Source: Moraxella sp. (GTDB lineage: Bacteria > Pseudomonadota > Gammaproteobacteria > Pseudomonadales > Moraxellaceae). From it: a stretch of DNA of 63,225 bases. The notes below the pieces were generated by a model. That model made no database searches. It was not told the origin of the DNA and saw nothing but the letters and a program-made list of their open reading frames with translations. The stretch lies in contig JAUMUJ010000008.1 in the NCBI GenBank assembly GCA_030530785.1, forward strand, positions 1 through 63,225. Reading direction: 5' to 3'. The position numbers and the translations under genes were made by a program. The stretch's first letter is position 1; each line of letters starts with the position of its first letter. Below, piece by piece: positions 1 through 63,225 of the stretch.

Positions 1-290
1 ATATAAGCAGAATAATACCCCCCCAAAAACGCCCCAACCCCCCGACAGACGAACAACCCTATTACCAAAAACGGAAACCAAAATTTACCCACCTTATCAT
101 CGGCGTTAATGGCATCAATGATGAACTGAAACATCTTGGCAGACGCTACTTCCGAACCTGCACTAATTACCATGCCAAGCCCCATGAGTAGCCACGCCCC
201 CCAGTAAGGTCTTAGGTAGGACATCAGACGCAAAAAGACCGCCAATTTATCATTGGGGTCAAAGTGAGCTTGGATAGTAGGTTTAGACAT
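1..290 (-). CDS. msbA: Lipid A export ABC transporter MsbA, N-terminal part (cut by window edge)
   Basis: Reading leftward from the ATG at 288-290 gives an open frame that runs off the window, beginning MSKPTIQAHFDPNDKLAVFL and continuing into LRPYWGAWLLMGLGMVISAGSEVASAKMF. This looks like the first transmembrane helix region of MsbA, the homodimeric inner-membrane ABC transporter that flips lipid A-core. Only about 97 residues are present, so the ATPase domain is not visible. It follows exbB-exbD on the same strand, an order familiar from Acinetobacter and Pseudomonas. The call rests on the N-terminal sequence plus this context. A C7 run lies at 18-24 inside the coding sequence. Confidence 0.8.
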   Translation of the reverse strand, partial: MSKPTIQAHFDPNDKLAVFLRLMSYLRPYWGAWLLMGLGMVISAGSEVASAKMFQFIIDAINADDKVGKFWFPFLVIGLFVCRGVGAFLGGYYSAY

Positions 291-359
291 GGTGATGATT
301 TATGGATAAATTGGCATTGTAACACAAAATCAGCCTTGTGTCGCACGATAAGGACAAGA

Positions 360-791
360 CTACTGGGCGACCTTTTGACCTATTGGCACAATGGTGCTGA
401 TGTTTAGGTTTAAAAAACCCATCTTGCCCGCCACATCCATCACCCGCACCACCGACTGATGAGATGCTTCGGCATCAGCGGCGATGACAAAGAGCTGTTT
501 GCGGTCGCTTCCTGCTTCTTTTTGGAGCATATTGATAAGTTCCGCTTCGGAGTTGCTTGCCAAAGCAATGCCATTGACCAAATAACTGCCGTCTTTTTGT
601 ACTGCCACTTCTATTTGTTTGCCTTCATCTGCCACCGCCACACCTTCAGCTTCGGGCAAAACGATGTTAATGCGACTAAAATGATTAAAGGTTGTGGCAA
701 GCAGTAAAAACACAATCAAAAACAACAAGCAATCAATCATCGGGGTCAGATTGATTTCTAGTGGCTCAACAGTCGGTTTACGAAATCTCAT
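360..791 (-). CDS. exbD: ExbD/TolR-family biopolymer transport protein
   Basis: A 143-residue protein with a short cytoplasmic N-terminus, one transmembrane segment containing the family aspartate (NLTPMIDCLLFLIVFLLLATTF) and a periplasmic domain. ExbD works with ExbB as a proton-driven stator complex that energises TonB, and in this genus probably also other envelope processes. The start is the ATG at 789-791. A GTG at 798-800 is also possible and would add three residues. The start overlaps the end of exbB by 14 bases, so the two are probably translationally coupled. The gene sits directly upstream of msbA. Confidence 0.9.
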   Translation of the reverse strand: MRFRKPTVEPLEINLTPMIDCLLFLIVFLLLATTFNHFSRINIVLPEAEGVAVADEGKQIEVAVQKDGSYLVNGIALASNSEAELINMLQKEAGSDRKQLFVIAADAEASHQSVVRVMDVAGKMGFLNLNISTIVPIGQKVAQ

Positions 792-1431
792 CGCCTGCAC
801 CCATTTGTGATGTTTTGTTCATCAAACGATAATCGTACAATTCTTGGACAAGCAATCCTGCTTCGGTTTCAAATTTGGCATTGATGTCCACAATGCGTCT
901 TTGAAAATAACGATACGCCATCAAAGCAGGAATGGCAACAATCATACCGCCTGCGGTGGTAATCAAGGCTTGGGACACGCCACTTGCCAGCATGGCAGGG
1001 TCTTGCATTGCCCCATCGGTTACCGCCAAAAATGACGAAATAATCCCCAAAACTGTCCCAAGCAGTCCCAAAAGCGGTGAGATTGCCCCAATCGTACCAA
1101 GCATATTGATGTTTTTTTCTAGGGTGTGAACCTGCACACTGGCACGGTTTTGCATATGCATGGTCATGGATTCTAATCCGTATTGGCGGTTTAGTAATCC
1201 TGTCGCCAATATGTCACCAAGCGGTGATGAATCCTTGATGTCCAATAACGCACTTCTGGGCAAATCGCCTTTATTTTTTAGGTGACCAATCAGCCCCTCA
1301 CGCAATCCGCTTGGAGCAACCTGCTCAAATCTTAACTGCTTGGCACGCTCTATGACAATCACCAGTGCCACCACAGAACACACCACAATCGGTAGCATGA
1401 GCCACCCACCTGCTTTAACAAGCTCCCACAT
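778..1431 (-). CDS. exbB: ExbB/TolQ/MotA-family proton channel protein
   Basis: A 217-residue membrane protein with an N-terminal helix (WLMLPIVVCSVVALVIVIERA), a cytoplasmic loop, and two further helices carrying the conserved ExbB/TolQ pattern 'LGTIGAISPLLGLLGTVLGIISSF' and 'ALITTAGGMIVAIPALMAYRYF'. ExbB forms the pentameric channel around the ExbD dimer and couples the proton motive force to outer-membrane transport. It is the first gene of an exbB-exbD-msbA run on the minus strand. About 60 bases separate it from the end of parB, and a promoter probably lies there, but none was clearly identified. Confidence 0.93.
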   Translation of the reverse strand: MWELVKAGGWLMLPIVVCSVVALVIVIERAKQLRFEQVAPSGLREGLIGHLKNKGDLPRSALLDIKDSSPLGDILATGLLNRQYGLESMTMHMQNRASVQVHTLEKNINMLGTIGAISPLLGLLGTVLGIISSFLAVTDGAMQDPAMLASGVSQALITTAGGMIVAIPALMAYRYFQRRIVDINAKFETEAGLLVQELYDYRLMNKTSQMGAGDEIS

Positions 1432-1489
1432 AATCTATACCACAATAAATAACAAATAACACAAAAAATCAAGCAAAAATCATGCCAAA

Positions 1490-2428
1490 CTAAAATTCGT
1501 CCCGTATGCCAAACTGACTTAACAATTCGTCAAGCTCATCATGGCTATGAAAAAATATCTCCACGCTACCTTTGCCGTTTTTGTTTTGTTTGAGTTTGAC
1601 GGTTGCCCCAAAACGGTCAGACAGTCTCTGATTTAGGGCAGTCAGTTCATGAGCATTAGTATCGGCGGGTTTGGCAGGTTCAGGACTTAAAATGGATTTA
1701 ACCAGTTTTTCAGCATCACGCACGGTCATGCCTGTGCTGATGATTTTTTTGGCGATGATGGGCTGTTGCTCACACGACAACGCCAGCAGAGTGCGGGCAT
1801 GACCCATATCAAGATTACCTTGACGCATGAGAGCCTTAACCTCATCGTGCAATTGGTTTAGGCGTAATAGGTTGCTGACGGTGGTGCGGGCTTTGCCGAT
1901 GACTTGGGCAATCATGCCATGACTTAAACCAAATTCGGTATGAAATTTTTGTAAGGCTTCGGCCTGCTCCAAGACGGTCAAATCTTCCCGCTGAATGTTT
2001 TCAATGAGTGCCAACGCAATCGCCACTTCGTCAGACAATACCCGCTCAATGGCAGGAATGCTATCAAGCCCCGCCAATTTAGATGCTCGCCAACGTCTCT
2101 CCCCTGCGATAATCTCATGGGTGGCGGTGGCGTTTTTGCGTTCACTGTCTAATAAAGGACGCACGACAATCGGTTGCATGACACCATGCTGACGAATGGA
2201 ATCTGCCAGCTCCGCCAGACTGTCATCATCTATATTTTGGCGGGGCTGATATTTGCCAGATTGCAATCGTTCAAGCTCAATATCCAACAGCTTAATGTCG
2301 CCTTGTGTCTTTGTCAAATCGGTCTGACAAACGGTGTCGGCATTCTGTAAAAGCTGTTTTTCTTGCTTGATACTGCCCACCAAAGCATCTAAGCCACGCT
2401 TTGAGCCAAGTCCACGTTTCTTTGCCAT
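1490..2428 (-). CDS. parB: Chromosome partitioning protein ParB (Spo0J family)
   Basis: A 312-residue protein with a Lys/Arg-rich N-terminal start (MAKKRGLGSKRGLDAL), the ParB N-domain including the GERRWRASKLAG box (CTP-binding and clamp region), and a helix-turn-helix around 'HGMIAQVIGKARTTVSNLLRLNQL'. The C-terminal dimerisation domain ends at FGIRDEF. ParB loads at parS sites near oriC and drives origin segregation with ParA. It lies downstream of parA on the same strand after about 96 bases. No copy of the usual parS palindrome was noticed in the window by eye. Confidence 0.96.
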   Translation of the reverse strand: MAKKRGLGSKRGLDALVGSIKQEKQLLQNADTVCQTDLTKTQGDIKLLDIELERLQSGKYQPRQNIDDDSLAELADSIRQHGVMQPIVVRPLLDSERKNATATHEIIAGERRWRASKLAGLDSIPAIERVLSDEVAIALALIENIQREDLTVLEQAEALQKFHTEFGLSHGMIAQVIGKARTTVSNLLRLNQLHDEVKALMRQGNLDMGHARTLLALSCEQQPIIAKKIISTGMTVRDAEKLVKSILSPEPAKPADTNAHELTALNQRLSDRFGATVKLKQNKNGKGSVEIFFHSHDELDELLSQFGIRDEF

Positions 2429-2524
2429 GAAGGTTTACCAAGTTGGGTTAAATTTACACGAACTTATTATTTTAGCACAATTTTCTCTATTTATACCAAT
2501 AAATCCCGCCAAATGGTCGTCATT

Positions 2525-3298
2525 TTATAACAAATATGGCTGTTCGGTTTGTTTTAATACTTCCAAAGCCAACTTGTGATAAGCCCTTGCCCCTGCTGAT
2601 GATTTTTCGTACTCAAAAATAGACTGTCCAAAACTTGGGGCTTCGGCAAGACGGACATTTCTAGGAATAAAGGTTTGGTATAATTTTTCACCAAAATGTT
2701 CAGCAAGCTCTGCTGATACGTCTTGGGAGAGTGTACTGCGTCCATCATACAGCGTACGTACCACGCCCCGAACGTGCAGTTTGGAATTAAGCTCAGTCAA
2801 GGTCTCAATCGTCCCCAATAAATCCGCCACCCCTTCTAGGGCAAAGTACTCACACTGCATGGGAATTATCACGCCATCGGTCGCCACCAGAGCATTTACC
2901 GTGAGCATACTTAGGCTTGGAGCGGTGTCTATGATGACATAATCGTAATCTAATGGGCTGTTTTGCATGGCTTTTTTTAATAAAAGTGGGGCGTCTGCCA
3001 CATCAGCAAGCGACACATCAATCCCCGCCAAATCCCGATTTGCCCCCACCACATCAATCTTACTCTCACTTTTGATGATGACATCAGACAATGCCACGCC
3101 GTCCAGTAACACATCTGCCACCGTATAATCCAGCTCATTTTTATCCAACCCCAGACTGGTCGTGGCACTGCCTTGTGCATCTAGGTCAATGAGCAGAACT
3201 TTTTTGTTGCCAATGAGTGCCAATGCGGTTGCCAAATTAACAGCAGTGGTGGTTTTGGCAACCCCGCCTTTTTGGTTGGCAATCGTGATGATTTCCAT
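2525..3298 (-). CDS. parA: Chromosome partitioning ATPase ParA (Soj)
   Basis: A 257-residue deviant Walker-A ATPase. The P-loop reads KGGVAKTT with the signature lysine at residue 10 and the catalytic lysine at 15, followed by the Walker A' DLDAQGSATTSLG and the Walker B-like YVIIDTAPSLS. It forms ATP-dependent dimers on the nucleoid and moves ParB-parS complexes. The start at 3298 is preceded by an AAGGGGA ribosome site. The stop of rsmG lies only 16 bases upstream, so rsmG, parA and parB probably form one operon. Confidence 0.97.
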   Translation of the reverse strand: MEIITIANQKGGVAKTTTAVNLATALALIGNKKVLLIDLDAQGSATTSLGLDKNELDYTVADVLLDGVALSDVIIKSESKIDVVGANRDLAGIDVSLADVADAPLLLKKAMQNSPLDYDYVIIDTAPSLSMLTVNALVATDGVIIPMQCEYFALEGVADLLGTIETLTELNSKLHVRGVVRTLYDGRSTLSQDVSAELAEHFGEKLYQTFIPRNVRLAEAPSFGQSIFEYEKSSAGARAYHKLALEVLKQTEQPYLL

Positions 3299-3314
3299 AA
3301 AATCCCCTTAAAAA

Positions 3315-3977
3315 TCAATTTGTTTTTAAATATACCACACAACGTTCATCGGACAGCTCTGGCACTTTAATGGGCTTGACGTCAATGTGCCAATCTGTCA
3401 GATTTACCACATCATCATCGGTGGGAACTTTACCTTTCATCGCATAAAGCATACCGTCTGTCTTTAAGTACGGCTTGGCAAGAGCAACAAAATCATCTAA
3501 ACTGGCAAAGGCACGAGACGTGATGACATCAAACGCCCCGTCAAAGTCTTCTATGCGACTTGCCACAGGGGTCAGATTGGTCAGCCCCAACTCACCCACC
3601 ATCTGGCGGATAAAACGTATTTTTTTGCCATTACTATCAAGGGCAGTAACGTACCAATCAGGTCGCATGATGGCGATGATGACAGATGGTAAGCCCGCCC
3701 CCGTACCAACGTCAAGCACACTCATGCCTGATTTGTCAGCAAAAGGCAAATCTGCCACAACTGCCAAACAGTCCAAAATGTGCTTGATAAAAGCATCCTT
3801 TGGGTCAGTAATGGCGGTCAGATTATATGCCTTTGTCCAAAGCAGTAAATTGTCCAAATAACTTAGTAGCTGATGGATTTGAATTTCACTAAATGATAAA
3901 TTTAGCAACCCAGAATATCTCTTTAAATCATTGGCAAAATCATCAGCATAGGGAGATATTTTATGATAATGTGTCAT
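3315..3977 (-). CDS. rsmG: 16S rRNA (guanine527-N7)-methyltransferase RsmG (GidB)
   Basis: A 220-residue Rossmann-fold methyltransferase that modifies G527 of 16S rRNA. The SAM-binding motif is 'MSVLDVGTGAGLPSVI', followed by 'VTALDSNGKKIRFIRQ' and the 'VITSRAFASLDDF' motif typical of GidB. It heads the rsmG-parA-parB block, an arrangement common near the replication origin, although dnaA and mnmG are not in this window. The upstream start is preceded by a weak GAGAAAA ribosome site. Confidence 0.96.
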   Translation of the reverse strand: MTHYHKISPYADDFANDLKRYSGLLNLSFSEIQIHQLLSYLDNLLLWTKAYNLTAITDPKDAFIKHILDCLAVVADLPFADKSGMSVLDVGTGAGLPSVIIAIMRPDWYVTALDSNGKKIRFIRQMVGELGLTNLTPVASRIEDFDGAFDVITSRAFASLDDFVALAKPYLKTDGMLYAMKGKVPTDDDVVNLTDWHIDVKPIKVPELSDERCVVYLKTN

Positions 3978-3990
3978 ATATTTTCTCGGA

Positions 3991-4695
3991 TTAAAATCTC
4001 TTAATCATTTGTATGTCAATGCTGGCAAGGCGATTTAAATGTTCACCGCCAAATGCTCTGTCTTTAAATGGCGATAAGGTCATGGCATTTAAATCGGATT
4101 GATGATGTGAATAAGCGTTTGTTATTTTTTTGGTCGGTTTTTTATAATTTAACAAACTAAAATAATAAGGATAATGAAAATTCCCCAACTCATCTACCGC
4201 CAAGCCAGAAATATTCACGCCGACATTTGCCAGATAGACTTGGCGATAAGTATTAGGGGTCGGTTCAAATAAGGCATAAACGGACGGTTTATACCAACCA
4301 CAAGGTTTGCCTTGATTAAAATAATCCTTATCCAACAAATAATCATCATAAACATCAGCTCTGTATTCGTGAGCGTTAATTTTTTTAAAATCAAGCTCAG
4401 TATGATGATATTTGGGCAAATCATAATTACCGCCCACTTCGCCTTTGGTTTTACCGATATAAAAACGGCATTTTGTCGTATAGCTGACACGGATATTTTT
4501 TAATATCAAATCATCAGGAGCATTTTTGGTATTGATGATGAGCTCATATCGCTGTGCCGGATTGGGATTAACAATGGGTTGTATGTTGGCATAAATTGCT
4601 TGATTGTGCCGTATTTCTTTTTTGTCGCTTGCAGACAAACACGCTGATAATCCCACGCTCATCATCAATAACATCGGTATTTTTATATTTATCAT
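3991..4695 (-). CDS. Putative lipoprotein of unknown function
   Basis: About 234 residues, starting at the ATG at 4693-4695 (MINIKIPMLLMMSVGLSACLSAS), which gives a clean lipoprotein signal with lipobox LSAC. A further upstream in-frame start exists at 4749 but would place a charged extension before the signal peptide and overlap the next gene. The mature part is polar, with several Tyr/Asn-rich stretches and two cysteines around residues 75-140 of the mature region (TTKCRF, GKPCGWY). I do not recognise a domain. It lies just downstream of another secreted protein gene (gap of 5 bases), so the two are probably co-transcribed. Confidence 0.7.
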   Translation of the reverse strand: MINIKIPMLLMMSVGLSACLSASDKKEIRHNQAIYANIQPIVNPNPAQRYELIINTKNAPDDLILKNIRVSYTTKCRFYIGKTKGEVGGNYDLPKYHHTELDFKKINAHEYRADVYDDYLLDKDYFNQGKPCGWYKPSVYALFEPTPNTYRQVYLANVGVNISGLAVDELGNFHYPYYFSLLNYKKPTKKITNAYSHHQSDLNAMTLSPFKDRAFGGEHLNRLASIDIQMIKRF

Positions 4696-4700
4696 GTGAT

Positions 4701-5246
4701 TTATTCCCAAAATACAAATTGACAATTTATCATGCCTGCATTTTGGCATTGATAAACAAGTCGTCTGCCGTATTCTTTTACGCCATCGTCAGACGGCTTT
4801 CTGACCACGCCGTCCATAAATGCCACAAAACGCCCTTTTTTACCCACCGCTATTTTTGGGTTTTCGCCCATGACAACATACAGATGAGCGGTCATGCCAT
4901 TTGGCGACATTTTGTAGTCATACTTATCACAAGACTGATTGTCATTATGGCGTTTACATTGTTCTTTACCATATTTGACCGCTTGTCGCTCTGCTCCGTA
5001 TGATGATGTGGCGACAAATTTGCCCGTCTTGGAGCTGTATGTCAGTACCGAATAGGCGGTATTTTGCGATTGTCTTTGGGGCGTGCCACAAACCAAAGAG
5101 CCTATTGGCACCATTTGCTGATTTGCCCCAGCAGGAGCCATGCACTGATTGCCATATGGCACACCTTGTGGGCAGTAGCAGTTTGCCATCGCTGACTGAT
5201 AAAAACCAAAAATACCAACAGCGATAAATCCTAATAATCTTTTCAT
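4701..5246 (-). CDS. Secreted cysteine-rich protein, DUF4189-like
   Basis: About 181 residues with a signal peptide (MKRLLGFIAVGIFGFYQSAMA, cleavage before NCYC). The start at 5246 is preferred because an AGGAG site lies six bases before it, while the ATG at 5252 directly abuts that site. The mature protein begins with a Cys/Pro/Gly-rich segment and continues with a globular part, 'AYSVLTYSSKTGKFVATSSYGAERQAVKYGKEQC', ending in 'YQCQNAGMINCQFVFWE'. The pattern of alternating Ala, Tyr and paired cysteines resembles the DUF4189 family of periplasmic proteins; this is a resemblance only. It is transcribed with the downstream lipoprotein gene. Confidence 0.7.
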   Translation of the reverse strand: MKRLLGFIAVGIFGFYQSAMANCYCPQGVPYGNQCMAPAGANQQMVPIGSLVCGTPQRQSQNTAYSVLTYSSKTGKFVATSSYGAERQAVKYGKEQCKRHNDNQSCDKYDYKMSPNGMTAHLYVVMGENPKIAVGKKGRFVAFMDGVVRKPSDDGVKEYGRRLVYQCQNAGMINCQFVFWE

Positions 5247-5474
5247 CAACATCTCCTAAATCACGCCATATCATCAATCAGCACCACCCAGCCTGACCCT
5301 GACAAGCCGTCAAAGTCTATACATTTTTGTGCTGTATGCCATCTCATAAGGGCGGGATTTATTCGTTAATTTTGACATCATTGTACACGCAATCGTTATA
5401 ATTATAGCCTGAATTTGGGACACAAGCATTGGCACTTGGCATAAACGCAAACACCACAACCGATATTTCCCATA

Positions 5475-5957
5475 TTAGGTATAACGCCCCTTAGCGGGTG
5501 TGCGGGTTGGGTCTTTTTGATAATATTCCAAATTTCTAAAAATGTCCCCCAAATCATATCGAGCATCTGGAAAGTTGTCAGGCTTACATAAAACGGTCTG
5601 CGTTTGCTTGTCTTTTTTGATGATGATGCCTGCCTTTGGGGGCTGATTGTTGGTGTTTTGGGCTTGAAAAATGGTGTAGCTTTTATCATCATCGCTTGCC
5701 CCAACAACATAAGACGGCACGCCATTTAGCTCTTTGTGGTAAGTTGCCTTATCATGGCGGACGCTAATGCGATTGTCAGGCTCGCTCATGTCGCCATAGG
5801 ACAGCACAAAATAACCGTCTCGGTCATTTAAAGTAATTTTTTTGTTATCGGTGGCGGTGCATTCAAAAAATGTCCAAGACATGACCACCAATGCTGACGC
5901 AGGATTTAGGGTGGCAATAAGAGCGAACAGAGTAATGACGAGTGGCTTTAAATTCAT
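5475..5957 (-). CDS. Secreted hypothetical protein
   Basis: About 160 residues from the ATG at 5955-5957 (MNLKPLVITLFALIATLNPASALVV), which gives a standard Sec signal peptide. Longer in-frame starts up to 6077 would bury that signal. The mature part has two cysteines about 95 residues apart (FFECTATDNKK and TVLCKPDNF), which could form one disulfide, and many charged residues. No known domain is recognised. It belongs to a set of three secreted proteins on this strand, about 230 bases upstream of the previous one. Confidence 0.65.
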   Translation of the reverse strand: MNLKPLVITLFALIATLNPASALVVMSWTFFECTATDNKKITLNDRDGYFVLSYGDMSEPDNRISVRHDKATYHKELNGVPSYVVGASDDDKSYTIFQAQNTNNQPPKAGIIIKKDKQTQTVLCKPDNFPDARYDLGDIFRNLEYYQKDPTRTPAKGRYT

Positions 5958-6136
5958 AAGGGATTCTCTTTTTTTAAGTTTTACAGGCATGATTGACACA
6001 AGCCAGCCCACCAAAGACCGTTTGGGTAAACATGGGTTGTGATTTTTAATCAAAATAAAGCCATCAAAGGACGACATCTATTTTATCATACTATTATCTG
6101 TTACAATAACCCATTTTATCTTGATTTTTTTACACA

Positions 6137-8506
6137 ATGACCAATCAGTTTACCTCTTATCGTCTGCCCCCTACCGCCCTAAAACGCTGTACTGACACCA
6201 CCGCCCTACCCAAAGACAGCGACCATGCCCCCATCATGCCCGCCACATTTGGGCAACGCCGTGCCGTCAATGCCATACAAACTGCTCTTGACATCAAGGC
6301 AAACGGCTATCATGTCTATGCAATGGGCGAAAATGGACTGGGCAAACGCACACTCATCACTCATCTGCTGACCGAGCGAGCCAAAAACGAACCGACACCA
6401 CCCGATTTGGTTTATGTACATAATTTTAACATACCACGCAAGCCCATTGCACTGACACTACCCAGCGGACAAGGGGTAGTATTCGCCAAAGACGTACACA
6501 AACTGTGGCACAAATTATACCAAAAAATTATCAACAAATTTAACAGTATCAGCTACCAAAATAGCGTTAGCACCATCAAGCAATCCGCCCAAAAACAAGA
6601 AAATCAGCTGATTGACGACATTAATGCCACCGCAAAAAAACATAACTTAACCCTACTGCATTCAACCAACCAAAGAGCGGTATTTACCCCCATTGATGAT
6701 AAACAACCGATTGATGATGTCATCATTGATAAATTACAAAAAAAACTGACCAAAATCAATATCGCACTCGATGATTTGGAAAATGATGTTAATCAACAAA
6801 TTGACGAACTTCATAAAAATATTACCAGCAAAATCATCACGCCATTATTTTCCCCACTCATTAAAAAATACTGCCCCGATGATAAAAACCAAGCACAACA
6901 AAAAATCCAGCAATACCTTAAAGATTACCAACAAGACATCATAGACAACGTATTATTTATCGTAGAATACGATGAAGATTTTATGCTAAAAACGGTTAAT
7001 GATACTCCAAACCGATATCATGTTAATGTGGCGGTCAGTCATACACCAAATAGCGGTTCTCCCATCGTCTTTGAAGATATGCCAACCTACCCTAATCTTT
7101 TGGGTCATATAGAATACATTACTCAATTTGGCACAACATTGACAGATGCCAGCATGATACAAGCAGGGGCATTACACCAAGCTAATGGCGGATATTTATT
7201 ATTAGAAATGTCTGCCTTATTAGAATACCCTTATACTTGGCAAGGCCTAAAAAGAGCCTTACAATCTAAGCGACTTAATCTATCCAGCCTTGAACAAATG
7301 CTGACTTTAACAGGCTCAGTTTATTTAGAGCCTGATGATGTGTCTTTATCCGTCAAAGTGATATTGCTTGGTGAGCCTGATTTATATTATGATTTACTGG
7401 AATTTGAGCCAGATTTTAGTGGTCTTTTTAAAATTAGAGCCGATTTTAATCATACCCTACCTAGAAATCATGATGGGGAATTATTTATTGTTCATAAAAT
7501 ATCAGACATGGTAAAAAAACAAAACTTACCAATATTTGATGCCACTGCTTTTGGGGCAATATTAGATGAATTGTCTGTTTATGCCGATAACAAAGACAAG
7601 TTAGATTTTCACAGCGACCGATTATTACGGCTTGTGTCAGAATCAGCAAGACAATTTTATTTATCCAATAATGACCATAAAACCGTTAATGCATTTCATG
7701 TAAAACAAGCCTTGGCTGACATGAAAGAGCGAAAAGGCTATTTAAAAGAACTGTATTGGCAAGAAATCCAAAACGGACAACAACTCATCAATACCACAGG
7801 GCAAGCAGTCGGACAAATCAATGCTTTAACCATCATCGCCCATGCCGACAGCGAATTTGGTTTGCCTGCCCGCTTGACCGCACTCATCGCTCCCAAGTTT
7901 GGTACAGGCGAAATTTTAGACATAGAACGAGACGTGGAGCTTGGCGGAAGTCTGCACGCTAAGGGAATGCTCATCATGACGAGCTTTTTACGCTCATTAT
8001 TTAGTCAGTTTACTGAGCTTAATTTTTCAGCAAGCCTTGCCTTTGAGCAAAGTTATAACCACATTGATGGCGACAGTGCCACCCTTGCCGAGTGTGCCGT
8101 GTTGCTGTCCGCCCTTGCTAATGTACCAATAAATCAATCGCTTGCAATCACAGGCTCTATGAATCAACTTGGAGAAGCTCAGGCGATTGGCGGTGTGAAT
8201 GAAAAAATCATTGGCTTTTTTAATGCTTGTTTTGAGCGTGGACTTAACGGCGAGCAAGGTGTGATTATTCCAAAAACAAATATCGGACAGCTCATGCTTC
8301 CCGATAATATCGTTGAGGCGGTAGAACGTGGCGAATTTCATATATATGCAGTGAGTAGCATTTATGAAGCGTTGTTTATTTTGACCGATATGCCCATTTA
8401 TGATAAAAATAAAAAAGGCGATTATAAAAAGCATACGCTGTTTGGCAAAATTGTCAGTCGGCTTATGGCGTGGGAAGATAACGAAAAGAATATTGATAAA
8501 AAATAA
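6137..8506 (+). CDS. Lon-like ATP-dependent protease (LonB/YcbZ-type, AAA + S16 domain)
   Basis: A 789-residue protein with an N-terminal AAA region whose P-loop reads GENGLGKRTLI (residues about 64-74). A long alpha-helical insertion rich in Lys/Asn/Gln (about 120-260) follows, then the ATPase core, and a C-terminal Lon protease domain. The catalytic dyad is visible as Ser647 in DGDSATLAE and Lys690 in GGVNEKI, 43 residues apart as in Lon. Such proteins are probably cytoplasmic quality-control or regulatory proteases, and substrates are unknown. Codon use in the middle third is more AT-rich than in the flanks. The gene stands alone, with a long hairpin terminator behind it. Confidence 0.88.
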   Translation: MTNQFTSYRLPPTALKRCTDTTALPKDSDHAPIMPATFGQRRAVNAIQTALDIKANGYHVYAMGENGLGKRTLITHLLTERAKNEPTPPDLVYVHNFNIPRKPIALTLPSGQGVVFAKDVHKLWHKLYQKIINKFNSISYQNSVSTIKQSAQKQENQLIDDINATAKKHNLTLLHSTNQRAVFTPIDDKQPIDDVIIDKLQKKLTKINIALDDLENDVNQQIDELHKNITSKIITPLFSPLIKKYCPDDKNQAQQKIQQYLKDYQQDIIDNVLFIVEYDEDFMLKTVNDTPNRYHVNVAVSHTPNSGSPIVFEDMPTYPNLLGHIEYITQFGTTLTDASMIQAGALHQANGGYLLLEMSALLEYPYTWQGLKRALQSKRLNLSSLEQMLTLTGSVYLEPDDVSLSVKVILLGEPDLYYDLLEFEPDFSGLFKIRADFNHTLPRNHDGELFIVHKISDMVKKQNLPIFDATAFGAILDELSVYADNKDKLDFHSDRLLRLVSESARQFYLSNNDHKTVNAFHVKQALADMKERKGYLKELYWQEIQNGQQLINTTGQAVGQINALTIIAHADSEFGLPARLTALIAPKFGTGEILDIERDVELGGSLHAKGMLIMTSFLRSLFSQFTELNFSASLAFEQSYNHIDGDSATLAECAVLLSALANVPINQSLAITGSMNQLGEAQAIGGVNEKIIGFFNACFERGLNGEQGVIIPKTNIGQLMLPDNIVEAVERGEFHIYAVSSIYEALFILTDMPIYDKNKKGDYKKHTLFGKIVSRLMAWEDNEKNIDKK

Positions 8507-8545
8507 ACAACCACCGATTAAAATAATGCTGTGATTGATGATTTT

Positions 8546-8578
8546 AACAAAACCCCTTATGTCTGATTGGGTTTTGTT
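8546..8578 (+). terminator. Hairpin terminator after the Lon-like gene
   Basis: A perfect 10-bp inverted repeat (AACAAAACCC / GGGTTTTGTT) lies about 40 bases after the stop codon. A further imperfect outer repeat (CTGTGAT at 8529 with ATCACAG at 8590) could lengthen the stem. It may act in both directions. Confidence 0.7.
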
Positions 8579-8662
8579 ACCCCATATCATCACAGTATTT
8601 TTCTTTTTGTCAAAAATAATGAACCATGTTTATGATTATCCATTTTTCTGACAAAGAAAAAT

Positions 8663-8685
8663 AAACCCATTGATATTTTGGGTTT
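8663..8685 (-). terminator. Terminator of the phosphopantetheinyl transferase gene
   Basis: The inverted repeat AAACCCA / TGGGTTT, followed on the minus strand by TTTATTTTT, lies about 28 bases downstream of the stop codon at 8713. Confidence 0.6.
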
Positions 8686-8712
8686 TTGCATATTAAAATT
8701 TTGGCAAGCCAA

Positions 8713-9306
8713 TTAAATCATATCAATCCCCACTACTCCATATTCAAACGGATATGCCACTGTTATGACACATTCTCCTACCCAGATATTTTTAAAGTAG
8801 AATTGACCAATTTTATCATGACACACATATCCACTATCTTCCATCATAAATACCGCCTTTAATTCATTAAGTGGCAGACGAATACCCAAGCCATGTGCTT
8901 TTAATACCGCTTCTTTGATTGTCCAACAGACAAACCACCGTTTATCATCTTGGCTTTGTTGCCAAGCATGGTATTCATCATCATGAAAATAACGTCTGGC
9001 AAGGGCATTTTTATTTAATTTCCGATTGACATTTTCAATATCCACACCGATATTTCTAACAGTTAAACTATATATTAAAGCATAATCGGTTTGGCAATGC
9101 GATTGATTAAAATGCAAATTAGAAATATTTGTGATAAAAGGTTTACCATTATCCGATGTATCATACATGGGCGTGGGCAGATTATTATCTTGGCAAAAAT
9201 GAGTTAAATGAGCATGGCGATGATTGGCAATGATTTGCTTTTTATCAAGCAGTGTTAAATTATCCGAGATGATACTTGATAATGGCGTGTGGTATAAATA
9301 AATCAT
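8713..9306 (-). CDS. 4'-phosphopantetheinyl transferase superfamily protein (Sfp/AcpT type)
   Basis: A 197-residue protein with the Sfp-type motifs NIGVDIENVNR (Mg2+/CoA-binding aspartate) and WTIKEAVLKAHGLGI (catalytic W-x-x-KEA-x-x-K). These enzymes move the phosphopantetheine arm of CoA onto carrier proteins. As it is not beside acyl-carrier or synthase genes, its carrier cannot be named; AcpS-like housekeeping or siderophore use are both possible. The coding sequence is clearly more AT-rich than neighbouring housekeeping genes. Confidence 0.87.
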   Translation of the reverse strand: MIYLYHTPLSSIISDNLTLLDKKQIIANHRHAHLTHFCQDNNLPTPMYDTSDNGKPFITNISNLHFNQSHCQTDYALIYSLTVRNIGVDIENVNRKLNKNALARRYFHDDEYHAWQQSQDDKRWFVCWTIKEAVLKAHGLGIRLPLNELKAVFMMEDSGYVCHDKIGQFYFKNIWVGECVITVAYPFEYGVVGIDMI

Positions 9307-9403
9307 AAGCAGAGCATAAAAATGATATTAAGATTTTTAAAATAACAAGCGGTGCAATTGTGGTATAATAATTGCCAATTCTGATTTTGTCTAGCCCCTT
9401 GCC

Positions 9404-10120
9404 ATGACCAAAAAACCATCAAAACCCAAACTCACCACCGCCAAAACTGCCGACACGCCAGCGTCTCGCCCGATGAATGCCGACAAGCGTGAGCGGTTTT
9501 TTGCTAAGTTGTCCAAGCACATCAAAGAACCTGTAACCGAGCTCAACTACTCGTCCGATTTTGAGCTGCTCATCGCTGTCATGCTCTCCGCCCAAGCCAC
9601 CGACAAAAGCGTGAACATCGCCACCGATCGCTTATTTCCCGTGGCAAATACCCCGCAGGCGATTTTGGATTTGGGGCTGGACGGCTTAAAAGGCTACATC
9701 AGCTCAATCGGACTGTACAACTCAAAAGCAACCAACGTCATCAAGACCTGCCAAGACCTGCTAGACAAGCACGGCGGACAAGTGCCACGTACCAGAGATG
9801 AGCTAGAAGCGTTGGCAGGTGTGGGTAGAAAGACCGCCAATGTCGTGCTAAACACCGCCTTTGGCGAGCCTGTCATGGCGGTAGATACGCACATTTTTCG
9901 GGTGGGCAATCGCACGGGGCTTGCCACAGGCAAAACGGTGCTGGCGGTAGAAAAAGCTCTTATGACACGCATTCCTGCCAAATATCTGATGGATGCTCAT
10001 CATTATCTGATTTTGCATGGGCGTTATACCTGTATGGCTCGCTCGCCAAAATGTGGCTCGTGCGTGGTGTTTGATGAATGCATGTTTAAGGATAAGGACA
10101 AATGGGCGGATTTGGCGTAA
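9404..10120 (+). CDS. nth: Endonuclease III (DNA glycosylase/AP lyase)
   Basis: A 238-residue bifunctional base-excision repair enzyme that removes oxidised pyrimidines. The helix-hairpin-helix carries the catalytic lysine (LAGVGRKTANVVL, Lys143) and Asp161 lies in AVDTHIFRV, 18 residues later as in E. coli Nth. The [4Fe-4S] ligands follow as C-X6-C-X2-C-X5-C (CMARSPKCGSCVVFDEC). The N-terminus is about 23 residues longer than in E. coli and rich in Lys/Thr. A TATAAT -10 box lies at 9364-9369. The 3' end overlaps the next small gene by 19 bases. Confidence 0.97.
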   Translation: MTKKPSKPKLTTAKTADTPASRPMNADKRERFFAKLSKHIKEPVTELNYSSDFELLIAVMLSAQATDKSVNIATDRLFPVANTPQAILDLGLDGLKGYISSIGLYNSKATNVIKTCQDLLDKHGGQVPRTRDELEALAGVGRKTANVVLNTAFGEPVMAVDTHIFRVGNRTGLATGKTVLAVEKALMTRIPAKYLMDAHHYLILHGRYTCMARSPKCGSCVVFDECMFKDKDKWADLA

Positions 10121-10611
10121 AGATTTTTAAAAAGAAAGTTAGCGTATTAGGAATACTGGCAATATGCCTATTTTCATCGCTAAGTTTTGCAGGTGGAGAT
10201 AGTTATTATATTAAAATCAATCAAATCCAAACGCTTGCCAACACAAACACATCATTTATCTTGTATCTTGAAAAATTATCTCCCGAACCGAATTATCAAA
10301 ATACATTCAGTGGTTGCAAAAATGTAAAAATTACGGTTGATTATAAATTTAAAGAAAATAAAATCCGCCAATTTTTATTATATATTCAAGCATTATTTGG
10401 TATTAACTCTGGATTTCGTCAAGGCGTTAAACAATTAAATGACAATATCATCAAATTAAATCATCAGCTAACCCAAAACCCAAATGCCATTTATGAAACG
10501 CATGATATAGAAGCCTTTTATCCTGATAAAAATAACAAATGTCATTTTTATAGTAAAAACTTAGAATTATATGATGATAAAAAAGCATATATTCAGTTTT
10601 TTGTAAGATAA
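10102..10611 (+). CDS. Putative secreted protein, AT-rich orphan
   Basis: A 169-residue protein that starts inside the end of nth (19-base overlap) behind AAGGATAAGGA, a good ribosome site. It has a basic N-terminus and a hydrophobic segment ending in SLSFAGGD (residues about 10-31), suggesting a signal peptide. Two cysteines (SGCKNVK and NKCHFYSK) remain in the mature part. I recognise no family. Its base composition is far more AT-rich than nth, and matching uptake-signal-like nonamers lie on either side of the nth/orphan pair, so transfer is plausible. Confidence 0.6.
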   Translation: MGGFGVKIFKKKVSVLGILAICLFSSLSFAGGDSYYIKINQIQTLANTNTSFILYLEKLSPEPNYQNTFSGCKNVKITVDYKFKENKIRQFLLYIQALFGINSGFRQGVKQLNDNIIKLNHQLTQNPNAIYETHDIEAFYPDKNNKCHFYSKNLELYDDKKAYIQFFVR

Positions 10612-10738
10612 CGTGATGGAAAACTTGCTAAAATATTACACGCCGACATGATATTTATATTTCTTACCACATTCTACAAGCGGTGCGATTTTTCCCATTC
10701 ATGGCATATCCAAAAATTAACATACCACCAACAAAACC

Positions 10739-10779
10739 GCCCACCCCATTAAGTCTTTAACCCAAAAAGGTGGGCTTTT
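10739..10779. terminator. Bidirectional terminator between the orphan gene and metH
   Basis: The inverted repeat GCCCACC (10739-10745) / GGTGGGC (10769-10775) is flanked by AAAA on the left and TTTT on the right, and sits between convergent genes. Confidence 0.55.
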
Positions 10780-10791
10780 GTTAATCATCGG

Positions 10792-13700
10792 CTACTGTAA
10801 ATTGGGATTTAGCCATTTCTCGGCGGTCGCCCTATCCCACCCTTTACGGCGAGCGTAGTCTTCTAACTGGTCATCGCTGATTTTACCGACATTAAAATAG
10901 GTGCTGTCAGGGTGGCTATAATAAAAGCCCGACACGCTAGATGGTGGGTACATCGCATAGCTTTCGGTCAGATAAGTCCCGATGGTGGCGGTGGTATCTA
11001 GCCAGTCAAATAACGTGCCTTTTTCGGTGTGTTCAGGGCAAGCAGGATAGCCTGGTGCGGGACGAATGCCGACATATTTTTCCTTTATCAGCTCATCATT
11101 GGTCAGGTGTTCGTCCGCTTGATAACCCCACAGCTCTTTGCGGACTGTCTCATGCAGTTTTTCGGCAAAGGACTCGGCAAGGCGGTCGCAAATGGCTTGC
11201 ACCATAATGGCATTATAATCATCGCCCTTTGCCTTATACTCATCGGCAAGCTCTTCTGCCCCAAAGACAGACACGGTAAATCCACCCAAATAGTCCGCCT
11301 GACCACTGTCAGCAGGTGCGATAAAATCCGCCAGCGAATAATTGGGCTTGCCCGTTACCTTGTCTGACTGCTGACGCAAATGCTCAAAGGTAAAGACACG
11401 CCCATCATCGTCCACCGTAACGGTATCCGCCCCTGTGCGACTGGCGGGCGAGAGTTTGACCACCGCTTTGGCGGTAACGAGCTTTTCATCAATCAGCTTT
11501 TTAATCATCGCTTGGGCGTTATCAAATAAATCCCGAGCTTCTGCCCCCACCACGTCATCATCAAAAATCTTGGGATATTTACCCACCAAACCCCACGAAA
11601 TAAAAAACGGCGTCCAGTCTATATAGGGTAGCAAATCGGCAAGCGGATAATCATCATAGACAATCTGTCCAAGTTGGTTTGGCACAGGTGGGGTGTAGCT
11701 GTCCCAGTTGGCTTTAAAACCAAGCTCTATGGAGTCGGCATAGGACAATTTGGCGGATTTGGGCTTACGATTAGCTAGGCGTTCTCGCACTTCGGCATAC
11801 TCAGCACGCACTTCATTGATAAAGACATCACGCTTATCCTTAGATAATAAAGTCGTAACCACACCCACCGCACGGCTGGCATCTGCCACATAGACCACCG
11901 CATCGTTTTGGTAGTTAGACTCTATCTTGACCGCCGTATGAGCCTTAGACGTGGTCGCCCCACCGATGAGTAAGGGCAAATGAAAGCCCTGCTCTTGCAT
12001 TTGTTTGGCGACATAGACCATCTCATCAAGGCTTGGGGTAATCAGTCCCGACAGCCCGATGACATCTACTTTTTCGTCTTTGGCAACTTGCAAAATCTTC
12101 TCGCACGGCACCATCACACCCAAGTCCACCACGTCATAACCATTACAGCCTAAAACCACGCCCACGATGTTTTTGCCGATGTCGTGTACGTCGCCTTTGA
12201 CCGTCGCCATCAGCACTTTGCCCTTGCTCTCGCCTGCCACTTTTTGGGCTTCAATGTAGGGGTTTAGCCACGCCACCGCCTGCTTCATGACACGGGCGGA
12301 TTTGACCACTTGGGGTAAAAACATCTTACCCGCCCCAAACAAATCACCCACCACGTTCATGCCGTCCATCAAAGGCCCTTCAATGACATCTAAGGGGCGT
12401 GGGTATTTTTGGCGAGCCTCTTCGGTGTCTTCGTCAATGTAGGTGGTAATGCCTTTAACTAGGGCGTATTCTATGCGTTTTTCTACCGTCTCATTACGCC
12501 ACGCTAAGTCGGCTTTGGTGTCTTTTTTACTTGCCCCTTGATGGTAATTTTCGGCAACTTCCATGAGATGCTCGGTGGCTTCATTACCACTTTCGCCTTG
12601 ATTACGGTTTAAAATCACATCTTCAATGGCCTGCCTTGCCACAGGGTCAATGTCGTCATACAGCTCTAACATGGCAGGATTGACAATGCCCATCGTCATG
12701 CCGTTTTTGATGGCATGATACAAAAACACCGCATGAATGGCTTCACGAATGGGATTACCCCGAAAACTAAACGACACATTAGACACACCGCCCGATACCA
12801 TCGCATTAGGCAGATTATCAGTAATCCATTTTGTGGCGTTAATAAAATCCACACCATAGTTATTATGCTCTTCTATGCCTGTCGCCACCGCAAAGATGTT
12901 GGGGTCAAAGATGATGTCCTCAGATGGAAAACCCACTTCATCAACCAAAATATCATAAGAGCGTTTACAAATCTCAATCTTACGCTCTTCGGTGTCCGCT
13001 TGTCCTACTTCATCAAATGCCATGACAATGATGGCAGAGCCATACTTTTGGCATAATCGGGCTTTGGTAACAAACTCATCATAACCCTCTTTTAGGGAGA
13101 TGGAGTTTACGATGGGTTTGCCTTGTGTGCGTTTTAAGCCCTCTTCTATGATGTCCCACTTAGATGAGTCAATCATTATCGGCACACGGCTGATGTCAGG
13201 CTCAGAAGCGACCAAATTCATAAAATGAACCATCGCCTGCTTAGAGTCTAGCATACCCTCGTCCATGTTAATGTCCACGACCAAAGCTCCGCCTTCTACT
13301 TGGTCTCGGGCGACATCTAGGGCTTCGGTGTATTTTTCTTCTTTAATCAGTCGTAAAAATTTGCGAGAACCTGTTACGTTGGTACGCTCACCGACATTGA
13401 CAAATAAGCTATCACGAGTGATGTTAAAGGCTTCAAGCCCTGACAGACGACACGCAGGCTCTATGGTGGGCAAGAATCTTGGGGGGTATTTTTCTACCGT
13501 TTCACGAATACGGCGGATATGCTCAGGCGTTGTGCCACAGCACCCACCCACAATGTTTAACAGCCCATCTTTGGCAAAGCCGTCTAGCATACCTGCTGTC
13601 TCATCTGCCGTCTCATCGTATTCGCCAAATTCGTTGGGCAAACCTGCATTAGGGTGAGCGGATATGTGGGTCTCTGATACGTCCGATAAGGTCTTGATGT

Positions 13701-14592
13701 GCGGTTTTAATGCATCCGCCCCCAACGCACAGTTTAGCCCGACAGAGATGGGCTTGGCATGACGCACCGAATTATAAAAGGCTTCTGCTGTCTGACCTGA
13801 CAGCGTACGCCCTGATGCGTCCGTAATCGTGCCACTTATCATAATCGGCAACTCATAACCGATGTCATCAAACACGCCCAACACCGCAAAAATCGCTGCC
13901 TTAGCATTTAACGTATCAAAAATCGTCTCAATCAGAATGATGTCCGCCCCACCTTCAATCAAAGCAAAGGTCGCTTCACGATAATTATCGGCAAGCTCAT
14001 CAAAGGTTACGTTACGATAGGCAGGGTCATTAACATCGGGCGATATGGAGCAAGTGCGAGACGTTGGACCTAGCACACCTGCGACAAATCGTGGCTTATC
14101 GGGGGTTTTTGCGGTATATTCATCACAGGCACGGCGAGCAAGACAGGCGGACGTTTTATTTATCTCATAGACCAAATGCTCCATGCCATAATCCGCCATT
14201 GAGATTTGTGTGCCGTTAAAGCTGTTAGTCTCAATGATGTCCGCCCCTGCATCTAGGTAGGATTTATGAATGGCGGATATGATGTCAGGCTGGGTCAGCA
14301 CAAGTAGGTCGTTATTGCCCTTAACTTCCCGACCAAAATCAGCAAATCGCTCACCCCGATAATCTGCTTCGGTTAGTTTATAATTTTGAATCTGCGTCCC
14401 CATCGCCCCATCTAGGATTAAAATCCTTTTGCCAAGCTCATCTGTCATGCGAGCTTTGGCAGTCTTTTGGACATCACGATATGGCAGGTCGCTTGGGATT
14501 TGTAATCTAAAATTATCAGGATTATGGGCTTTGTGGGCGGTGGTTGGTTTGGCGTGATTATCACAGCCACAGGTGTCAGAGTGAACGCGCAT
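10792..14592 (-). CDS. metH: Cobalamin-dependent methionine synthase
   Basis: A 1266-residue four-module enzyme that moves a methyl group from methyl-tetrahydrofolate to homocysteine. Visible in order are the homocysteine-binding domain with zinc ligands (GLNCALGAD and [10 protein letters not shown]), the pterin-binding domain ([16 protein letters not shown]), the cobalamin domain with the base-off histidine motif ([26 protein letters not shown]) and the C-terminal reactivation domain ([15 protein letters not shown]). The N-terminus carries about 40 extra residues including CGCDNH. It is divergent from topA. No cobalamin riboswitch was recognised in the roughly 220-base gap. Confidence 0.98.
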
Positions 14593-14752
14593 GATGTTTG
14601 GCTTTTAATTGGCTAAATGGGGCATTATAACAGATACTTAGATTTATTAAAAACACCGTATGTCATCTATGTTTAAAATTTGTGATGAATTTTTAATAAA
14701 AAAGATTATGTTAATTAAATCATTTTTTCACTTGACAATCACCAAACAGCTA

Positions 14753-14781
14753 TTGACAAAATCCCCTTTACCCCCTATAAC
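14753..14781 (+). promoter_or_regulatory. Likely topA promoter
   Basis: TTGACA (14753-14758), 17-base spacer, TATAAC (14776-14781), about 32 bases before the topA start codon. A second TTGACA stands about 20 bases upstream. Confidence 0.7.
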
Positions 14782-14813
14782 TATAAAAAGAACTCAATTT
14801 ATTAAGGCACGTC

Positions 14814-17417
14814 ATGACATCTGCAAAAAAAACAAACACCGCCCCATCTGCCAAAGGCAAATCACTCGTCATCGTAGAATCCCCTGCCAAAGCCAAGACC
14901 ATTAACAAATATCTGGGGTCAGGCTATATCGTGCGTTCTAGCGTGGGTCATGTTAGAGATTTGCCCGTCTCAGGCACGTCCAAAACCGAAAAAGCAGATG
15001 AGACGGGGCTTTCTCGTGAACAAAAAGCCCAAAACGCCTTGATTCGCCGTATGGGGGTCAATCCTGAGAACGACTGGCAGGCTCATTATGAAATCTTGCC
15101 CAACAAAACCAAAGTCATCAAAGAACTCAAATCACTCGCCAAAAGTGCCGACATCATCTATCTGGCGACCGACCTTGACCGTGAAGGGGAAGCGATTGCG
15201 TGGCATTTAAAAGAGGTCATCGGCGGAGCGGACAGCAAATACCGCCGTGTGGTCTTTAATGAGATTACCAAATCTGCCATTACGGACGCTTTTAACCACC
15301 CTAGCACGCTCAACATGGACAGAGTAAACGCCCAGCAGGCACGCCGTTTTTTAGACCGTGTGGTCGGCTTTATGGTTTCACCCCTACTGTGGGCAAAGGT
15401 GGCTCGTGGCTTGTCAGCAGGGCGTGTGCAGTCTGTCGCCACCCGCCTTGTGGTGGAGCGTGAGCGTGAGATTCGTGCCTTTACCCCGACCGAATATTGG
15501 CAAATCCATGCCGATACCCTAAGTGGGTCAAAAGACAGCATTTATCTAGAAGCCGTCCGCCAAGATGGCAAAGAGCTAAGCCTTGCTAATGAGCATGAAG
15601 CAGAGACGGTTGTTGAGATTTTAAAGACCAACCCCTTTATCATCTGCCACCGTGAACAAAAACCGACCCAATCCAAGCCGTCCGCCCCCTTTATCACATC
15701 CACTTTACAGCAGTCAGCCAGCACACGGCTTGGCTTTAACGTCAAAAAAACCATGTTACTCGCCCAACGCCTATACGAAGCAGGTTATATCACTTATATG
15801 CGTACCGACAGCACCTTTTTGAGTACAGATGCACTTAATGGTGTGCGGTCGTACATTGAGACCAATTACGGCAGTCAATACCTACCCACATCGCCCAATT
15901 TTTATGGCAACAAACAAAACGCCCAAGAAGCCCATGAAGCCATTCGCCCATCTGATGTGTCGGTGTTGGCGGTCAGCCTAAAAGACATGGAAAGCGATGC
16001 CAGACGGCTTTATGAGCTGATTTGGCGACAGTTTGTGGCGTGTCAGATGACCCCTGCACAGTATCTGTCCATGACCTTGACCGTCTCATCTGGCAACGTG
16101 GAATTAAAAGCAAAGGGGCGAGTCATGACCTTTGACGGCTACACCAAAGCCCAGCCCACCAAAAGTGATGATGTGCTACTGCCCGATGTCCAAGTGGGCG
16201 AAACACTCACTGTCAATGACATTATCCCAAGCCAGCATTTTACCAAACCGCCTGCTCGCTACACCGAAGCCAGCCTTGTCAAAGAGCTTGAAAAACGTGG
16301 CATTGGGCGACCGTCCACCTATGCGTCCATCATCTCTACCATTCAAGAGCGGGGCTATGTTAAGACCGAAAACAAACGTCTATTTGCCGAAAAAATGGGC
16401 GACATCGTAACTGACCGCTTGATGGGCAGTTTTCCTGACCTGATGGATTATACCTTTACTGCCAACTTGGAAAACAAACTGGACCACGTGGCGGACGGGG
16501 ACGTGCCTTATAAGACGGTGCTTGATGAGTTCTATGGCGATTTTAAAGACAAATTAGAAACCGCCAAAGCCAAAGACGGCATGAAACCCAACAGTCCCAC
16601 CGATGTTCCCGACATTCATTGCGACCTGTGCGACCGCCCCATGCAGATTCGTACAGGGGGTACGGGCGTGTTTTTGGGCTGTACAGGCTATAACCTACCA
16701 CCAAAAGAACGCTGTAAAGGCACAAAAAATCTCATGGCGGTAGAAGCCTTCACAAGCCAAACGGCAGACGATGGCACGGACGAGATTTTAGCCTTGCTTG
16801 AAAAAAAACGTTGCCCAAAATGCCACACAGCGATGGATGGCTACATCGTGGACGGTGGGTTAAAATTACACGTGTGTGGCAATAATCCAGACTGCGATGG
16901 TCATTTGTTAGAAAAAGGTGTGTTTGACACCCAAAAAGGCGATGACACACCCACCATAGACTGCGACAAATGCGATGGGCAAATGGAGCTAAAAACGGGG
17001 CGATTTGGGGCGTATTTTGCCTGCCAAAAATGCGACAACACCAGAAAAGTCCTAAAAAACGGGCAACCTGCCCCACCCCGCATGACGGCTATCCCTATGC
17101 CACACTTGCGTTCGGCAAAATTTGATGACCATTATGTCCTGCGTGAAGGGGCGGCGGGGCTATTTTTGGCAGCATCTAAATTCCCCAAAATCCGCGAAAC
17201 TCGCCCACCCAAAGTGGCAGAACTTAAAGCCATACAAGGTGAGCTTGACCCCAAATTTCACTACCTGTTATCTGCTCCGACCACCGATGATGATGGCAAT
17301 CCGACCATCTTACGTTGGTCTCGCAAAAATGCCGAGCAATATGTCGGCTCTGAAAAAGACGGCAAAGCCACCAAATTTGCATTGGTATGGCGAGATGGGG
17401 CGTGGGTTCAGGCATAA
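14814..17417 (+). CDS. topA: DNA topoisomerase I (type IA)
   Basis: An 867-residue enzyme that relaxes negative supercoils. The Toprim domain is at the N-terminus ([32 protein letters not shown]). The active-site tyrosine is Tyr328 in [11 protein letters not shown]-terminal zinc-finger-like repeats include [21 protein letters not shown] and [16 protein letters not shown]. The start follows AAGGCACGTC. It is divergent from metH and precedes an accessory gene pair by about 85 bases. Confidence 0.97.
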
Positions 17418-17501
17418 AACTTGCAGTCTTATGACGTGCTTATATCAAACCAATGTAAGCAACTCTTGCATTGGTGATTTACTGTTTTTAGGATTAGACA
17501 A

Positions 17502-18551
17502 ATGAAATTTTCTGTATGCAAAAAATGCTGGCAGGTTTTTGATGACATCTCTTTATCTGCCTGCCAAAAATGTGGGGGGGGGGGGGCCCCCCCAGTGCTG
17601 TATCCTGCTGTTGATTTTTGCCAAAAGCTACTGACCTCTTTAAAACAAGAGACCATTAAAAACAAACAACTAACCAAACAAAATAACGAGCTGACCGCCA
17701 AACTCAGCGATTTAGAGTTCTCTTATCAAATGGTAGCACATACAGATACAACCCAAAACGCCATGATACATCACGATAAATCACAACACATTGATTTATC
17801 TAAGTCAGACAGCCTAGCAAGCCCAGCACAGCACCAACCTTTATCGTTATATTTTACCAAAAAACACATCAAACCCACCTTTGACTATGAAGCAGTTAAT
17901 GCTTCGGGCTATTATGACGAAGCTGGATTCATTATAGGGAGAAATTACACCCTGCTTAGACGATTTTTATCTGAAATTAAATCAGCTTACCAAAAAACAT
18001 ATAGAAACGGCACCAATTTTGATTTAAGTACATACAACCAATACGATCAAATCTTTATCCATAAAACCTTAAAAGACTTTTATACCCACGGGCTGTTTTC
18101 AGAATTTAGATATGATAAAAAATTAAAAAAAGCCCACATCGCTCTACAAAACGCCGAGCCTGTCCGTCAATTTTTTATGGGCGGGTGGCTTGAGTGGTAT
18201 GTGCTATCGGAAACCCTTGAAAGCATTCAATCCCACAAAAATCCACCTTTATTTTCCTGTGCCAAAAATTTAAAAATACAGCTTTTGAACGGCGACATAC
18301 ATGAATTGGATTTTGTATTACTGAATTCTTATCAGGAATTATTTGTCATAGAGTGCAAAACAGGCAATTATCGCCAAGATTTTAATAAATACTTCAGACT
18401 GTGCCAAAAGTTATCCATAGGCACCAAAAATTTTGCCATTTTAGCAACAGACATTAACCAAGAACAGGCAAAAACCATGAGTGCGATGTATGGTATAAGA
18501 ATGCTGTCTTTAGATGATGTTTCCCATTTTATTAAACTCATGTTAGGATAA
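17502..18551 (+). CDS. Zinc-ribbon / coiled-coil / PD-(D/E)XK nuclease-like protein with internal G13C7 tract
   Basis: A 349-residue protein. Residues 6-24 form a C-x2-C-x11-C-x2-C zinc ribbon. Residues about 47-72 are a Lys/Gln/Asn-rich coiled coil. The C-terminal third shows a PD-(D/E)XK arrangement: Glu231 in GGWLEWYVL, Asp270 in ELDFVLL, and Glu284/Lys286 in FVIECKTGNYRQ. This resembles the Card1/Can2 (DUF1887) nuclease domain; the substrate is unknown. Just after the last zinc-ribbon cysteine the DNA holds 13 Gs followed by 7 Cs, read as GGGGAPP. Changes of one or two bases would shift the frame and stop translation early. The downstream NYN gene starts 3 bases after its stop, so they form one unit. 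AGGAT precedes the start. Confidence 0.75.
   Translation: MKFSVCKKCWQVFDDISLSACQKCGGGGAPPVLYPAVDFCQKLLTSLKQETIKNKQLTKQNNELTAKLSDLEFSYQMVAHTDTTQNAMIHHDKSQHIDLSKSDSLASPAQHQPLSLYFTKKHIKPTFDYEAVNASGYYDEAGFIIGRNYTLLRRFLSEIKSAYQKTYRNGTNFDLSTYNQYDQIFIHKTLKDFYTHGLFSEFRYDKKLKKAHIALQNAEPVRQFFMGGWLEWYVLSETLESIQSHKNPPLFSCAKNLKIQLLNGDIHELDFVLLNSYQELFVIECKTGNYRQDFNKYFRLCQKLSIGTKNFAILATDINQEQAKTMSAMYGIRMLSLDDVSHFIKLMLG
17574..17593 (+). repeat. Homopolymer tract G13 followed by C7 within a coding sequence
   Basis: Thirteen Gs (17574-17586) run directly into seven Cs (17587-17593) at codons 25-31 of the nuclease-like gene. The last seven Gs and the Cs are a perfect palindrome. Such tracts are typical sites of slipped-strand length change. 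As given, the frame is open. Confidence 0.95.
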
Positions 18552-18554
18552 ACC

Positions 18555-19625
18555 ATGAAACTTGCCGTTTTAATTGATGCAGATAATACATCTCATAAGA
18601 ATATAGGACTTGTGCTACAAGAAATTGCTAAATATGGCGTGCCAATCGTCAAGCGTGTCTATGGCGATTGGAGTAGTGAGATTGATGAAAACGGCAAACC
18701 AACCAACCGCCTACACGTTTGGCGCGATGTTTCGCTATCGTATGCCATTACGCCTGTTCAGCAGTTTGCCTACACTAAGGGCAAAGATGCCACCGACATG
18801 ATACTTATTATTAATGCTATGGACTTGCTGTATGGCAATCAGTTGGACGGTTTTTGCATCATATCAAGCGACAGCGATTTTACACCGCTTGCCAGTCGCA
18901 TTCGTGAAAGTGGCTTAACGGTTTTTGGTTTTGGTAAAAAACAAACACCAAGCCCCTTTATCAATGCCTGTGATAAATTTATTTATATAGAAAATTTATT
19001 AGAAAATGACATTAACGAAATGCCTAATGATAAAGAAAATTTATCAAAATTAGCAGAAAGAAATAAAATGATGGACAACGCAAGCATTTCATCAAAAGAC
19101 AATACTAAGCAATCATCTGATGACACCACTCAAAAACCAACAGCCACGCCCAATCAACACATCAAAATAGACGAGCCAACTTTACAACTGATTTATAAAT
19201 CCATTAAAGACATTGCAGATGACGATGGTTGGGCAAATTTATCCACACTAGGTAATCATTTAGCAACCATTAAGCCTGATTTTGACACTAGAACTTATGG
19301 GCGTGCCAAATTATCAGGGTTATTGCAAGCATTGGATTTGTTTGAGATAAAACTAGAAAGCTCACAAAAATTTGTTAGAAAAAAACCAAGTTTTGCCAAA
19401 GTGTTAAAAATTGTTCATGACACAATGATAGATTATCGTGGTTTGAACGAATGGGCTTTTATCAATCCATTAGCAATTGAAGTTTCCAAAAGAAATCCAA
19501 CTTTTAACCCTAAAACTTTTGGTTATCAAAATATCCAAAGTATCATTAAAGCCATTGATAGCAAGTATTTTGAATTCAACGAAAATAAAACACAAATTAA
19601 ACTATTGTCAATAAAGGCGAAATAA
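18555..19625 (+). CDS. NYN-domain putative ribonuclease with two C-terminal OST-HTH/LOTUS domains
   Basis: A 356-residue protein. Residues 1-150 form a NYN (PIN-like) nuclease domain, with the acidic residues D8 and D10 (LIDADNT), D78 and D81 (KGKDATDM), and D106 and D108 (ISSDSDFTPLAS). A polar linker follows. Residues about 205-276 match the OST-HTH/LOTUS pattern (PDFDTRTYGRAKLSGLLQAL), and about 278-352 look like a second, weaker copy (PTFNPKTFGYQNIQSI). The family (LabA-like/MARF1-like) is associated with RNA binding or cleavage. It follows the nuclease-like gene by 3 bases and is probably translationally coupled to it. The 3' part is AT-rich. Confidence 0.85.
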   Translation: MKLAVLIDADNTSHKNIGLVLQEIAKYGVPIVKRVYGDWSSEIDENGKPTNRLHVWRDVSLSYAITPVQQFAYTKGKDATDMILIINAMDLLYGNQLDGFCIISSDSDFTPLASRIRESGLTVFGFGKKQTPSPFINACDKFIYIENLLENDINEMPNDKENLSKLAERNKMMDNASISSKDNTKQSSDDTTQKPTATPNQHIKIDEPTLQLIYKSIKDIADDDGWANLSTLGNHLATIKPDFDTRTYGRAKLSGLLQALDLFEIKLESSQKFVRKKPSFAKVLKIVHDTMIDYRGLNEWAFINPLAIEVSKRNPTFNPKTFGYQNIQSIIKAIDSKYFEFNENKTQIKLLSIKAK

Positions 19626-19677
19626 GTTACAATTTTAAAAACCCCCAAAATAACCCAACTCATTTTAAGGAGTTTTT

Positions 19678-20028
19678 ATGAAAAAAATCGCCCTAGCATT
19701 CACAGCCATTACCCTTATCTTGACGGGCTGTAACAGTACCAACTCCGCCAAATCCACCACCAGTTTTACGCCTTATAGCCAAAACTTCCTGTGTGATAAC
19801 GGTTTGTCGCCAGTCATTCGCCACATCAATGACAGCCAAGCCACCATCACCCTAGAAAACACGACCACCACCTTAGACATTGCCGTATCTGCATCAGGTG
19901 AACGCTATGTCACTAATACAGGTCTTTTTGGACATGGCGGTGCGTGGCACCAAAAAGGTAACATGGCGGTCTTTGATTACAAAACCATGGCAGGCAATCC
20001 TATTAGCACCAACTGCACCGCAGAATAA
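19678..20028 (+). CDS. MliC-like lipoprotein (C-type lysozyme inhibitor family)
   Basis: A 116-residue protein with lipoprotein signal MKKIALAFTAITLILTGC (lipid on Cys18). The mature part follows the MliC pattern: FLCDNGLSPVIRHINDSQATITLENTTTTLDIAVSASGERYV, then a Gly/Trp-containing turn (GHGGAWHQKG), and a final cysteine that pairs with the first. MliC proteins protect peptidoglycan against host C-type lysozyme at the outer membrane or in the periplasm. A good AAGGAG site precedes the start and a strong terminator follows. The gene stands alone. Confidence 0.8.
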   Translation: MKKIALAFTAITLILTGCNSTNSAKSTTSFTPYSQNFLCDNGLSPVIRHINDSQATITLENTTTTLDIAVSASGERYVTNTGLFGHGGAWHQKGNMAVFDYKTMAGNPISTNCTAE

Positions 20029-20052
20029 AACCCCCTATTTAGGGGGTTTTTT
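20027..20052. terminator. Bidirectional terminator between the MliC-like gene and the AGCS symporter gene
   Basis: A perfect stem AAAACCCCCT / AGGGGGTTTT with a 4-base loop and a T-run lies between convergent genes whose stops are 28 bases apart. Confidence 0.9.
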
Positions 20053-20056
20053 AAAG

Positions 20057-21556
20057 TCATTTACGCAATCTGTCTTCCCAAAAATTTGCATTTTTAATGC
20101 CCAGCTTGACAGGGTCAAAGCTGTATTCTTTAACGCCAGATTTACGCTGATTTTCATAATCTTTTAGGGCGTTCATGGCGGGTTTGGCAATAAAGAACAT
20201 GATTAAAATACCAATGATATTTAGCCATGCTGTCATACCCACACCAATATCGCCCATATCCCAAATATAACCTGCACTGTTTAAACTACCATAGATCACC
20301 ACAGCCACGATGGTAAACTTAGGCACCCAACTGGCAATGCGTTGCATATTGGTTTGCATACGGCGGGTTAGATAAGCAATGTTCACTTCGGCGATATAAT
20401 AGTACGCCAAAATGGTGGTAAAGGCAAAAAAGAAAATGGCAACAGCGATAAAATAATCCCCAAACGCCCCAAAAGTGCTTTCTAACGCCATCTGGGTAAA
20501 CGCAGGCGTACCAATCTCTACCGATGTATCCACATTGGCCACCAAAAACTCTTTGGTAGTCTCGCTTTGGACATTATAAGTACCCATCGTCAGAATCATA
20601 AATGCTGTCGCCGAACACACCAAAAGCGTATCCACATAAACAGAGAACGACTGCACCAGACCTTGTTGAGCAGGGTGAGCCACTTCGGCAGCCCCAGCGT
20701 GGTGTGGACCTGTGCCTTGACCTGCTTCGTTAGAATACACGCCACGTTTTACGCCCCAGCCAATCGCTGCCCCAAAACCCGCCATCGGATTAAAAATATC
20801 GCTCATAATCAGCCCAAAAATGGCAGGAATTTTATCCAAATTCATCACCATGATGAGCAAGGCAAGTACAATATAGCCCACCGCCATAAACGGCACAATA
20901 AACTCCGCCACGCGAGCGATACGCTTAATCCCACCAAAGATAATCATGCCGATGCCGATGGCAATGATGGTCATGACAATCACACGGTAACTGCCCACGT
21001 CCGCACCCAAAAAGTTCATCGCTGAACCTTCGCCTGTGATGCGAGTTACGGCACTGACCACGCCATTGGCTTGCACGCCAGGCAAAAACACCCCACATGA
21101 GATGACCGCCGACAATGCAAACAAAACGGCATACCATTTTTGTCCCAATCCCTTTTCAAAATAATACGCAGGTCCGCCACGATATTGCCCTGTGATAGGG
21201 TCTTTTTCTTTATAAATCTGGGCAAGCGTACTTTCTACATAGGCGGTAGACGCTCCTAAAAATGCCACCACCCACATCCAAAACACCGCTGATGGCCCAC
21301 CAAAACCGATGGCAGCTGCCACCCCTGCGATGTTACCCACCCCGACACGGTTGGCAAGCGCCACCACAAACGCCTGAAAAGATGAAATGCCATCGGTGCT
21401 TTTTGTGCCACTAAACATGAGTTTGACCATCTCGCCAAACATTCGCACTTGCACAAAGCGGGTCATCAGCGAGTAAAACAACCCCGCCCCCAAGCACAAA
21501 TAAATCAGAGCAGGACTCCAAATAATGCCATTTAGCTCATTGATAAAATTTTCCAT
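20057..21556 (-). CDS. Sodium:alanine/glycine symporter (AGCS family), copy 1
   Basis: About 499 residues with many membrane helices and the AGCS signatures SSFQAFVVALANRVGVGNIAGVAAAIGFGGPSAVFWMW and KRGVYSNEAGQGTGPHHAGAA. These inner-membrane carriers import alanine or glycine with sodium. The ATG at 21556 has better spacing from AAGGA than the adjacent ATG at 21559. A second member of the same family lies at 29112-30611, clearly diverged, so this is not a recent duplication. It is transcribed toward the MliC-like gene and divergent from the LemA operon. Confidence 0.94.
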   Translation of the reverse strand: MENFINELNGIIWSPALIYLCLGAGLFYSLMTRFVQVRMFGEMVKLMFSGTKSTDGISSFQAFVVALANRVGVGNIAGVAAAIGFGGPSAVFWMWVVAFLGASTAYVESTLAQIYKEKDPITGQYRGGPAYYFEKGLGQKWYAVLFALSAVISCGVFLPGVQANGVVSAVTRITGEGSAMNFLGADVGSYRVIVMTIIAIGIGMIIFGGIKRIARVAEFIVPFMAVGYIVLALLIMVMNLDKIPAIFGLIMSDIFNPMAGFGAAIGWGVKRGVYSNEAGQGTGPHHAGAAEVAHPAQQGLVQSFSVYVDTLLVCSATAFMILTMGTYNVQSETTKEFLVANVDTSVEIGTPAFTQMALESTFGAFGDYFIAVAIFFFAFTTILAYYYIAEVNIAYLTRRMQTNMQRIASWVPKFTIVAVVIYGSLNSAGYIWDMGDIGVGMTAWLNIIGILIMFFIAKPAMNALKDYENQRKSGVKEYSFDPVKLGIKNANFWEDRLRK

Positions 21557-21833
21557 CATAATTCCTTGATTGGATTAAAAAACAATGACTTGGCCAAAAA
21601 TATGCCAAATCTTAGTTATCAGTCATACACAAAATCATTTACGGTGTGTCAATTTGCCATAATTTAGCAACAATTTCTAGCGTTTTTTTGTTAAAAATTA
21701 TAATTTTGTTACAAAATAAATGTCATGACTGGGGGTATCTTTGTTATGCTTATGTAAACAGATGGCTATTTGCCTTGTAATTTTGGCAAAAAATCGTCAT
21801 GATAGCACCATCATTCATTGTTGTGAGAAACCC

Positions 21834-22487
21834 ATGAAAACTCCCAAACAACTTGCCCTAGCCGTACTGCTTGCCAGCTCTTTATCTTTGACAGGCTGTG
21901 GCTATAACAACCTACAAGCCCTAGACGAAGACACCAACGCCAAATGGTCAGAAGTAGTGAACCAGTACCAACGCCGTGCCGACCTTGTACCAAACTTGGT
22001 GGCGGTGGTGGAGCGTTATGCCCAACACGAAAAAGAAGTTTTAACCGAAGTTGCCCAAGCTCGCTCTCGGGTGGGTAGCGTTCAGCTCACTCCCGAAACC
22101 CTAAACGACCCCAACGCCATGAAGCAGTACCAAGAAGCCCAAGCAGGCATGACATCCGCCCTATCACGGCTGATGATGGTAACCGAAAACTACCCCCAGC
22201 TTAAAGCGGACACCATGTTCCAAGACCTACAAGCTCAACTAGAAGGCACCGAAAACCGCATCACGGTTGCTCGTAACAACTACATCCAAAGCGTACAAGG
22301 CTATAACACCACCGTGCGTCAGTTTCCCACCAACTTGACCGCCAAAGTATTCGGTCTAAAAACCAAAGCCAATTTTAGCGTAGAAAATGAAAAAGCCATC
22401 AGCACCGCCCCAACGGTGAATTTTGGTAATGCCAGCAGTGGTTCAGCCACCGCCACAGGTAATTCAGGCACTGCCACCGCCCAATAA
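21834..22487 (+). CDS. lemA: LemA family lipoprotein
   Basis: About 217 residues from the ATG at 21834, with lipobox LTGC (MKTPKQLALAVLLASSLSLTGCGYN). The body is the alpha-helical LemA domain with its hallmark 'NLQALDEDTNAKWSEVVNQYQRRADLVPNLVAVVERYAQHEKEVLTEVAQARS' and 'RQFPTNLTAKVFGLKTKANFSVE'. The last 30 residues are low-complexity Gly/Ser/Thr/Ala. LemA proteins are membrane-associated and of unclear function, nearly always beside TPM-domain proteins, as here. The next gene starts 16 bases downstream. Confidence 0.93.
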   Translation: MKTPKQLALAVLLASSLSLTGCGYNNLQALDEDTNAKWSEVVNQYQRRADLVPNLVAVVERYAQHEKEVLTEVAQARSRVGSVQLTPETLNDPNAMKQYQEAQAGMTSALSRLMMVTENYPQLKADTMFQDLQAQLEGTENRITVARNNYIQSVQGYNTTVRQFPTNLTAKVFGLKTKANFSVENEKAISTAPTVNFGNASSGSATATGNSGTATAQ

Positions 22488-22503
22488 TATAAAGGTGATT
22501 GAT

Positions 22504-23493
22504 ATGACTGCCCGCTCTTTATTTGTCGCTTTTGTCCTAAACAGCTTTATCATCTTATGGATAAGCATGGGAGGCGTGGCAGTTCATGCCCAAACTGCCA
22601 GTGCCACCGCCGAAGACTTGGTGGTATTAAACGAAGCAACAGCGACCGCCACCGCCCAAAATCAAGCCAATGCAACCCCCACATCAGACCGTCCTGCCAT
22701 TGCTTCGGACAAGCTCATCTTAGACAACCCTGTCATTGACGAAGCCTACATCTTAACCGCCAGTGAAAAGACCCATCTAGAAAACCAACTTCGCCAGATT
22801 TATCACGACAATTTAGCTCAAATGGCACTTGTGATTGTGCCAACCACCGATGGCGTGGATATTTTTGATTATGCCATTGCCACCGCCAACCGTTGGGGGC
22901 TTGGCAAAAAAGACACCGATGATGGCATTTTAATGCTCGTTGCCATCAACGACCGCCAACTGTACATCGTTACAGGCTATGGTGTAGAAGGGGTGTTGCC
23001 TGACGTGATTTTAAAGCGGATTATTCGTGATGACATCACACCATCGTTTAAAAGCGGTCAGTACGCTCAAGGTATGTCGGCAGGTATCGCTAGGATTGAT
23101 GAGCGTCTGCGTGCCGACCCTGAGACGCTTACCCGTGCTAATAAAACTGACGAACAACCTGTTGATACAGAGATAAATTTGCTCATGCCTTTCATTTTTG
23201 CATTTATTTTTGGCACAATCTTAAAGGCGATATTCGGGCGGTTTATCGGCTCATCACTGGGAGCGATGGGTTTTATCGTCATTGCTTTGATGGCGGGAGT
23301 AAGTTTTGCCACCGCTGTGGGGGTTGCTTTTTTCTTATGGATATGGCTACTGGTCAGCCGTGCCAGATCCAGCGGTGGTCGCTCTGGGGGCTTTGGCGGT
23401 GGCTCATTTGGGGGCGGTGGAGGCTTTGGCGGTGGCGGTTTTAGTGGCGGAGGTGGCTCATTTGGGGGCGGGGGTGCTGGTGGCTCTTGGTAA
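22504..23493 (+). CDS. TPM domain membrane protein (YgcG-like) with Gly-rich tail
   Basis: About 329 residues from the ATG at 22504. It has a signal peptide or N-terminal anchor (LFVAFVLNSFIILWISMGGVAVHAQ), an Ala/Thr-rich spacer, a TPM domain (LTASEKTHLENQLRQIYHDNLAQMALVIVPTTDGVDIFDYAIATANRWGLGKKDTDDGILMLVAINDRQLYIVTGYGVEGVLPD), then two hydrophobic helices and a tail of about 40 residues made of Gly/Ser/Phe repeats. This is the usual build of LemA partners. Function in envelope maintenance is inferred only from family occurrence. Confidence 0.92.
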   Translation: MTARSLFVAFVLNSFIILWISMGGVAVHAQTASATAEDLVVLNEATATATAQNQANATPTSDRPAIASDKLILDNPVIDEAYILTASEKTHLENQLRQIYHDNLAQMALVIVPTTDGVDIFDYAIATANRWGLGKKDTDDGILMLVAINDRQLYIVTGYGVEGVLPDVILKRIIRDDITPSFKSGQYAQGMSAGIARIDERLRADPETLTRANKTDEQPVDTEINLLMPFIFAFIFGTILKAIFGRFIGSSLGAMGFIVIALMAGVSFATAVGVAFFLWIWLLVSRARSSGGRSGGFGGGSFGGGGGFGGGGFSGGGGSFGGGGAGGSW

Positions 23494-23518
23494 TTGATTG
23501 ATAATAAAGGAAAAAATA

Positions 23519-24031
23519 ATGAAACACATTCCCCAAAAAAGCCTGTCTCGCTTTGTTCGTCAGCTTTTGTTTGTGCCATTTTTGCACAATCGTTGGCTGA
23601 CATCAGAGCTAAAAACTACCCTAAGTCGCCACATTGCCCAAGCCGAAAAAGGTCATCGGGGCGAAATACGGCTCATCATTGAAAATCATCTGCCCATTGG
23701 TCTGTCTTATGACACCGATTGTCGTGGGCGTGCCTTACAGCTCTTTGGCGAATATGGTGTGTGGGACACCGCTCATAACACAGGCGTACTCATCTATGTC
23801 AATCTGTGCGAAAAAGGTCTAGAAATCATTGCTGACCGCGGTATTGACGCTCACGCCTGCGATGAATGGCAAAATCTTTGCCAAAATACGCTAAACATCT
23901 TTAAAAAAGGCAATATGGCAGATGGTTTGACAGAGCTCATTGGCGAAATCGGACGACTGCTCAACCATTATTTCCCCTGTGATGACACAAATGACAACGA
24001 ACTGCCCGACCAAGTGGTGTATCTAAGATGA
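23519..24031 (+). CDS. Second TPM domain protein
   Basis: About 170 residues from the ATG at 23519, which has an AAAGGA site seven bases before it. The TPM domain reads HIAQAEKGHRGEIRLIIENHLPIGLSYDTDCRGRALQLFGEYGVWDTAHNTGVLIYVNLCEKGLEIIADRGIDAHA. It lacks a clear signal peptide, so it may act on the cytoplasmic face or be exported otherwise. It is the third gene of the lemA operon and its stop overlaps the next start in an ATGA. Confidence 0.88.
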   Translation: MKHIPQKSLSRFVRQLLFVPFLHNRWLTSELKTTLSRHIAQAEKGHRGEIRLIIENHLPIGLSYDTDCRGRALQLFGEYGVWDTAHNTGVLIYVNLCEKGLEIIADRGIDAHACDEWQNLCQNTLNIFKKGNMADGLTELIGEIGRLLNHYFPCDDTNDNELPDQVVYLR

Positions 24032-24366
24032 ATGCAACACAGTTATTTTTTGGATTGATTGGGCTTTTGGTGGGGCTGTTTATGATTGCTCTAGCCAAAC
24101 CTTACGTCTTTAAAGGCAAAACCATCAGCATTGATGATATTAAGCAAGAACTGACAAAACTGTTGCCCAACCACGACTTTATCATCAAACACGGCACACA
24201 GTCTCGCATCATCGTGAGCCTAGACGGTATCCAAAAGGCGATAATCATCATGGATAAGCCAAAGGCAGATTATGTCATGGGCGGTCTGCCAATCTTTACC
24301 ACCAATAACACCAAAAAACTAAAATCCATCGCCAATAAAATCAAAGAACTGACAGTGGTCAATTAG
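24028..24366 (+). CDS. Small membrane-anchored hypothetical protein of the LemA-TPM operon
   Basis: 112 residues with one N-terminal membrane helix (LFFGLIGLLVGLFMIALAKPYVF) followed by a soluble domain with an alternating hydrophobic pattern. The ATGA overlap with the preceding TPM gene shows translational coupling. No known domain is recognised. Its place suggests a role in the same envelope function as LemA and TPM proteins. Confidence 0.75.
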   Translation: MNATQLFFGLIGLLVGLFMIALAKPYVFKGKTISIDDIKQELTKLLPNHDFIIKHGTQSRIIVSLDGIQKAIIIMDKPKADYVMGGLPIFTTNNTKKLKSIANKIKELTVVN

Positions 24367-24372
24367 CACAAA

Positions 24373-24400
24373 AAAAGAGCGAAATTCTCCGCTCTTTTAT
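24373..24400. terminator. Bidirectional terminator between the LemA operon and trxB
   Basis: The stem AAAAGAGCG (24373-24381) / CGCTCTTTT (24390-24398) is flanked by an A-run and a T-run between convergent genes. Confidence 0.85.
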
Positions 24401-24402
24401 CA

Positions 24403-25371
<969 letters not shown>

Positions 25372-25406
25372 TTAATTGAGCATTCTTTAACAAATTGCAA
25401 GTAAAA

Positions 25407-25436
25407 TTTACAAAAGTAATAATTATCCTATATAAT
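25407..25436 (+). promoter_or_regulatory. Likely ftsK promoter
   Basis: TTTACA (25407-25412), 18-base spacer, TATAAT (25431-25436), about 63 bases upstream of the ftsK ATG. Confidence 0.55.
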
Positions 25437-25499
25437 ATCTTTTTTTTTGACCAACAGTCGCCTTTTGTGCTACTTTTATCGTTTAAGTGAGCCTTTTTG

Positions 25500-28115
25500 A
25501 TGAAAAACCTACTCAAACACAAAGCCGTCATTGAGTTTATCGGCAAAATGCCCACCGTCAAGCAATTATTTTTTACGGCACTTGGGACGGCATTATTGGT
25601 CTTTTTGTTTTTATCATTGTTATCCTATAACATCAATGACCCTGCTTGGTCGCACGTTGGCGACAGCGGTACTGTTACCAACATCATGGGCAGACTGGGG
25701 GCATGGGTCAGTGATATTTTACGGGTATTTTTTGGGCTTGGGGCATGGTGGATTGTGGTTGTATTATGCCTTGAACTCATGCACCTTTGGCTAAAACACG
25801 AAGCGGTCGCATGGCAACTTCGAGTGGTCTCTTTTGTTTTTTTATTGATATTTATCAGTGGCTTATTAGCACACTGGGGAGCTGGTAAAGACAATGCCAC
25901 CGCTTTGTGGTTTGGGGGAGTTACTGGGCATGAGCTACAAACGAGCTTGGTGTCGCTGCTTGGTGAGACATTGACCACACTGTTTTTGTGCTTACTCATC
26001 ATCGTGGTGGCAGGCTTGACCCTAAACATTCCTTACAAAAAAATCTTTGGCACAACCAAAACAAAATCCACCCCACTCCCCCCAGCAGATGACACTCACG
26101 CCCCACAAGAAGCCTCAGAACCAACTCCATTTAGTGTCATTGCCCCAAAAAAGGACACCATTTTTTCACCTGCTCCGAGTGAGAATTTGGGAGATTTTTT
26201 ACAAACATCAGGACTAAGAGAAAAAATACGCTCCACCCGCTCATCACCCATACAAGAACAAGAACATCATGACGTGCTACCTGTGCCTGAACAAAAAAAC
26301 AACGCAACCACCGACAAAAGCTATGCTGACAGTCATGGCATGGGCGTAACCACCGTACACACCAACATTAAAATTCAGCACGCCACCCGCCCTGCCCAAC
26401 AAAATGACCAAGATGATGCTGTGGACATTACGCCAGCCATCTTAACACCTGATGATACGTATCGCACGCCACCTAAGACAGAACCCATCATCACACATAC
26501 CGATAACGAACCAATGCCACAGATGGCTTTGTTTGATGATATGGCACAGCCCATCAGCGAACCGCCAAAACCCATCGCCCCCAACATTCATACTGACAGT
26601 AATAAATCTCGTGCCATGAGCACGCTTGAATATCGCATGAGTCTTAGCCCCATACCAGAGCTGAATTTGTTAGACCCTGCCCCACCCAAAAAGGCAACTT
26701 ATACCGCAGAAGAACTAGAACGACTGTCAGAGCTTTTAGAAATTAAACTCCAAGAATTTAACATCAACGCCAAAGTCATCAGTGCCATCGTTGGACCTGT
26801 GGTTACTCGTTTTGAAGTGGAACTGGCAGCAGGTGTTAAGGTCAGCCGTGTTACCAAAGTCGCCCAAGACTTAGCCCGCTCCATGTCTATGGCATCTTTG
26901 CGGGTGCTACCTGTCATTGTAGGCAAACCCTACATCGGCATAGAGGTGCCAAACCGCCACCGTGAGATTGTGGGGCTGATTGAACTGTTACAAACAGACG
27001 ACTACCAAGACCCCAACGCTGGCATCAGTATCGCCATCGGTCAAGACATCAGTGGTCGGGCAGTCATCGCTGACCTTGCCAAAGCCCCCCATATGCTCGT
27101 AGCGGGTACGACAGGCTCAGGCAAATCGGTGCTGGTCAATTCGTTTTTGCTCTCCATGCTCTTAAAATACACGCCCGATGAGCTAAAACTGGTGCTGATT
27201 GACCCAAAACAGCTTGAACTTGCCAATTACAGCGACATTCCCCATCTTTTAACGCCCGTCATCACCGACATGACCGAAGCGACCGCCGTGCTAAACTGGT
27301 GTGTCAATGAAATGGAACGCCGTTATAAACTCATCGGTATGTTAAAAGTTCGTCAGCTCACCGAATTTAACAAAAAAGTCCTGCAAGCAGAGCAACGGGG
27401 AGAGCCTTTGACCGACCCCTTATGGCAAGCGTCTGACCATGTTGGCGAACACCCACCCAAACTCAAACCCTTGCCCAAAATTGTCGTGGTGGCGGACGAA
27501 TTTGCCGACATGATTATGCAACTTGGCAAAACCGCCGAAGAGCCGATTGTTCGCCTTGCTCAAAAAGCACGGGCAGCAGGCATTCATCTGATTTTGGCCA
27601 CTCAGCGACCTGTGGCAAGCGTGGTAACAGGTCTTATCAAATCCAACATACCATCACGGGTTGCTCTGCGGGTAAACTCTGCCATAGACAGCCGTCTTAT
27701 CATTGAAGAGTCTGGGGCGGAAAATATGCTCGGTCATGGCGACATGATGTTTTTAGCACCCGGTAAAAATACCACCGAGCGGGTGCATGGGGCGTACGTC
27801 AAAGATGATGAAGTAAACCGAGTTACGGACGCATGGCGAGAGCGTGGCACGCCCGATTATATTGACCTATCAGACAGCTACACCTTTGAAGGCGAAGGTT
27901 CTGGCAATCTTGCCCCATCATCAGGCAATGGCGATGAAGAATACTATAATCAAGCGGTGGCGTTTTTTGTGGAAAGTAAAAAAGTCTCCATTTCAAGTTT
28001 GCAACGCAAGCTGTCCATCGGCTACAACAAAGCTGCCCGACTGGTGGACTTAATGGAAGAGCGTGGCGTGGTCAGCTCCCCTGACAACAGCGGTAAACGC
28101 CAACTGCTGATTTAG
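25500..28115 (+). CDS. ftsK: DNA translocase FtsK
   Basis: An 871-residue protein of the divisome that pumps DNA at septation and activates XerCD. The N-terminal part has about four membrane helices (residues about 20-185), then a short Pro/Thr-rich linker (about 190-390), then the motor: Walker A AGTTGSGKSVLVN, Walker B LPKIVVVADEFADM, and the winged-helix gamma domain AVAFFVESKKVSISSLQRKLSIGYNKAARLVDLMEERGVVS. The linker is much shorter than in E. coli. The ATG at 25500 is preferred to an in-frame TTG just before it. Confidence 0.97.
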   Translation: MKNLLKHKAVIEFIGKMPTVKQLFFTALGTALLVFLFLSLLSYNINDPAWSHVGDSGTVTNIMGRLGAWVSDILRVFFGLGAWWIVVVLCLELMHLWLKHEAVAWQLRVVSFVFLLIFISGLLAHWGAGKDNATALWFGGVTGHELQTSLVSLLGETLTTLFLCLLIIVVAGLTLNIPYKKIFGTTKTKSTPLPPADDTHAPQEASEPTPFSVIAPKKDTIFSPAPSENLGDFLQTSGLREKIRSTRSSPIQEQEHHDVLPVPEQKNNATTDKSYADSHGMGVTTVHTNIKIQHATRPAQQNDQDDAVDITPAILTPDDTYRTPPKTEPIITHTDNEPMPQMALFDDMAQPISEPPKPIAPNIHTDSNKSRAMSTLEYRMSLSPIPELNLLDPAPPKKATYTAEELERLSELLEIKLQEFNINAKVISAIVGPVVTRFEVELAAGVKVSRVTKVAQDLARSMSMASLRVLPVIVGKPYIGIEVPNRHREIVGLIELLQTDDYQDPNAGISIAIGQDISGRAVIADLAKAPHMLVAGTTGSGKSVLVNSFLLSMLLKYTPDELKLVLIDPKQLELANYSDIPHLLTPVITDMTEATAVLNWCVNEMERRYKLIGMLKVRQLTEFNKKVLQAEQRGEPLTDPLWQASDHVGEHPPKLKPLPKIVVVADEFADMIMQLGKTAEEPIVRLAQKARAAGIHLILATQRPVASVVTGLIKSNIPSRVALRVNSAIDSRLIIEESGAENMLGHGDMMFLAPGKNTTERVHGAYVKDDEVNRVTDAWRERGTPDYIDLSDSYTFEGEGSGNLAPSSGNGDEEYYNQAVAFFVESKKVSISSLQRKLSIGYNKAARLVDLMEERGVVSSPDNSGKRQLLI

Positions 28116-28124
28116 GGGGCTGTG

Positions 28125-28601
28125 ATGAGCATGGGTTTTTGGGTGGTGCTGGTTGTGGTGGCGTTCGTCATCGGCAATGTCATGGCACTAAAACCCAAAG
28201 TGAGCGATGTCAGACTTGGGCAAATGCGACTGTTTGCCCGCAAAATCGGTCTCAACCCCAAACTTAGCCCCACACCCACATTCATCGCCACGCCCGCCAC
28301 CGCCAAGATGATGGCAAATTACACACTCATCAATGATGCATGGCGACTGCCATTGGCAGAGCTGACCATCAAAGATGGCAAATGGCACAGCGACACGCCC
28401 CACCCCTTATCAGGACAAGCCATAGACCATCAATTATCACCGTACTTTCAAGGTCTATCCACCAAAGCCAACAGTATTTGCCTGTACTGGCACGATGAAG
28501 CCTACGTCAAGAGCTTTGGGGTGCGTGATGACACTGCCTGTGCCGCCATAGAACAAGACCTACAATCCTTAAAAGCGTATCTGACCCGCCTAACCTTATG
28601 A
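28125..28601 (+). CDS. Membrane-anchored hypothetical protein downstream of ftsK
   Basis: About 158 residues beginning with a membrane segment (MSMGFWVVLVVVAFVIGNVMAL) followed by a soluble region with 'LRLFARK'-like basic helices and two cysteines late in the chain (SICLYWHDEA, DTACAAIE). AGGGGG precedes the ATG at 28125. It starts 10 bases after ftsK and its stop overlaps the next gene by 4 bases, so all three genes look like one operon. No family is recognised with confidence. Confidence 0.75.
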   Translation: MSMGFWVVLVVVAFVIGNVMALKPKVSDVRLGQMRLFARKIGLNPKLSPTPTFIATPATAKMMANYTLINDAWRLPLAELTIKDGKWHSDTPHPLSGQAIDHQLSPYFQGLSTKANSICLYWHDEAYVKSFGVRDDTACAAIEQDLQSLKAYLTRLTL

Positions 28602-29080
28602 AAAAAGCCCTAAATCTTATCGGCTATGTTGTCCTTTTTGTGGTGATTTATCTTGGCATAAACTTTTGGCGGTCGCCCACCGCTCCTGCCCACATCACTC
28701 TAAGTTATATTGACACACATGGTAGCACCACCGATGTCGCCACACTCAGTCATGAGCGTCCTGTGCTTGTGTACTTTTGGGGGTCATGGTGTGGGATATG
28801 TCAGCTTACCTCCCCAAATGTCCAAGCTCTACACGCCCAAAACCACCCCGTCATCAGCGTGGCCGTATCATCGGGTGATGATGACGAACTTTTGGGTTAT
28901 CTTAATCAGCACAATTATCACTTTACCACCATCAATGATAGTGATGGGGTACTGTTTCGGGCGTGGGGCGGACAAGTAACGCCATCTTTTGTAATTGTGC
29001 GTGATGGCAAGGTTCATCAAAGCTTTACGGGCGTATCACCACTGTGGTTGTTAAGGCTTAGGCTGTGGCTTGCCCAATAA
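28598..29080 (+). CDS. Thioredoxin-like protein disulfide reductase/oxidase (TlpA/ScsD type)
   Basis: 160 residues with an N-terminal membrane anchor (ALNLIGYVVLFVVIYLGINFW) and a periplasmic thioredoxin fold. The redox motif is WCGIC in VYFWGSWCGICQLTSPNVQALH, and the cis-proline segment is GGQVTPSFVIVRDGKV. The C-G-I-C centre differs from the C-P-x-C of TlpA/DsbE. It resembles ScsD-type proteins. The start overlaps the preceding gene in an ATGA and a strong terminator follows. Confidence 0.85.
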   Translation: MKKALNLIGYVVLFVVIYLGINFWRSPTAPAHITLSYIDTHGSTTDVATLSHERPVLVYFWGSWCGICQLTSPNVQALHAQNHPVISVAVSSGDDDELLGYLNQHNYHFTTINDSDGVLFRAWGGQVTPSFVIVRDGKVHQSFTGVSPLWLLRLRLWLAQ

Positions 29081-29106
29081 AAAACCGCCCTTATGAGCGG
29101 TTTTTT
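29081..29106. terminator. Bidirectional terminator
   Basis: The stem AAAACCGC (29081-29088) / GCGGTTTT (29097-29104) with T-run lies between the convergent thioredoxin-like and AGCS genes. Confidence 0.9.
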
Positions 29107-29111
29107 TGGCT

Positions 29112-30611
29112 CTACCAGATTTGTGATTTGACTTTATCTTTCATCTGCTCGTGCTTGTCAAGCTCAAACACAGGCTCACTCTTGCCTGCTTTTAGCTGAG
29201 CACTATAATCCTTGACCAACGCAAACACATATTTGGACAACAGCAAAATTGCCACAAGGTTAATGAACGCCATCGCCCCCATCGTCAAATCGCCCATGTC
29301 CCACACCACATCTACTTTGGTAACTGCCCCAAAATACACAAAGCCCAGCACAGACATACGAAACACCACCATCACAGCGGTGTGGTTTTTTAAGAACTGC
29401 ATATTAGACTCAGCATAGGCATAGTTACCGATGATGGTAGAAAACGCAAACATGAACAAGATGATTGCCAAGAAATACTGACCCCAAGCACCAACGTGCA
29501 TTTCTAGGGCTTTTTGGGTCAGCTGTACACCAGATAAATCGCCTGCGTTTTCGGGCATGGTGGCAAGCAATATCACAAAAGCGGTGCTTGAACATACCAC
29601 GATGGTGTCCACAAACACACCCAGCATTTGGATAAGCCCCTGCTCTACGGGGTGCTTGACACTGGCAGCAGCAGCAGCGTTAGGGGCAGAACCTTGACCT
29701 GCTTCGTTAGAATACAAGCCCCGCTTAATGCCTAACATCATCGCTTGCGAAACCAAAGAACCAAGCAATCCCCCACCTGCTGACTCATAAGTAAACGCCT
29801 TACTAAAAATCAGTCCGATGACGGCAGGTACTTGGGTGATGTTGATGGCGATGATAAAAAATGCCACAAGCAGATACACCAATGCCATGACAGGCACGAT
29901 TACCTCAGCAATTTTAGAAACCCGAGCAATACCCCCAAAGATGATGGGTGCGGTCATAATCACTAGCACCACCCCAACAATGTGTTTATAAATCTGCCAA
30001 TCTCCCTGACAAGCATCACTGCTTCCTGTACAGCCTGATGCTGATTGTATCGCTTGGGTGATGGTGTTGGATTGAATGGCTTGATACACTAAGCCAAAAC
30101 ACACGATGAGTGCGACAGCAAACACCACACCCAACCATTTTTGACCCAGCCCCTGCTCTATATAATAAGCAGGCCCACCCCGAAATTTGCCCGTAACGGG
30201 GTCTTTGATTTTAAAAAGCTGAGCAAGACTGGATTCAGCCAATGCCGAGCACATACCAATCAAAGCAATGAGCCACATCCAAAACACCGCCCCTGCTCCA
30301 CCGATACTGATGGCAATCGCCACGCCTGCGATGTTGCCAACACCGACACGGCTGGCAAGCCCTGTGGCAAATGCCTGAAAAGCAGTAATGCCATGCCCAT
30401 CATGACCTTTGCGACTGGTAAGCATGGATTTGACACTGTTGCCAAATAAGCGAAATTGAGCAAAACCTGACCCTAAGGTAAAAAACAGCCCAACCCCCAC
30501 AAGCAACCACACCAAAATGTCCCAAAGTGGGCTGTTCAAAGAGTTTACCAAACAATGCAAGCCTTCTACAAAACCTGCTTCGCCCATACACGAAAACGGA
30601 TTGTCATACAT
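29112..30611 (-). CDS. Sodium:alanine/glycine symporter (AGCS family), copy 2
   Basis: About 499 residues from the ATG at 30609-30611, behind AGGAG; an in-frame TTG at 30617 is a weaker start. AGCS signatures are GITAFQAFATGLASRVGVGNIAGVAIAISIGGAGAVFWMWL and KRGLYSNEAGQGSAPNAAAAASVKHP. An insertion with two cysteines (ASGCTGSSDACQGDW) lies in a periplasmic or extracellular loop and is absent from copy 1. Substrate is probably alanine or glycine with sodium. Confidence 0.94.
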   Translation of the reverse strand: MYDNPFSCMGEAGFVEGLHCLVNSLNSPLWDILVWLLVGVGLFFTLGSGFAQFRLFGNSVKSMLTSRKGHDGHGITAFQAFATGLASRVGVGNIAGVAIAISIGGAGAVFWMWLIALIGMCSALAESSLAQLFKIKDPVTGKFRGGPAYYIEQGLGQKWLGVVFAVALIVCFGLVYQAIQSNTITQAIQSASGCTGSSDACQGDWQIYKHIVGVVLVIMTAPIIFGGIARVSKIAEVIVPVMALVYLLVAFFIIAINITQVPAVIGLIFSKAFTYESAGGGLLGSLVSQAMMLGIKRGLYSNEAGQGSAPNAAAAASVKHPVEQGLIQMLGVFVDTIVVCSSTAFVILLATMPENAGDLSGVQLTQKALEMHVGAWGQYFLAIILFMFAFSTIIGNYAYAESNMQFLKNHTAVMVVFRMSVLGFVYFGAVTKVDVVWDMGDLTMGAMAFINLVAILLLSKYVFALVKDYSAQLKAGKSEPVFELDKHEQMKDKVKSQIW

Positions 30612-30802
30612 AAACAATCTCTCCTAAACCAAATGTTATTGAGATTATCACCAAAAAAATTAACCGTCTCATTATAAAATAATTTGCAAGGCGACACACT
30701 CATTTTTACAGTTGAGTTACATAGTAGTAACGGGTCTTTGATAAGTCTTAGACAAAACACCCCTTTGTGCAGTAAAATAAACCTTTTATCTGGAAACATC
30801 TC

Positions 30803-32557
30803 ATGACTTTACGATACGAGCTAAATTTTAACCAATACCATGACCACCTTGTCCATGTCAATCTGACCTTTACCGCCCCAACCGACAGCCCAACCTTGTG
30901 GTTACCGACTTGGATAGCGGGGAGCTACTTGGTGCGTGAATTTGCCAAGCACATCGCCCAAGTGAGCTATCACACCGACACCGACCACATCGCCCAAAAA
31001 ACAAACAAAAATACCTTTGTCCTGCCCCATGTCAAACAAGGCGACATCGTTAATGTCAGCTATGATGTGTACTGCCACGACCTATCGGTACGCACAGCGT
31101 TTGTGGATAACACCCGTATTTTTGGTAATTTTACGTCATTATTACTCATGGTGTCATCACAAGAACAAAGCCCCTGCCAAATCAGTCTGTCTGTCCCCCA
31201 AGCCTTTTTAGCACAAAACCCAAGCACTCACCTAGCATCAGGCTTAAAGCACCAAACGCACACCAGCGATGATGGCGTGGTCTATGTCTTTGATGATGTG
31301 GTCGCTTTTGACAGTTATGACTATCCTTTTGAGATAGGCACACAAAGTGTCTTTGATTTTGATGTGATGGTGGGCGATAAAGCCGTTAATCATCGCTTTT
31401 TTATCGCAGGTCGTCATCAGGCAAACCTTGTACGCCTAAAAAATGATGTGGCTAAGATTTGCCAAAGCTACACCGACTGGTTGGGCGATGTGCCTTTTGA
31501 TGATTACACCTTTATGACGATGGCGACAGGGAGTGAGTACGGCGGACTTGAACACATTAACAGTACCGCTCTCATCACGCCACGCACCGATTTGCCAAGC
31601 ACGCTTGAAAGCGATGAGCCGTCAGCGGATTATCAGCGATTTTTGGGATTGTGTAGCCATGAGTATTTTCACGCATGGTGGGTCAAATCGGTCAAGCCTG
31701 ATGTCATGATGGACAATGATTTGACCCAAGAAAGTTATACGCCCCTGTTGTGGGTGTTTGAAGGGTTTACCAGCTATCTTGATGATTTGATGTTGCTACG
31801 TTCAGGCGTGATAAACAAAGACAGCTATCTAAAACTGCTGACCGCCCAACTAAACCGATATACCCAAACAGACGGACGGCATTATCAGAGTGTGGCAGAA
31901 TCTAGCTTTGACACTTGGATAAAACTCTATCGCCCCGATGAAAACACCCAAAACCAAAGCGTCAGCTACTATAATAAAGGAGCATTGGTCGCCTTGTGTT
32001 TGGATTTGATGTTAATCAAATCAGGTCATCGACTATTTGATGTCGTTAAAGTCTTTTATGATAAAGCCCAAAAAAGCCCCGACAAACGCTACGGACTGAC
32101 CACCGATGAGCTTGGGGTCGTCATCGCTGACATGATGGGAGCAGACAAGTGGCAAGCGTTTTATGATGATTATGTCATCGGGACAAAAGAAATGCCCCTT
32201 ATCCAACTGCTCGGTAGCGTGAACATAGACACCCACCAAACTTCCAAACCAAAAACATGGGGCATGAACATTAAAGACGATCCTATTGGGCTAAAAATCA
32301 CACACATTCATCGGGACAGCATGGCAAGTGGTGCAGGACTTTCATTTAATGATGTCATCGTTGCCATTGACGGCATTAAAGCCGACAAAGACCATCTAGA
32401 ACGCACCGCCAAACTTGCTTACCACACAAAATCGGACGTAAAACTACACGTTTTTCGCCGTGATGAACTGATGATGTTTACCATCACGTCAGGACAGCCC
32501 GTCAAGCACGATGAGTATCGCTTGATGGGCGATGGTTCGGGTTGGTTAGATTTTTAA
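30803..32557 (+). CDS. M61 family metallopeptidase with PDZ domain
   Basis: A 584-residue protein with the M61 build: N-terminal beta domain, the zinc motif HEYFH (His286, Glu287, His290) in LCSHEYFHAWWVKSVKP, the downstream glutamate in LWVFEGFTSYLDDLML, and a C-terminal PDZ domain (GLKITHIHRDSMASGAGLSFNDVIVAIDG). The family's characterised members are glycyl aminopeptidases. No signal peptide is seen, so it is probably cytoplasmic. Its 3' end overlaps the converging pseudouridine synthase gene by 12 bases. Confidence 0.92.
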   Translation: MTLRYELNFNQYHDHLVHVNLTFTAPTDSPTLWLPTWIAGSYLVREFAKHIAQVSYHTDTDHIAQKTNKNTFVLPHVKQGDIVNVSYDVYCHDLSVRTAFVDNTRIFGNFTSLLLMVSSQEQSPCQISLSVPQAFLAQNPSTHLASGLKHQTHTSDDGVVYVFDDVVAFDSYDYPFEIGTQSVFDFDVMVGDKAVNHRFFIAGRHQANLVRLKNDVAKICQSYTDWLGDVPFDDYTFMTMATGSEYGGLEHINSTALITPRTDLPSTLESDEPSADYQRFLGLCSHEYFHAWWVKSVKPDVMMDNDLTQESYTPLLWVFEGFTSYLDDLMLLRSGVINKDSYLKLLTAQLNRYTQTDGRHYQSVAESSFDTWIKLYRPDENTQNQSVSYYNKGALVALCLDLMLIKSGHRLFDVVKVFYDKAQKSPDKRYGLTTDELGVVIADMMGADKWQAFYDDYVIGTKEMPLIQLLGSVNIDTHQTSKPKTWGMNIKDDPIGLKITHIHRDSMASGAGLSFNDVIVAIDGIKADKDHLERTAKLAYHTKSDVKLHVFRRDELMMFTITSGQPVKHDEYRLMGDGSGWLDF

Positions 32558-33121
32558 ACGTTGGCGATGGACATTTAAACGCACAAATTCGCCCGATTTT
32601 AACCCGCCAAGCTCCCATCTGCCCACCTGATGACGGATGAGACGTAAGCACGGCAAACCCACATGGGCAGTCATACGGCGAATTTGGCGATTTTTACCCT
32701 CAAAGATGGTCATGCTAAGCCATGTGGTCGGGACAGATTGACGCACCCGTATCGGGGGCTGTCGCCCCCAAAGACTGATGGGTAGCTCATCTGGCACGCT
32801 GACGATGGCAGGTTTGGTTTTACCATCTTTTAGGTGAACACCCACACGCAGGGCATGAAGTTGTTCGGGTGTGGGCGTGTTTTCTACTTGCACAAGATAG
32901 GTCTTGCCCCAAACATTGTCCGCCTTTGGGGTGGTGATGGCATGATTGAGTTTGCCATCATCGGTCAAAATCAGCAAGCCTTCGCTGTCTTTATCAAGCC
33001 GTCCTGCCACCCTTAGGCTTTTGTCGTCAAAATAGTCCATGAGCGTCATCATGCCATCATGGTCTTTGCGAAATTGGCTATGCACCCCGTAGGGCTTATT
33101 AAATAAAATGACCGTAGCCAT
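32546..33121 (-). CDS. rluE: Pseudouridine synthase, RluE/RsuA family
   Basis: About 191 residues from the ATG at 33119-33121, which follows AAGGA by five bases. The catalytic motif is GRLDKDSEGLLILTDDGKLNHAIT (Asp in RLDKDSEG), with FNKPYGVHSQF at the N-terminus and RQIRRMTAHVGLPCLRLIRHQVG at the C-terminus. No S4 domain precedes the catalytic domain, which fits RluE (23S rRNA U2457) better than RsuA. An in-frame upstream start at 33154 would add 11 residues and run into a terminator stem. Confidence 0.88.
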   Translation of the reverse strand: MATVILFNKPYGVHSQFRKDHDGMMTLMDYFDDKSLRVAGRLDKDSEGLLILTDDGKLNHAITTPKADNVWGKTYLVQVENTPTPEQLHALRVGVHLKDGKTKPAIVSVPDELPISLWGRQPPIRVRQSVPTTWLSMTIFEGKNRQIRRMTAHVGLPCLRLIRHQVGRWELGGLKSGEFVRLNVHRQRLKI

Positions 33122-33137
33122 ATTTTTCCTTTTCATC

Positions 33138-33170
33138 AAAAACAAACGGCTCACCGTAGCAAGCCGTTTG
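33138..33170 (-). terminator. Terminator of the first OmpA-domain gene
   Basis: The inverted repeat CAAACGGCT / AGCCGTTTG is followed on the minus strand by GTTTTTG, 17 bases after the stop codon at 33187. Confidence 0.8.
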
Positions 33171-33186
33171 GTTAAATAAACACGGT

Positions 33187-34983
33187 TTATTTATTTTCAG
33201 TAGGAGCGTCTGCTTTTGCTTCGGTGGTGTCGTCAGCTTTGTCTTCTGACTTGGCTTGAGCGTCAGCCACCGCTTGACTGTTGTCAGCATTACCCACCGA
33301 TGTAACCGTACCGTCTTCTTCAATGAGCGTAAACTCAATACGGCGGTTTTGGAAACGTCCTTGCTCGGTGGCGTTAGATGCCACAGGCTCATCAGAGCTT
33401 GCCCCAAACACCTCCAAACGCTCCGCTGGCACACCCTTAGAAACTAGGTATTCACGCACGGCATTGGCACGGCGTTCGGAGAGTTTTTGGTTAGAAGCGT
33501 GGTTACCCTGAGAGTCGGTATGCCCTGTGATTTTTAGGCGAGCTTCGGGCAAACTGGCAAGTTTGGTGGCAGCCGTATCCAAAATGGCTTTATTGGCATC
33601 AGGCACAGCGTGTGAAGCGGTTGCAAAGTTGATGATTTGCATATTTAGGGCTTTGATGACATCTTCGGCAGTGGCGGTGTCATTTAAGCCTTCAAGTGCC
33701 GTTTTGGCAGATTCAAGGCTGGTATTAACCGCAGTGTCCGCATCAAGCTGTGGTTCAGCATCCACCACATAATCCGCTCCAACCACGCCTTTGACACCAT
33801 CAATGAGTTTTTTTAGTGCCTCAGGGTCGGTAGAATTTAGGTGGATTTCTTTATCGCTGATGTTTAAGCTGGCATTTGGCACGCCTTTCATCAGACCAAA
33901 AATGGCAGGCAGATGTTCTGCCACAGGCAATGTGTCGGCGTGTTCTGCTGATGTGTTCAATTCACACTTATCTGCACCAAACACCCCTGACAAAGCAGTA
34001 CGAATGGATGCAAACACACCCTCGCCACCTGCTTGACCTTTACAGGTATAAATGGCATTACCCGTCTCATCGGTCGCAAAGCTCAAAGTGGCAGGTTTAG
34101 CATCGGCAGGAGCAGTGGTGGCTTGGGCTTCTTGGGCGGTAGTGCCAGATGAGTTGACCACTGGTTTTGCCACAGGAGTGGTGGTGTCTTGACAGCTACG
34201 AAGCAACAACCAAATCAGACCTGCTAAAATCAACAATCCAATGATGGGCAATAGGCTTTTTAAGAAGCCACCGCCTTTTTTGGCAGTTTCGGCAACTTCA
34301 TGACCAACATTAGATGCCACAGAGCTGGCACTTGACGCTACCGAACCAACAGCATCTTTTGCTCCCGAAGCCACGTCTTTTGCCCCAGAGACCACCGCTC
34401 CTGTGGCATTTTTAGCACCGTCAGCCACACCGCCTGCCAAGTTACCCACGCCACTTGCCAAACCCGATACTGCGTCTTTTGCTCCGCCTGCCACAGAGCC
34501 TGCAAAACCTGCCACGCCTGCAAGCAGACCAGCTGGCAATAAAGCGGTCGCCCAACTTGGCAAAAAGCCCGCCAAGTCTTCTAATTTGCTTTTTAAGTAG
34601 GCAGAGATAGAGATGTCGCCTGCCAAGCCCTTAAATTCTTTAAGCACCAAAGGCGTGGCGGTTGCCAATACCGCACTGGTGGTGCTTTCTGGTAAGTCGT
34701 GTTCTTTGGCAAGCTCGCTGGTCAGCAACGACACCTGTGAGTTACCTTTGTCATCTTGTAACAGAGCATCAAGCAGTTTTGCTCCATTGTCCGATGCGTC
34801 TGCTTCTTTGTTAATCAAAGACTCCACACGCTCCACCGCTGATGAATCAGATAGGCGAGCCCCCAAAATACCATAGATAGACGTTAAAAGATGACCTTTG
34901 GATTCGTCATCTCCTGTGTAGTGTTTGACAAGTTCTAGCACTTTTGGGGTGATGAGCTTGTGAAGTTGTTCAATGATGTTCAT
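33187..34983 (-). CDS. OmpA-domain envelope protein, paralogue 1 (DUF937-like N-terminus, membrane helix, OmpA C-terminus)
   Basis: A 598-residue protein. Residues 1-160 are helical and resemble DUF937. Residues about 150-235 are Ala/Gly/Ser/Val-rich with short repeats (GAKDVASGAKDAVGSVASSASS). A single membrane helix follows (SLLPIIGLLILAGLIWLLLRSC). Next come a BON-like pair-of-helices region, and a C-terminal peptidoglycan-binding OmpA domain (LKITGHTDSQGNHASNQKLSERRANAVREYLVSKGV, then RFQNRRIEF). The last 30 residues are acidic. With no signal peptide, the membrane helix probably puts the OmpA domain in the periplasm. The next gene upstream is a paralogue. Confidence 0.85.
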   Translation of the reverse strand: MNIIEQLHKLITPKVLELVKHYTGDDESKGHLLTSIYGILGARLSDSSAVERVESLINKEADASDNGAKLLDALLQDDKGNSQVSLLTSELAKEHDLPESTTSAVLATATPLVLKEFKGLAGDISISAYLKSKLEDLAGFLPSWATALLPAGLLAGVAGFAGSVAGGAKDAVSGLASGVGNLAGGVADGAKNATGAVVSGAKDVASGAKDAVGSVASSASSVASNVGHEVAETAKKGGGFLKSLLPIIGLLILAGLIWLLLRSCQDTTTPVAKPVVNSSGTTAQEAQATTAPADAKPATLSFATDETGNAIYTCKGQAGGEGVFASIRTALSGVFGADKCELNTSAEHADTLPVAEHLPAIFGLMKGVPNASLNISDKEIHLNSTDPEALKKLIDGVKGVVGADYVVDAEPQLDADTAVNTSLESAKTALEGLNDTATAEDVIKALNMQIINFATASHAVPDANKAILDTAATKLASLPEARLKITGHTDSQGNHASNQKLSERRANAVREYLVSKGVPAERLEVFGASSDEPVASNATEQGRFQNRRIEFTLIEEDGTVTSVGNADNSQAVADAQAKSEDKADDTTEAKADAPTENK

Positions 34984-35292
34984 GGCAATTTTCCCTAAGT
35001 TGAACGTTAAAAGTGATAGTTACAAAAACAATGGCAAATGAAAATTTACCCTTATCATGCTTTAAGACATCAATCGTCTTTGGCGCACTACACACCTGTT
35101 TGGGTCAAACTAAAATCCCCAAGACTTTGCTTAAAACATTAAAAGCACCATCACATCAGTACGGAGTGCTTTTAACAAATGTAAGGCAAACGTAATATTT
35201 ACATTTAGGGTGTATTGTCGTTAATTTAACCGCAGAAAAAAAGGGGTAGCAACAATAAATCAACAAAAACTCACACAAAATACATAATTCGC
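34984..35292. other. Intergenic region between the two OmpA-domain genes
   Basis: This 309-base stretch holds a ribosome site (AGGGAAAATTGCC before the 34983 start) and the terminator of the upstream paralogue at 35139-35175. I see no gene or further repeat in it. Confidence 0.5.
35139..35175 (-). terminator. Terminator-like hairpin downstream of OmpA-domain paralogue 2
   Basis: A perfect 10-bp inverted repeat TTAAAAGCAC (35139-35148) / GTGCTTTTAA (35166-35175) lies about 118 bases after the stop codon. Confidence 0.55.
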
Positions 35293-37140
35293 TCATCGGC
35301 GAATCTCAAATGACTGCCCTCGCATGACCCCATCTGACCCAATGGAAGTCTCTGATAATTCTAGCACTTCTTGGGGAACAGGCTGATTTTGATTTTGGGC
35401 AGACGTGGACTCTTGAGATTGAATGGTGTGCGTCTCACCCACATAAGCACCGTCTCCGCTCGTACTTGGAGAAACAGTTTGTGCCACTGCGGTCGCCCCA
35501 TCATTTATCACTGGCTGTGGTGCAGAATAAGCAGGTTCTGGCAAAATCACAGGGGGCATACCCTGCACAGACATGGGCTGGCTTGGTTCATCAAACATCA
35601 CAGGTGATGTCTCACTTGGCACATAAGGAGCAGACTCAACCATCTGCGGACGCTCATAAGTCGTGGGTGTGGTGGCTTTGGTAACTTTGTCGGACAGCCA
35701 AGCCATCGTCTCTTCATCATGTACCAAAAATTCCACACGGCGGTTTTTAAATTGCCCCATTTGGGTAACATTATCAGCAATGGGGAAAGCACTGCCCACC
35801 CCTTTTACCACAAGCTGTCCATCTGACACGCCTTGCGACACCAAAAAATTCTTGACCGTTTGGGCTTGGGCTTGGGATAATGCCACACTTGCGGACATAT
35901 CAGGATTGGTGGTGTCGGTATGGCTGGCGATGATGAGCTTTATGCTGGGGTTACTGATAAGTTTTTGGGCAAAAAGAGCCAGCGGAGCATGATATAACTC
36001 TGACAGCTCGGTCGTGCCATAAAAATCTATGTGTTGCAAGTTAATCGCTCGCACAAGCTGATAAGGCGTGGCAGTATTATCCAGCACATTGAGTGCGGTC
36101 ATGGCTTTATCAATGCTGTCATTGATGACGGTTGATTTATCCAAAGGTGGCACAGCAGACACCATAAACTGCGGGGCAAGCAATCCAATATCGCCCACCA
36201 TGCGATTTAGCACATTGGTTTCTGGGTGATTGACCATGATTTGACCACCAACAATCTCAATGCTGGTAAAAGGCTCAGACTTCATCATGGCAATGATACT
36301 TTCAAGCCGTTCAAGTCCCACCAAAGATGAACCAAACGCCCCATCAATATCAATGATACACTCCACCTGCCCGAAATTTTTTTGTAAAATCTGCACAAAT
36401 CGTGTTTGTAGAGCATTATCACCCACTTCCGCCAAACAGCCGTACAGCGTGCCGTTTTCACCCGTAGTCAAAAGCAGTCTGGGCGGGTTTAGATGACCAG
36501 ATGAAACAAGGGTTTGCTGGGCGGTCTCTGATGGGATCTGACTTTTTTGATACAGCTTCCAAGCTCCCACCGACACGCCTGCCATCGCCATGAGCACCAA
36601 TGCTCCAAGCCCCCATGCAATGGGGCGGATTTTTTTGGGGCGGGCTGATGGTTTTGGGGCGATGTCTTGGGTGGCTTCTTGGGAAATTTCATCGTCTGAT
36701 ACATCTGCCATCTCTTGTAACGGCTCGGTGTCAGCAGATGGCTGATGGGTGGTACTGACAAACTGCCCCCCGATAAACTCACCTGCCCATGCTGGCAAAT
36801 ACAGCTCACCCACCCCTTGCTGTGCCAACATATCAGATAAAGCGTGTTCACCCAAAAGCCCCAAAAGCTCATTTATCATGGTGGGCGTGGCTTCATCTAG
36901 CCACGATGATATTTGAGTATCTGGCAAATGAAAACTGCGTGAAAACCGTTTTATCAAATCTTGGGTCTGCTCACCCCACAATGCTGACACACCTGTTAAA
37001 ATAGAAATGTCATCGTGTCGTTGTGCCATATGGCAGACGCTTAGGGCATAATACTGTTTAAGCAAATCCGCTTTTGGGTCGCCATCATGTATGCCAAGCG
37101 TTGGCGATACCAAGCCGTGCAAATATTGTACAATATCCAT
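35293..37140 (-). CDS. OmpA-domain envelope protein, paralogue 2
   Basis: About 615 residues from the ATG at 37138-37140 (MDIVQYLHGLVSPTLG). The same layout as its neighbour is seen: a DUF937-like N-terminal region, an acidic linker, one membrane helix (IAWGLGALVLMAMAGVSVGAWKLY), a BON-like region (ILNRMVGDIGLLAPQFMVSAVPPLDKS) and an OmpA domain (IKLIIASHTDTTNPDMSASVALSQAQAQTVKNFLVSQGV, FKNRRVEFLV). It ends in about 120 residues of Pro/Gln/Ser/Thr-rich sequence. The two paralogues share build but have diverged strongly. Confidence 0.83.
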   Translation of the reverse strand: MDIVQYLHGLVSPTLGIHDGDPKADLLKQYYALSVCHMAQRHDDISILTGVSALWGEQTQDLIKRFSRSFHLPDTQISSWLDEATPTMINELLGLLGEHALSDMLAQQGVGELYLPAWAGEFIGGQFVSTTHQPSADTEPLQEMADVSDDEISQEATQDIAPKPSARPKKIRPIAWGLGALVLMAMAGVSVGAWKLYQKSQIPSETAQQTLVSSGHLNPPRLLLTTGENGTLYGCLAEVGDNALQTRFVQILQKNFGQVECIIDIDGAFGSSLVGLERLESIIAMMKSEPFTSIEIVGGQIMVNHPETNVLNRMVGDIGLLAPQFMVSAVPPLDKSTVINDSIDKAMTALNVLDNTATPYQLVRAINLQHIDFYGTTELSELYHAPLALFAQKLISNPSIKLIIASHTDTTNPDMSASVALSQAQAQTVKNFLVSQGVSDGQLVVKGVGSAFPIADNVTQMGQFKNRRVEFLVHDEETMAWLSDKVTKATTPTTYERPQMVESAPYVPSETSPVMFDEPSQPMSVQGMPPVILPEPAYSAPQPVINDGATAVAQTVSPSTSGDGAYVGETHTIQSQESTSAQNQNQPVPQEVLELSETSIGSDGVMRGQSFEIRR

Positions 37141-37189
37141 CAAACACACTCACTGTTATTTTTGAGTATTATACCGCACTTTTACCCAA

Positions 37190-37219
37190 AAAAAGCGTGG
37201 GTCATCTTATCTGACCCAC
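37190..37219 (-). terminator. Terminator of fxsA
   Basis: The stem GTGGGTCA / TGACCCAC is followed on the minus strand by GC and seven Ts, 20 bases after the fxsA stop. Confidence 0.85.
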
Positions 37220-37238
37220 CTTTTATCATATTTAGTCG

Positions 37239-37808
37239 TCAATCGTCATTGGCGGACTTTTGCTTCACTTTGGCTTGCCCATCAATGGTTGTGCCTTGAC
37301 CAAAACCACCGAATCCCCCCTGCCCAAAAGGATTACCTTGTCCAAAGGGGTTGTTGGGATTGACATTTGCTCCCATATTGCCAAACGCCCCTGTGCCACC
37401 CATCTGCTTTGCCATCATCGCCATCATTTTGTCTTGGTTTTTCATGGCATAATCTTTGGCTTTTTTGGTCAAAATCTTTTGAATGGCAGGCAATAAAATC
37501 AACACCGCCCCAACATCAGTCAAAAGACCTGGTAGCAAAAACAACACACCCGCCAGCCCTATGGCGATGGATTTGGTAACCACGTTCTCGGAGGGCTGAT
37601 TGGCAGGGTTGGGAATGACCCCGCTTTTCATTTGCTGAGCCATCGGGTTTAAGGTGCTGGCAGATTTACGAATAAGTGCAAGCCCAATAAAAATCGCCAC
37701 AATAAACCAAATAAACACGAGCCAACCGCTCACAAATTGAGCAATCAGATACCACAACAGCATTTCAATGATAAACCAAACCAATGCAATGCCAACAACA
37801 ACACCCAT
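37239..37808 (-). CDS. fxsA: FxsA family cytoplasmic-membrane protein
   Basis: About 189 residues from the ATG at 37806-37808 behind AAGGA. There are four predicted membrane helices with FxsA features: WFIIEMLLWYLIAQFVSGWLVFIWFIVAIFIGLALI and IAIGLAGVLFLLPGLLTDVGAVLILLPAIQKIL. The C-terminal 50 residues are Gly/Asn/Phe-rich (NPFGQGNPFGQGGFGGFGQG). FxsA is known in E. coli for relieving exclusion of phage T7 by the F plasmid; its normal role is unclear. Confidence 0.87.
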   Translation of the reverse strand: MGVVVGIALVWFIIEMLLWYLIAQFVSGWLVFIWFIVAIFIGLALIRKSASTLNPMAQQMKSGVIPNPANQPSENVVTKSIAIGLAGVLFLLPGLLTDVGAVLILLPAIQKILTKKAKDYAMKNQDKMMAMMAKQMGGTGAFGNMGANVNPNNPFGQGNPFGQGGFGGFGQGTTIDGQAKVKQKSANDD

Positions 37809-37922
37809 AATGTTTCCTTGTAAATTTAAGATAATGAATTTTGCCACAAAATCGGTTATAATACAAGGTTTGTTCGGTCACCAATTTTTCAAGGCGTTGG
37901 CGATAATTTTTTGGTTTAACTC

Positions 37923-38522
37923 ATGACACTCATCATCGGCATAGACCCCGGCTCTCGCATGACAGGTTACGGTATCATCCGTGCGGTGGGCGACCGCTTA
38001 ACCTTTTTGGATGCAGGAACGATACGCACCGACAGCACCGAAATGCCCGTGCGTATCAGTCAAATTTTTAATGGCATTGCACGGATTGTTCAGCATTACC
38101 AAAAATACCATGATGAACCGATACATTCTGCCATTGAGCAGGTATTTATGGCGACCAACCCCGACAGCGCCTTAAAACTGGGGCAAGCTCGTGGGGCAGC
38201 GATTGCGTCCTTGACCGCACAAGGCTTGACCGTATCAGAGTACACCGCTCGGCAAATCAAGCAGGCGGTGTGTGGCTATGGGGCAGCGGACAAGGAGCAA
38301 GTTACGGCGATGGTTTGTCGTCTGCTTGCCCTTGATGTCGCCCCGCAAGCTGACGCATCAGACGGCTTGGCGTGTGCCATTTGCCACGCCCATTCTAGCC
38401 ATTCCATGCACAAACTTTTGGGCAACACCGCCCTAAAAGGTCGCTCGGCAAGCAAAAAAAAAGGACGATGGCGACTGTCTGAAACCGATTTGGCAACCAA
38501 CCTTTTATTAAAATCCCAATAA
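37923..38522 (+). CDS. ruvC: Holliday junction resolvase RuvC
   Basis: A 199-residue endonuclease of recombinational repair. The first acidic residue is in IIGIDPGSRMTGYGII (Asp7), Glu in HSAIEQVFMATNPDSALKLGQARG, and the last pair in DASDGLACAICHAH. The C-terminal tail of about 30 residues beyond the family core is basic (RSASKKKGRWRLSETD). ruvA and ruvB are not in this window. It starts directly with ATG after a weak ribosome site. Confidence 0.96.
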   Translation: MTLIIGIDPGSRMTGYGIIRAVGDRLTFLDAGTIRTDSTEMPVRISQIFNGIARIVQHYQKYHDEPIHSAIEQVFMATNPDSALKLGQARGAAIASLTAQGLTVSEYTARQIKQAVCGYGAADKEQVTAMVCRLLALDVAPQADASDGLACAICHAHSSHSMHKLLGNTALKGRSASKKKGRWRLSETDLATNLLLKSQ

Positions 38523-38654
38523 ATGATTTGCACAAAAAATAAGAATTTTTATTCAGCCAATCATTCTTAGTTGAATATTTATCCACATCATGGTCATACA
38601 AAAAAATTTTTGCTATAATCTGATAAATTGTTTATATATAGGTAAAAATTCATC

Positions 38655-39149
38655 ATGCAAACATCACAAGATTATAACCCCTACCAAATGCCCCAAGATG
38701 ATTTTGATGAATATCATGACGACATTCCGCCATTATATAATCCCAACGCAGCTGCCTTATGGTCGCTATTATTTATGCCATTTGGGGCATGGATACACGC
38801 CAAAAACTGGGAAGCGGTGGGCGAATATGATTTAGCCAAACAAAACTACTGGGTTGCGGTTGGCTCTGTTGCCTTTTTTCTTATCAATACGCTGTTTGAC
38901 ATGACGATGGGCATCGCCTTTCCGATGGCAATCAATGTCGGATTATTAGTGGGTTGGTATGTGGCACTTGGTAAAAAACAAATCACCGCCTTTAAAGAAG
39001 AGCTGGGGACAGATTATGAGAAAAAATCACTATTCACACCCGTGTTGGTGGGCGTACTTGGCTCAAACGTGGCTTTATTTATCATCATTATGGCACTTCA
39101 AATTTTACTGTCAATGATGGGATTGCTACACCCAAGCTGGCTAGAATAA
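38655..39149 (+). CDS. Hypothetical multi-pass membrane protein
   Basis: A 164-residue protein with a polar Asp/Tyr/Pro/Gln-rich N-terminus, the motif NPNAAALWSLLFMPFGAWIHAKNW, and about four hydrophobic helices. The opening motif is shared by a family of uncharacterised proteins in Neisseriaceae and Moraxellaceae, but I cannot name a function. It stands alone between ruvC and a terminator. Confidence 0.7.
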   Translation: MQTSQDYNPYQMPQDDFDEYHDDIPPLYNPNAAALWSLLFMPFGAWIHAKNWEAVGEYDLAKQNYWVAVGSVAFFLINTLFDMTMGIAFPMAINVGLLVGWYVALGKKQITAFKEELGTDYEKKSLFTPVLVGVLGSNVALFIIIMALQILLSMMGLLHPSWLE

Positions 39150-39152
39150 CCC

Positions 39153-39183
39153 AAAAACCAATGAGTTATCATTGGTTTTTTTA
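39153..39183 (+). terminator. Rho-independent terminator upstream of the pyrimidine permease gene
   Basis: The stem AAAAACCAATGA / TCATTGGTTTTT with a 4-base loop and T-run lies right after the preceding stop codon. It also lies about 22 bases before the permease start, so it could be part of its leader. Confidence 0.85.
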
Positions 39184-39204
39184 TTGAAAATTAAGGATAA
39201 CATC

Positions 39205-40500
39205 ATGTCTTGGTTTCCCAAATTTACCCCATACAAAGGCGACATCGCCACAAGCCCTGTCGCAACGAACGAGTACCTACCTCCTGCCCAGACGGTCATG
39301 CTCGGCATTCAGCACGTTTTGGCGATGTTTGGGGCGACCGTACTTGCCCCGATTTTGATGGGTTTTGATGCCAATCTTGCCATCATGATGAGCGGGATTT
39401 GTACGATTTTATTTTTTGTCATGACAGGCGGACGAGTGCCAAGCTATCTGGGCTCGTCCTTTGCTTTTATTGGGGTGGTCTCTGCCGCCACCGCTCACGC
39501 CACAGGAAGTGGGGCTAACCCAAATCTGGGCGTGGCACTGGGCGGTATCATCGCTTGTGGTGTCATCTATGCCTTGATTGGCTTTATCGTCATGGGAGCA
39601 GGGACACGCTGGATTGAAAAGCTCATGCCTCCTGTGGTAACGGGTGCGGCGGTGATGATTATTGGGCTAAATCTTGCCCCTGTTACGGTGTCGGCGGTGG
39701 CAGGTAAACCCTTTGAGCTTGCCATGACCTTAGTTACCGTATTGTGCATGAGTGGCATTGCGGTGTTTGCTAAGGGTTTTGTCAAAAGGTTATTACTTCT
39801 TTTAGGTTTGGTGCTGGCTTATGTCATTTATGCCATTGTTGCCAATGGGTTTGGCATGGGTCAGCCGATTGATTTTGGAGTGATTGGGCAAGCAAGCTGG
39901 TTTGGCGTGCCAAATTTCTCCTCCCCTGTGTTTGATGTGAATGCCATGCTCATCATTGCTCCTGTGGCATTTATTCTGGTGGCAGAAAACTTAGGTCATA
40001 TCAAAGCAGTGGGAGCGATGACGGGTGAAAATCTCACCCCACAGCTTGGCAAGGCATTTGTCGCTGATGGTGTGGCAACCGCCTTATCGGCAGGAGTGGG
40101 CGGTACGGGCATGACAACCTATGGTGAAAACATTGGCGTGATGGCGATTACTCGGGTGTACTCTACGCTTGTGTTTGTGGTGGCGGGAGTGTTTGCCATC
40201 TGTCTGGGACTGTCGCCAAAATTTGGAGCGTTAATCCAAACCATTCCCACGCCCGTACTGACGGGTGCATCCATTGTTGTGTTTGGGCTGATTACCATTG
40301 CGGGGGCAAAAATTTGGATTGACAACAAAGTGGATTTTTCTGACAACAAAAATCTCATGGTCGGGGCGGTTACGGTAATTTTGGGAACGGGGAATTTTGG
40401 CTTGATGATTGGTTCGTTTGATTTGGGTGGGATTGGCACGGCAACTTTTATGGCAATTTTCTTAAATTGGCTACTTGGACTAAAAAATCAGGCACGATAA
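39205..40500 (+). CDS. uraA: NCS2 family pyrimidine (uracil) permease
   Basis: About 431 residues from the ATG at 39205, behind AAGGA. It has the NCS2 fold with motifs SYLGSSFAFIGVVSAA, PPVVTGAAVMIIGLNLAP, LVAENLGHIKAVGAMTG and GVGGTGMTTYGENIGVMAITRVYST, the last typical of the uracil branch (UraA/RutG) rather than the xanthine/uric acid branch. It imports uracil or related pyrimidines with protons. There is no upp or pyrimidine gene beside it, so the substrate is inferred from sequence only. Confidence 0.9.
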   Translation: MSWFPKFTPYKGDIATSPVATNEYLPPAQTVMLGIQHVLAMFGATVLAPILMGFDANLAIMMSGICTILFFVMTGGRVPSYLGSSFAFIGVVSAATAHATGSGANPNLGVALGGIIACGVIYALIGFIVMGAGTRWIEKLMPPVVTGAAVMIIGLNLAPVTVSAVAGKPFELAMTLVTVLCMSGIAVFAKGFVKRLLLLLGLVLAYVIYAIVANGFGMGQPIDFGVIGQASWFGVPNFSSPVFDVNAMLIIAPVAFILVAENLGHIKAVGAMTGENLTPQLGKAFVADGVATALSAGVGGTGMTTYGENIGVMAITRVYSTLVFVVAGVFAICLGLSPKFGALIQTIPTPVLTGASIVVFGLITIAGAKIWIDNKVDFSDNKNLMVGAVTVILGTGNFGLMIGSFDLGGIGTATFMAIFLNWLLGLKNQAR

Positions 40501-40549
40501 ATTGGGCAAGCATCGCCTGTGCTTATACCAAAAACGCCAAAGATGACAG

Positions 40550-40578
40550 ATGACTAAGCAGTCAATTTTTGCTATAAT
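40550..40578 (+). promoter_or_regulatory. Likely slyD promoter
   Basis: ATGACT (40550-40555), 17-base spacer, TATAAT (40573-40578). Transcription would start at about 40585, inside the octamer repeat. Confidence 0.55.
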
Positions 40579-40582
40579 GCCT

Positions 40583-40614
40583 GTGGCTATGTGGCTATGT
40601 GGCTATGTGGTCAT
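40583..40614 (+). repeat. Octanucleotide tandem repeat in the slyD leader
   Basis: Three perfect copies of GTGGCTAT followed by one degenerate copy (GTGGTCAT), immediately downstream of the -10 box and about 63 bases upstream of the slyD start. Confidence 0.9.
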
Positions 40615-40676
40615 CATAGTGGTTTTTGTCAGCATCAACAACAAAAACATTTTTATTATCTTATAGGAATCATTTT

Positions 40677-41162
40677 ATGACAGTTATCGCAAAAGATACC
40701 GTAGTAAAATTTCATTATACCCTGACCAACGACAAAGGCGAAGTGCTTGACAAATCCCAAGACACGCCCCTAGCCTATTTGCACGGTCATAACAACATCA
40801 TCTCTGGCTTAGAAGCTGAGCTTTTGGGCAAACAAGCGGGCGATAAATTCACCACCACCATCGCCCCTGCTGATGCTTATGGCGAATATCTTGCCGAAGC
40901 GGTACAAGAAGTTCCCCGTGCCAACTTTCAAGGCGTAGATGACATCAAAGCTGGTATGCAGTTCCAATCTCAAACCGATGACGGTCATGTCATGCTTGTT
41001 ACTGTCAAAGATGTCAATGATGACGTAGTCATCGTGGATGGCAACCACCCCCTAGCTGGCGTTACCTTGACCTTTGATGTGGAAGTCCTTGATGTGCGTG
41101 AAGCCACCCCCGATGAGATTGCTCATGGTCATGCTCACGGTGATGGCGGTCATCATCACTGA
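40677..41162 (+). CDS. slyD: FKBP-type peptidyl-prolyl cis-trans isomerase SlyD
   Basis: About 161 residues from the ATG at 40677 (MTVIAKDTVVKFHYTLTNDKGEVLDKSQDTPLAYLHG), with TAGGA eight bases before it. The FKBP core is interrupted by the IF (insert-in-flap) chaperone segment (PADAYGEYLAEAVQEVPRANFQ...). The tail is His-rich (HGHAHGDGGHHH), so it probably binds nickel or other metals, though it is shorter than the E. coli tail. It acts in the cytoplasm as a folding helper and metallochaperone. A strong terminator follows. Confidence 0.95.
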   Translation: MTVIAKDTVVKFHYTLTNDKGEVLDKSQDTPLAYLHGHNNIISGLEAELLGKQAGDKFTTTIAPADAYGEYLAEAVQEVPRANFQGVDDIKAGMQFQSQTDDGHVMLVTVKDVNDDVVIVDGNHPLAGVTLTFDVEVLDVREATPDEIAHGHAHGDGGHHH

Positions 41163-41171
41163 TTTAACCAC

Positions 41172-41201
41172 AAAAACCCAAGTGATGAGCTTGGGTTTTT
41201 T
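41172..41201 (+). terminator. Terminator of slyD
   Basis: The stem AAAAACCCAAG / CTTGGGTTTTT with a 7-base loop and further Ts, 9 bases after the stop. Confidence 0.9.
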
Positions 41202-41282
41202 GTTTTTTTAATGCAATACAACTTACCAATCACCCCAAATTCATCGCAATTACTTAATAAAAAATCTTAGGAAAACGCATGA

Positions 41283-43583
<2,301 letters not shown>

Positions 43584-43590
43584 TCTTGAT

Positions 43591-43619
43591 AATACCGCTC
43601 ATGTTGGGCGGTATTTTTT
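43591..43619 (+). terminator. Terminator of icd
   Basis: The stem AATACCGC (43591-43598) / GCGGTATT (43608-43615) followed by a T-run. Confidence 0.85.
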
Positions 43620-43627
43620 AATCTTAA

Positions 43628-43647
43628 ATTTCAGTATTGACAGAAAT
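43628..43647 (+). promoter_or_regulatory. Operator-like palindrome overlapping the -35 box of the GbsR/MarR-type regulator
   Basis: ATTTCAGTATTGACAGAAAT matches the palindrome at 44749-44768 at 17 of 20 positions. Its right half contains the TTGACA of the probable promoter, so bound protein would block RNA polymerase. Confidence 0.55.
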
Positions 43648-43665
43648 TATAAAAATTTCTAAAAT
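43637..43665 (+). promoter_or_regulatory. Likely promoter of the GbsR/MarR-type regulator gene
   Basis: TTGACA (43637-43642), 17-base spacer, TAAAAT (43660-43665). The spacer contains a second palindrome, AGAAATT-ATAAA-AATTTCT (43642-43660). Confidence 0.65.
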
Positions 43666-43692
43666 ATACAAAACCGCAAAAAGGCAAACACC

Positions 43693-44211
43693 ATGAAACT
43701 CACCCCCACCACCAAAAAATTTATCCTGCATTGGGGCGAAATGGGCATTAAATGGGGCGTAAACCGCACCGTTGCCCAAATCCACGCCCTATTATTCATC
43801 ACAGCAACACCCATGAACGCCGAACAAATCGTAGAAACGCTTGGAGTTGCTCGCTCTAACGTCTCAAACAGCATCAAGGAACTACAAAGCCTAAATCTGG
43901 TGCAGACCACGCACATACTGGGCGACAGACGAGACTATTTTACCACCAGTAGTGATGTGTGGACACTTGCTCGGGTCATCATAGAAGAACGTCACAAAAG
44001 AGAGCTTGCCCCCACCGTGCAGTTTCTTAATGAGCTGATAAACACCCCAGAGTTTGAGCTAGAAAATGAAGCGGTCAAACAACGCATTAGGGACACGCAT
44101 GGTTTTGTGGACACACTCACCACTTGGACAAATGAAATGCTAAAACTCTCCACAAATACGCTCAATAAAATCCTAAAACTTGGGGCAACGGTGCAAAAGT
44201 TTTTGAAATAA
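43693..44211 (+). CDS. GbsR/MarR family transcriptional regulator
   Basis: A 172-residue protein with a GbsR-type winged helix (TVAQIHALLFITATPMNAEQIVETLGVARSNVSNSIKELQSLNLVQTTHILGDRRDYFTTSSDVWTLARVIIEERHKRE) and a helical C-terminal part probably used for dimerisation. GbsR proteins are often repressors. It is followed after 18 bases by a membrane protein gene, and two near-identical palindromes lie before it and before the DCC-family gene, suggesting self-control and control of that gene. Confidence 0.85.
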   Translation: MKLTPTTKKFILHWGEMGIKWGVNRTVAQIHALLFITATPMNAEQIVETLGVARSNVSNSIKELQSLNLVQTTHILGDRRDYFTTSSDVWTLARVIIEERHKRELAPTVQFLNELINTPEFELENEAVKQRIRDTHGFVDTLTTWTNEMLKLSTNTLNKILKLGATVQKFLK

Positions 44212-44229
44212 ATTTAATGGGAAAGAAAA

Positions 44230-44733
44230 ATGACCACCAAACAAGAAATTCTTGCTTATGCCAAACAAAACGGCTTTGTTTATCCAAAATTTAAAGTCAT
44301 TTTTAGCTATGGGTTATTTGGTGGTATGATTGGTTTTTGTATCTTGATACTTGGGGCGTTTACTGAGGCATTAATGCAAGATGCCAGTGGTGTATTTTTT
44401 CGTATGACCACCGATATAACCATACACTCTATGATGATTGGTATTTTTAGTTTTTTAATGGGAGTTTCTATACTTGGTGCAGTATTTGGCTGTATTCCTG
44501 CTTTATTAACAGGTATTTATTGTGCGATGTTTAATTTTATTATTATGAAAAAATTAGATTACATATATTTGTATGTTGTTGGTACAATATTTTCAGCCAT
44601 TTATTTTAATCATTGGTTAAATTTACCTGATGAATTTTGGCAAAGACTGTATGATTTGTGGCTATGGGGTTCTATTGGCGGAATATCGGCAATGATTTGT
44701 GGTAAATTATTTTTACCAAAATTACCCCACTAA
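44230..44733 (+). CDS. Hypothetical membrane protein, AT-rich
   Basis: A 167-residue protein with about four hydrophobic helices (VIFSYGLFGGMIGFCILILGAF, MMIGIFSFLMGVSILGAVFGCIPALLTGIYC, YIYLYVVGTIFSAIYF, LWGSIGGISAMICGKLFL). No family is recognised. It is co-directional with and close to the regulator gene, so it probably shares its promoter. The AT-rich codon use differs from the regulator gene. Confidence 0.7.
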   Translation: MTTKQEILAYAKQNGFVYPKFKVIFSYGLFGGMIGFCILILGAFTEALMQDASGVFFRMTTDITIHSMMIGIFSFLMGVSILGAVFGCIPALLTGIYCAMFNFIIMKKLDYIYLYVVGTIFSAIYFNHWLNLPDEFWQRLYDLWLWGSIGGISAMICGKLFLPKLPH

Positions 44734-44748
44734 TTTTTTTAAATTATT

Positions 44749-44768
44749 ATTTCTGTTTTAACAGAAAT
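44749..44768 (+). promoter_or_regulatory. Operator-like palindrome before the DCC-family gene
   Basis: ATTTCTGTTTTAACAGAAAT is a perfect palindrome (9-bp arms, 2-base centre) ending 16 bases before the start at 44785. It lacks a T-run, so it is not a usual terminator. Confidence 0.55.
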
Positions 44769-44784
44769 TTCAAAAGGAAATATC

Positions 44785-45225
44785 ATGAAATTAACCATGT
44801 TCTATGACAGCAGTTGCACCCTGTGCCGTAGTGAAGCGATGTCTTTGTGGCAGTTGGGCGGTGGCGACATCACAATCATCAGCGTATCGGACGGTCAAAA
44901 CGAGCTTGCCAAAGCAGGTATCAGCCACCAAGAAGCCATGACACATCTGTGTGCCAAAGACGAATGGGGAGCTTGGTACAAAGGCATGGAAGCAGTGCGA
45001 GTATTGTATAAAACAGCAAACATACGGCTATTTGGCATTGGGGCATTTTGGCTGTTTAGTTTACCCATGATTGACACCTTATTAAATGTCGCCTATCCCT
45101 ATTTTGCCAAACGCCGTCATTTAATCCCTGCCTATTTGGTAAAATGGTGGTATGGGGCGGTTTATGATGTAAGATTAAATGAATTATGCGATACTGGTAA
45201 CTGCCATATTTATCCAAAAACTTAA
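44785..45225 (+). CDS. DCC family thiol-disulfide oxidoreductase-like protein (DUF393)
   Basis: A 146-residue protein with the family's N-terminal D-x-x-C-x-x-C motif (MFYDSSCTLCRSEAMSLWQLGG) and the later WYKGMEAVRVLYKTAN segment. A hydrophobic region follows (LFGIGAFWLFSLPMIDTLLNVAYPYFAKRRHLIPAYL). Proteins of this family are thioredoxin-fold-like and mostly uncharacterised. It has its own ribosome site (AAAGGA) and an operator-like palindrome right in front of it. Confidence 0.85.
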   Translation: MKLTMFYDSSCTLCRSEAMSLWQLGGGDITIISVSDGQNELAKAGISHQEAMTHLCAKDEWGAWYKGMEAVRVLYKTANIRLFGIGAFWLFSLPMIDTLLNVAYPYFAKRRHLIPAYLVKWWYGAVYDVRLNELCDTGNCHIYPKT

Positions 45226-45277
45226 CGCCCAACGGCATTCGGGGCGGTTCGTGCTAGACTTTTGTCTCATTCTATTT

Positions 45278-45505
45278 TTAGCCAAAGATTGGTAATGGTT
45301 TATCACAAACACGGGCATTATGGGTTTGCCTTTGGCTTAATAGGCGTTTCATTGTTTGGCGTTTGCGTTTTAGGGCGGACGGTTTTTCATAACAGCCCAA
45401 GCATTTTTTATACCAACGACTTGATTTATCATTATAAGCCTTTTGGTAAAGGGCTTGTAAAGCGTTATCAAGCGTATCAAAATCTTGCGGATAAATGGTT
45501 GTCAA
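45278..45505 (-). other. Short open frame of doubtful status (75 codons, TTG start), with an equally open 82-codon frame on the other strand
   Basis: The minus-strand frame begins at a TTG (45503-45505) and reads TTIYPQDFDTLDNALQALYQKAYNDKSSRW, rather protein-like. The plus strand 45262-45510 is also open (VYHKHGHYGFAFGLIGVSLFGVCVLG). I cannot tell which is real or whether this is a decayed gene. There is no good ribosome site for either. Confidence 0.3.
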
Positions 45506-45510
45506 AATAG

Positions 45511-45772
45511 GCGTTTTTAGACTTATGTTTATCTTTCAAAAAAATTTATCATAGCAGAGTTTTATTATTTTTTCAATGATTTAATAGACAGACCTGCAAT
45601 AATGGCATTCTTTACACACCAATCATGATATACTGCTAATGATGGGCGTAATTAGGGTATTATCATCTGCGATTATGGGGTTTATTGCCCCGCCAAACCT
45701 TTGGACGGATTTGGACATCGCCAAATACTGATATGGCATGATGTTTTGGACACACCAAATTTTTGCTAAAAA
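45511..45772. other. Intergenic DNA upstream of the metK promoter
   Basis: AT-rich with no open frame of note and no repeat that I can see. It probably belongs to the metK upstream region or to a decayed gene. Confidence 0.4.
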
Positions 45773-45802
45773 TTGGCTTTTAAAGGAAAAATAGGGTATA
45801 AT
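45773..45802 (+). promoter_or_regulatory. Likely metK promoter
   Basis: TTGGCT (45773-45778), 18-base spacer, TATAAT (45797-45802), giving a leader of about 135 bases. Confidence 0.6.
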
Positions 45803-45809
45803 TCTTCCC

Positions 45810-45944
45810 CAAATATCCATTAAAATGATATTCTCGTCTTGCGATGTAGAGTTTTACTCATTCTGTCAAGCCTAGATTTACCGTGTAAATGATGAAAAGC
45901 CACCAGAATGTCGTAAGTTTTTTAATCTGTTTAAGTGATTTTTT
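45810..45944 (+). ncRNA. Structured metK leader, candidate riboswitch or attenuator
   Basis: Three nested helices can be drawn. P1 is CTTGCGA (45838-45844) with TCGTAAG (45911-45917), one G-U pair. P2 is CATTCTG (45859-45865) with CAGAATG (45904-45910), its 3' strand directly joined to that of P1. P3 is ATTTAC (45876-45881) with GTAAAT (45885-45890). AGCC occurs in both joining strands. Six Us follow P1 closely, as in an intrinsic terminator. None of the known SAM riboswitch consensus sequences is recognised. As metK makes SAM, a SAM-sensing attenuator is the natural hypothesis. Confidence 0.45.
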
Positions 45945-47111
45945 ATGAATTATCAATTATTTACATCAGAGTCCGTCTCCGAAGGACACCCTGATAAAAT
46001 GGCAGACCAAATCTCAGATGCCATACTTGATGAGATTTTAACCCAAGATAAAGACGCTCGTGTGGCGTGCGAAACCCTAACCAAAACAGGAGCGGTGGTC
46101 TTAGCAGGCGAAATCACGACCCATGCCAACATAGACGTGGAAGCCATCGTTCGCCGTACAGTCAATGACATCGGCTACAATCATAGCGATTTGGGTTTTG
46201 ACGGGTCAAGCTGTGCGGTGATTAACATGATTGGCAAGCAGTCGCCCGAAATAGCACAGGGCGTAGACAGACAACGCCCTGAAGACCAAGGAGCAGGCGA
46301 CCAAGGCTTAATGTTTGGCTATGCGTGCAACGAAACAGACGTACTCATGCCCGCCCCGATACAACTCTCGCACCGCCTGATGGAACGCCAAGCCGAACTG
46401 CGTAAAAACGGCACACTGTCATGGTTACGCCCAGATGCTAAGGCACAGATAAGCCTACGCTATGATGACAATCATCGTCCACTGGCGGTGGATGCTTTGG
46501 TGCTGTCCACTCAGCACGACCCCGACATCAGTCAAGCCGACCTGCATGAAGCAGTCATGGAAGAGATTATCAAAAAAGTCATTCCTACTGAACTGTTCCA
46601 CGCTGGCACAAAATACCACATCAACCCAACGGGCAAATTCGTCATCGGTGGTCCTGTGGGGGATGCAGGTCTGACAGGACGTAAAATCATCGTGGATACC
46701 TATGGTGGCATGGCTCGTCATGGGGGCGGTGCGTTTAGCGGAAAAGACCCGTCCAAAGTTGACCGTTCAGCAGCCTACGCAGGACGTTATGTCGCCAAAA
46801 ATATCGTGGCAGCAGGGCTTGCCGACCGTGTGGAAGTGCAGGTCAGTTATGCCATTGGCGTGGCAGAACCAACTTCTATCTCGGTCAATACCTTTAATAC
46901 GGGCAAGGTGTCCAATGATGAGATTATCCGCCTTATCCGCACCCATTTTGACCTACGCCCCTACGGTATCACTCGTATGCTAGATTTGTTGCAACCGATG
47001 TATCAAATCACGGCAAGCTATGGGCATTTTGGGCGACATGGCACGAACAACACCTTTACTTGGGAAAAAACCGATAAAGTAGAAGCAATTAAAGCGGATA
47101 CAAATTGGTAG
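45945..47111 (+). CDS. metK: S-adenosylmethionine synthetase
   Basis: A 388-residue enzyme that makes SAM from methionine and ATP. Motifs seen are [53 protein letters not shown] and [34 protein letters not shown]. Start ATG follows a weak AAGTGA site. It stands alone with its own promoter, structured leader and terminator. It supplies the methyl donor regenerated through metH elsewhere in the window. Confidence 0.98.
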
Positions 47112-47122
47112 TTTAATAAGGT

Positions 47123-47149
47123 AAAAGCCAGCTTTTGACTGGCTTTTTT
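47123..47149 (+). terminator. Terminator of metK
   Basis: The stem AAAAGCCAG (47123-47131) / CTGGCTTTT (47139-47147) with a T-run, 11 bases after the stop. Confidence 0.9.
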
Positions 47150-47159
47150 ATAATATCGC

Positions 47160-47462
47160 ATGAAATATACCAAGACCACATGGCAACATGAGCTGGATGA
47201 TTTGCCCATGATTTATTATTCTAAGTTTGATGATAATGGTAAAGAAATCTGTCGCATAGATGTTTATCGCTCCGGCAAAACCTTATATGCTGATGAGCAA
47301 AATCAAGAATTTGTGGACGACATTTGGCTCTCTGACATCAGCTTTGATGAAGTGATGAGTTCTGATTTAGATGATGAAATGATGAGCATAGAAATAAGCC
47401 AAAATGAATTTAATCAATATTGGTGCGTTGCCAATAATCCCCATTTTAACCCAAAATCCTAA
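47160..47462 (+). CDS. Small acidic protein resembling DUF6881
   Basis: A 100-residue acidic protein with the pattern TTWQHELDDLPMIYYSKFDDNGKEICRIDVYRSGKTLYADEQ followed by a stretch of DE-rich residues, ending ISQNEFNQYWCVAN. The opening 'W-x-H-x(4)-D-x-P-x(3)-Y-S-x-x-D' arrangement resembles the DUF6881 family, members of which often occur as small stand-alone or immunity-like proteins. No toxin gene is beside it here, so the role is open. Confidence 0.6.
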   Translation: MKYTKTTWQHELDDLPMIYYSKFDDNGKEICRIDVYRSGKTLYADEQNQEFVDDIWLSDISFDEVMSSDLDDEMMSIEISQNEFNQYWCVANNPHFNPKS

Positions 47463-47488
47463 TTAACCAATCCCAAAAGGAAAAATTC

Positions 47489-47827
47489 ATGTCAAACCTT
47501 AACGAACAAATCAACGAAAACACCGCCAAACTCCCCCAAGACGCCAACGCCTTTTTTGAGCGGGTAGACAGTGTGATTACGCTTGCCAACGGTCAGCTAT
47601 CACCCACATCTCATGCAGGGCAAGTAACCGCCAGTCTAACCTATGCCGCCGCCCGTTTTGCGGTATCATCAGCAAGTATCGGCTTTAATCGTGGCGATGA
47701 GCTTATCAAAGAAAAAGATGACATCATCGCCTTTTATACCAAGCAGTATCAGCGTATGTTGAGTGATAATATTGATGACTATGCCCAAAATTTTGAAAAA
47801 TATACAGGAATAACAGATAAGAAATAA
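47489..47827 (+). CDS. DUF3144 family protein
   Basis: A 112-residue protein with the DUF3144 pattern NAFFERVDSVITLANGQLSPTSHAGQVTASLTYAAARFAVSSAS, then a helical C-terminal part. AAAGGA lies in front of the start. The family is conserved in gammaproteobacteria without known function. No partner gene is evident. Confidence 0.8.
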   Translation: MSNLNEQINENTAKLPQDANAFFERVDSVITLANGQLSPTSHAGQVTASLTYAAARFAVSSASIGFNRGDELIKEKDDIIAFYTKQYQRMLSDNIDDYAQNFEKYTGITDKK

Positions 47828-47942
47828 TTATATATCATATCAGAAAAACCGACAAATTCAAAAAACACCGATAAGTCGCTCAAATAACCCGCCATGTCTC
47901 TAATGAGATTGGATATTTAGCTTGATTTTACCCCAAAATCAT

Positions 47943-47955
47943 TTTACAATGTAAA
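47943..47955 (+). promoter_or_regulatory. Possible operator of the toxin-antitoxin pair
   Basis: The inverted repeat TTTAC-AAT-GTAAA lies 26 bases before the antitoxin start, a typical place for RelB-type autoregulation. Confidence 0.4.
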
Positions 47956-47981
47956 TAAATTTATGTGCAATGTGAGCCTAA

Positions 47982-48251
47982 ATGATGACAACTTCAAATC
48001 TAAATATCCGTATTGATGACGATTTAAAAAACCAAGCAAAGGCGATTTTGGACGGCTACGGCATCTCACCAAGCCAAGCGGTCAAAATGCTGTTTTTGGA
48101 GCTTGTGGCTACTCGTAAGTTCCCCCTAAGCCTAAGTTATCAAGCTGATTATGAGCCAAACGAGATTACGCTACAAGCCATTAACGAGCTTGAAAGTGGT
48201 ATCTATACCGAAAGCACGCTAGATGAGCTTTTGGAGCTGAAAAATGCGTAA
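47982..48251 (+). CDS. Antitoxin of the RelB/DinJ family
   Basis: An 89-residue protein with a ribbon-helix-helix N-terminus (SNLNIRIDDDLKNQAKAILDGYGISPSQAVKMLFLELVATRKFPLSL) and an acidic C-terminal tail (LESGIYTESTLDELLELKNA), which in this family wraps the toxin. It overlaps the toxin gene by 8 bases. It probably represses its own promoter with the toxin as corepressor. Confidence 0.9.
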   Translation: MMTTSNLNIRIDDDLKNQAKAILDGYGISPSQAVKMLFLELVATRKFPLSLSYQADYEPNEITLQAINELESGIYTESTLDELLELKNA

Positions 48252-48534
48252 ATTGGCACGTTCCAAAGATTTTGACCGTGATTTTCGCAAGGTGGATTTG
48301 TCTGATGAGCTACTGGAAGTGCTAAGCTGTTTGGTTAATGATTTGCCCCTTGACCCAAAGTACAAAGACCACACATTAACTGGTAACTGGAAAGATTACC
48401 GAGAATGCCATATCAAGCCTGATTTACTGCTTGTCTATCGCAAAGAAACCGTAGACGGCAAGGATATGCTGAAAGTGGCTAGATTAAGCAGTCATTCCAA
48501 TATTTTTAGCACCAAAAAACGCCAAAAGAAATAA
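48244..48534 (+). CDS. YafQ-type mRNA interferase toxin (RelE superfamily)
   Basis: A 96-residue basic protein with the RelE fold pattern: RSKDFDRDFRKVD, LPLDPKYKDHTLTGNWKDYRECHIKPDLLLVYRKE, and the C-terminal VARLSSHSNIF that contains the catalytic histidine of the YafQ branch. YafQ cuts mRNA on the ribosome. With the antitoxin upstream this is a complete type II module, probably mobile, sitting between small accessory genes. Confidence 0.9.
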   Translation: MRKLARSKDFDRDFRKVDLSDELLEVLSCLVNDLPLDPKYKDHTLTGNWKDYRECHIKPDLLLVYRKETVDGKDMLKVARLSSHSNIFSTKKRQKK

Positions 48535-48795
48535 TCTAGCGTCCAAACTCAAATCTTGCTCCTATCTAGCTAGGGATTTTGCTTATCTGTAACAAGTAGC
48601 TTGTTTGGCTCTCTGGGTCGCCAGTTTTCCATTTAGCTAAGAATTGTGGCTATCTAAATTATTCCACAGACTTATAAACCGTCTTTTTATTGTTTTGTAT
48701 GTGATGTAAAAATTATCACACAGATTATTCCTACGGTCTTAACTATCTACCTATCTTGATTACAGATCGGTAATTTGGGAAAAGGATATTTATTT

Positions 48796-48813
48796 ATGAA
48801 AAAATACACTTAA
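48796..48813 (+). other. Five-codon remnant with a good ribosome site
   Basis: AAAAGGATATTTATTTATG leads to MKKYT and a stop at 48811-48813, which overlaps the stop of the converging gene at 48810. The well-formed start without a gene suggests a deletion or insertion junction. The 275 bases before it (48535-48809) hold no gene that I can support. Confidence 0.35.
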
Positions 48814-49085
48814 TCATCATCTGCTACACAAACAATATCAGCAACTTTTAAGACCTCTTCATCGTCAATAAATACAACAAAATGACTACCCCCAAAGTAG
48901 ATAGTTACTTCTATGCCTAAATAATTAAACATACCTTGCAATACCGCTCTAAGTTCTGATAAACTCTCATAGTCTTGATAACTAATATCAATACTATTCA
49001 CGTAGCTTCCATGAACCACCCGAATATAACCTAGTTTAGATGGCAATTTAACAACCTTAATTTTTGAAATAGTATTAAATAACAT
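48810..49085 (-). CDS. Small hypothetical protein beside the pilin accessory gene
   Basis: A 91-residue protein (MLFNTISKIKVVKLPSKLGYIRVVHGSYVNSID...) with an alternating hydrophobic pattern and an acidic C-terminus ending in CVADDD. Neither signal peptide nor membrane helix is seen. No family is recognised. It is AT-rich and lies 32 bases after the accessory gene on the same strand, so it could be the last gene of the pilin unit. Confidence 0.5.
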   Translation of the reverse strand: MLFNTISKIKVVKLPSKLGYIRVVHGSYVNSIDISYQDYESLSELRAVLQGMFNYLGIEVTIYFGGSHFVVFIDDEEVLKVADIVCVADDD

Positions 49086-49117
49086 TATTCACTCCCATTT
49101 AAATCGTCATAAACCAA

Positions 49118-49897
49118 TCAGTTAAAGCCATCAATATTAACATAGCCCACCAAATCTGTCTCTTTATCCATCAACACTATCCACCCCTTATTTAGTGTAC
49201 TGGTAAAAGGTAAATAATATAATTCATCTGACGAAACACCGCTTTTGGCAATTACCTTATCTAGCTCTTGAATCTGCTTGTCAGATAGCTTACTTCTGTC
49301 AATATTGTTAATAGACTTCATTTTTTCTTGAATTTCAGGAATGACCTCATTATAAGACCGCCACCAACTAGGGCGTACACTTGGTTCTACGCCCTCCATG
49401 CTTAGATTAACACTCTCAAAAAATTCTTGCTCATTCTCAGCTCTGCGAATGCCTATTTTATTCACACCAACCAAAGGTATGACTTTCAACTCTTTGGGGG
49501 CATTATCAATATCCGACCAGTCTATCTCCGATTTAAGCACCAACGTCATGCGGTCTCGTTCAAATGACATCAGAACAGGTCTTGCTTTTTCCAAAGTATA
49601 GATACCATAACATAATGCCATAAGCTGAATGATGGCAACCAAAGTCAAGTCCAAAGTAAGTTCTTTTTTAGATTTCTTAGGGTTTGCCAACAATAGCGTG
49701 ATAAGAGGACCGCATACCACATCTACTACTATGATAAGCAGGAATAAGTTTAATCCCCGAGTTAGATATTGATACGGATAAGGAAACCACAACCAAAACA
49801 CCAAGACACCCACACCAACTGCTATTATGACACTTATTAAGACGTGCCAAGCAAATAAATATAGCCTTAGGTTTTTTTGTTTTAGTTGTAATAACAT
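49118..49897 (-). CDS. TfpX/TfpZ (TfpB/FimB-like) family type IV pilin accessory protein
   Basis: A 259-residue protein. The N-terminus has three to four membrane helices (AWHVLISVIIAVGVGVLVFWLWF, LNLFLLIIVVDVVCGPLITLLLA, LTLVAIIQLMALCYGIYTL). The soluble C-terminal domain of about 150 residues includes PLVGVNKIGIRRAENEQEFFESVNLSMEG. This build, with the V-D-V-V-C-G-P-L motif, is that of the accessory proteins encoded beside major pilins in Moraxella, Pseudomonas and Dichelobacter; some affect pilus assembly in a pilin-specific way. It starts 15 bases after the second pilin gene's stop, so it is probably co-transcribed with it. Confidence 0.85.
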   Translation of the reverse strand: MLLQLKQKNLRLYLFAWHVLISVIIAVGVGVLVFWLWFPYPYQYLTRGLNLFLLIIVVDVVCGPLITLLLANPKKSKKELTLDLTLVAIIQLMALCYGIYTLEKARPVLMSFERDRMTLVLKSEIDWSDIDNAPKELKVIPLVGVNKIGIRRAENEQEFFESVNLSMEGVEPSVRPSWWRSYNEVIPEIQEKMKSINNIDRSKLSDKQIQELDKVIAKSGVSSDELYYLPFTSTLNKGWIVLMDKETDLVGYVNIDGFN

Positions 49898-49912
49898 GGC
49901 ATTACCTCAAAA

Positions 49913-50413
49913 TTATTTACATTCAGACGGCACATAACGCTGTGGCAGTGTGGCGGACGTGGCGGGAATACCTGCAAAACCACCATCTCCTGCTCCTGCT
50001 GACAGACATCGCCACTCCGTCTGAGCGACTGGCGGAACAAATCTTGTCGTACCATCAGGCAATATTGTACCACGAGGAGCATTCGGCACAAAGTGTAATG
50101 TGCCACCACCTGCACTGGCAGGAGTTGTGATGGTAATCACACCTGTCGCAGGATCTATGATCCCACCACTGGTGTTAGCCGTAGCAATGGTGGCAGTAAA
50201 GCCCTGTGCATAACCTTGTGAGCTAACATGAGGATTACCCGAAGCCAAGTTATCCTGCACATGAATTTTTAATGAACTGGCCAAGGCAATCCCTTCGGAC
50301 ACTCTGGCTCTGACCGTATAATCTTGGTAAGCAGGAAGTGCAATTGCAGCTAAGATACCGATGATGGCGATAACAATCATCAACTCTATCAACGTAAAAC
50401 CTTTGACGTTCAT
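49913..50413 (-). CDS. Type IV pilin, second tandem copy
   Basis: 166 residues from the ATG at 50411-50413 with GGAGG before it. It has a five-residue leader (MNVKG) ahead of the prepilin peptidase site and [36 protein letters not shown]. The C-terminal cysteine pair (TEWRC ... PSECK) forms the usual disulfide loop. N-terminal sequence is almost identical to the upstream pilin, while the body differs in many positions ([39 protein letters not shown]). It lies between the other pilin gene and the accessory gene. Confidence 0.95.
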
Positions 50414-50443
50414 TTTAAATACCTCCAAATCTAGCTCCATCGG

Positions 50444-50459
50444 TGCAAAAACCCTACCA
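50444..50459 (-). promoter_or_regulatory. Candidate sigma-54 promoter of the second pilin gene, inside the intergenic terminator
   Basis: On the minus strand the sequence is TGGTAGGGTTTTTGCA. The GG and GC pairs are spaced as in the consensus, with mismatches at the two C positions of TGGCAC. It lies 31 bases before the ATG and shares its bases with the terminator stem. Confidence 0.45.
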
Positions 50460-50475
50460 AATGGCAGGGTTTTTA
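50447..50475 (-). terminator. Terminator or attenuator between the two pilin genes
   Basis: On the minus strand AAAAACCCTGCC ... GGTAGGGTTTTT forms a stem with one internal mismatch, followed by GCACC. It lies 24 bases after the first pilin's stop. Confidence 0.75.
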
Positions 50476-50498
50476 TGTCATTTATGACAAACGGCAGA

Positions 50499-50996
50499 TT
50501 ATTTACACTCAGATGGAGCAAAACGAGCTGGTAGAGTACCCGCAGCAAATCCAGCAAAACCACCATTAGCAGCACCTGCGGCAGCACAACGCCATTCGGT
50601 TTGAGCAACTGGTGGAGTAAAGGCAGCAGTACCATCAGGTAGAGCAGTACCACGAGGAGCATTAGGTGTAAAAATTAAAGTACCATCACCAGCGTTAGCA
50701 GTTGTGGTGGCAGTAATCACACCAGTAGTAGCGTCGATTGTAACGCTAGCAACGTTAGCAGTAGCTGTTGGAGCGTTATAGCCCAATGCGTAACCAGCAG
50801 CAACAGAACGAGGGTTACCAGCAGCTAGGTTGTCTTGTACAGTAATCTTAGCAGAACCAGCTAGGGTAAGAGCCTCAGACACACGAGCACGTACAGTATA
50901 GTCTTGATATGCAGGCAGTGCAATGGCAGCCAAGATACCGATGATGGCGATAACAATCATCAATTCAATAAGAGTGAAACCTTTTTGAGCGTTCAT
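50499..50996 (-). CDS. pilA: Type IV pilin, first tandem copy (probable major pilin)
   Basis: 165 residues with a six-residue leader (MNAQKG) and the prepilin cleavage site before [48 protein letters not shown]. The C-terminal disulfide cysteines are in [10 protein letters not shown] and FAPSECK. The body is Ala/Thr-rich with strongly biased codons, as expected for an abundant structural protein. AGGAG precedes the start. A sigma-54 promoter lies about 94 bases upstream, and pilS/pilR are encoded about 5.5-9 kb away. It forms the fibre of type IV pili used in adhesion, twitching and DNA uptake. Confidence 0.96.
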
Positions 50997-51089
50997 GATG
51001 AACTCCTTAGTTCATAAGTGGGCTGTTTTGCCCGTTAGTTGATAATAATGCAAGGTTTGTATGATTTGCCTTGCTGACACCCAAAATGT

Positions 51090-51105
51090 TGCAGATGATG
51101 TGCCA
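51090..51105 (-). promoter_or_regulatory. Sigma-54 promoter of the first pilin gene
   Basis: The minus strand reads TGGCACATCATCTGCA, with perfect -24 TGGCAC and -12 TGC at the right spacing. It lies 94 bases before the pilin ATG. Confidence 0.85.
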
Positions 51106-51194
51106 ATTTTTTAAAATCATGCCAAAATGGCGATTTAAAATGTTAAGGAATTGTAACTTTGATGAAAAGATGGGCAGTTTAGAGCATTTTAGGT

Positions 51195-51314
51195 AAGTTG
51201 TGCAAGCAACTTTTGAGAAATGTTATCGGAGCATTATCGGAGTATTAACTTTTGTAAAAAACACATGACCACTTTTTTATCAATGCTGACAATGAGTTAT
51301 GACAATTTTTGTCA
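51195..51314 (-). promoter_or_regulatory. Candidate upstream activating region (PilR-binding) of the pilin genes
   Basis: Within this stretch are AAGTTG-N6-CAACTT (51195-51212), an 11-bp near-tandem repeat TTATCGGAGCA/TTATCGGAGTA (51223-51244), and TGACAA (51287) plus the palindrome TGACAATTTTTGTCA (51300-51314). They lie about 90-220 bases upstream of the sigma-54 element, and TGTC/GACA cores suit PilR. The remaining bases of the gap 50997-51577 hold no gene that I can support. Confidence 0.4.
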
Positions 51315-51534
51315 AAATACGTCTGAAATGTAATAGCAACATTTGCAAAATACGCCATTGGCACAAAGCGTGTTATTTTTTGTCAAAACTGCCTGATGAA
51401 TTGTTATCAGATAGTAAACAGTTGTCGTATTGGCATAAAAATGCTGATTTTTATCAAGAAAAATCTCCGAAGCAGGGCTGATTACCAGCCAAACAACCAC
51501 CCAAAAACGACACAAACCACAGCACAAGCCATCA

Positions 51535-51563
51535 AAAAACCCCAACCATGTCAGTCGGGGTTT
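51535..51563 (-). terminator. Terminator of the small lipoprotein gene
   Basis: On the minus strand AAACCCCGAC / GTTGGGGTTT with a T-run lies 15 bases after the stop codon. Confidence 0.8.
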
Positions 51564-51577
51564 ATGAATGTGCCAAA

Positions 51578-51865
51578 TCAGTATTTTTGGTCTTCGGACA
51601 CCCTGTCTTCGGCTTTTAGTTCGCCATCAGGGGCAGGGTCTGCCTTATCGTCTTGCACAGGCTCGCTTTCGGGGGTCTTGTCGTCCGCCTTAGGCTCATC
51701 TGTGTCTGACTGAGCAGGCTCGTTTTGGGCAGCCAACTCAGCCTCCTTGGCAACCTGCTCGGTGGTGGCTTTATCGGCAGTTTCAGAGACAGGTTTTTGT
51801 TTTTCGGTACACGCCACTAAAATTGCTACTACGGCGAACACACCAACAACATATCTTAATTTCAT
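51578..51865 (-). CDS. Small acidic lipoprotein
   Basis: 95 residues with a lipoprotein signal (MKLRYVVGVFAVVAILVAC). The mature part of about 77 residues is almost wholly Asp, Glu, Lys, Ala, Pro and Thr and is likely disordered. No domain is recognised. It may be a surface or periplasmic spacer-like lipoprotein. It is separated from pgk by about 110 bases and from the pilin region by a terminator. Confidence 0.75.
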   Translation of the reverse strand: MKLRYVVGVFAVVAILVACTEKQKPVSETADKATTEQVAKEAELAAQNEPAQSDTDEPKADDKTPESEPVQDDKADPAPDGELKAEDRVSEDQKY

Positions 51866-51974
51866 TTTTCACTCCAATTCTACGCACTGAGCGTAACTGC
51901 CATTAGTTTAGCAGATACTGCACTTTTCACAAGCCCCAATGCCAAAATGTAACAAAAAGCAACAAAGAGCAAGT

Positions 51975-53174
51975 TTAAGCACAGCTTAGGGCAGATATGG
52001 CAGGTAGCTCTTTACCTTCCACAAACTCTAAAAACGCCCCGCCACCTGTGGACAGATAATCTATGTCGTCTGCCACACCATATTTGTCAATGGCAGATAA
52101 AGTATCGCCACCGCCTGCAATGCTAAACCCATCACTGTCAGCGACCGCCTGACAAATCACGGCTGTACCCTGCCCAAATGCGTCCACTTCAAACACGCCC
52201 ACAGGCCCATTAAATAAGATGGTCTTAGCCGATTTGATGTGTTTACCCAGCTCGGTCGCTGACTGTGGAGCGATGTCAAGTATCATGTCGTTTTCGCCGA
52301 TGTCGTCCACCGATTTGATGGTGGCAACCGCTTTGGTAAGCGACCCCAAAAAATCATCAAAATCAATCTGACTCTTATCTGCCACCACCACATGAGTGGG
52401 CAACAAAATATTGGTTTTGGTCATGATGTCTTTGGCGGTGTCCACAAGGTTGGCTTCATATAAGGATGCACCGACATTTTTACCGCTTGCCACCAAAAAG
52501 GTGTTGGCAATCCCACCACCGACTAAGATACTGTCGCACAATGTGGCTAGGCTGTTTAACACGTCAAGTTTGGTGGAGACTTTTGAGCCACCCACGATAG
52601 ATAAGACGGGCTTGGCGGGATTATTTAGGGCTTTGGCAAGTGCATCAAGCTCAGCAGACAGTAGATTACCTGCACAGACAGGCTTACCATCTGCCACACA
52701 CGCTCTGATGACCCCTTCGGTAGATGCTTGGGCTCGGTGGGCTGTGCCAAATGCGTCCATGACAAAGATGTCGCATAAGTCAGCGTACTGCTTGGACAGT
52801 TCGGGGCTATTTTTCTTTTCGCCGACATTAAATCGCACGTTTTCTAGAAGTGCCACTTCGCCTGCCTTAACCGACACGCCACCATCTAGATAATCGGTAG
52901 AAAACATCACATTTATGCCCAACTTGTCCGCCAAATAAGTGGCAATGGGAGCAAGTGAGTATTTGCTCTCGCCTTGTCCTTCGGTGGGTCTGCCAAGATG
53001 TGAGCAGACAATCACGCCTGCCCCTTTATCCAAACAAGCCTTAATGGTGGGCAAAGATGCTTGTAGGCGAACATCGCTTGTAATGACACCGTCTTTAATG
53101 GGGACGTTTAAATCTTCACGAATAAGCACGGTTTTGCCCGCCAAATCTAGGTCTGATAGATGAGCGATACTCAT
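51975..53174 (-). CDS. pgk: Phosphoglycerate kinase
   Basis: A 399-residue glycolytic/gluconeogenic enzyme with typical motifs: [72 protein letters not shown] and [38 protein letters not shown]. It acts with GpmI, encoded about 9 kb away, in the three-carbon part of central metabolism. It is followed by a separate lipoprotein gene and preceded by thiE after about 77 bases. Confidence 0.97.
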
Positions 53175-53251
53175 GACTGCTCCTTTTTTTAAGTCAATGA
53201 CAAAATTGGTCTATTTTAGCATAATTTTGGGCAGTTGCCCACCATCGGCGA

Positions 53252-53911
53252 CTAATACCAATTTTGCAAACACCGTTGCCATGCTTGGCACTTTGTCTCT
53301 ATCTCGTCCACCGCATGACTCATGATGTCGGCGGTGATGGCAATATAGTCCAACTTCGCCCCCGCCAGCGTCTCTTGTAACATGGGAGCATTATCCAAAG
53401 TAATCCCACCGATGACACACAGTGGCAAGCCCAAAGCAGACGCACGTTTTAGAATGTCAGGATTGACCGTCTTAGCTTTGGGCTTGGTTAAAGATGTAAA
53501 CACCGTCCCCATCGCTCCATAAGTCGCTCCGTCTTTTTTGGCTTCTTTAAAAAGTGCCATATCACCATGACAAGTACGCCCGATGACCACATCATCGCCC
53601 AATATCTGCCGAGCCGAACGCAAACTGCCATCTCGTTGTCCCAGATGTAGCCCCGTCCCAAAATGACACGCCAACTCCAAATTATCATTCATTACCACGT
53701 CCACACCATATCTGTCTGCCAAACTGACCAACAGCTCAGCTTCTTGGTATAGGCTGATTAGGTCAAATTGTAATAAGGTGTTTTTTCGGCGAACTTGTAA
53801 TAAAGACACCGCCCCCGTATCAAACGCTCGTTCTAGCTTATCTAGCAAGGTCTGTATGGGGTCATCATTGGTCAAAAGATACAGCTTAGGTGGTGGGTTT
53901 TTGGTGGTCAT
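53252..53911 (-). CDS. thiE: Thiamine-phosphate synthase
   Basis: About 219 residues from the ATG at 53909-53911, behind AAGGTG. The TIM-barrel enzyme joins HMP-PP and thiazole phosphate. Motifs: LLQVRRKN (usually LQ-x-R-x-K), DVVMNDNLELACHFGTGLHLGQRDGSL, VIGRTCHG, YGAMGTVFTSLTKPKA and PLCVIGGITLDNAPML. No TPP riboswitch was seen upstream. Whether it is transcribed with pgk is unclear. Confidence 0.93.
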   Translation of the reverse strand: MTTKNPPPKLYLLTNDDPIQTLLDKLERAFDTGAVSLLQVRRKNTLLQFDLISLYQEAELLVSLADRYGVDVVMNDNLELACHFGTGLHLGQRDGSLRSARQILGDDVVIGRTCHGDMALFKEAKKDGATYGAMGTVFTSLTKPKAKTVNPDILKRASALGLPLCVIGGITLDNAPMLQETLAGAKLDYIAITADIMSHAVDEIETKCQAWQRCLQNWY

Positions 53912-53996
53912 GGCACACCTTGATAAATAAAGACAAAAATTGTCCCATTTTCCCAAAATTTTAAACCATTGTCAAAAATGGTTGCCCAACTGACAT

Positions 53997-54023
53997 AAAA
54001 AAGACTTGGTGTGTGCCAAGTCT
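53997..54023 (-). terminator. Terminator of the PBP7-like gene
   Basis: On the minus strand AGACTTGG / CCAAGTCT with a 6-base loop is followed by a T6 run, 11 bases after the stop. Confidence 0.85.
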
Positions 54024-54033
54024 CTTATTTGAT

Positions 54034-55251
54034 TTAGTTAAGGTATGCCAACTGTGTTAGGATATTTTCGGCATCATTCCAGCGGTTGTTAGACGCACTC
54101 GCCCCAAGCAAGACCACCACCGCAGGGCGGTTATTAACGTGGGTTTCCATGACCACACAGTAACCTGCTTCACGGATATAGCCCGTTTTTGACGCTCCGA
54201 TGGGATAACTGCCCGCACGCACCAGACGGCTGGTGTTATTTGCCTTATAGACCCGAGAGCCTAGATTATAGTTTTTGATATGAAAATCATAACTGGTGGA
54301 AGTAGAAAAGCTACGCACCTGTTGATAACGGTTATCGCTATTAACCACACGCATCATCTTAACAAGATCTGACGCTGACGACACATTGCGAGGGTCTAAA
54401 CCTGACGAATCAGAAAAGTTGGTTTGGTGCATACCCAGACTGGTCGCCTTGCGATTCATGGCTGAAATAAAAGCGTTATAGCCCCCCGGATAAGTACGAG
54501 CTAAGGCTTTGGCGGCGGGATTTTCTGACTTCATGAGCATCAGTAGCATAAACTCACTACGACTCATACGGTCTCCTGCACGCAAGTTGGTGCTGGCTTT
54601 TTTTGCCCCAACCAAGTCAGAAGCGATGAGCGTGATCTCTTCACGCATATCAAGCCCTGCATCTACAAGCACCATCGCTGTCATTACCTTAGTGATGGAT
54701 GCAATAGAACGCTTGGAGTTAATGTTTTTTTCGTAAATCGGCTGACCTGTTTGTAAATCATAGACCGCCACCGCCGCCGAATTGGTACTGACCGCCAAAC
54801 GGTCAAATCCGCCATAGTTGCCATAGCCACCGCTGTAATTGGTCGTGTAGGTGCTGGGGCTTTGGCTGGCTGTGTTGGCTTGGTGGTTGTTAAAGCTGTT
54901 TAAGGTGGCAGAATACGACTCGCTGTAAGTATAAGCATTTGTGTTGGTACTAGGCTGAGTAGTAGGATAAGTGCGTGTGGTAACCGTGCCAGCACTGTTA
55001 TAAGATGATGTCGTGGCACTACTGGGGGTAGGCACACGGCTGTTGCTCGTTTGGACGTAGCGATGAACTTCGGGTTTGCTTTGGATGTTATTTACCTTAA
55101 CCGCTTTCATACTGTCAGCACTGCCCTTACCGATGTAGATGACTTTTTGCTGACTGTCATCAACCAACAACGCCTGTGCAGGCATACCTGCTGTACAAGC
55201 CAGTAGCATACCAAGCGATGTTGTGAGCTGTTTTTTGGAAAAAGTATTCAT
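54034..55251 (-). CDS. pbpG: D-alanyl-D-alanine endopeptidase (PBP7/8-like, peptidase S11)
   Basis: A 405-residue protein with a signal peptide (QLTTSLGMLLACTAGMPAQA), a long Ser/Thr/Asn-rich segment (residues about 60-145) and a low-molecular-weight penicillin-binding protein domain. The SxxK motif is Ser185-Ile-Thr-Lys188, SxN is in MKSENPAAKAL, and KTG is in GASKTGYIREAGYC. It cuts or trims peptidoglycan in the periplasm. The low-complexity segment before the enzyme domain is unusual for PbpG. Confidence 0.9.
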   Translation of the reverse strand: MNTFSKKQLTTSLGMLLACTAGMPAQALLVDDSQQKVIYIGKGSADSMKAVKVNNIQSKPEVHRYVQTSNSRVPTPSSATTSSYNSAGTVTTRTYPTTQPSTNTNAYTYSESYSATLNSFNNHQANTASQSPSTYTTNYSGGYGNYGGFDRLAVSTNSAAVAVYDLQTGQPIYEKNINSKRSIASITKVMTAMVLVDAGLDMREEITLIASDLVGAKKASTNLRAGDRMSRSEFMLLMLMKSENPAAKALARTYPGGYNAFISAMNRKATSLGMHQTNFSDSSGLDPRNVSSASDLVKMMRVVNSDNRYQQVRSFSTSTSYDFHIKNYNLGSRVYKANNTSRLVRAGSYPIGASKTGYIREAGYCVVMETHVNNRPAVVVLLGASASNNRWNDAENILTQLAYLN

Positions 55252-55725
55252 GTTTACCTACCTTTTTTTGCCTTTATTACAAGTTTTTACTCATTGACCT
55301 GATGTTTAAATTTGGCGAGAAATTAACCAAATATCATTGGGTTATCTCTTACTATTTTAACACAGCCAGTTTGCTTTTTTATGACTAAAAAACACAAAAA
55401 ACCATCAAATTTGTAAGAAAATGATTACCATCAATTCACATCAACTAAGTGATATTTAAACAAAAACATCAAGATAAAGTTACCAAGCCCACGCCAGACA
55501 GTTACCATCATGATAACAATCCACCGTTTTGGATACATTTTACCAATAAAACCTAAACATAAATAAGGTTATAATACCCCATCTTGGCAAATATCATGTT
55601 TTATACGTTGCAATTTTAAAGCCAAATCAGGGTCTGGATACATTTTTGGCACAAACGCAACATTTAATGATAAAACATAACCATAAATTACATTCATCAT
55701 CGATCGCTAAATAAAAGAGAACATC
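55252..55725. other. Long AT-rich intergenic region between pbpG and the response regulator
   Basis: This 474-base gap holds two promoter regions for divergent genes. A 12-bp direct repeat TGGATACATTTT occurs at 55530-55541 and 55635-55646, and a TATAAT-like box lies near 55571. No gene is visible. Confidence 0.5.
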
Positions 55726-56364
55726 ATGACCATTAGAGTGCTTGTTGTTGATGACCATGAATTGGTAAGGGTGGGTATCACAAGAATGCTAGATGACCAC
55801 CCCGATTTGCACGTCATCGGCGAAGCTGACTGTGGAGAGTCTGCTGTCGCTGTCGCACGCCAATTAAGCCCTGATGTGGTATTATTAGATGTCAATATGC
55901 CAAACATGGACGGCATAGAAGCCACTCGCCGTATCAAACAAACCAACAACCACACAAAAATCCTTGCTGTGTCAGGATACAGTGCCGAGCCGTATCCATC
56001 TTTATTATTAAAAGCAGGGGTGCATGGCTATATCACCAAAGGCACGCCCATTGATGAAATGATAAAAGCCATCAAAAAAGTACACACAGGTGGTAAGTAT
56101 TTTAGTCATGAGATTGCCGAACAGCTTGCACAAGGCTATCTGGACGACAAAGAAAGCCCCCTAGATGTGCTGTCTGAACGTGAAAAACAAGTGCTGATGA
56201 TGGTGGTAAACTGTCAAAGCCCCCAACAAATTGCCGACCAACTGTTTGTCAGCGTTAAGACGGTCAATACCTATCGCTACCGCATTTTTGAAAAATTAGG
56301 CGTGGACAGTGATGTCAAACTTACCCATTTGGCCATGCGTTATGGACTGATACAGACCAAATAA
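55726..56364 (+). CDS. gacA: LuxR-family response regulator (GacA/UvrY-like)
   Basis: A 212-residue protein with a receiver domain (VLVVDDHELVRVGITRML, phosphorylation site Asp55 in VVLLDVNMPNMDG) and a C-terminal LuxR-type helix-turn-helix (LSEREKQVLMMVVNCQSPQQIADQLFVSVKTVNTYRYRIFEKLGV). The overall sequence is close to GacA/UvrY, which controls small regulatory RNAs of the Csr/Rsm system. The matching GacS sensor is not next to it; pilS, which follows, belongs to another class. Confidence 0.88.
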   Translation: MTIRVLVVDDHELVRVGITRMLDDHPDLHVIGEADCGESAVAVARQLSPDVVLLDVNMPNMDGIEATRRIKQTNNHTKILAVSGYSAEPYPSLLLKAGVHGYITKGTPIDEMIKAIKKVHTGGKYFSHEIAEQLAQGYLDDKESPLDVLSEREKQVLMMVVNCQSPQQIADQLFVSVKTVNTYRYRIFEKLGVDSDVKLTHLAMRYGLIQTK

Positions 56365-56465
56365 CCACCAATCTATGCCGATGGGCGGTTTTTACTTTAA
56401 TCACACCCATTTTTTTGATATGGTGTGTGTTTAGATTTTTGATGTTTTAATGTGCCACTTTTGTC

Positions 56466-58157
56466 ATGTACGCTACCTTTCATCACTACCTAGACCAAAT
56501 CCGACACGCCGTCAGAGCCTTATGGTTTTATTTTGCCAACGTGTCGGTAGAGTCGCTAGCTTCCGATGCCAGAGTGCGTCAGGTGGGGCTGATTTATAGT
56601 GTCTATCGTTTTGTCATCAGCACCTTTTTGATGATGACCAGTTATGCCGTCATCAAAACCAAAACCGCCACCATCGCCCCAAGTCTGACCGAGTCTATGC
56701 TGGTCAGTAGCTATTTGGTGCTAAGTTTGTTTTTACTTGTGCTGTTTTATGTCGTACCAACTTTCGCCAGACGACAGCTCATGCTGGGATTTTTTGCCGA
56801 CATCATTCTTTTGACTGCCTACTCCATTCATGGTAATATTAGTGACTTACAGATTATTTTGCTTTATATGATTGTGGTGTCCACCAGCTTTATGGTGTTA
56901 CCGCTATCACGGGCAGGCTTTTTGATTGTTTTTAGCGTGATTGCGATTTTATACCAGCATATCTTTCAGTCATTTTCCACACGTGATTTAGGTCTTAGTT
57001 TGAGTGAAAGCCTGCTACTGTCCATCTGTGTGGTGGCGGTGGGCTTTTTAAGTTGGTCGGTCTCTCAGCGTCTTACCAATGCCGAAGAATCCATCGCCAA
57101 ACAAGCCCAAGAAGTAGAAAAACTCAACGCCATCAACCACATCGTAGTAAAAAACATGGTAAATGGCGTGCTGGTCATTAACGAAAACCGTGATATCGTC
57201 ATGGTCAATGAAACCGCAAGGCGACTGCTTCGTCTGCCACAGATGGATTTGGACATCTACAACTCCCCCAAAAAGATGGTGGATTTGGCACGCCTTATCG
57301 TCCAACAGCACCCCGCTCTCATACGTTGGTATCGCACCATCAACCCTAGCCTAGCGGTATCATGGATTTATGAACTTACCCCAGACAGTAACAACCCATC
57401 GGATAAATTACGTCTTAATAACCGCCCCCTATCTACTTATGGTCAGCTCATCATCATAGAAGACATCGGGCGAGAACAAAGCCACGCCCAAAAACTCAAA
57501 TTAGAAAGTCTGGGTCAGCTGTCTGCCAGTATCGCTCATGAGATTCGCAACCCGCTTGGAGCAATCAGTCAAGCCAGCCAGTTACTGATGGAGCATACCC
57601 AAGCAGACGACAGTAATGCAGAGCTGTATCAGATGATTTTTCAGCAAACTCGCCGAGTAAACGACATCATTGAAGACGTGCTTAGCCTATCTCGCCAAGA
57701 GATTCCCGACCAAGAACCCATCAATCTATACCATTGGGTCAGCGACTTTGTGGCACAGCATTATTATGACAAAAATATCTTAATTTACGCATCAAGACAC
57801 GAACATCACACCATCATTTATTTTGACCCCAATCATCTTGAACAAATCATGATAAATCTGGTCAATAACGCTCTACGCCACACCATTCCCACCATCGGGC
57901 GAGCTGACGTAGAGATACACCTAAATACCCAAAACGACCAAGCCTTGATAGACATCATTGACAATGGTCATGGCGTACCTGACAACGAAATCCCACAACT
58001 GTTTCATCCATTTTTTACCACCAGCAAAAAAGGCACAGGGCTTGGATTGTATCTGTCCCAATCATTTAGCGAAGCCAACAACGCCAAAATCCGCTACCTA
58101 AAAAACGACCGCAGTTGCTTTAGAATCATCGCTTCCACCCAAAAGCGGGTCAATTAA
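56466..58157 (+). CDS. pilS: Sensor histidine kinase PilS
   Basis: A 563-residue protein with about six membrane helices in the first 200 residues, a PAS-like region (MVNGVLVINENRDIVMVNETARRLL), then the kinase core: His358 in LSASIAHEIRNPLGAISQASQLL, N-box MINLVNNALRH, DNGHGVPDN and GTGLGLYLSQSF. This is the layout of PilS, which senses pilin in the membrane and phosphorylates PilR. pilR follows after 108 bases with its own possible promoter. Confidence 0.93.
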   Translation: MYATFHHYLDQIRHAVRALWFYFANVSVESLASDARVRQVGLIYSVYRFVISTFLMMTSYAVIKTKTATIAPSLTESMLVSSYLVLSLFLLVLFYVVPTFARRQLMLGFFADIILLTAYSIHGNISDLQIILLYMIVVSTSFMVLPLSRAGFLIVFSVIAILYQHIFQSFSTRDLGLSLSESLLLSICVVAVGFLSWSVSQRLTNAEESIAKQAQEVEKLNAINHIVVKNMVNGVLVINENRDIVMVNETARRLLRLPQMDLDIYNSPKKMVDLARLIVQQHPALIRWYRTINPSLAVSWIYELTPDSNNPSDKLRLNNRPLSTYGQLIIIEDIGREQSHAQKLKLESLGQLSASIAHEIRNPLGAISQASQLLMEHTQADDSNAELYQMIFQQTRRVNDIIEDVLSLSRQEIPDQEPINLYHWVSDFVAQHYYDKNILIYASRHEHHTIIYFDPNHLEQIMINLVNNALRHTIPTIGRADVEIHLNTQNDQALIDIIDNGHGVPDNEIPQLFHPFFTTSKKGTGLGLYLSQSFSEANNAKIRYLKNDRSCFRIIASTQKRVN

Positions 58158-58200
58158 CTGATTAAATTTCAGCCTAAATGGTATAACTTTTGTGTCAAAC

Positions 58201-58229
58201 TTGGGCTTTGTGCAAAAATGCTTTATAAT
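58201..58229 (+). promoter_or_regulatory. Possible pilR promoter
   Basis: TTGGGC (58201-58206), 17-base spacer, TATAAT (58224-58229), about 37 bases before the pilR ATG. Confidence 0.55.
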
Positions 58230-58265
58230 AATAACAAGATTAAAACAATATGAGACTTTCTTGCC

Positions 58266-59915
58266 ATGCAAAGCAAATACACCGCCTTGATTGTTGATGA
58301 TGAAGTTGACTTATGCCGACTCATGCAAATCACACTGACCAAAATGGACATTCACAGCGATGTGGCTTATGACATTTCAACCGCTAAAGAACTGTTGGCT
58401 CATCGGGTGTATGATTTTTGTTTGACGGATTTGGCATTGCCTGATGGTTCTGGCATGGAACTGGTGGAACTCATCACCACCACAACTGACACTCCTGTGG
58501 CAGTCATTACTGCTCATGGTAACGACATGGTTGCCATTGAAGCGATGAAACTTGGGGCGTTTGACTTTGTCAATAAACCCTTAGAACTGCCCCGTTTGCG
58601 TGCTTTGGTAGAATCCGCCCTAAAAGCGACAGCGGACATTCGCACCAACATCACCACCCCCCAAGACACGCCCACCCCTGATGTGTCAGCCACCCCAAAA
58701 GCACCGTCTGCCACCATCTGTCAAAAACATCATGGCGACAACCTACTGGACGAAAGACTCATCGGCGACAGCTTACCCATGCAACAGCTTCGTGCTACCA
58801 TCAAAAAATTGGCTCGCTCGCAGGCTCCCGTATTTTTGTGGGGTGGTTCTGGTACGGGCAAGGAAGTTGTTTCACGACTCATCCACGACCTAAGCGGTCG
58901 CCGTGATGGCAGTTTTGTGCCGGTAAACTGCGGAGCAATCCCATCAGAACTGATGGAAAGTGAGTTTTTTGGTCACAAAAAGGGCAGTTTTACAGGAGCA
59001 ACATCGGATAAAATTGGACTATTCCAACAAGCCGATGGCGGAACGCTGTTTTTGGACGAAGTGGCAGATTTACCACTTGCCATGCAGGTCAAACTACTTC
59101 GTGCCATTCAAGAAAAAACCGTGCGTGCCATCGGCGACACCAAAGAAGTGCCTGTGGACATTCGCATCATCTGTGCCACCCATAAAGATTTAGCAGATTT
59201 GGTACAAAAAGGTGCGTTTCGCCAAGACTTATTTTATCGGATTAATGTCATTGAAGTGAAACTACCCGCCCTAAATGACCGCCGTGATGACATACCTAAA
59301 CTGGCAAGGCATTTTTTGGGACTGATTGTGAAGGACTGGGGGCTTGATGATTTGAGCCTAAGCGATGATGCTATCCGTGCATTGTGCGTACATAATTTTA
59401 AAGGCAATGTGCGTGAGCTTAGAAATATCCTAGAACGTGCCGTAACTTTAAGCGACAGCAGTCAAATCAATGCTCATCATCTCATGTTAGAAGATGACGA
59501 TGTGGAGACACTGACCTTTGATGAACCATTAGAGCTACTTAGCGATACTGCCATTGATTTTTCATTTGGTCAAAAATCACCCTATCATGACAATCGCCCT
59601 GTCTATACTCCCCAGCCCATCGTTAAAGACACCAAGCCCACCTTTAAGACTGGGTTGCAATTGACCGCCACCGCCAATTATGGCACAATCAAGGCAGAAT
59701 CCACCCCCACCAACAACCCAAAACCCACCCTACCCCAAGAAGGGCTGGAAGCCTACCTGTCCGAACAAGAAAAACAGCTCATCTCTGCTGCACTGGTCAA
59801 ATCGCACGGCAACAAAACCCAAGCTGCCAAGCTACTAGGCATGACCTTTCGCCAGCTTCGTTATCGCATGGATAAGCTCGGGCTTGGCAGCGATGACCAC
59901 GATGATGAAAACTGA
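58266..59915 (+). CDS. pilR: Sigma-54-dependent response regulator PilR
   Basis: A 549-residue activator with a receiver domain (phosphorylation site Asp55 in FCLTDLALPDG), a sigma-54-activating AAA+ domain (Walker A GGSGTGKE, the sigma-54-contacting loop GSFTGA instead of the more usual GAFTGA, and LFLDEVADLPL), and a Fis-type helix-turn-helix (SHGNKTQAAKLLGMTFRQLRYRMDKL). A linker of about 100 residues separates the AAA+ domain and the helix-turn-helix. It should activate the sigma-54 promoters of the tandem pilin genes. Confidence 0.95.
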   Translation: MQSKYTALIVDDEVDLCRLMQITLTKMDIHSDVAYDISTAKELLAHRVYDFCLTDLALPDGSGMELVELITTTTDTPVAVITAHGNDMVAIEAMKLGAFDFVNKPLELPRLRALVESALKATADIRTNITTPQDTPTPDVSATPKAPSATICQKHHGDNLLDERLIGDSLPMQQLRATIKKLARSQAPVFLWGGSGTGKEVVSRLIHDLSGRRDGSFVPVNCGAIPSELMESEFFGHKKGSFTGATSDKIGLFQQADGGTLFLDEVADLPLAMQVKLLRAIQEKTVRAIGDTKEVPVDIRIICATHKDLADLVQKGAFRQDLFYRINVIEVKLPALNDRRDDIPKLARHFLGLIVKDWGLDDLSLSDDAIRALCVHNFKGNVRELRNILERAVTLSDSSQINAHHLMLEDDDVETLTFDEPLELLSDTAIDFSFGQKSPYHDNRPVYTPQPIVKDTKPTFKTGLQLTATANYGTIKAESTPTNNPKPTLPQEGLEAYLSEQEKQLISAALVKSHGNKTQAAKLLGMTFRQLRYRMDKLGLGSDDHDDEN

Positions 59916-59916
59916 C

Positions 59917-59940
59917 AAAAAGGGCAACACGCCCTTTTTT
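59917..59940. terminator. Bidirectional terminator between pilR and the protease gene
   Basis: The stem AAAAAGGGC / GCCCTTTTT with a 5-base loop lies between convergent stops. Confidence 0.9.
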
Positions 59941-61222
59941 AAAACCCTCCCACAGGGTCAAATTTAATGCCTTGTGGCAACTTAGCCCCACTCATCAGCA
60001 CCAACGCCTGATGTAGCCAATCATCTTGGGTGGCAAAATACCTTGTGGTGGTAACTTGGTTGCTAAATAACACATCAGGCAAAACGCCCACCCCATCAAT
60101 CTTCGTGTCTTTTGCGGTCAAATAATGAGCAGTGGTCAGCTTGACTGCTTGATTATCGCCAATGGGTATGACGGATTGCACCGACCCTTTGCCATAACTA
60201 CGCTCACCCACGATTAATGCTCTTTTTTGGGCTTGTAGGCTACTTGACAGCACTTCGGACGCCGATGCAGAGTAACGATTTTGTAGTATCATGACAGGCA
60301 ACTCGGACAACAATGGCGAACCGTCCGTAGAAAGCACTTGTTCTATGCCGTGTCGTCCTTCTACCTTAGCAACAACTTGATTTTTCATAAACAAAGAAGC
60401 CACCGCTCCCGCCGATTCAAGCACGCCTCCTGGATTATTTCTTATATCCAAAATCAGCCCAGAGATTGGCACATTGGCATTTGCCAAACTGCCCAATATC
60501 TGTTCACGGGTATTGTTCTGAAAGACGGGGATTTTTACCACCGCCACATCATCATACATGGCGGTTTCTATGTTGGTTTTCATGGTTTGGGTGCGTTGCA
60601 AGGTCAAAACCCGCTTAGAACGCCCCGCTCGTGAAACCATGATGTCCACCTGCGTACCTGCAATACCACTTAATAACTGCACAACATCATTGACCGACTG
60701 ACCGCTGTTTAATTTGGTTTCGCCGATTTGGTGCAAATAATCACCCACCATCACGCCAGAGCTTTTGGCGGGAGAGCCGTCTGATACGGCACTGACCACC
60801 CAATGATTTTCCGCCCCTTGCCACACCACTGATATGCCGACATTGGCGATGTTGCCTGCGGTAAATGATTTTAGGTTATTAAATGCTGTCTCGTCCAAAA
60901 ATTCAGCATTACGGTCAAGTTTGGTCAGCATACCACTCATGGCATTTTTAAACAACAGCTCATCGCTGGTTTCGTCCACATACTCACGGCGCACCAAATC
61001 AATCACCGACACAAAGGTTTTTAAGGTGTTTGGCGACAAGGCATTTAGCGGAACACGCCCCTGATGAAGCCCTTCTATGTCGTGCAAGGGATTGGGCTTG
61101 GTCTCCAATACGGACAAACTGATGTCATCAGTATCGCCCGTCTCTGGGAGATTTGCCATCGCTGACGGCGTCAGTAGCACCGCCACGATGGACGCAAACA
61201 GTAGGTTTTTTGTTCGTTTCAT
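59939..61222 (-). CDS. ctpA: C-terminal processing protease (S41 family, PDZ domain)
   Basis: About 427 residues from the ATG at 61220-61222 (MKRTKNLLFASIVAVLLTPSAMA, a signal peptide). The PDZ domain (WQGAENHWVVSAVSDGSPAKSSGVMVGDYLHQIG) is followed by the S41 catalytic domain with the serine in NRYSASASEVLSSSLQAQKRALIVGERSYGKGSVQS (Ser in SAS, Lys in YGKGS). It trims periplasmic proteins and, in relatives, peptidoglycan hydrolases. It follows gpmI after 4 bases, an arrangement known from Pseudomonas and Acinetobacter. Confidence 0.92.
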   Translation of the reverse strand: MKRTKNLLFASIVAVLLTPSAMANLPETGDTDDISLSVLETKPNPLHDIEGLHQGRVPLNALSPNTLKTFVSVIDLVRREYVDETSDELLFKNAMSGMLTKLDRNAEFLDETAFNNLKSFTAGNIANVGISVVWQGAENHWVVSAVSDGSPAKSSGVMVGDYLHQIGETKLNSGQSVNDVVQLLSGIAGTQVDIMVSRAGRSKRVLTLQRTQTMKTNIETAMYDDVAVVKIPVFQNNTREQILGSLANANVPISGLILDIRNNPGGVLESAGAVASLFMKNQVVAKVEGRHGIEQVLSTDGSPLLSELPVMILQNRYSASASEVLSSSLQAQKRALIVGERSYGKGSVQSVIPIGDNQAVKLTTAHYLTAKDTKIDGVGVLPDVLFSNQVTTTRYFATQDDWLHQALVLMSGAKLPQGIKFDPVGGF

Positions 61223-61226
61223 GCCA

Positions 61227-62777
61227 TCACACCAACAAGCTCTCACCCGTCATCTCGGCAGGTTTTTCCATACCCATCAGGTGCAAAATGGTCGGAGCGA
61301 CATCGCACAGTCGCCCACCCGTACGTACGCTTAGGTCTTTGTTGCCCACATAAATAAATGGCACAAGACAGGTGGTGTGCTGGGTATGCACCTGACCGCT
61401 TTCGTAATCTTGCATTTGTTCGCAGTTGCCATGGTCGGCGGTGATGAGCAAATGACCGTTCATCTCACGCACCGCACCAACTATCTCGCCGATACACGTA
61501 TCCACCGCTTCTACTGCTTTAACTGACGCATCAAACACGCCTGTATGCCCCACCATGTCGCCATTGGCATAGTTAATGATGACCACGTCATACTCACCTG
61601 ACAGTATCGCCTGTTTTAGCTTATCGGTTACTTCAAAGGCACTCATCTCGGGTTTTTGGTCATAGGTCTTAACATTGGGGCTGTTTACCAAAATTCGTGT
61701 CTCGCCATCGTACAGCTCTTCTCGCCCACCACTAAAAAAGAAAGTAACGTGGGCGTATTTTTCGGTTTCGGCGATACGTAACTGTGTTTTGCCGTGATTT
61801 TGTAAGTATTCGCCCAGTGTGTTGGCAAGACTGGTCGGATAATAAGCAACGTCTGTTTTTAAGTTAGCTTCTAGCTCATCAGAATATTTGGTCATCATGA
61901 CAAAGGCGGACAGCTTAGGCATTACTTTGCGTTCAAAGCCGTCAAAGTCATCATTAACAAAGGCTTGACTAATCTCTCTGGCACGGTCAGCACGGAAATT
62001 GACAAAAATCACGCCATCATTATCCGCTATCACGCCATTATCATCAATGATGGTCGCTTGGACAAATTCATCTGTTTCTCCTGCGTCATAGGCAAGCCGT
62101 ATCGCTTGCGATGCATTATCTGCTTCACGTTCAGCACAGGCTTGGGTGAGTAAATCATACGCTTTTTGTACTCTGTCCCAACGCTTATCCCTATCCATCG
62201 CAAAAAACCGTCCAATACAGCTTGCGATTTTTACTTCGGCTTGGTACTGTCTGCCAAGCTCACTAAGATAAGCGTCCAAATCAGCCACATAACCATCGGC
62301 TGACTTGGGTGGTGTGTCTCGTCCGTCCAAAAACGCATGAACGAACACTTGGCTTACTCCTTGTTCTACGGCAAGTTTGGCGGCTGCCTTGATGTGGTCA
62401 ATATGGGCATGAACACCACCATCAGACACCAAACCCAAAATGTGTACCGCCCCTTCATTGGTCATGGTGTCCTTGACCGCTTTTACCAAAACTTCATTAG
62501 CAAAAAACCCACCAGAGCCGATGTCGTTCATGATACGGGTAGAGTCTTGATACAAAATCCGACCTGCCCCCAAATTCATGTGCCCAACTTCGGAGTTGCC
62601 AAACTGACCGTCGGGCAAGCCCACATCACCCCCAGAGCCTGAAATTAGCCCATGCGGACAGGTCGCCATCAAGTTGTCCAAATTGGGCTTTTTGGCACTA
62701 AATACAGCGTTGTCTCGTGGATCTTCTCGATGTCCAACACCGTCCAAAATCATAAGTACATGGGGAATTTTTTTCAT
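61227..62777 (-). CDS. gpmI: 2,3-bisphosphoglycerate-independent phosphoglycerate mutase
   Basis: About 516 residues from the ATG at 62775-62777, behind AAGGCG; an upstream GTG at 62792 would add five residues. The alkaline-phosphatase-like metal sites are visible: [19 protein letters not shown] at the N-terminus, the catalytic serine in [18 protein letters not shown], and [16 protein letters not shown] and [13 protein letters not shown] at the C-terminus. It interconverts 3- and 2-phosphoglycerate with manganese. It is the first gene of the gpmI-ctpA operon. Confidence 0.96.
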
Positions 62778-62868
62778 GGTAACGCCTTTCACCTAAAATA
62801 AAAAAATGATAAATCAATTCTCATTTTATCACAAAATATCCCATTCGGCACAGCCAAGCCTGCAAACC

Positions 62869-62897
62869 TTGAAAATTTTACAATTTTATCGTACAAT
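62869..62897 (+). promoter_or_regulatory. Promoter of the 6S RNA gene
   Basis: TTGAAA (62869-62874), 17-base spacer, TACAAT (62892-62897), giving an RNA start near 62904. Confidence 0.75.
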
Positions 62898-62903
62898 AAT
62901 CCT

Positions 62904-63084
62904 TACTGAAACACTCGCCAGTTAGGGATATGCCTGAGCCGATAATCACACACAAAGGGCAATGACTGTTTGCTGTGGTGTGTATGCCCGCATTTTAATG
63001 TATCGGGAAACCTAAAACAGTAAAGATTTGCCCACCTTGAACTTTATGGTTCATGGACACAACTTGACAGCGGTGTTTCGGTTC
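62904..63084 (+). ncRNA. ssrS: 6S RNA
   Basis: About 181 bases with strong local matches to gammaproteobacterial 6S RNA: GCCTGAGCCGATA (62952 on), and near the 3' end CACCTTGAACTTTATGGTTCA, which fits the E. coli CACCTTGAACCAAGGGTTCA. The ends pair (CTGAAACAC at 62906 with GTGTTTCGG at 63073). 6S RNA binds the sigma-70 RNA polymerase holoenzyme and reduces its activity in stationary phase. A promoter precedes it. The exact ends are estimated. Confidence 0.88.
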
Positions 63085-63157
63085 TTTATTTTTTAATTTT
63101 AATGCATTGATTTTACATCATATTTTTTTAATTTTTATGATTTTTTAAAATTTTTGC

Positions 63158-63185
63158 TTGACAATATTTTAAAAATCTATATAAT
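63158..63185 (+). promoter_or_regulatory. Strong sigma-70 promoter in front of the tRNA gene at the window edge
   Basis: TTGACA (63158-63163), 16-base spacer, TATAAT (63180-63185). Confidence 0.8.
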
Positions 63186-63212
63186 ACGCAATCACTTGAT
63201 ACGACAAGTTAT

Positions 63213-63225
63213 TCCCCAATAGCTC
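63213..63225 (+). tRNA. Start of a tRNA gene, probably tRNA-Asn (cut by window edge)
   Basis: TCCCCAATAGCTC fits positions 1-13 of a tRNA (seven acceptor bases, U8 A9, G10-C13). A 5' U with CCCC is typical of tRNA-Asn in Moraxellaceae. It follows a strong promoter at the expected distance. Anticodon not visible. Confidence 0.45.

Follow-up and report, generated by a model that had tools for sequence, protein, structure and literature searches.

Introduction

Nucleases of the Can2/Card1 type are known as the cutting arm of type III CRISPR signaling. Passages of PMC7969007 describe how cA4 bound to the CARF domain of Can2 leads the enzyme to cut supercoiled DNA as well as RNA, and they report that Can2 gives E. 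coli protection against both plasmid and phage. They also present VC1899 (PDB 1xmx), a member of the same nuclease family, as an orphan, a CARF nuclease with no CRISPR system attached to it. A second described group comprises bacterial proteins that join an LK-nuclease/NYN domain to OST-HTH domains. In the parts of PMC2848206 that concern them, the bacterial form is considered perhaps a stand-alone RNA-degrading enzyme, and no conserved neighborhoods with known RNA-processing systems are reported for its genes. Simple repeats able to alter expression have been surveyed in Moraxella catarrhalis, where passages of PMC7302503 name the poly-G tract of mid/hag, modM, and uspA1, along with an endonuclease III with an upstream heptanucleotide repeat (listed as a putative locus) and a truncated restriction gene.

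Here we describe two adjacent genes that touch on all three of these topics. They lie in a stretch of 63,225 nucleotides, hereafter the window, which is one contig (C5) of a Moraxella sp. draft genome of 1.9 Mb in 57 contigs with an estimated completeness of 86.9%. To judge from profile comparisons, the first gene encodes a protein that is related to the CRISPR effectors Can2 and Card1 but lacks CARF, and the second encodes an NYN-OST-HTH protein. Among titles and abstract openings of the open-license literature, no description was found of a zinc-ribbon Card1/Can2 arrangement or of a phase-variable nuclease of such a type. What appears to be new is a Can2 cutting module that carries another N-terminal half and that is under probable random switching in one genus.

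Results

Domain organization of gene 1

Gene 1 (positions 17502 to 18551, plus strand; 349 amino acids) is open in the window assembly and starts 84 leader bases after the end of topA (14814 to 17417, plus strand), with a terminator-like hairpin of 11 pairs, a pattern match only, lying between the two on the plus strand (17449 to 17475). Its product reads as a zinc ribbon, a linker with a putative coil, a Can2-type middle region, and a Card1-like PD-(D/E)XK domain. The pairing of a zinc ribbon with a PD-(D/E)XK nuclease had been proposed in a first-pass annotation made from the sequence, and Pfam, PADLOC, solved-structure, and profile matches bear it out.

The four cysteines of the ribbon, spaced C6-x2-C9 ... 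C21-x2-C24 (codons within 17517 to 17573, plus strand), reach at least 90% conservation across the 10 rows of a family alignment (A6); the tenth row is a fragment lacking the zinc-ribbon end, and the alignment was built apart from the Cardiobacteriaceae pieces, the G294 fragment, and the G803 copy. Pfam DZR_2 matches the gene 1 protein at an E value of 0.012, below the Pfam cut-off, and Zn_ribbon_8 matches 6 of 10 family members at E values up to 1, with a best value of 4.4e-5. The proposed nuclease arrangement of E231, D270, and E284-C-K286 also holds across the family, as all three acidic residues, C285, and K286 are invariant in the alignment, and tblastn found the same five residues intact at all 11 other loci.

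The C-terminal part of the protein belongs with Can2. PADLOC CARF_PDDEXK matches residues 167 to 291 (E value of 4e-13), and Pfam Card1_endonuc (PF09002) reaches 24.6 bits against a cut-off of 26.4 with the gene 1 protein and matches 9 of 10 family members at E values up to 1 (best, 1.6e-8). The top solved structure is Can2 (7bdv), both with the gene 1 protein alone (E value of 2.5e-5) and with the family profile (4.8e-8), and the profile also matches the solved structures of Card1 and VC1899. A profile-profile alignment to nine CARF-Can2 proteins runs from residue 114 to the C terminus over 222 columns (probability of 98.6, E value of 7.9e-16), and the shared region therefore exceeds the nuclease core. 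This homology (residues 114 to 349; 17841 to 18551, plus strand) takes in E231, D270, E284, and K286.

Compared with Can2 and Card1 (DUF1887, the type III CRISPR ancillary nucleases of PF09002), gene 1 thus shares the C-terminal 236 residues, the E/D/E-x-K site, and a wider middle region, but it differs in what precedes them. The alignment to CARF-Can2 proteins gave no CARF homology and left residues 1 to 113 unmatched; in the place that CARF holds in Can2, the gene 1 protein has the zinc ribbon and a variable linker. The same difference separates it from VC1899, which retains its CARF domain. We consider this anatomy well supported. By extension, the protein would be expected to bind zinc, form a coiled coil, dimerize, and act as a nuclease.

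Distribution and phylogeny of the gene 1 family

Homologues of gene 1 are scattered. They occur in 3 of 22 Moraxella genomes, 3 of 57 related genomes, and 3 of 18 genomes of another genus, and a sample of 369 genomes of the class holds seven full- or near-full-length members, the window included, together with a fragment in G294 (E value of 2e-26). Weaker matches in that sample, where the proteins were read, are CARF proteins or belong to a zinc-less branch. Further members were found in G759, from 398 genomes of the phylum, in a Cardiobacteriaceae genome, and in G803. When genome contigs were scanned, the gene 1 protein alone found no relative and the family alignment found three loci. As to a phage or plasmid origin, searches of phage and plasmid collections returned no match, a pattern-based scan of viral contigs gave no confirmed match, and PHROGs holds no family for gene 1. 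One relative, P0005, has a weak PHROGs endonuclease match (E value of 0.004).

A tree of the C-terminal 245 residues divided CARF proteins from all other rows with support of 100/100. On the non-CARF side, the zinc-ribbon rows formed one group (91/92, under the program's threshold), and the other group consisted of zinc-less rows. The tree holds eight of the nine CARF rows of alignment A4 and two CARF nucleases from Moraxella type III loci, and was built apart from the Cardiobacteriaceae pieces, the G294 fragment, and G803. The two Moraxella nucleases fell among the CARF proteins on long branches, a placement that the program called unsure. We saw no sign that gene 1 arose by a recent domain swap from its genome's own Can2. 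Its sister is the copy in another Moraxella genome, G017 (100/99), with 50 to 57% protein identity.

These copies sit in different places. In G017 the gene lies beside rsmE and in a third Moraxella genome, G014, upstream of an aldehyde-dehydrogenase-like gene (names from translations). One explanation is that gene 1 encodes a nuclease for DNA repair, for recombination, or for handling DNA taken up by competent cells. It fits a solitary gene with surroundings that read, by their translations, as mostly housekeeping, and the nuclease domain of Can2 has been superimposed on EndoMS in a passage of PMC7969007. We nevertheless regard this explanation as fairly unlikely, given a presence as patchy as that in Moraxella and in the other genus, three different surroundings in three Moraxella genomes, and the probable on/off switching described below, which would be odd for a repair enzyme.

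The neighboring NYN-OST-HTH gene

Gene 2 (18555 to 19625, plus strand; 356 amino acids) begins 3 bases after the gene 1 stop, and both reading frames lie where the first-pass annotation had placed them. Its identification there as an NYN-LOTUS protein was likewise sound, with a Pfam NYN match at an E value of 1.2e-35 and two OST-HTH stretches (6.6e-18). The protein matches solved structures 2kpm and 2kzv, the former being the bacterial OST-HTH structure named in a passage of PMC2848206. Six aspartates had been listed for the NYN domain. By tblastn, five of them (D8, D10, D81, D106, and D108) are kept at every locus whose alignment reaches the position, in 24 to 27 of 28 matching loci (29 loci were supplied, L028 gave no match, and L009 and L030 hold the same gene). 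The sixth, D78, is asparagine in 22 of 27 and so is not a catalytic residue of the family. With D-x-D-N, D81, D106-x-D108, and two OST-HTH domains, gene 2 has the features of the described NYN/LK-nuclease and OST-HTH proteins, which likewise have an N-terminal NYN domain, two OST-HTH domains, and conserved acidic residues; we saw no notable difference and take it, from these features, to be an ordinary putative NYN-OST-HTH protein. It also matches phrog_37744 (E value of 1e-61).

The first-pass annotation had further suggested that the two genes form a coupled unit, a two-nuclease operon for defense or RNA control. They are on the same strand, 3 bases apart, and are probably cotranscribed in the window. 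Elsewhere they part. A tblastn search with gene 2 found the NYN gene in the fetched flanks of just 1 of 15 gene-1-type loci (12 of zinc-ribbon type and three zinc-less, several with flanks shortened by contig ends), and that locus is the window itself. Conversely, among the NYN loci that were fetched, mostly with 1.5 kb on either side, the window was the one with gene 1, and among 57 related genomes, NYN matches are present in 24 and gene 1 in 3. The genes occur mostly apart, the outcome that the first-pass annotation itself had named as speaking against a coupled pair.

The junction itself is informative. The best NYN match exceeds 80% identity in three genomes, G002, G018, and G001, and in these topA directly precedes the NYN gene and gene 1 is missing; one base separates the topA stop from the NYN ATG in G002 and G018, and G001 has the same junction. 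In G010, whose NYN protein is 64% identical, the gene has another location, and gene 1 is missing there too. Together with the single adjacency in 15 loci, the unequal genome counts, and the OST-HTH survey, whose passages report no conserved RNA-processing neighborhoods (PMC2848206), these empty sites make an operon with a joint function highly improbable, and we rejected it. That gene 1 and gene 2 are not a system and have separate histories is well supported.

A homopolymer tract within gene 1

Directly after the Cys24 codon, gene 1 carries a run of 13 G residues (G13; 17574 to 17586, plus strand), a feature absent from the first-pass annotation. A run of seven C residues (C7; 17587 to 17593, plus strand) abuts it, and the two could form a G/C stem. 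G13 is in frame in the window and is a candidate tract for phase variation by slipped-strand mispairing. No other G or C run in the 63,225 bases exceeds 7, the length of the next longest, and base frequencies alone would lead one to expect 0.0005 runs of at least 13 there.

The other Moraxella copies have runs of their own. In G017, the zinc-ribbon frame enters a G12 run two bases after the codon equivalent to Cys24 and then meets a stop, with the remainder of the protein open in another frame. In G014, an ATG preceded by the Shine-Dalgarno sequence AAGGA leads into a C9 run and then to a stop. That run lies between the likely ATG and the zinc ribbon, and a different frame is open through zinc ribbon and nuclease. 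Were a GTG at the zinc ribbon used as the start, this copy would be open, which leaves its frame state ambiguous. Three different species, with one assembly each, thus give one copy in frame (the window), one out of frame (G017), and one out of frame from its likely ATG (G014). Ten copies outside Moraxella have maximum G or C runs of 3 to 5 in the region of the gene, and the tract is therefore a Moraxella feature, with switching not family-wide.

Assemblies from metagenomes can miscount homopolymers, and the assemblies here are metagenomic. Gene 1 might be a decaying foreign gene, its tract an accident or an assembly error. Three of the 12 zinc-ribbon-type loci are not open over their full length (a frameshift in G017, an in-frame stop in the Cardiobacteriaceae copy, and the G294 fragment), and these, together with the G231 copy, which a contig end cuts, and the G014 copy, which is out of frame when read from its likely ATG, make decay possible. 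As an account of gene 1, decay or error seems to us quite improbable. The catalytic residues are intact at every other locus, and both flanks of the tract are homologous to the sister copy, so the G13 region is not a false join. The G tract has been kept within two bases in copies about 50 to 57% identical in protein; that it stayed at nearly the same codon while about half of the protein changed suggests maintenance.

The genome around gene 1 is rich in such tracts, with 15 G/C runs of at least 9. Nine reading frames beside these runs were scanned, among them glycosyltransferases of families 8 and 1, a DUF4062 protein, a MotA/ExbB-like frame, and a fused N6-methylase/specificity protein (type-IIG-like restriction-modification) interrupted between two specificity regions; one tract thus lies in a restriction enzyme. 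At least one G/C run of 10 is present in 17 of 22 Moraxella genomes, such runs being common in some and absent in others. Judged from the three assemblies, gene 1 is probably phase-variable in Moraxella, and living cells would be expected to switch it. In this it resembles the simple-repeat loci of M. catarrhalis, but the passages of that survey (PMC7302503) name no solitary Card1-like nuclease.

Defense genes and type III CRISPR

The first-pass annotation had asked whether the genes lie in defense islands. We scanned 84 neighboring open reading frames at 11 family loci, leaving out gene 2, with PADLOC at E values up to 1e-10. A verified defense gene lay within about 5.5 kb at 2 of the 11, a count taken at the family loci alone: a type IIG restriction enzyme in G338 and Cas9 in G237. 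We took the other PADLOC matches (DEDDh, DpdF, Cas3, mad2/mad3, PbeA, PDC-S48, and an exonuclease) to be generic housekeeping matches. The G237 copy lies near a type II locus. An island is thus not indicated; a defense role for gene 1 alone is possible.

The homology to Can2 raises another explanation, that gene 1 is an effector tied to its genome's type III CRISPR system and responds without a CARF domain of its own. On another contig, the window's genome does carry a type III-B locus, which includes Cas10 as well as a canonical CARF-PD-(D/E)XK protein. Cas10 was found in 4 of 10 family genomes tested, by strong Pfam matches in G000, G014, and G237 and by PADLOC in G231. Within Moraxella, it is present in 2 of 3 genomes with gene 1 versus 2 of 19 others (Fisher P = 0.07). 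In the class sample, the comparison depends on whether G231 is counted. We kept the threshold strict because weaker matches to the Pfam model, on our own reading, probably include GGDEF proteins: at a common E value of <2e-15, Cas10 is present in 2 of 8 (G294 included) versus 35 of 369 (P = 0.17), and when G231 is counted, a genome added after it had been inspected individually, in 3 of 8 versus 36 of 369 (P = 0.03).

Other observations point away from such a link. Gene 1 lacks CARF homology, the 10 open reading frames around it include no type III CRISPR genes, and no Cas10 was detected among the 84 neighbors of the 11 loci. The Cas10 search gave no match in G017, G406, G310, and G338, and matches in G278 and G759 were weak and below the cut-off. 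The absence of type III genes beside it, the separate tree branch, and the homopolymer tract in Moraxella are further differences between gene 1 and Can2/Card1. We consider dependence on the type III system unlikely.

Discussion

On balance, we favor the view that gene 1 encodes a solitary, CARF-less nuclease of Can2/Card1 type that is switchable in Moraxella and serves most likely for defense. As the protein has no CARF domain, control of the nuclease must come from elsewhere. We propose that the zinc ribbon and the linker, probably a coiled coil that pairs subunits, replace the CARF sensor, and that the protein would recognize its target, either nucleic acid or a protein bound to nucleic acid, directly and without a cyclic-oligoadenylate signal. 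By analogy, target binding would most obviously fall to the zinc ribbon. The PD-(D/E)XK domain would then nick or cut DNA, RNA, or both, using a metal ion.

Slipped-strand mispairing at the G/C homopolymer may shift the frame and so start or stop production of the entire protein in some of the cells. Under this proposal, the enzyme would most likely serve as a defense against nucleic acid that enters the cell, from phage or otherwise, and switching would hedge against what the enzyme costs. The patchy distribution, the differing surroundings, and the probable switching all fit a defense role.

A wider interpretation, which we put forward tentatively as a possibility, is that the family constitutes an innate, self-sensing group of nucleases in which a zinc ribbon replaces the second-messenger sensor of Can2, so that recognition and cutting reside in one protein. 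Moraxella would have brought the family under random on/off control on at least one occasion and perhaps on two independent ones, given a G tract after the zinc ribbon in one case and a C tract before it in the other, producing a switchable single-gene defense.

For the reading of bacterial genomes, this locus is a reminder that adjacent nucleic-acid genes are not automatically systems, as three empty sites show the pairing beside topA to be accidental. For the nucleases themselves, the existence of a solitary branch without CARF suggests that their cutting module also works with another trigger. Should Moraxella switch gene 1 randomly, this would be a phase-variable nuclease outside restriction-modification, and it would allow the cost of such nucleases, and what they protect from, to be tested simply.

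CRISPR genes in genomes carrying related nucleases

The zinc-ribbon nuclease encoded by gene 1 has a sister branch that lacks both the zinc ribbon and the CARF domain, represented at the fetched loci L070, L147, L055, L057, and L062. Within the class sample, three genomes with this zinc-less branch were recorded, namely G245, G409, and G202, of which G409 and G202 belong to one genus, and each of the three has strong matches to Cas10. A member of the zinc-ribbon family itself, in the class-sample genome G237, lies at 7485-8501 of locus L066 (G237:C90), about 1.9 kb upstream of a stretch carrying cas9 and cas1 (10354-15407), and a further small open reading frame follows cas1 in that locus.

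The genome of the window has type III-B CRISPR genes of its own on another contig, where locus L167 (G000:C18:17000-34000) encodes Cmr1, Cas10, Cmr3, Cmr4, and Cmr6, together with a CARF5 protein and a nuclease of the canonical CARF-PD-(D/E)XK type. Across the 17 kb of this locus, no direct repeats of at least 24 bases were found.

Surroundings of the NYN-LOTUS gene

After gene 2, the NYN-LOTUS gene, the window carries a gene for an MliC-like lysozyme-inhibitor lipoprotein (19678-20028), and by inspection the NYN gene in G002, G001, and G018 also appears to be followed by a small lipoprotein gene of similar type. The G001 NYN-LOTUS gene after topA (L040, 7700-9000) is in three pieces spread over two frames, and a second NYN gene in the window's genome (L034, G000:C6:1924-2346) has a stop within the matched stretch.

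Homopolymer tracts

Within gene 1, the G13 tract is directly abutted by a C7 run (window 17574-17593), with which it can pair inside the coding region; the window's genome has 14 further G/C runs of at least 9 bases, and all of them lack a C run immediately after the tract. Upstream of the sister gene 1 copy in the Moraxella genome G017, the stretch after rsmE holds A10 and G13 runs (L035, about 7099-7123) that adjoin a run of N marking a scaffold gap.

A type IIG-like restriction gene in the window's genome, a fused N6-methylase/specificity gene, is broken by two tracts between its two specificity regions, G12 at 3643-3654 and G13 at 3778-3790 of locus L137 (G000:C33:15000-23000). This gene likely encodes a phase-variable restriction enzyme.
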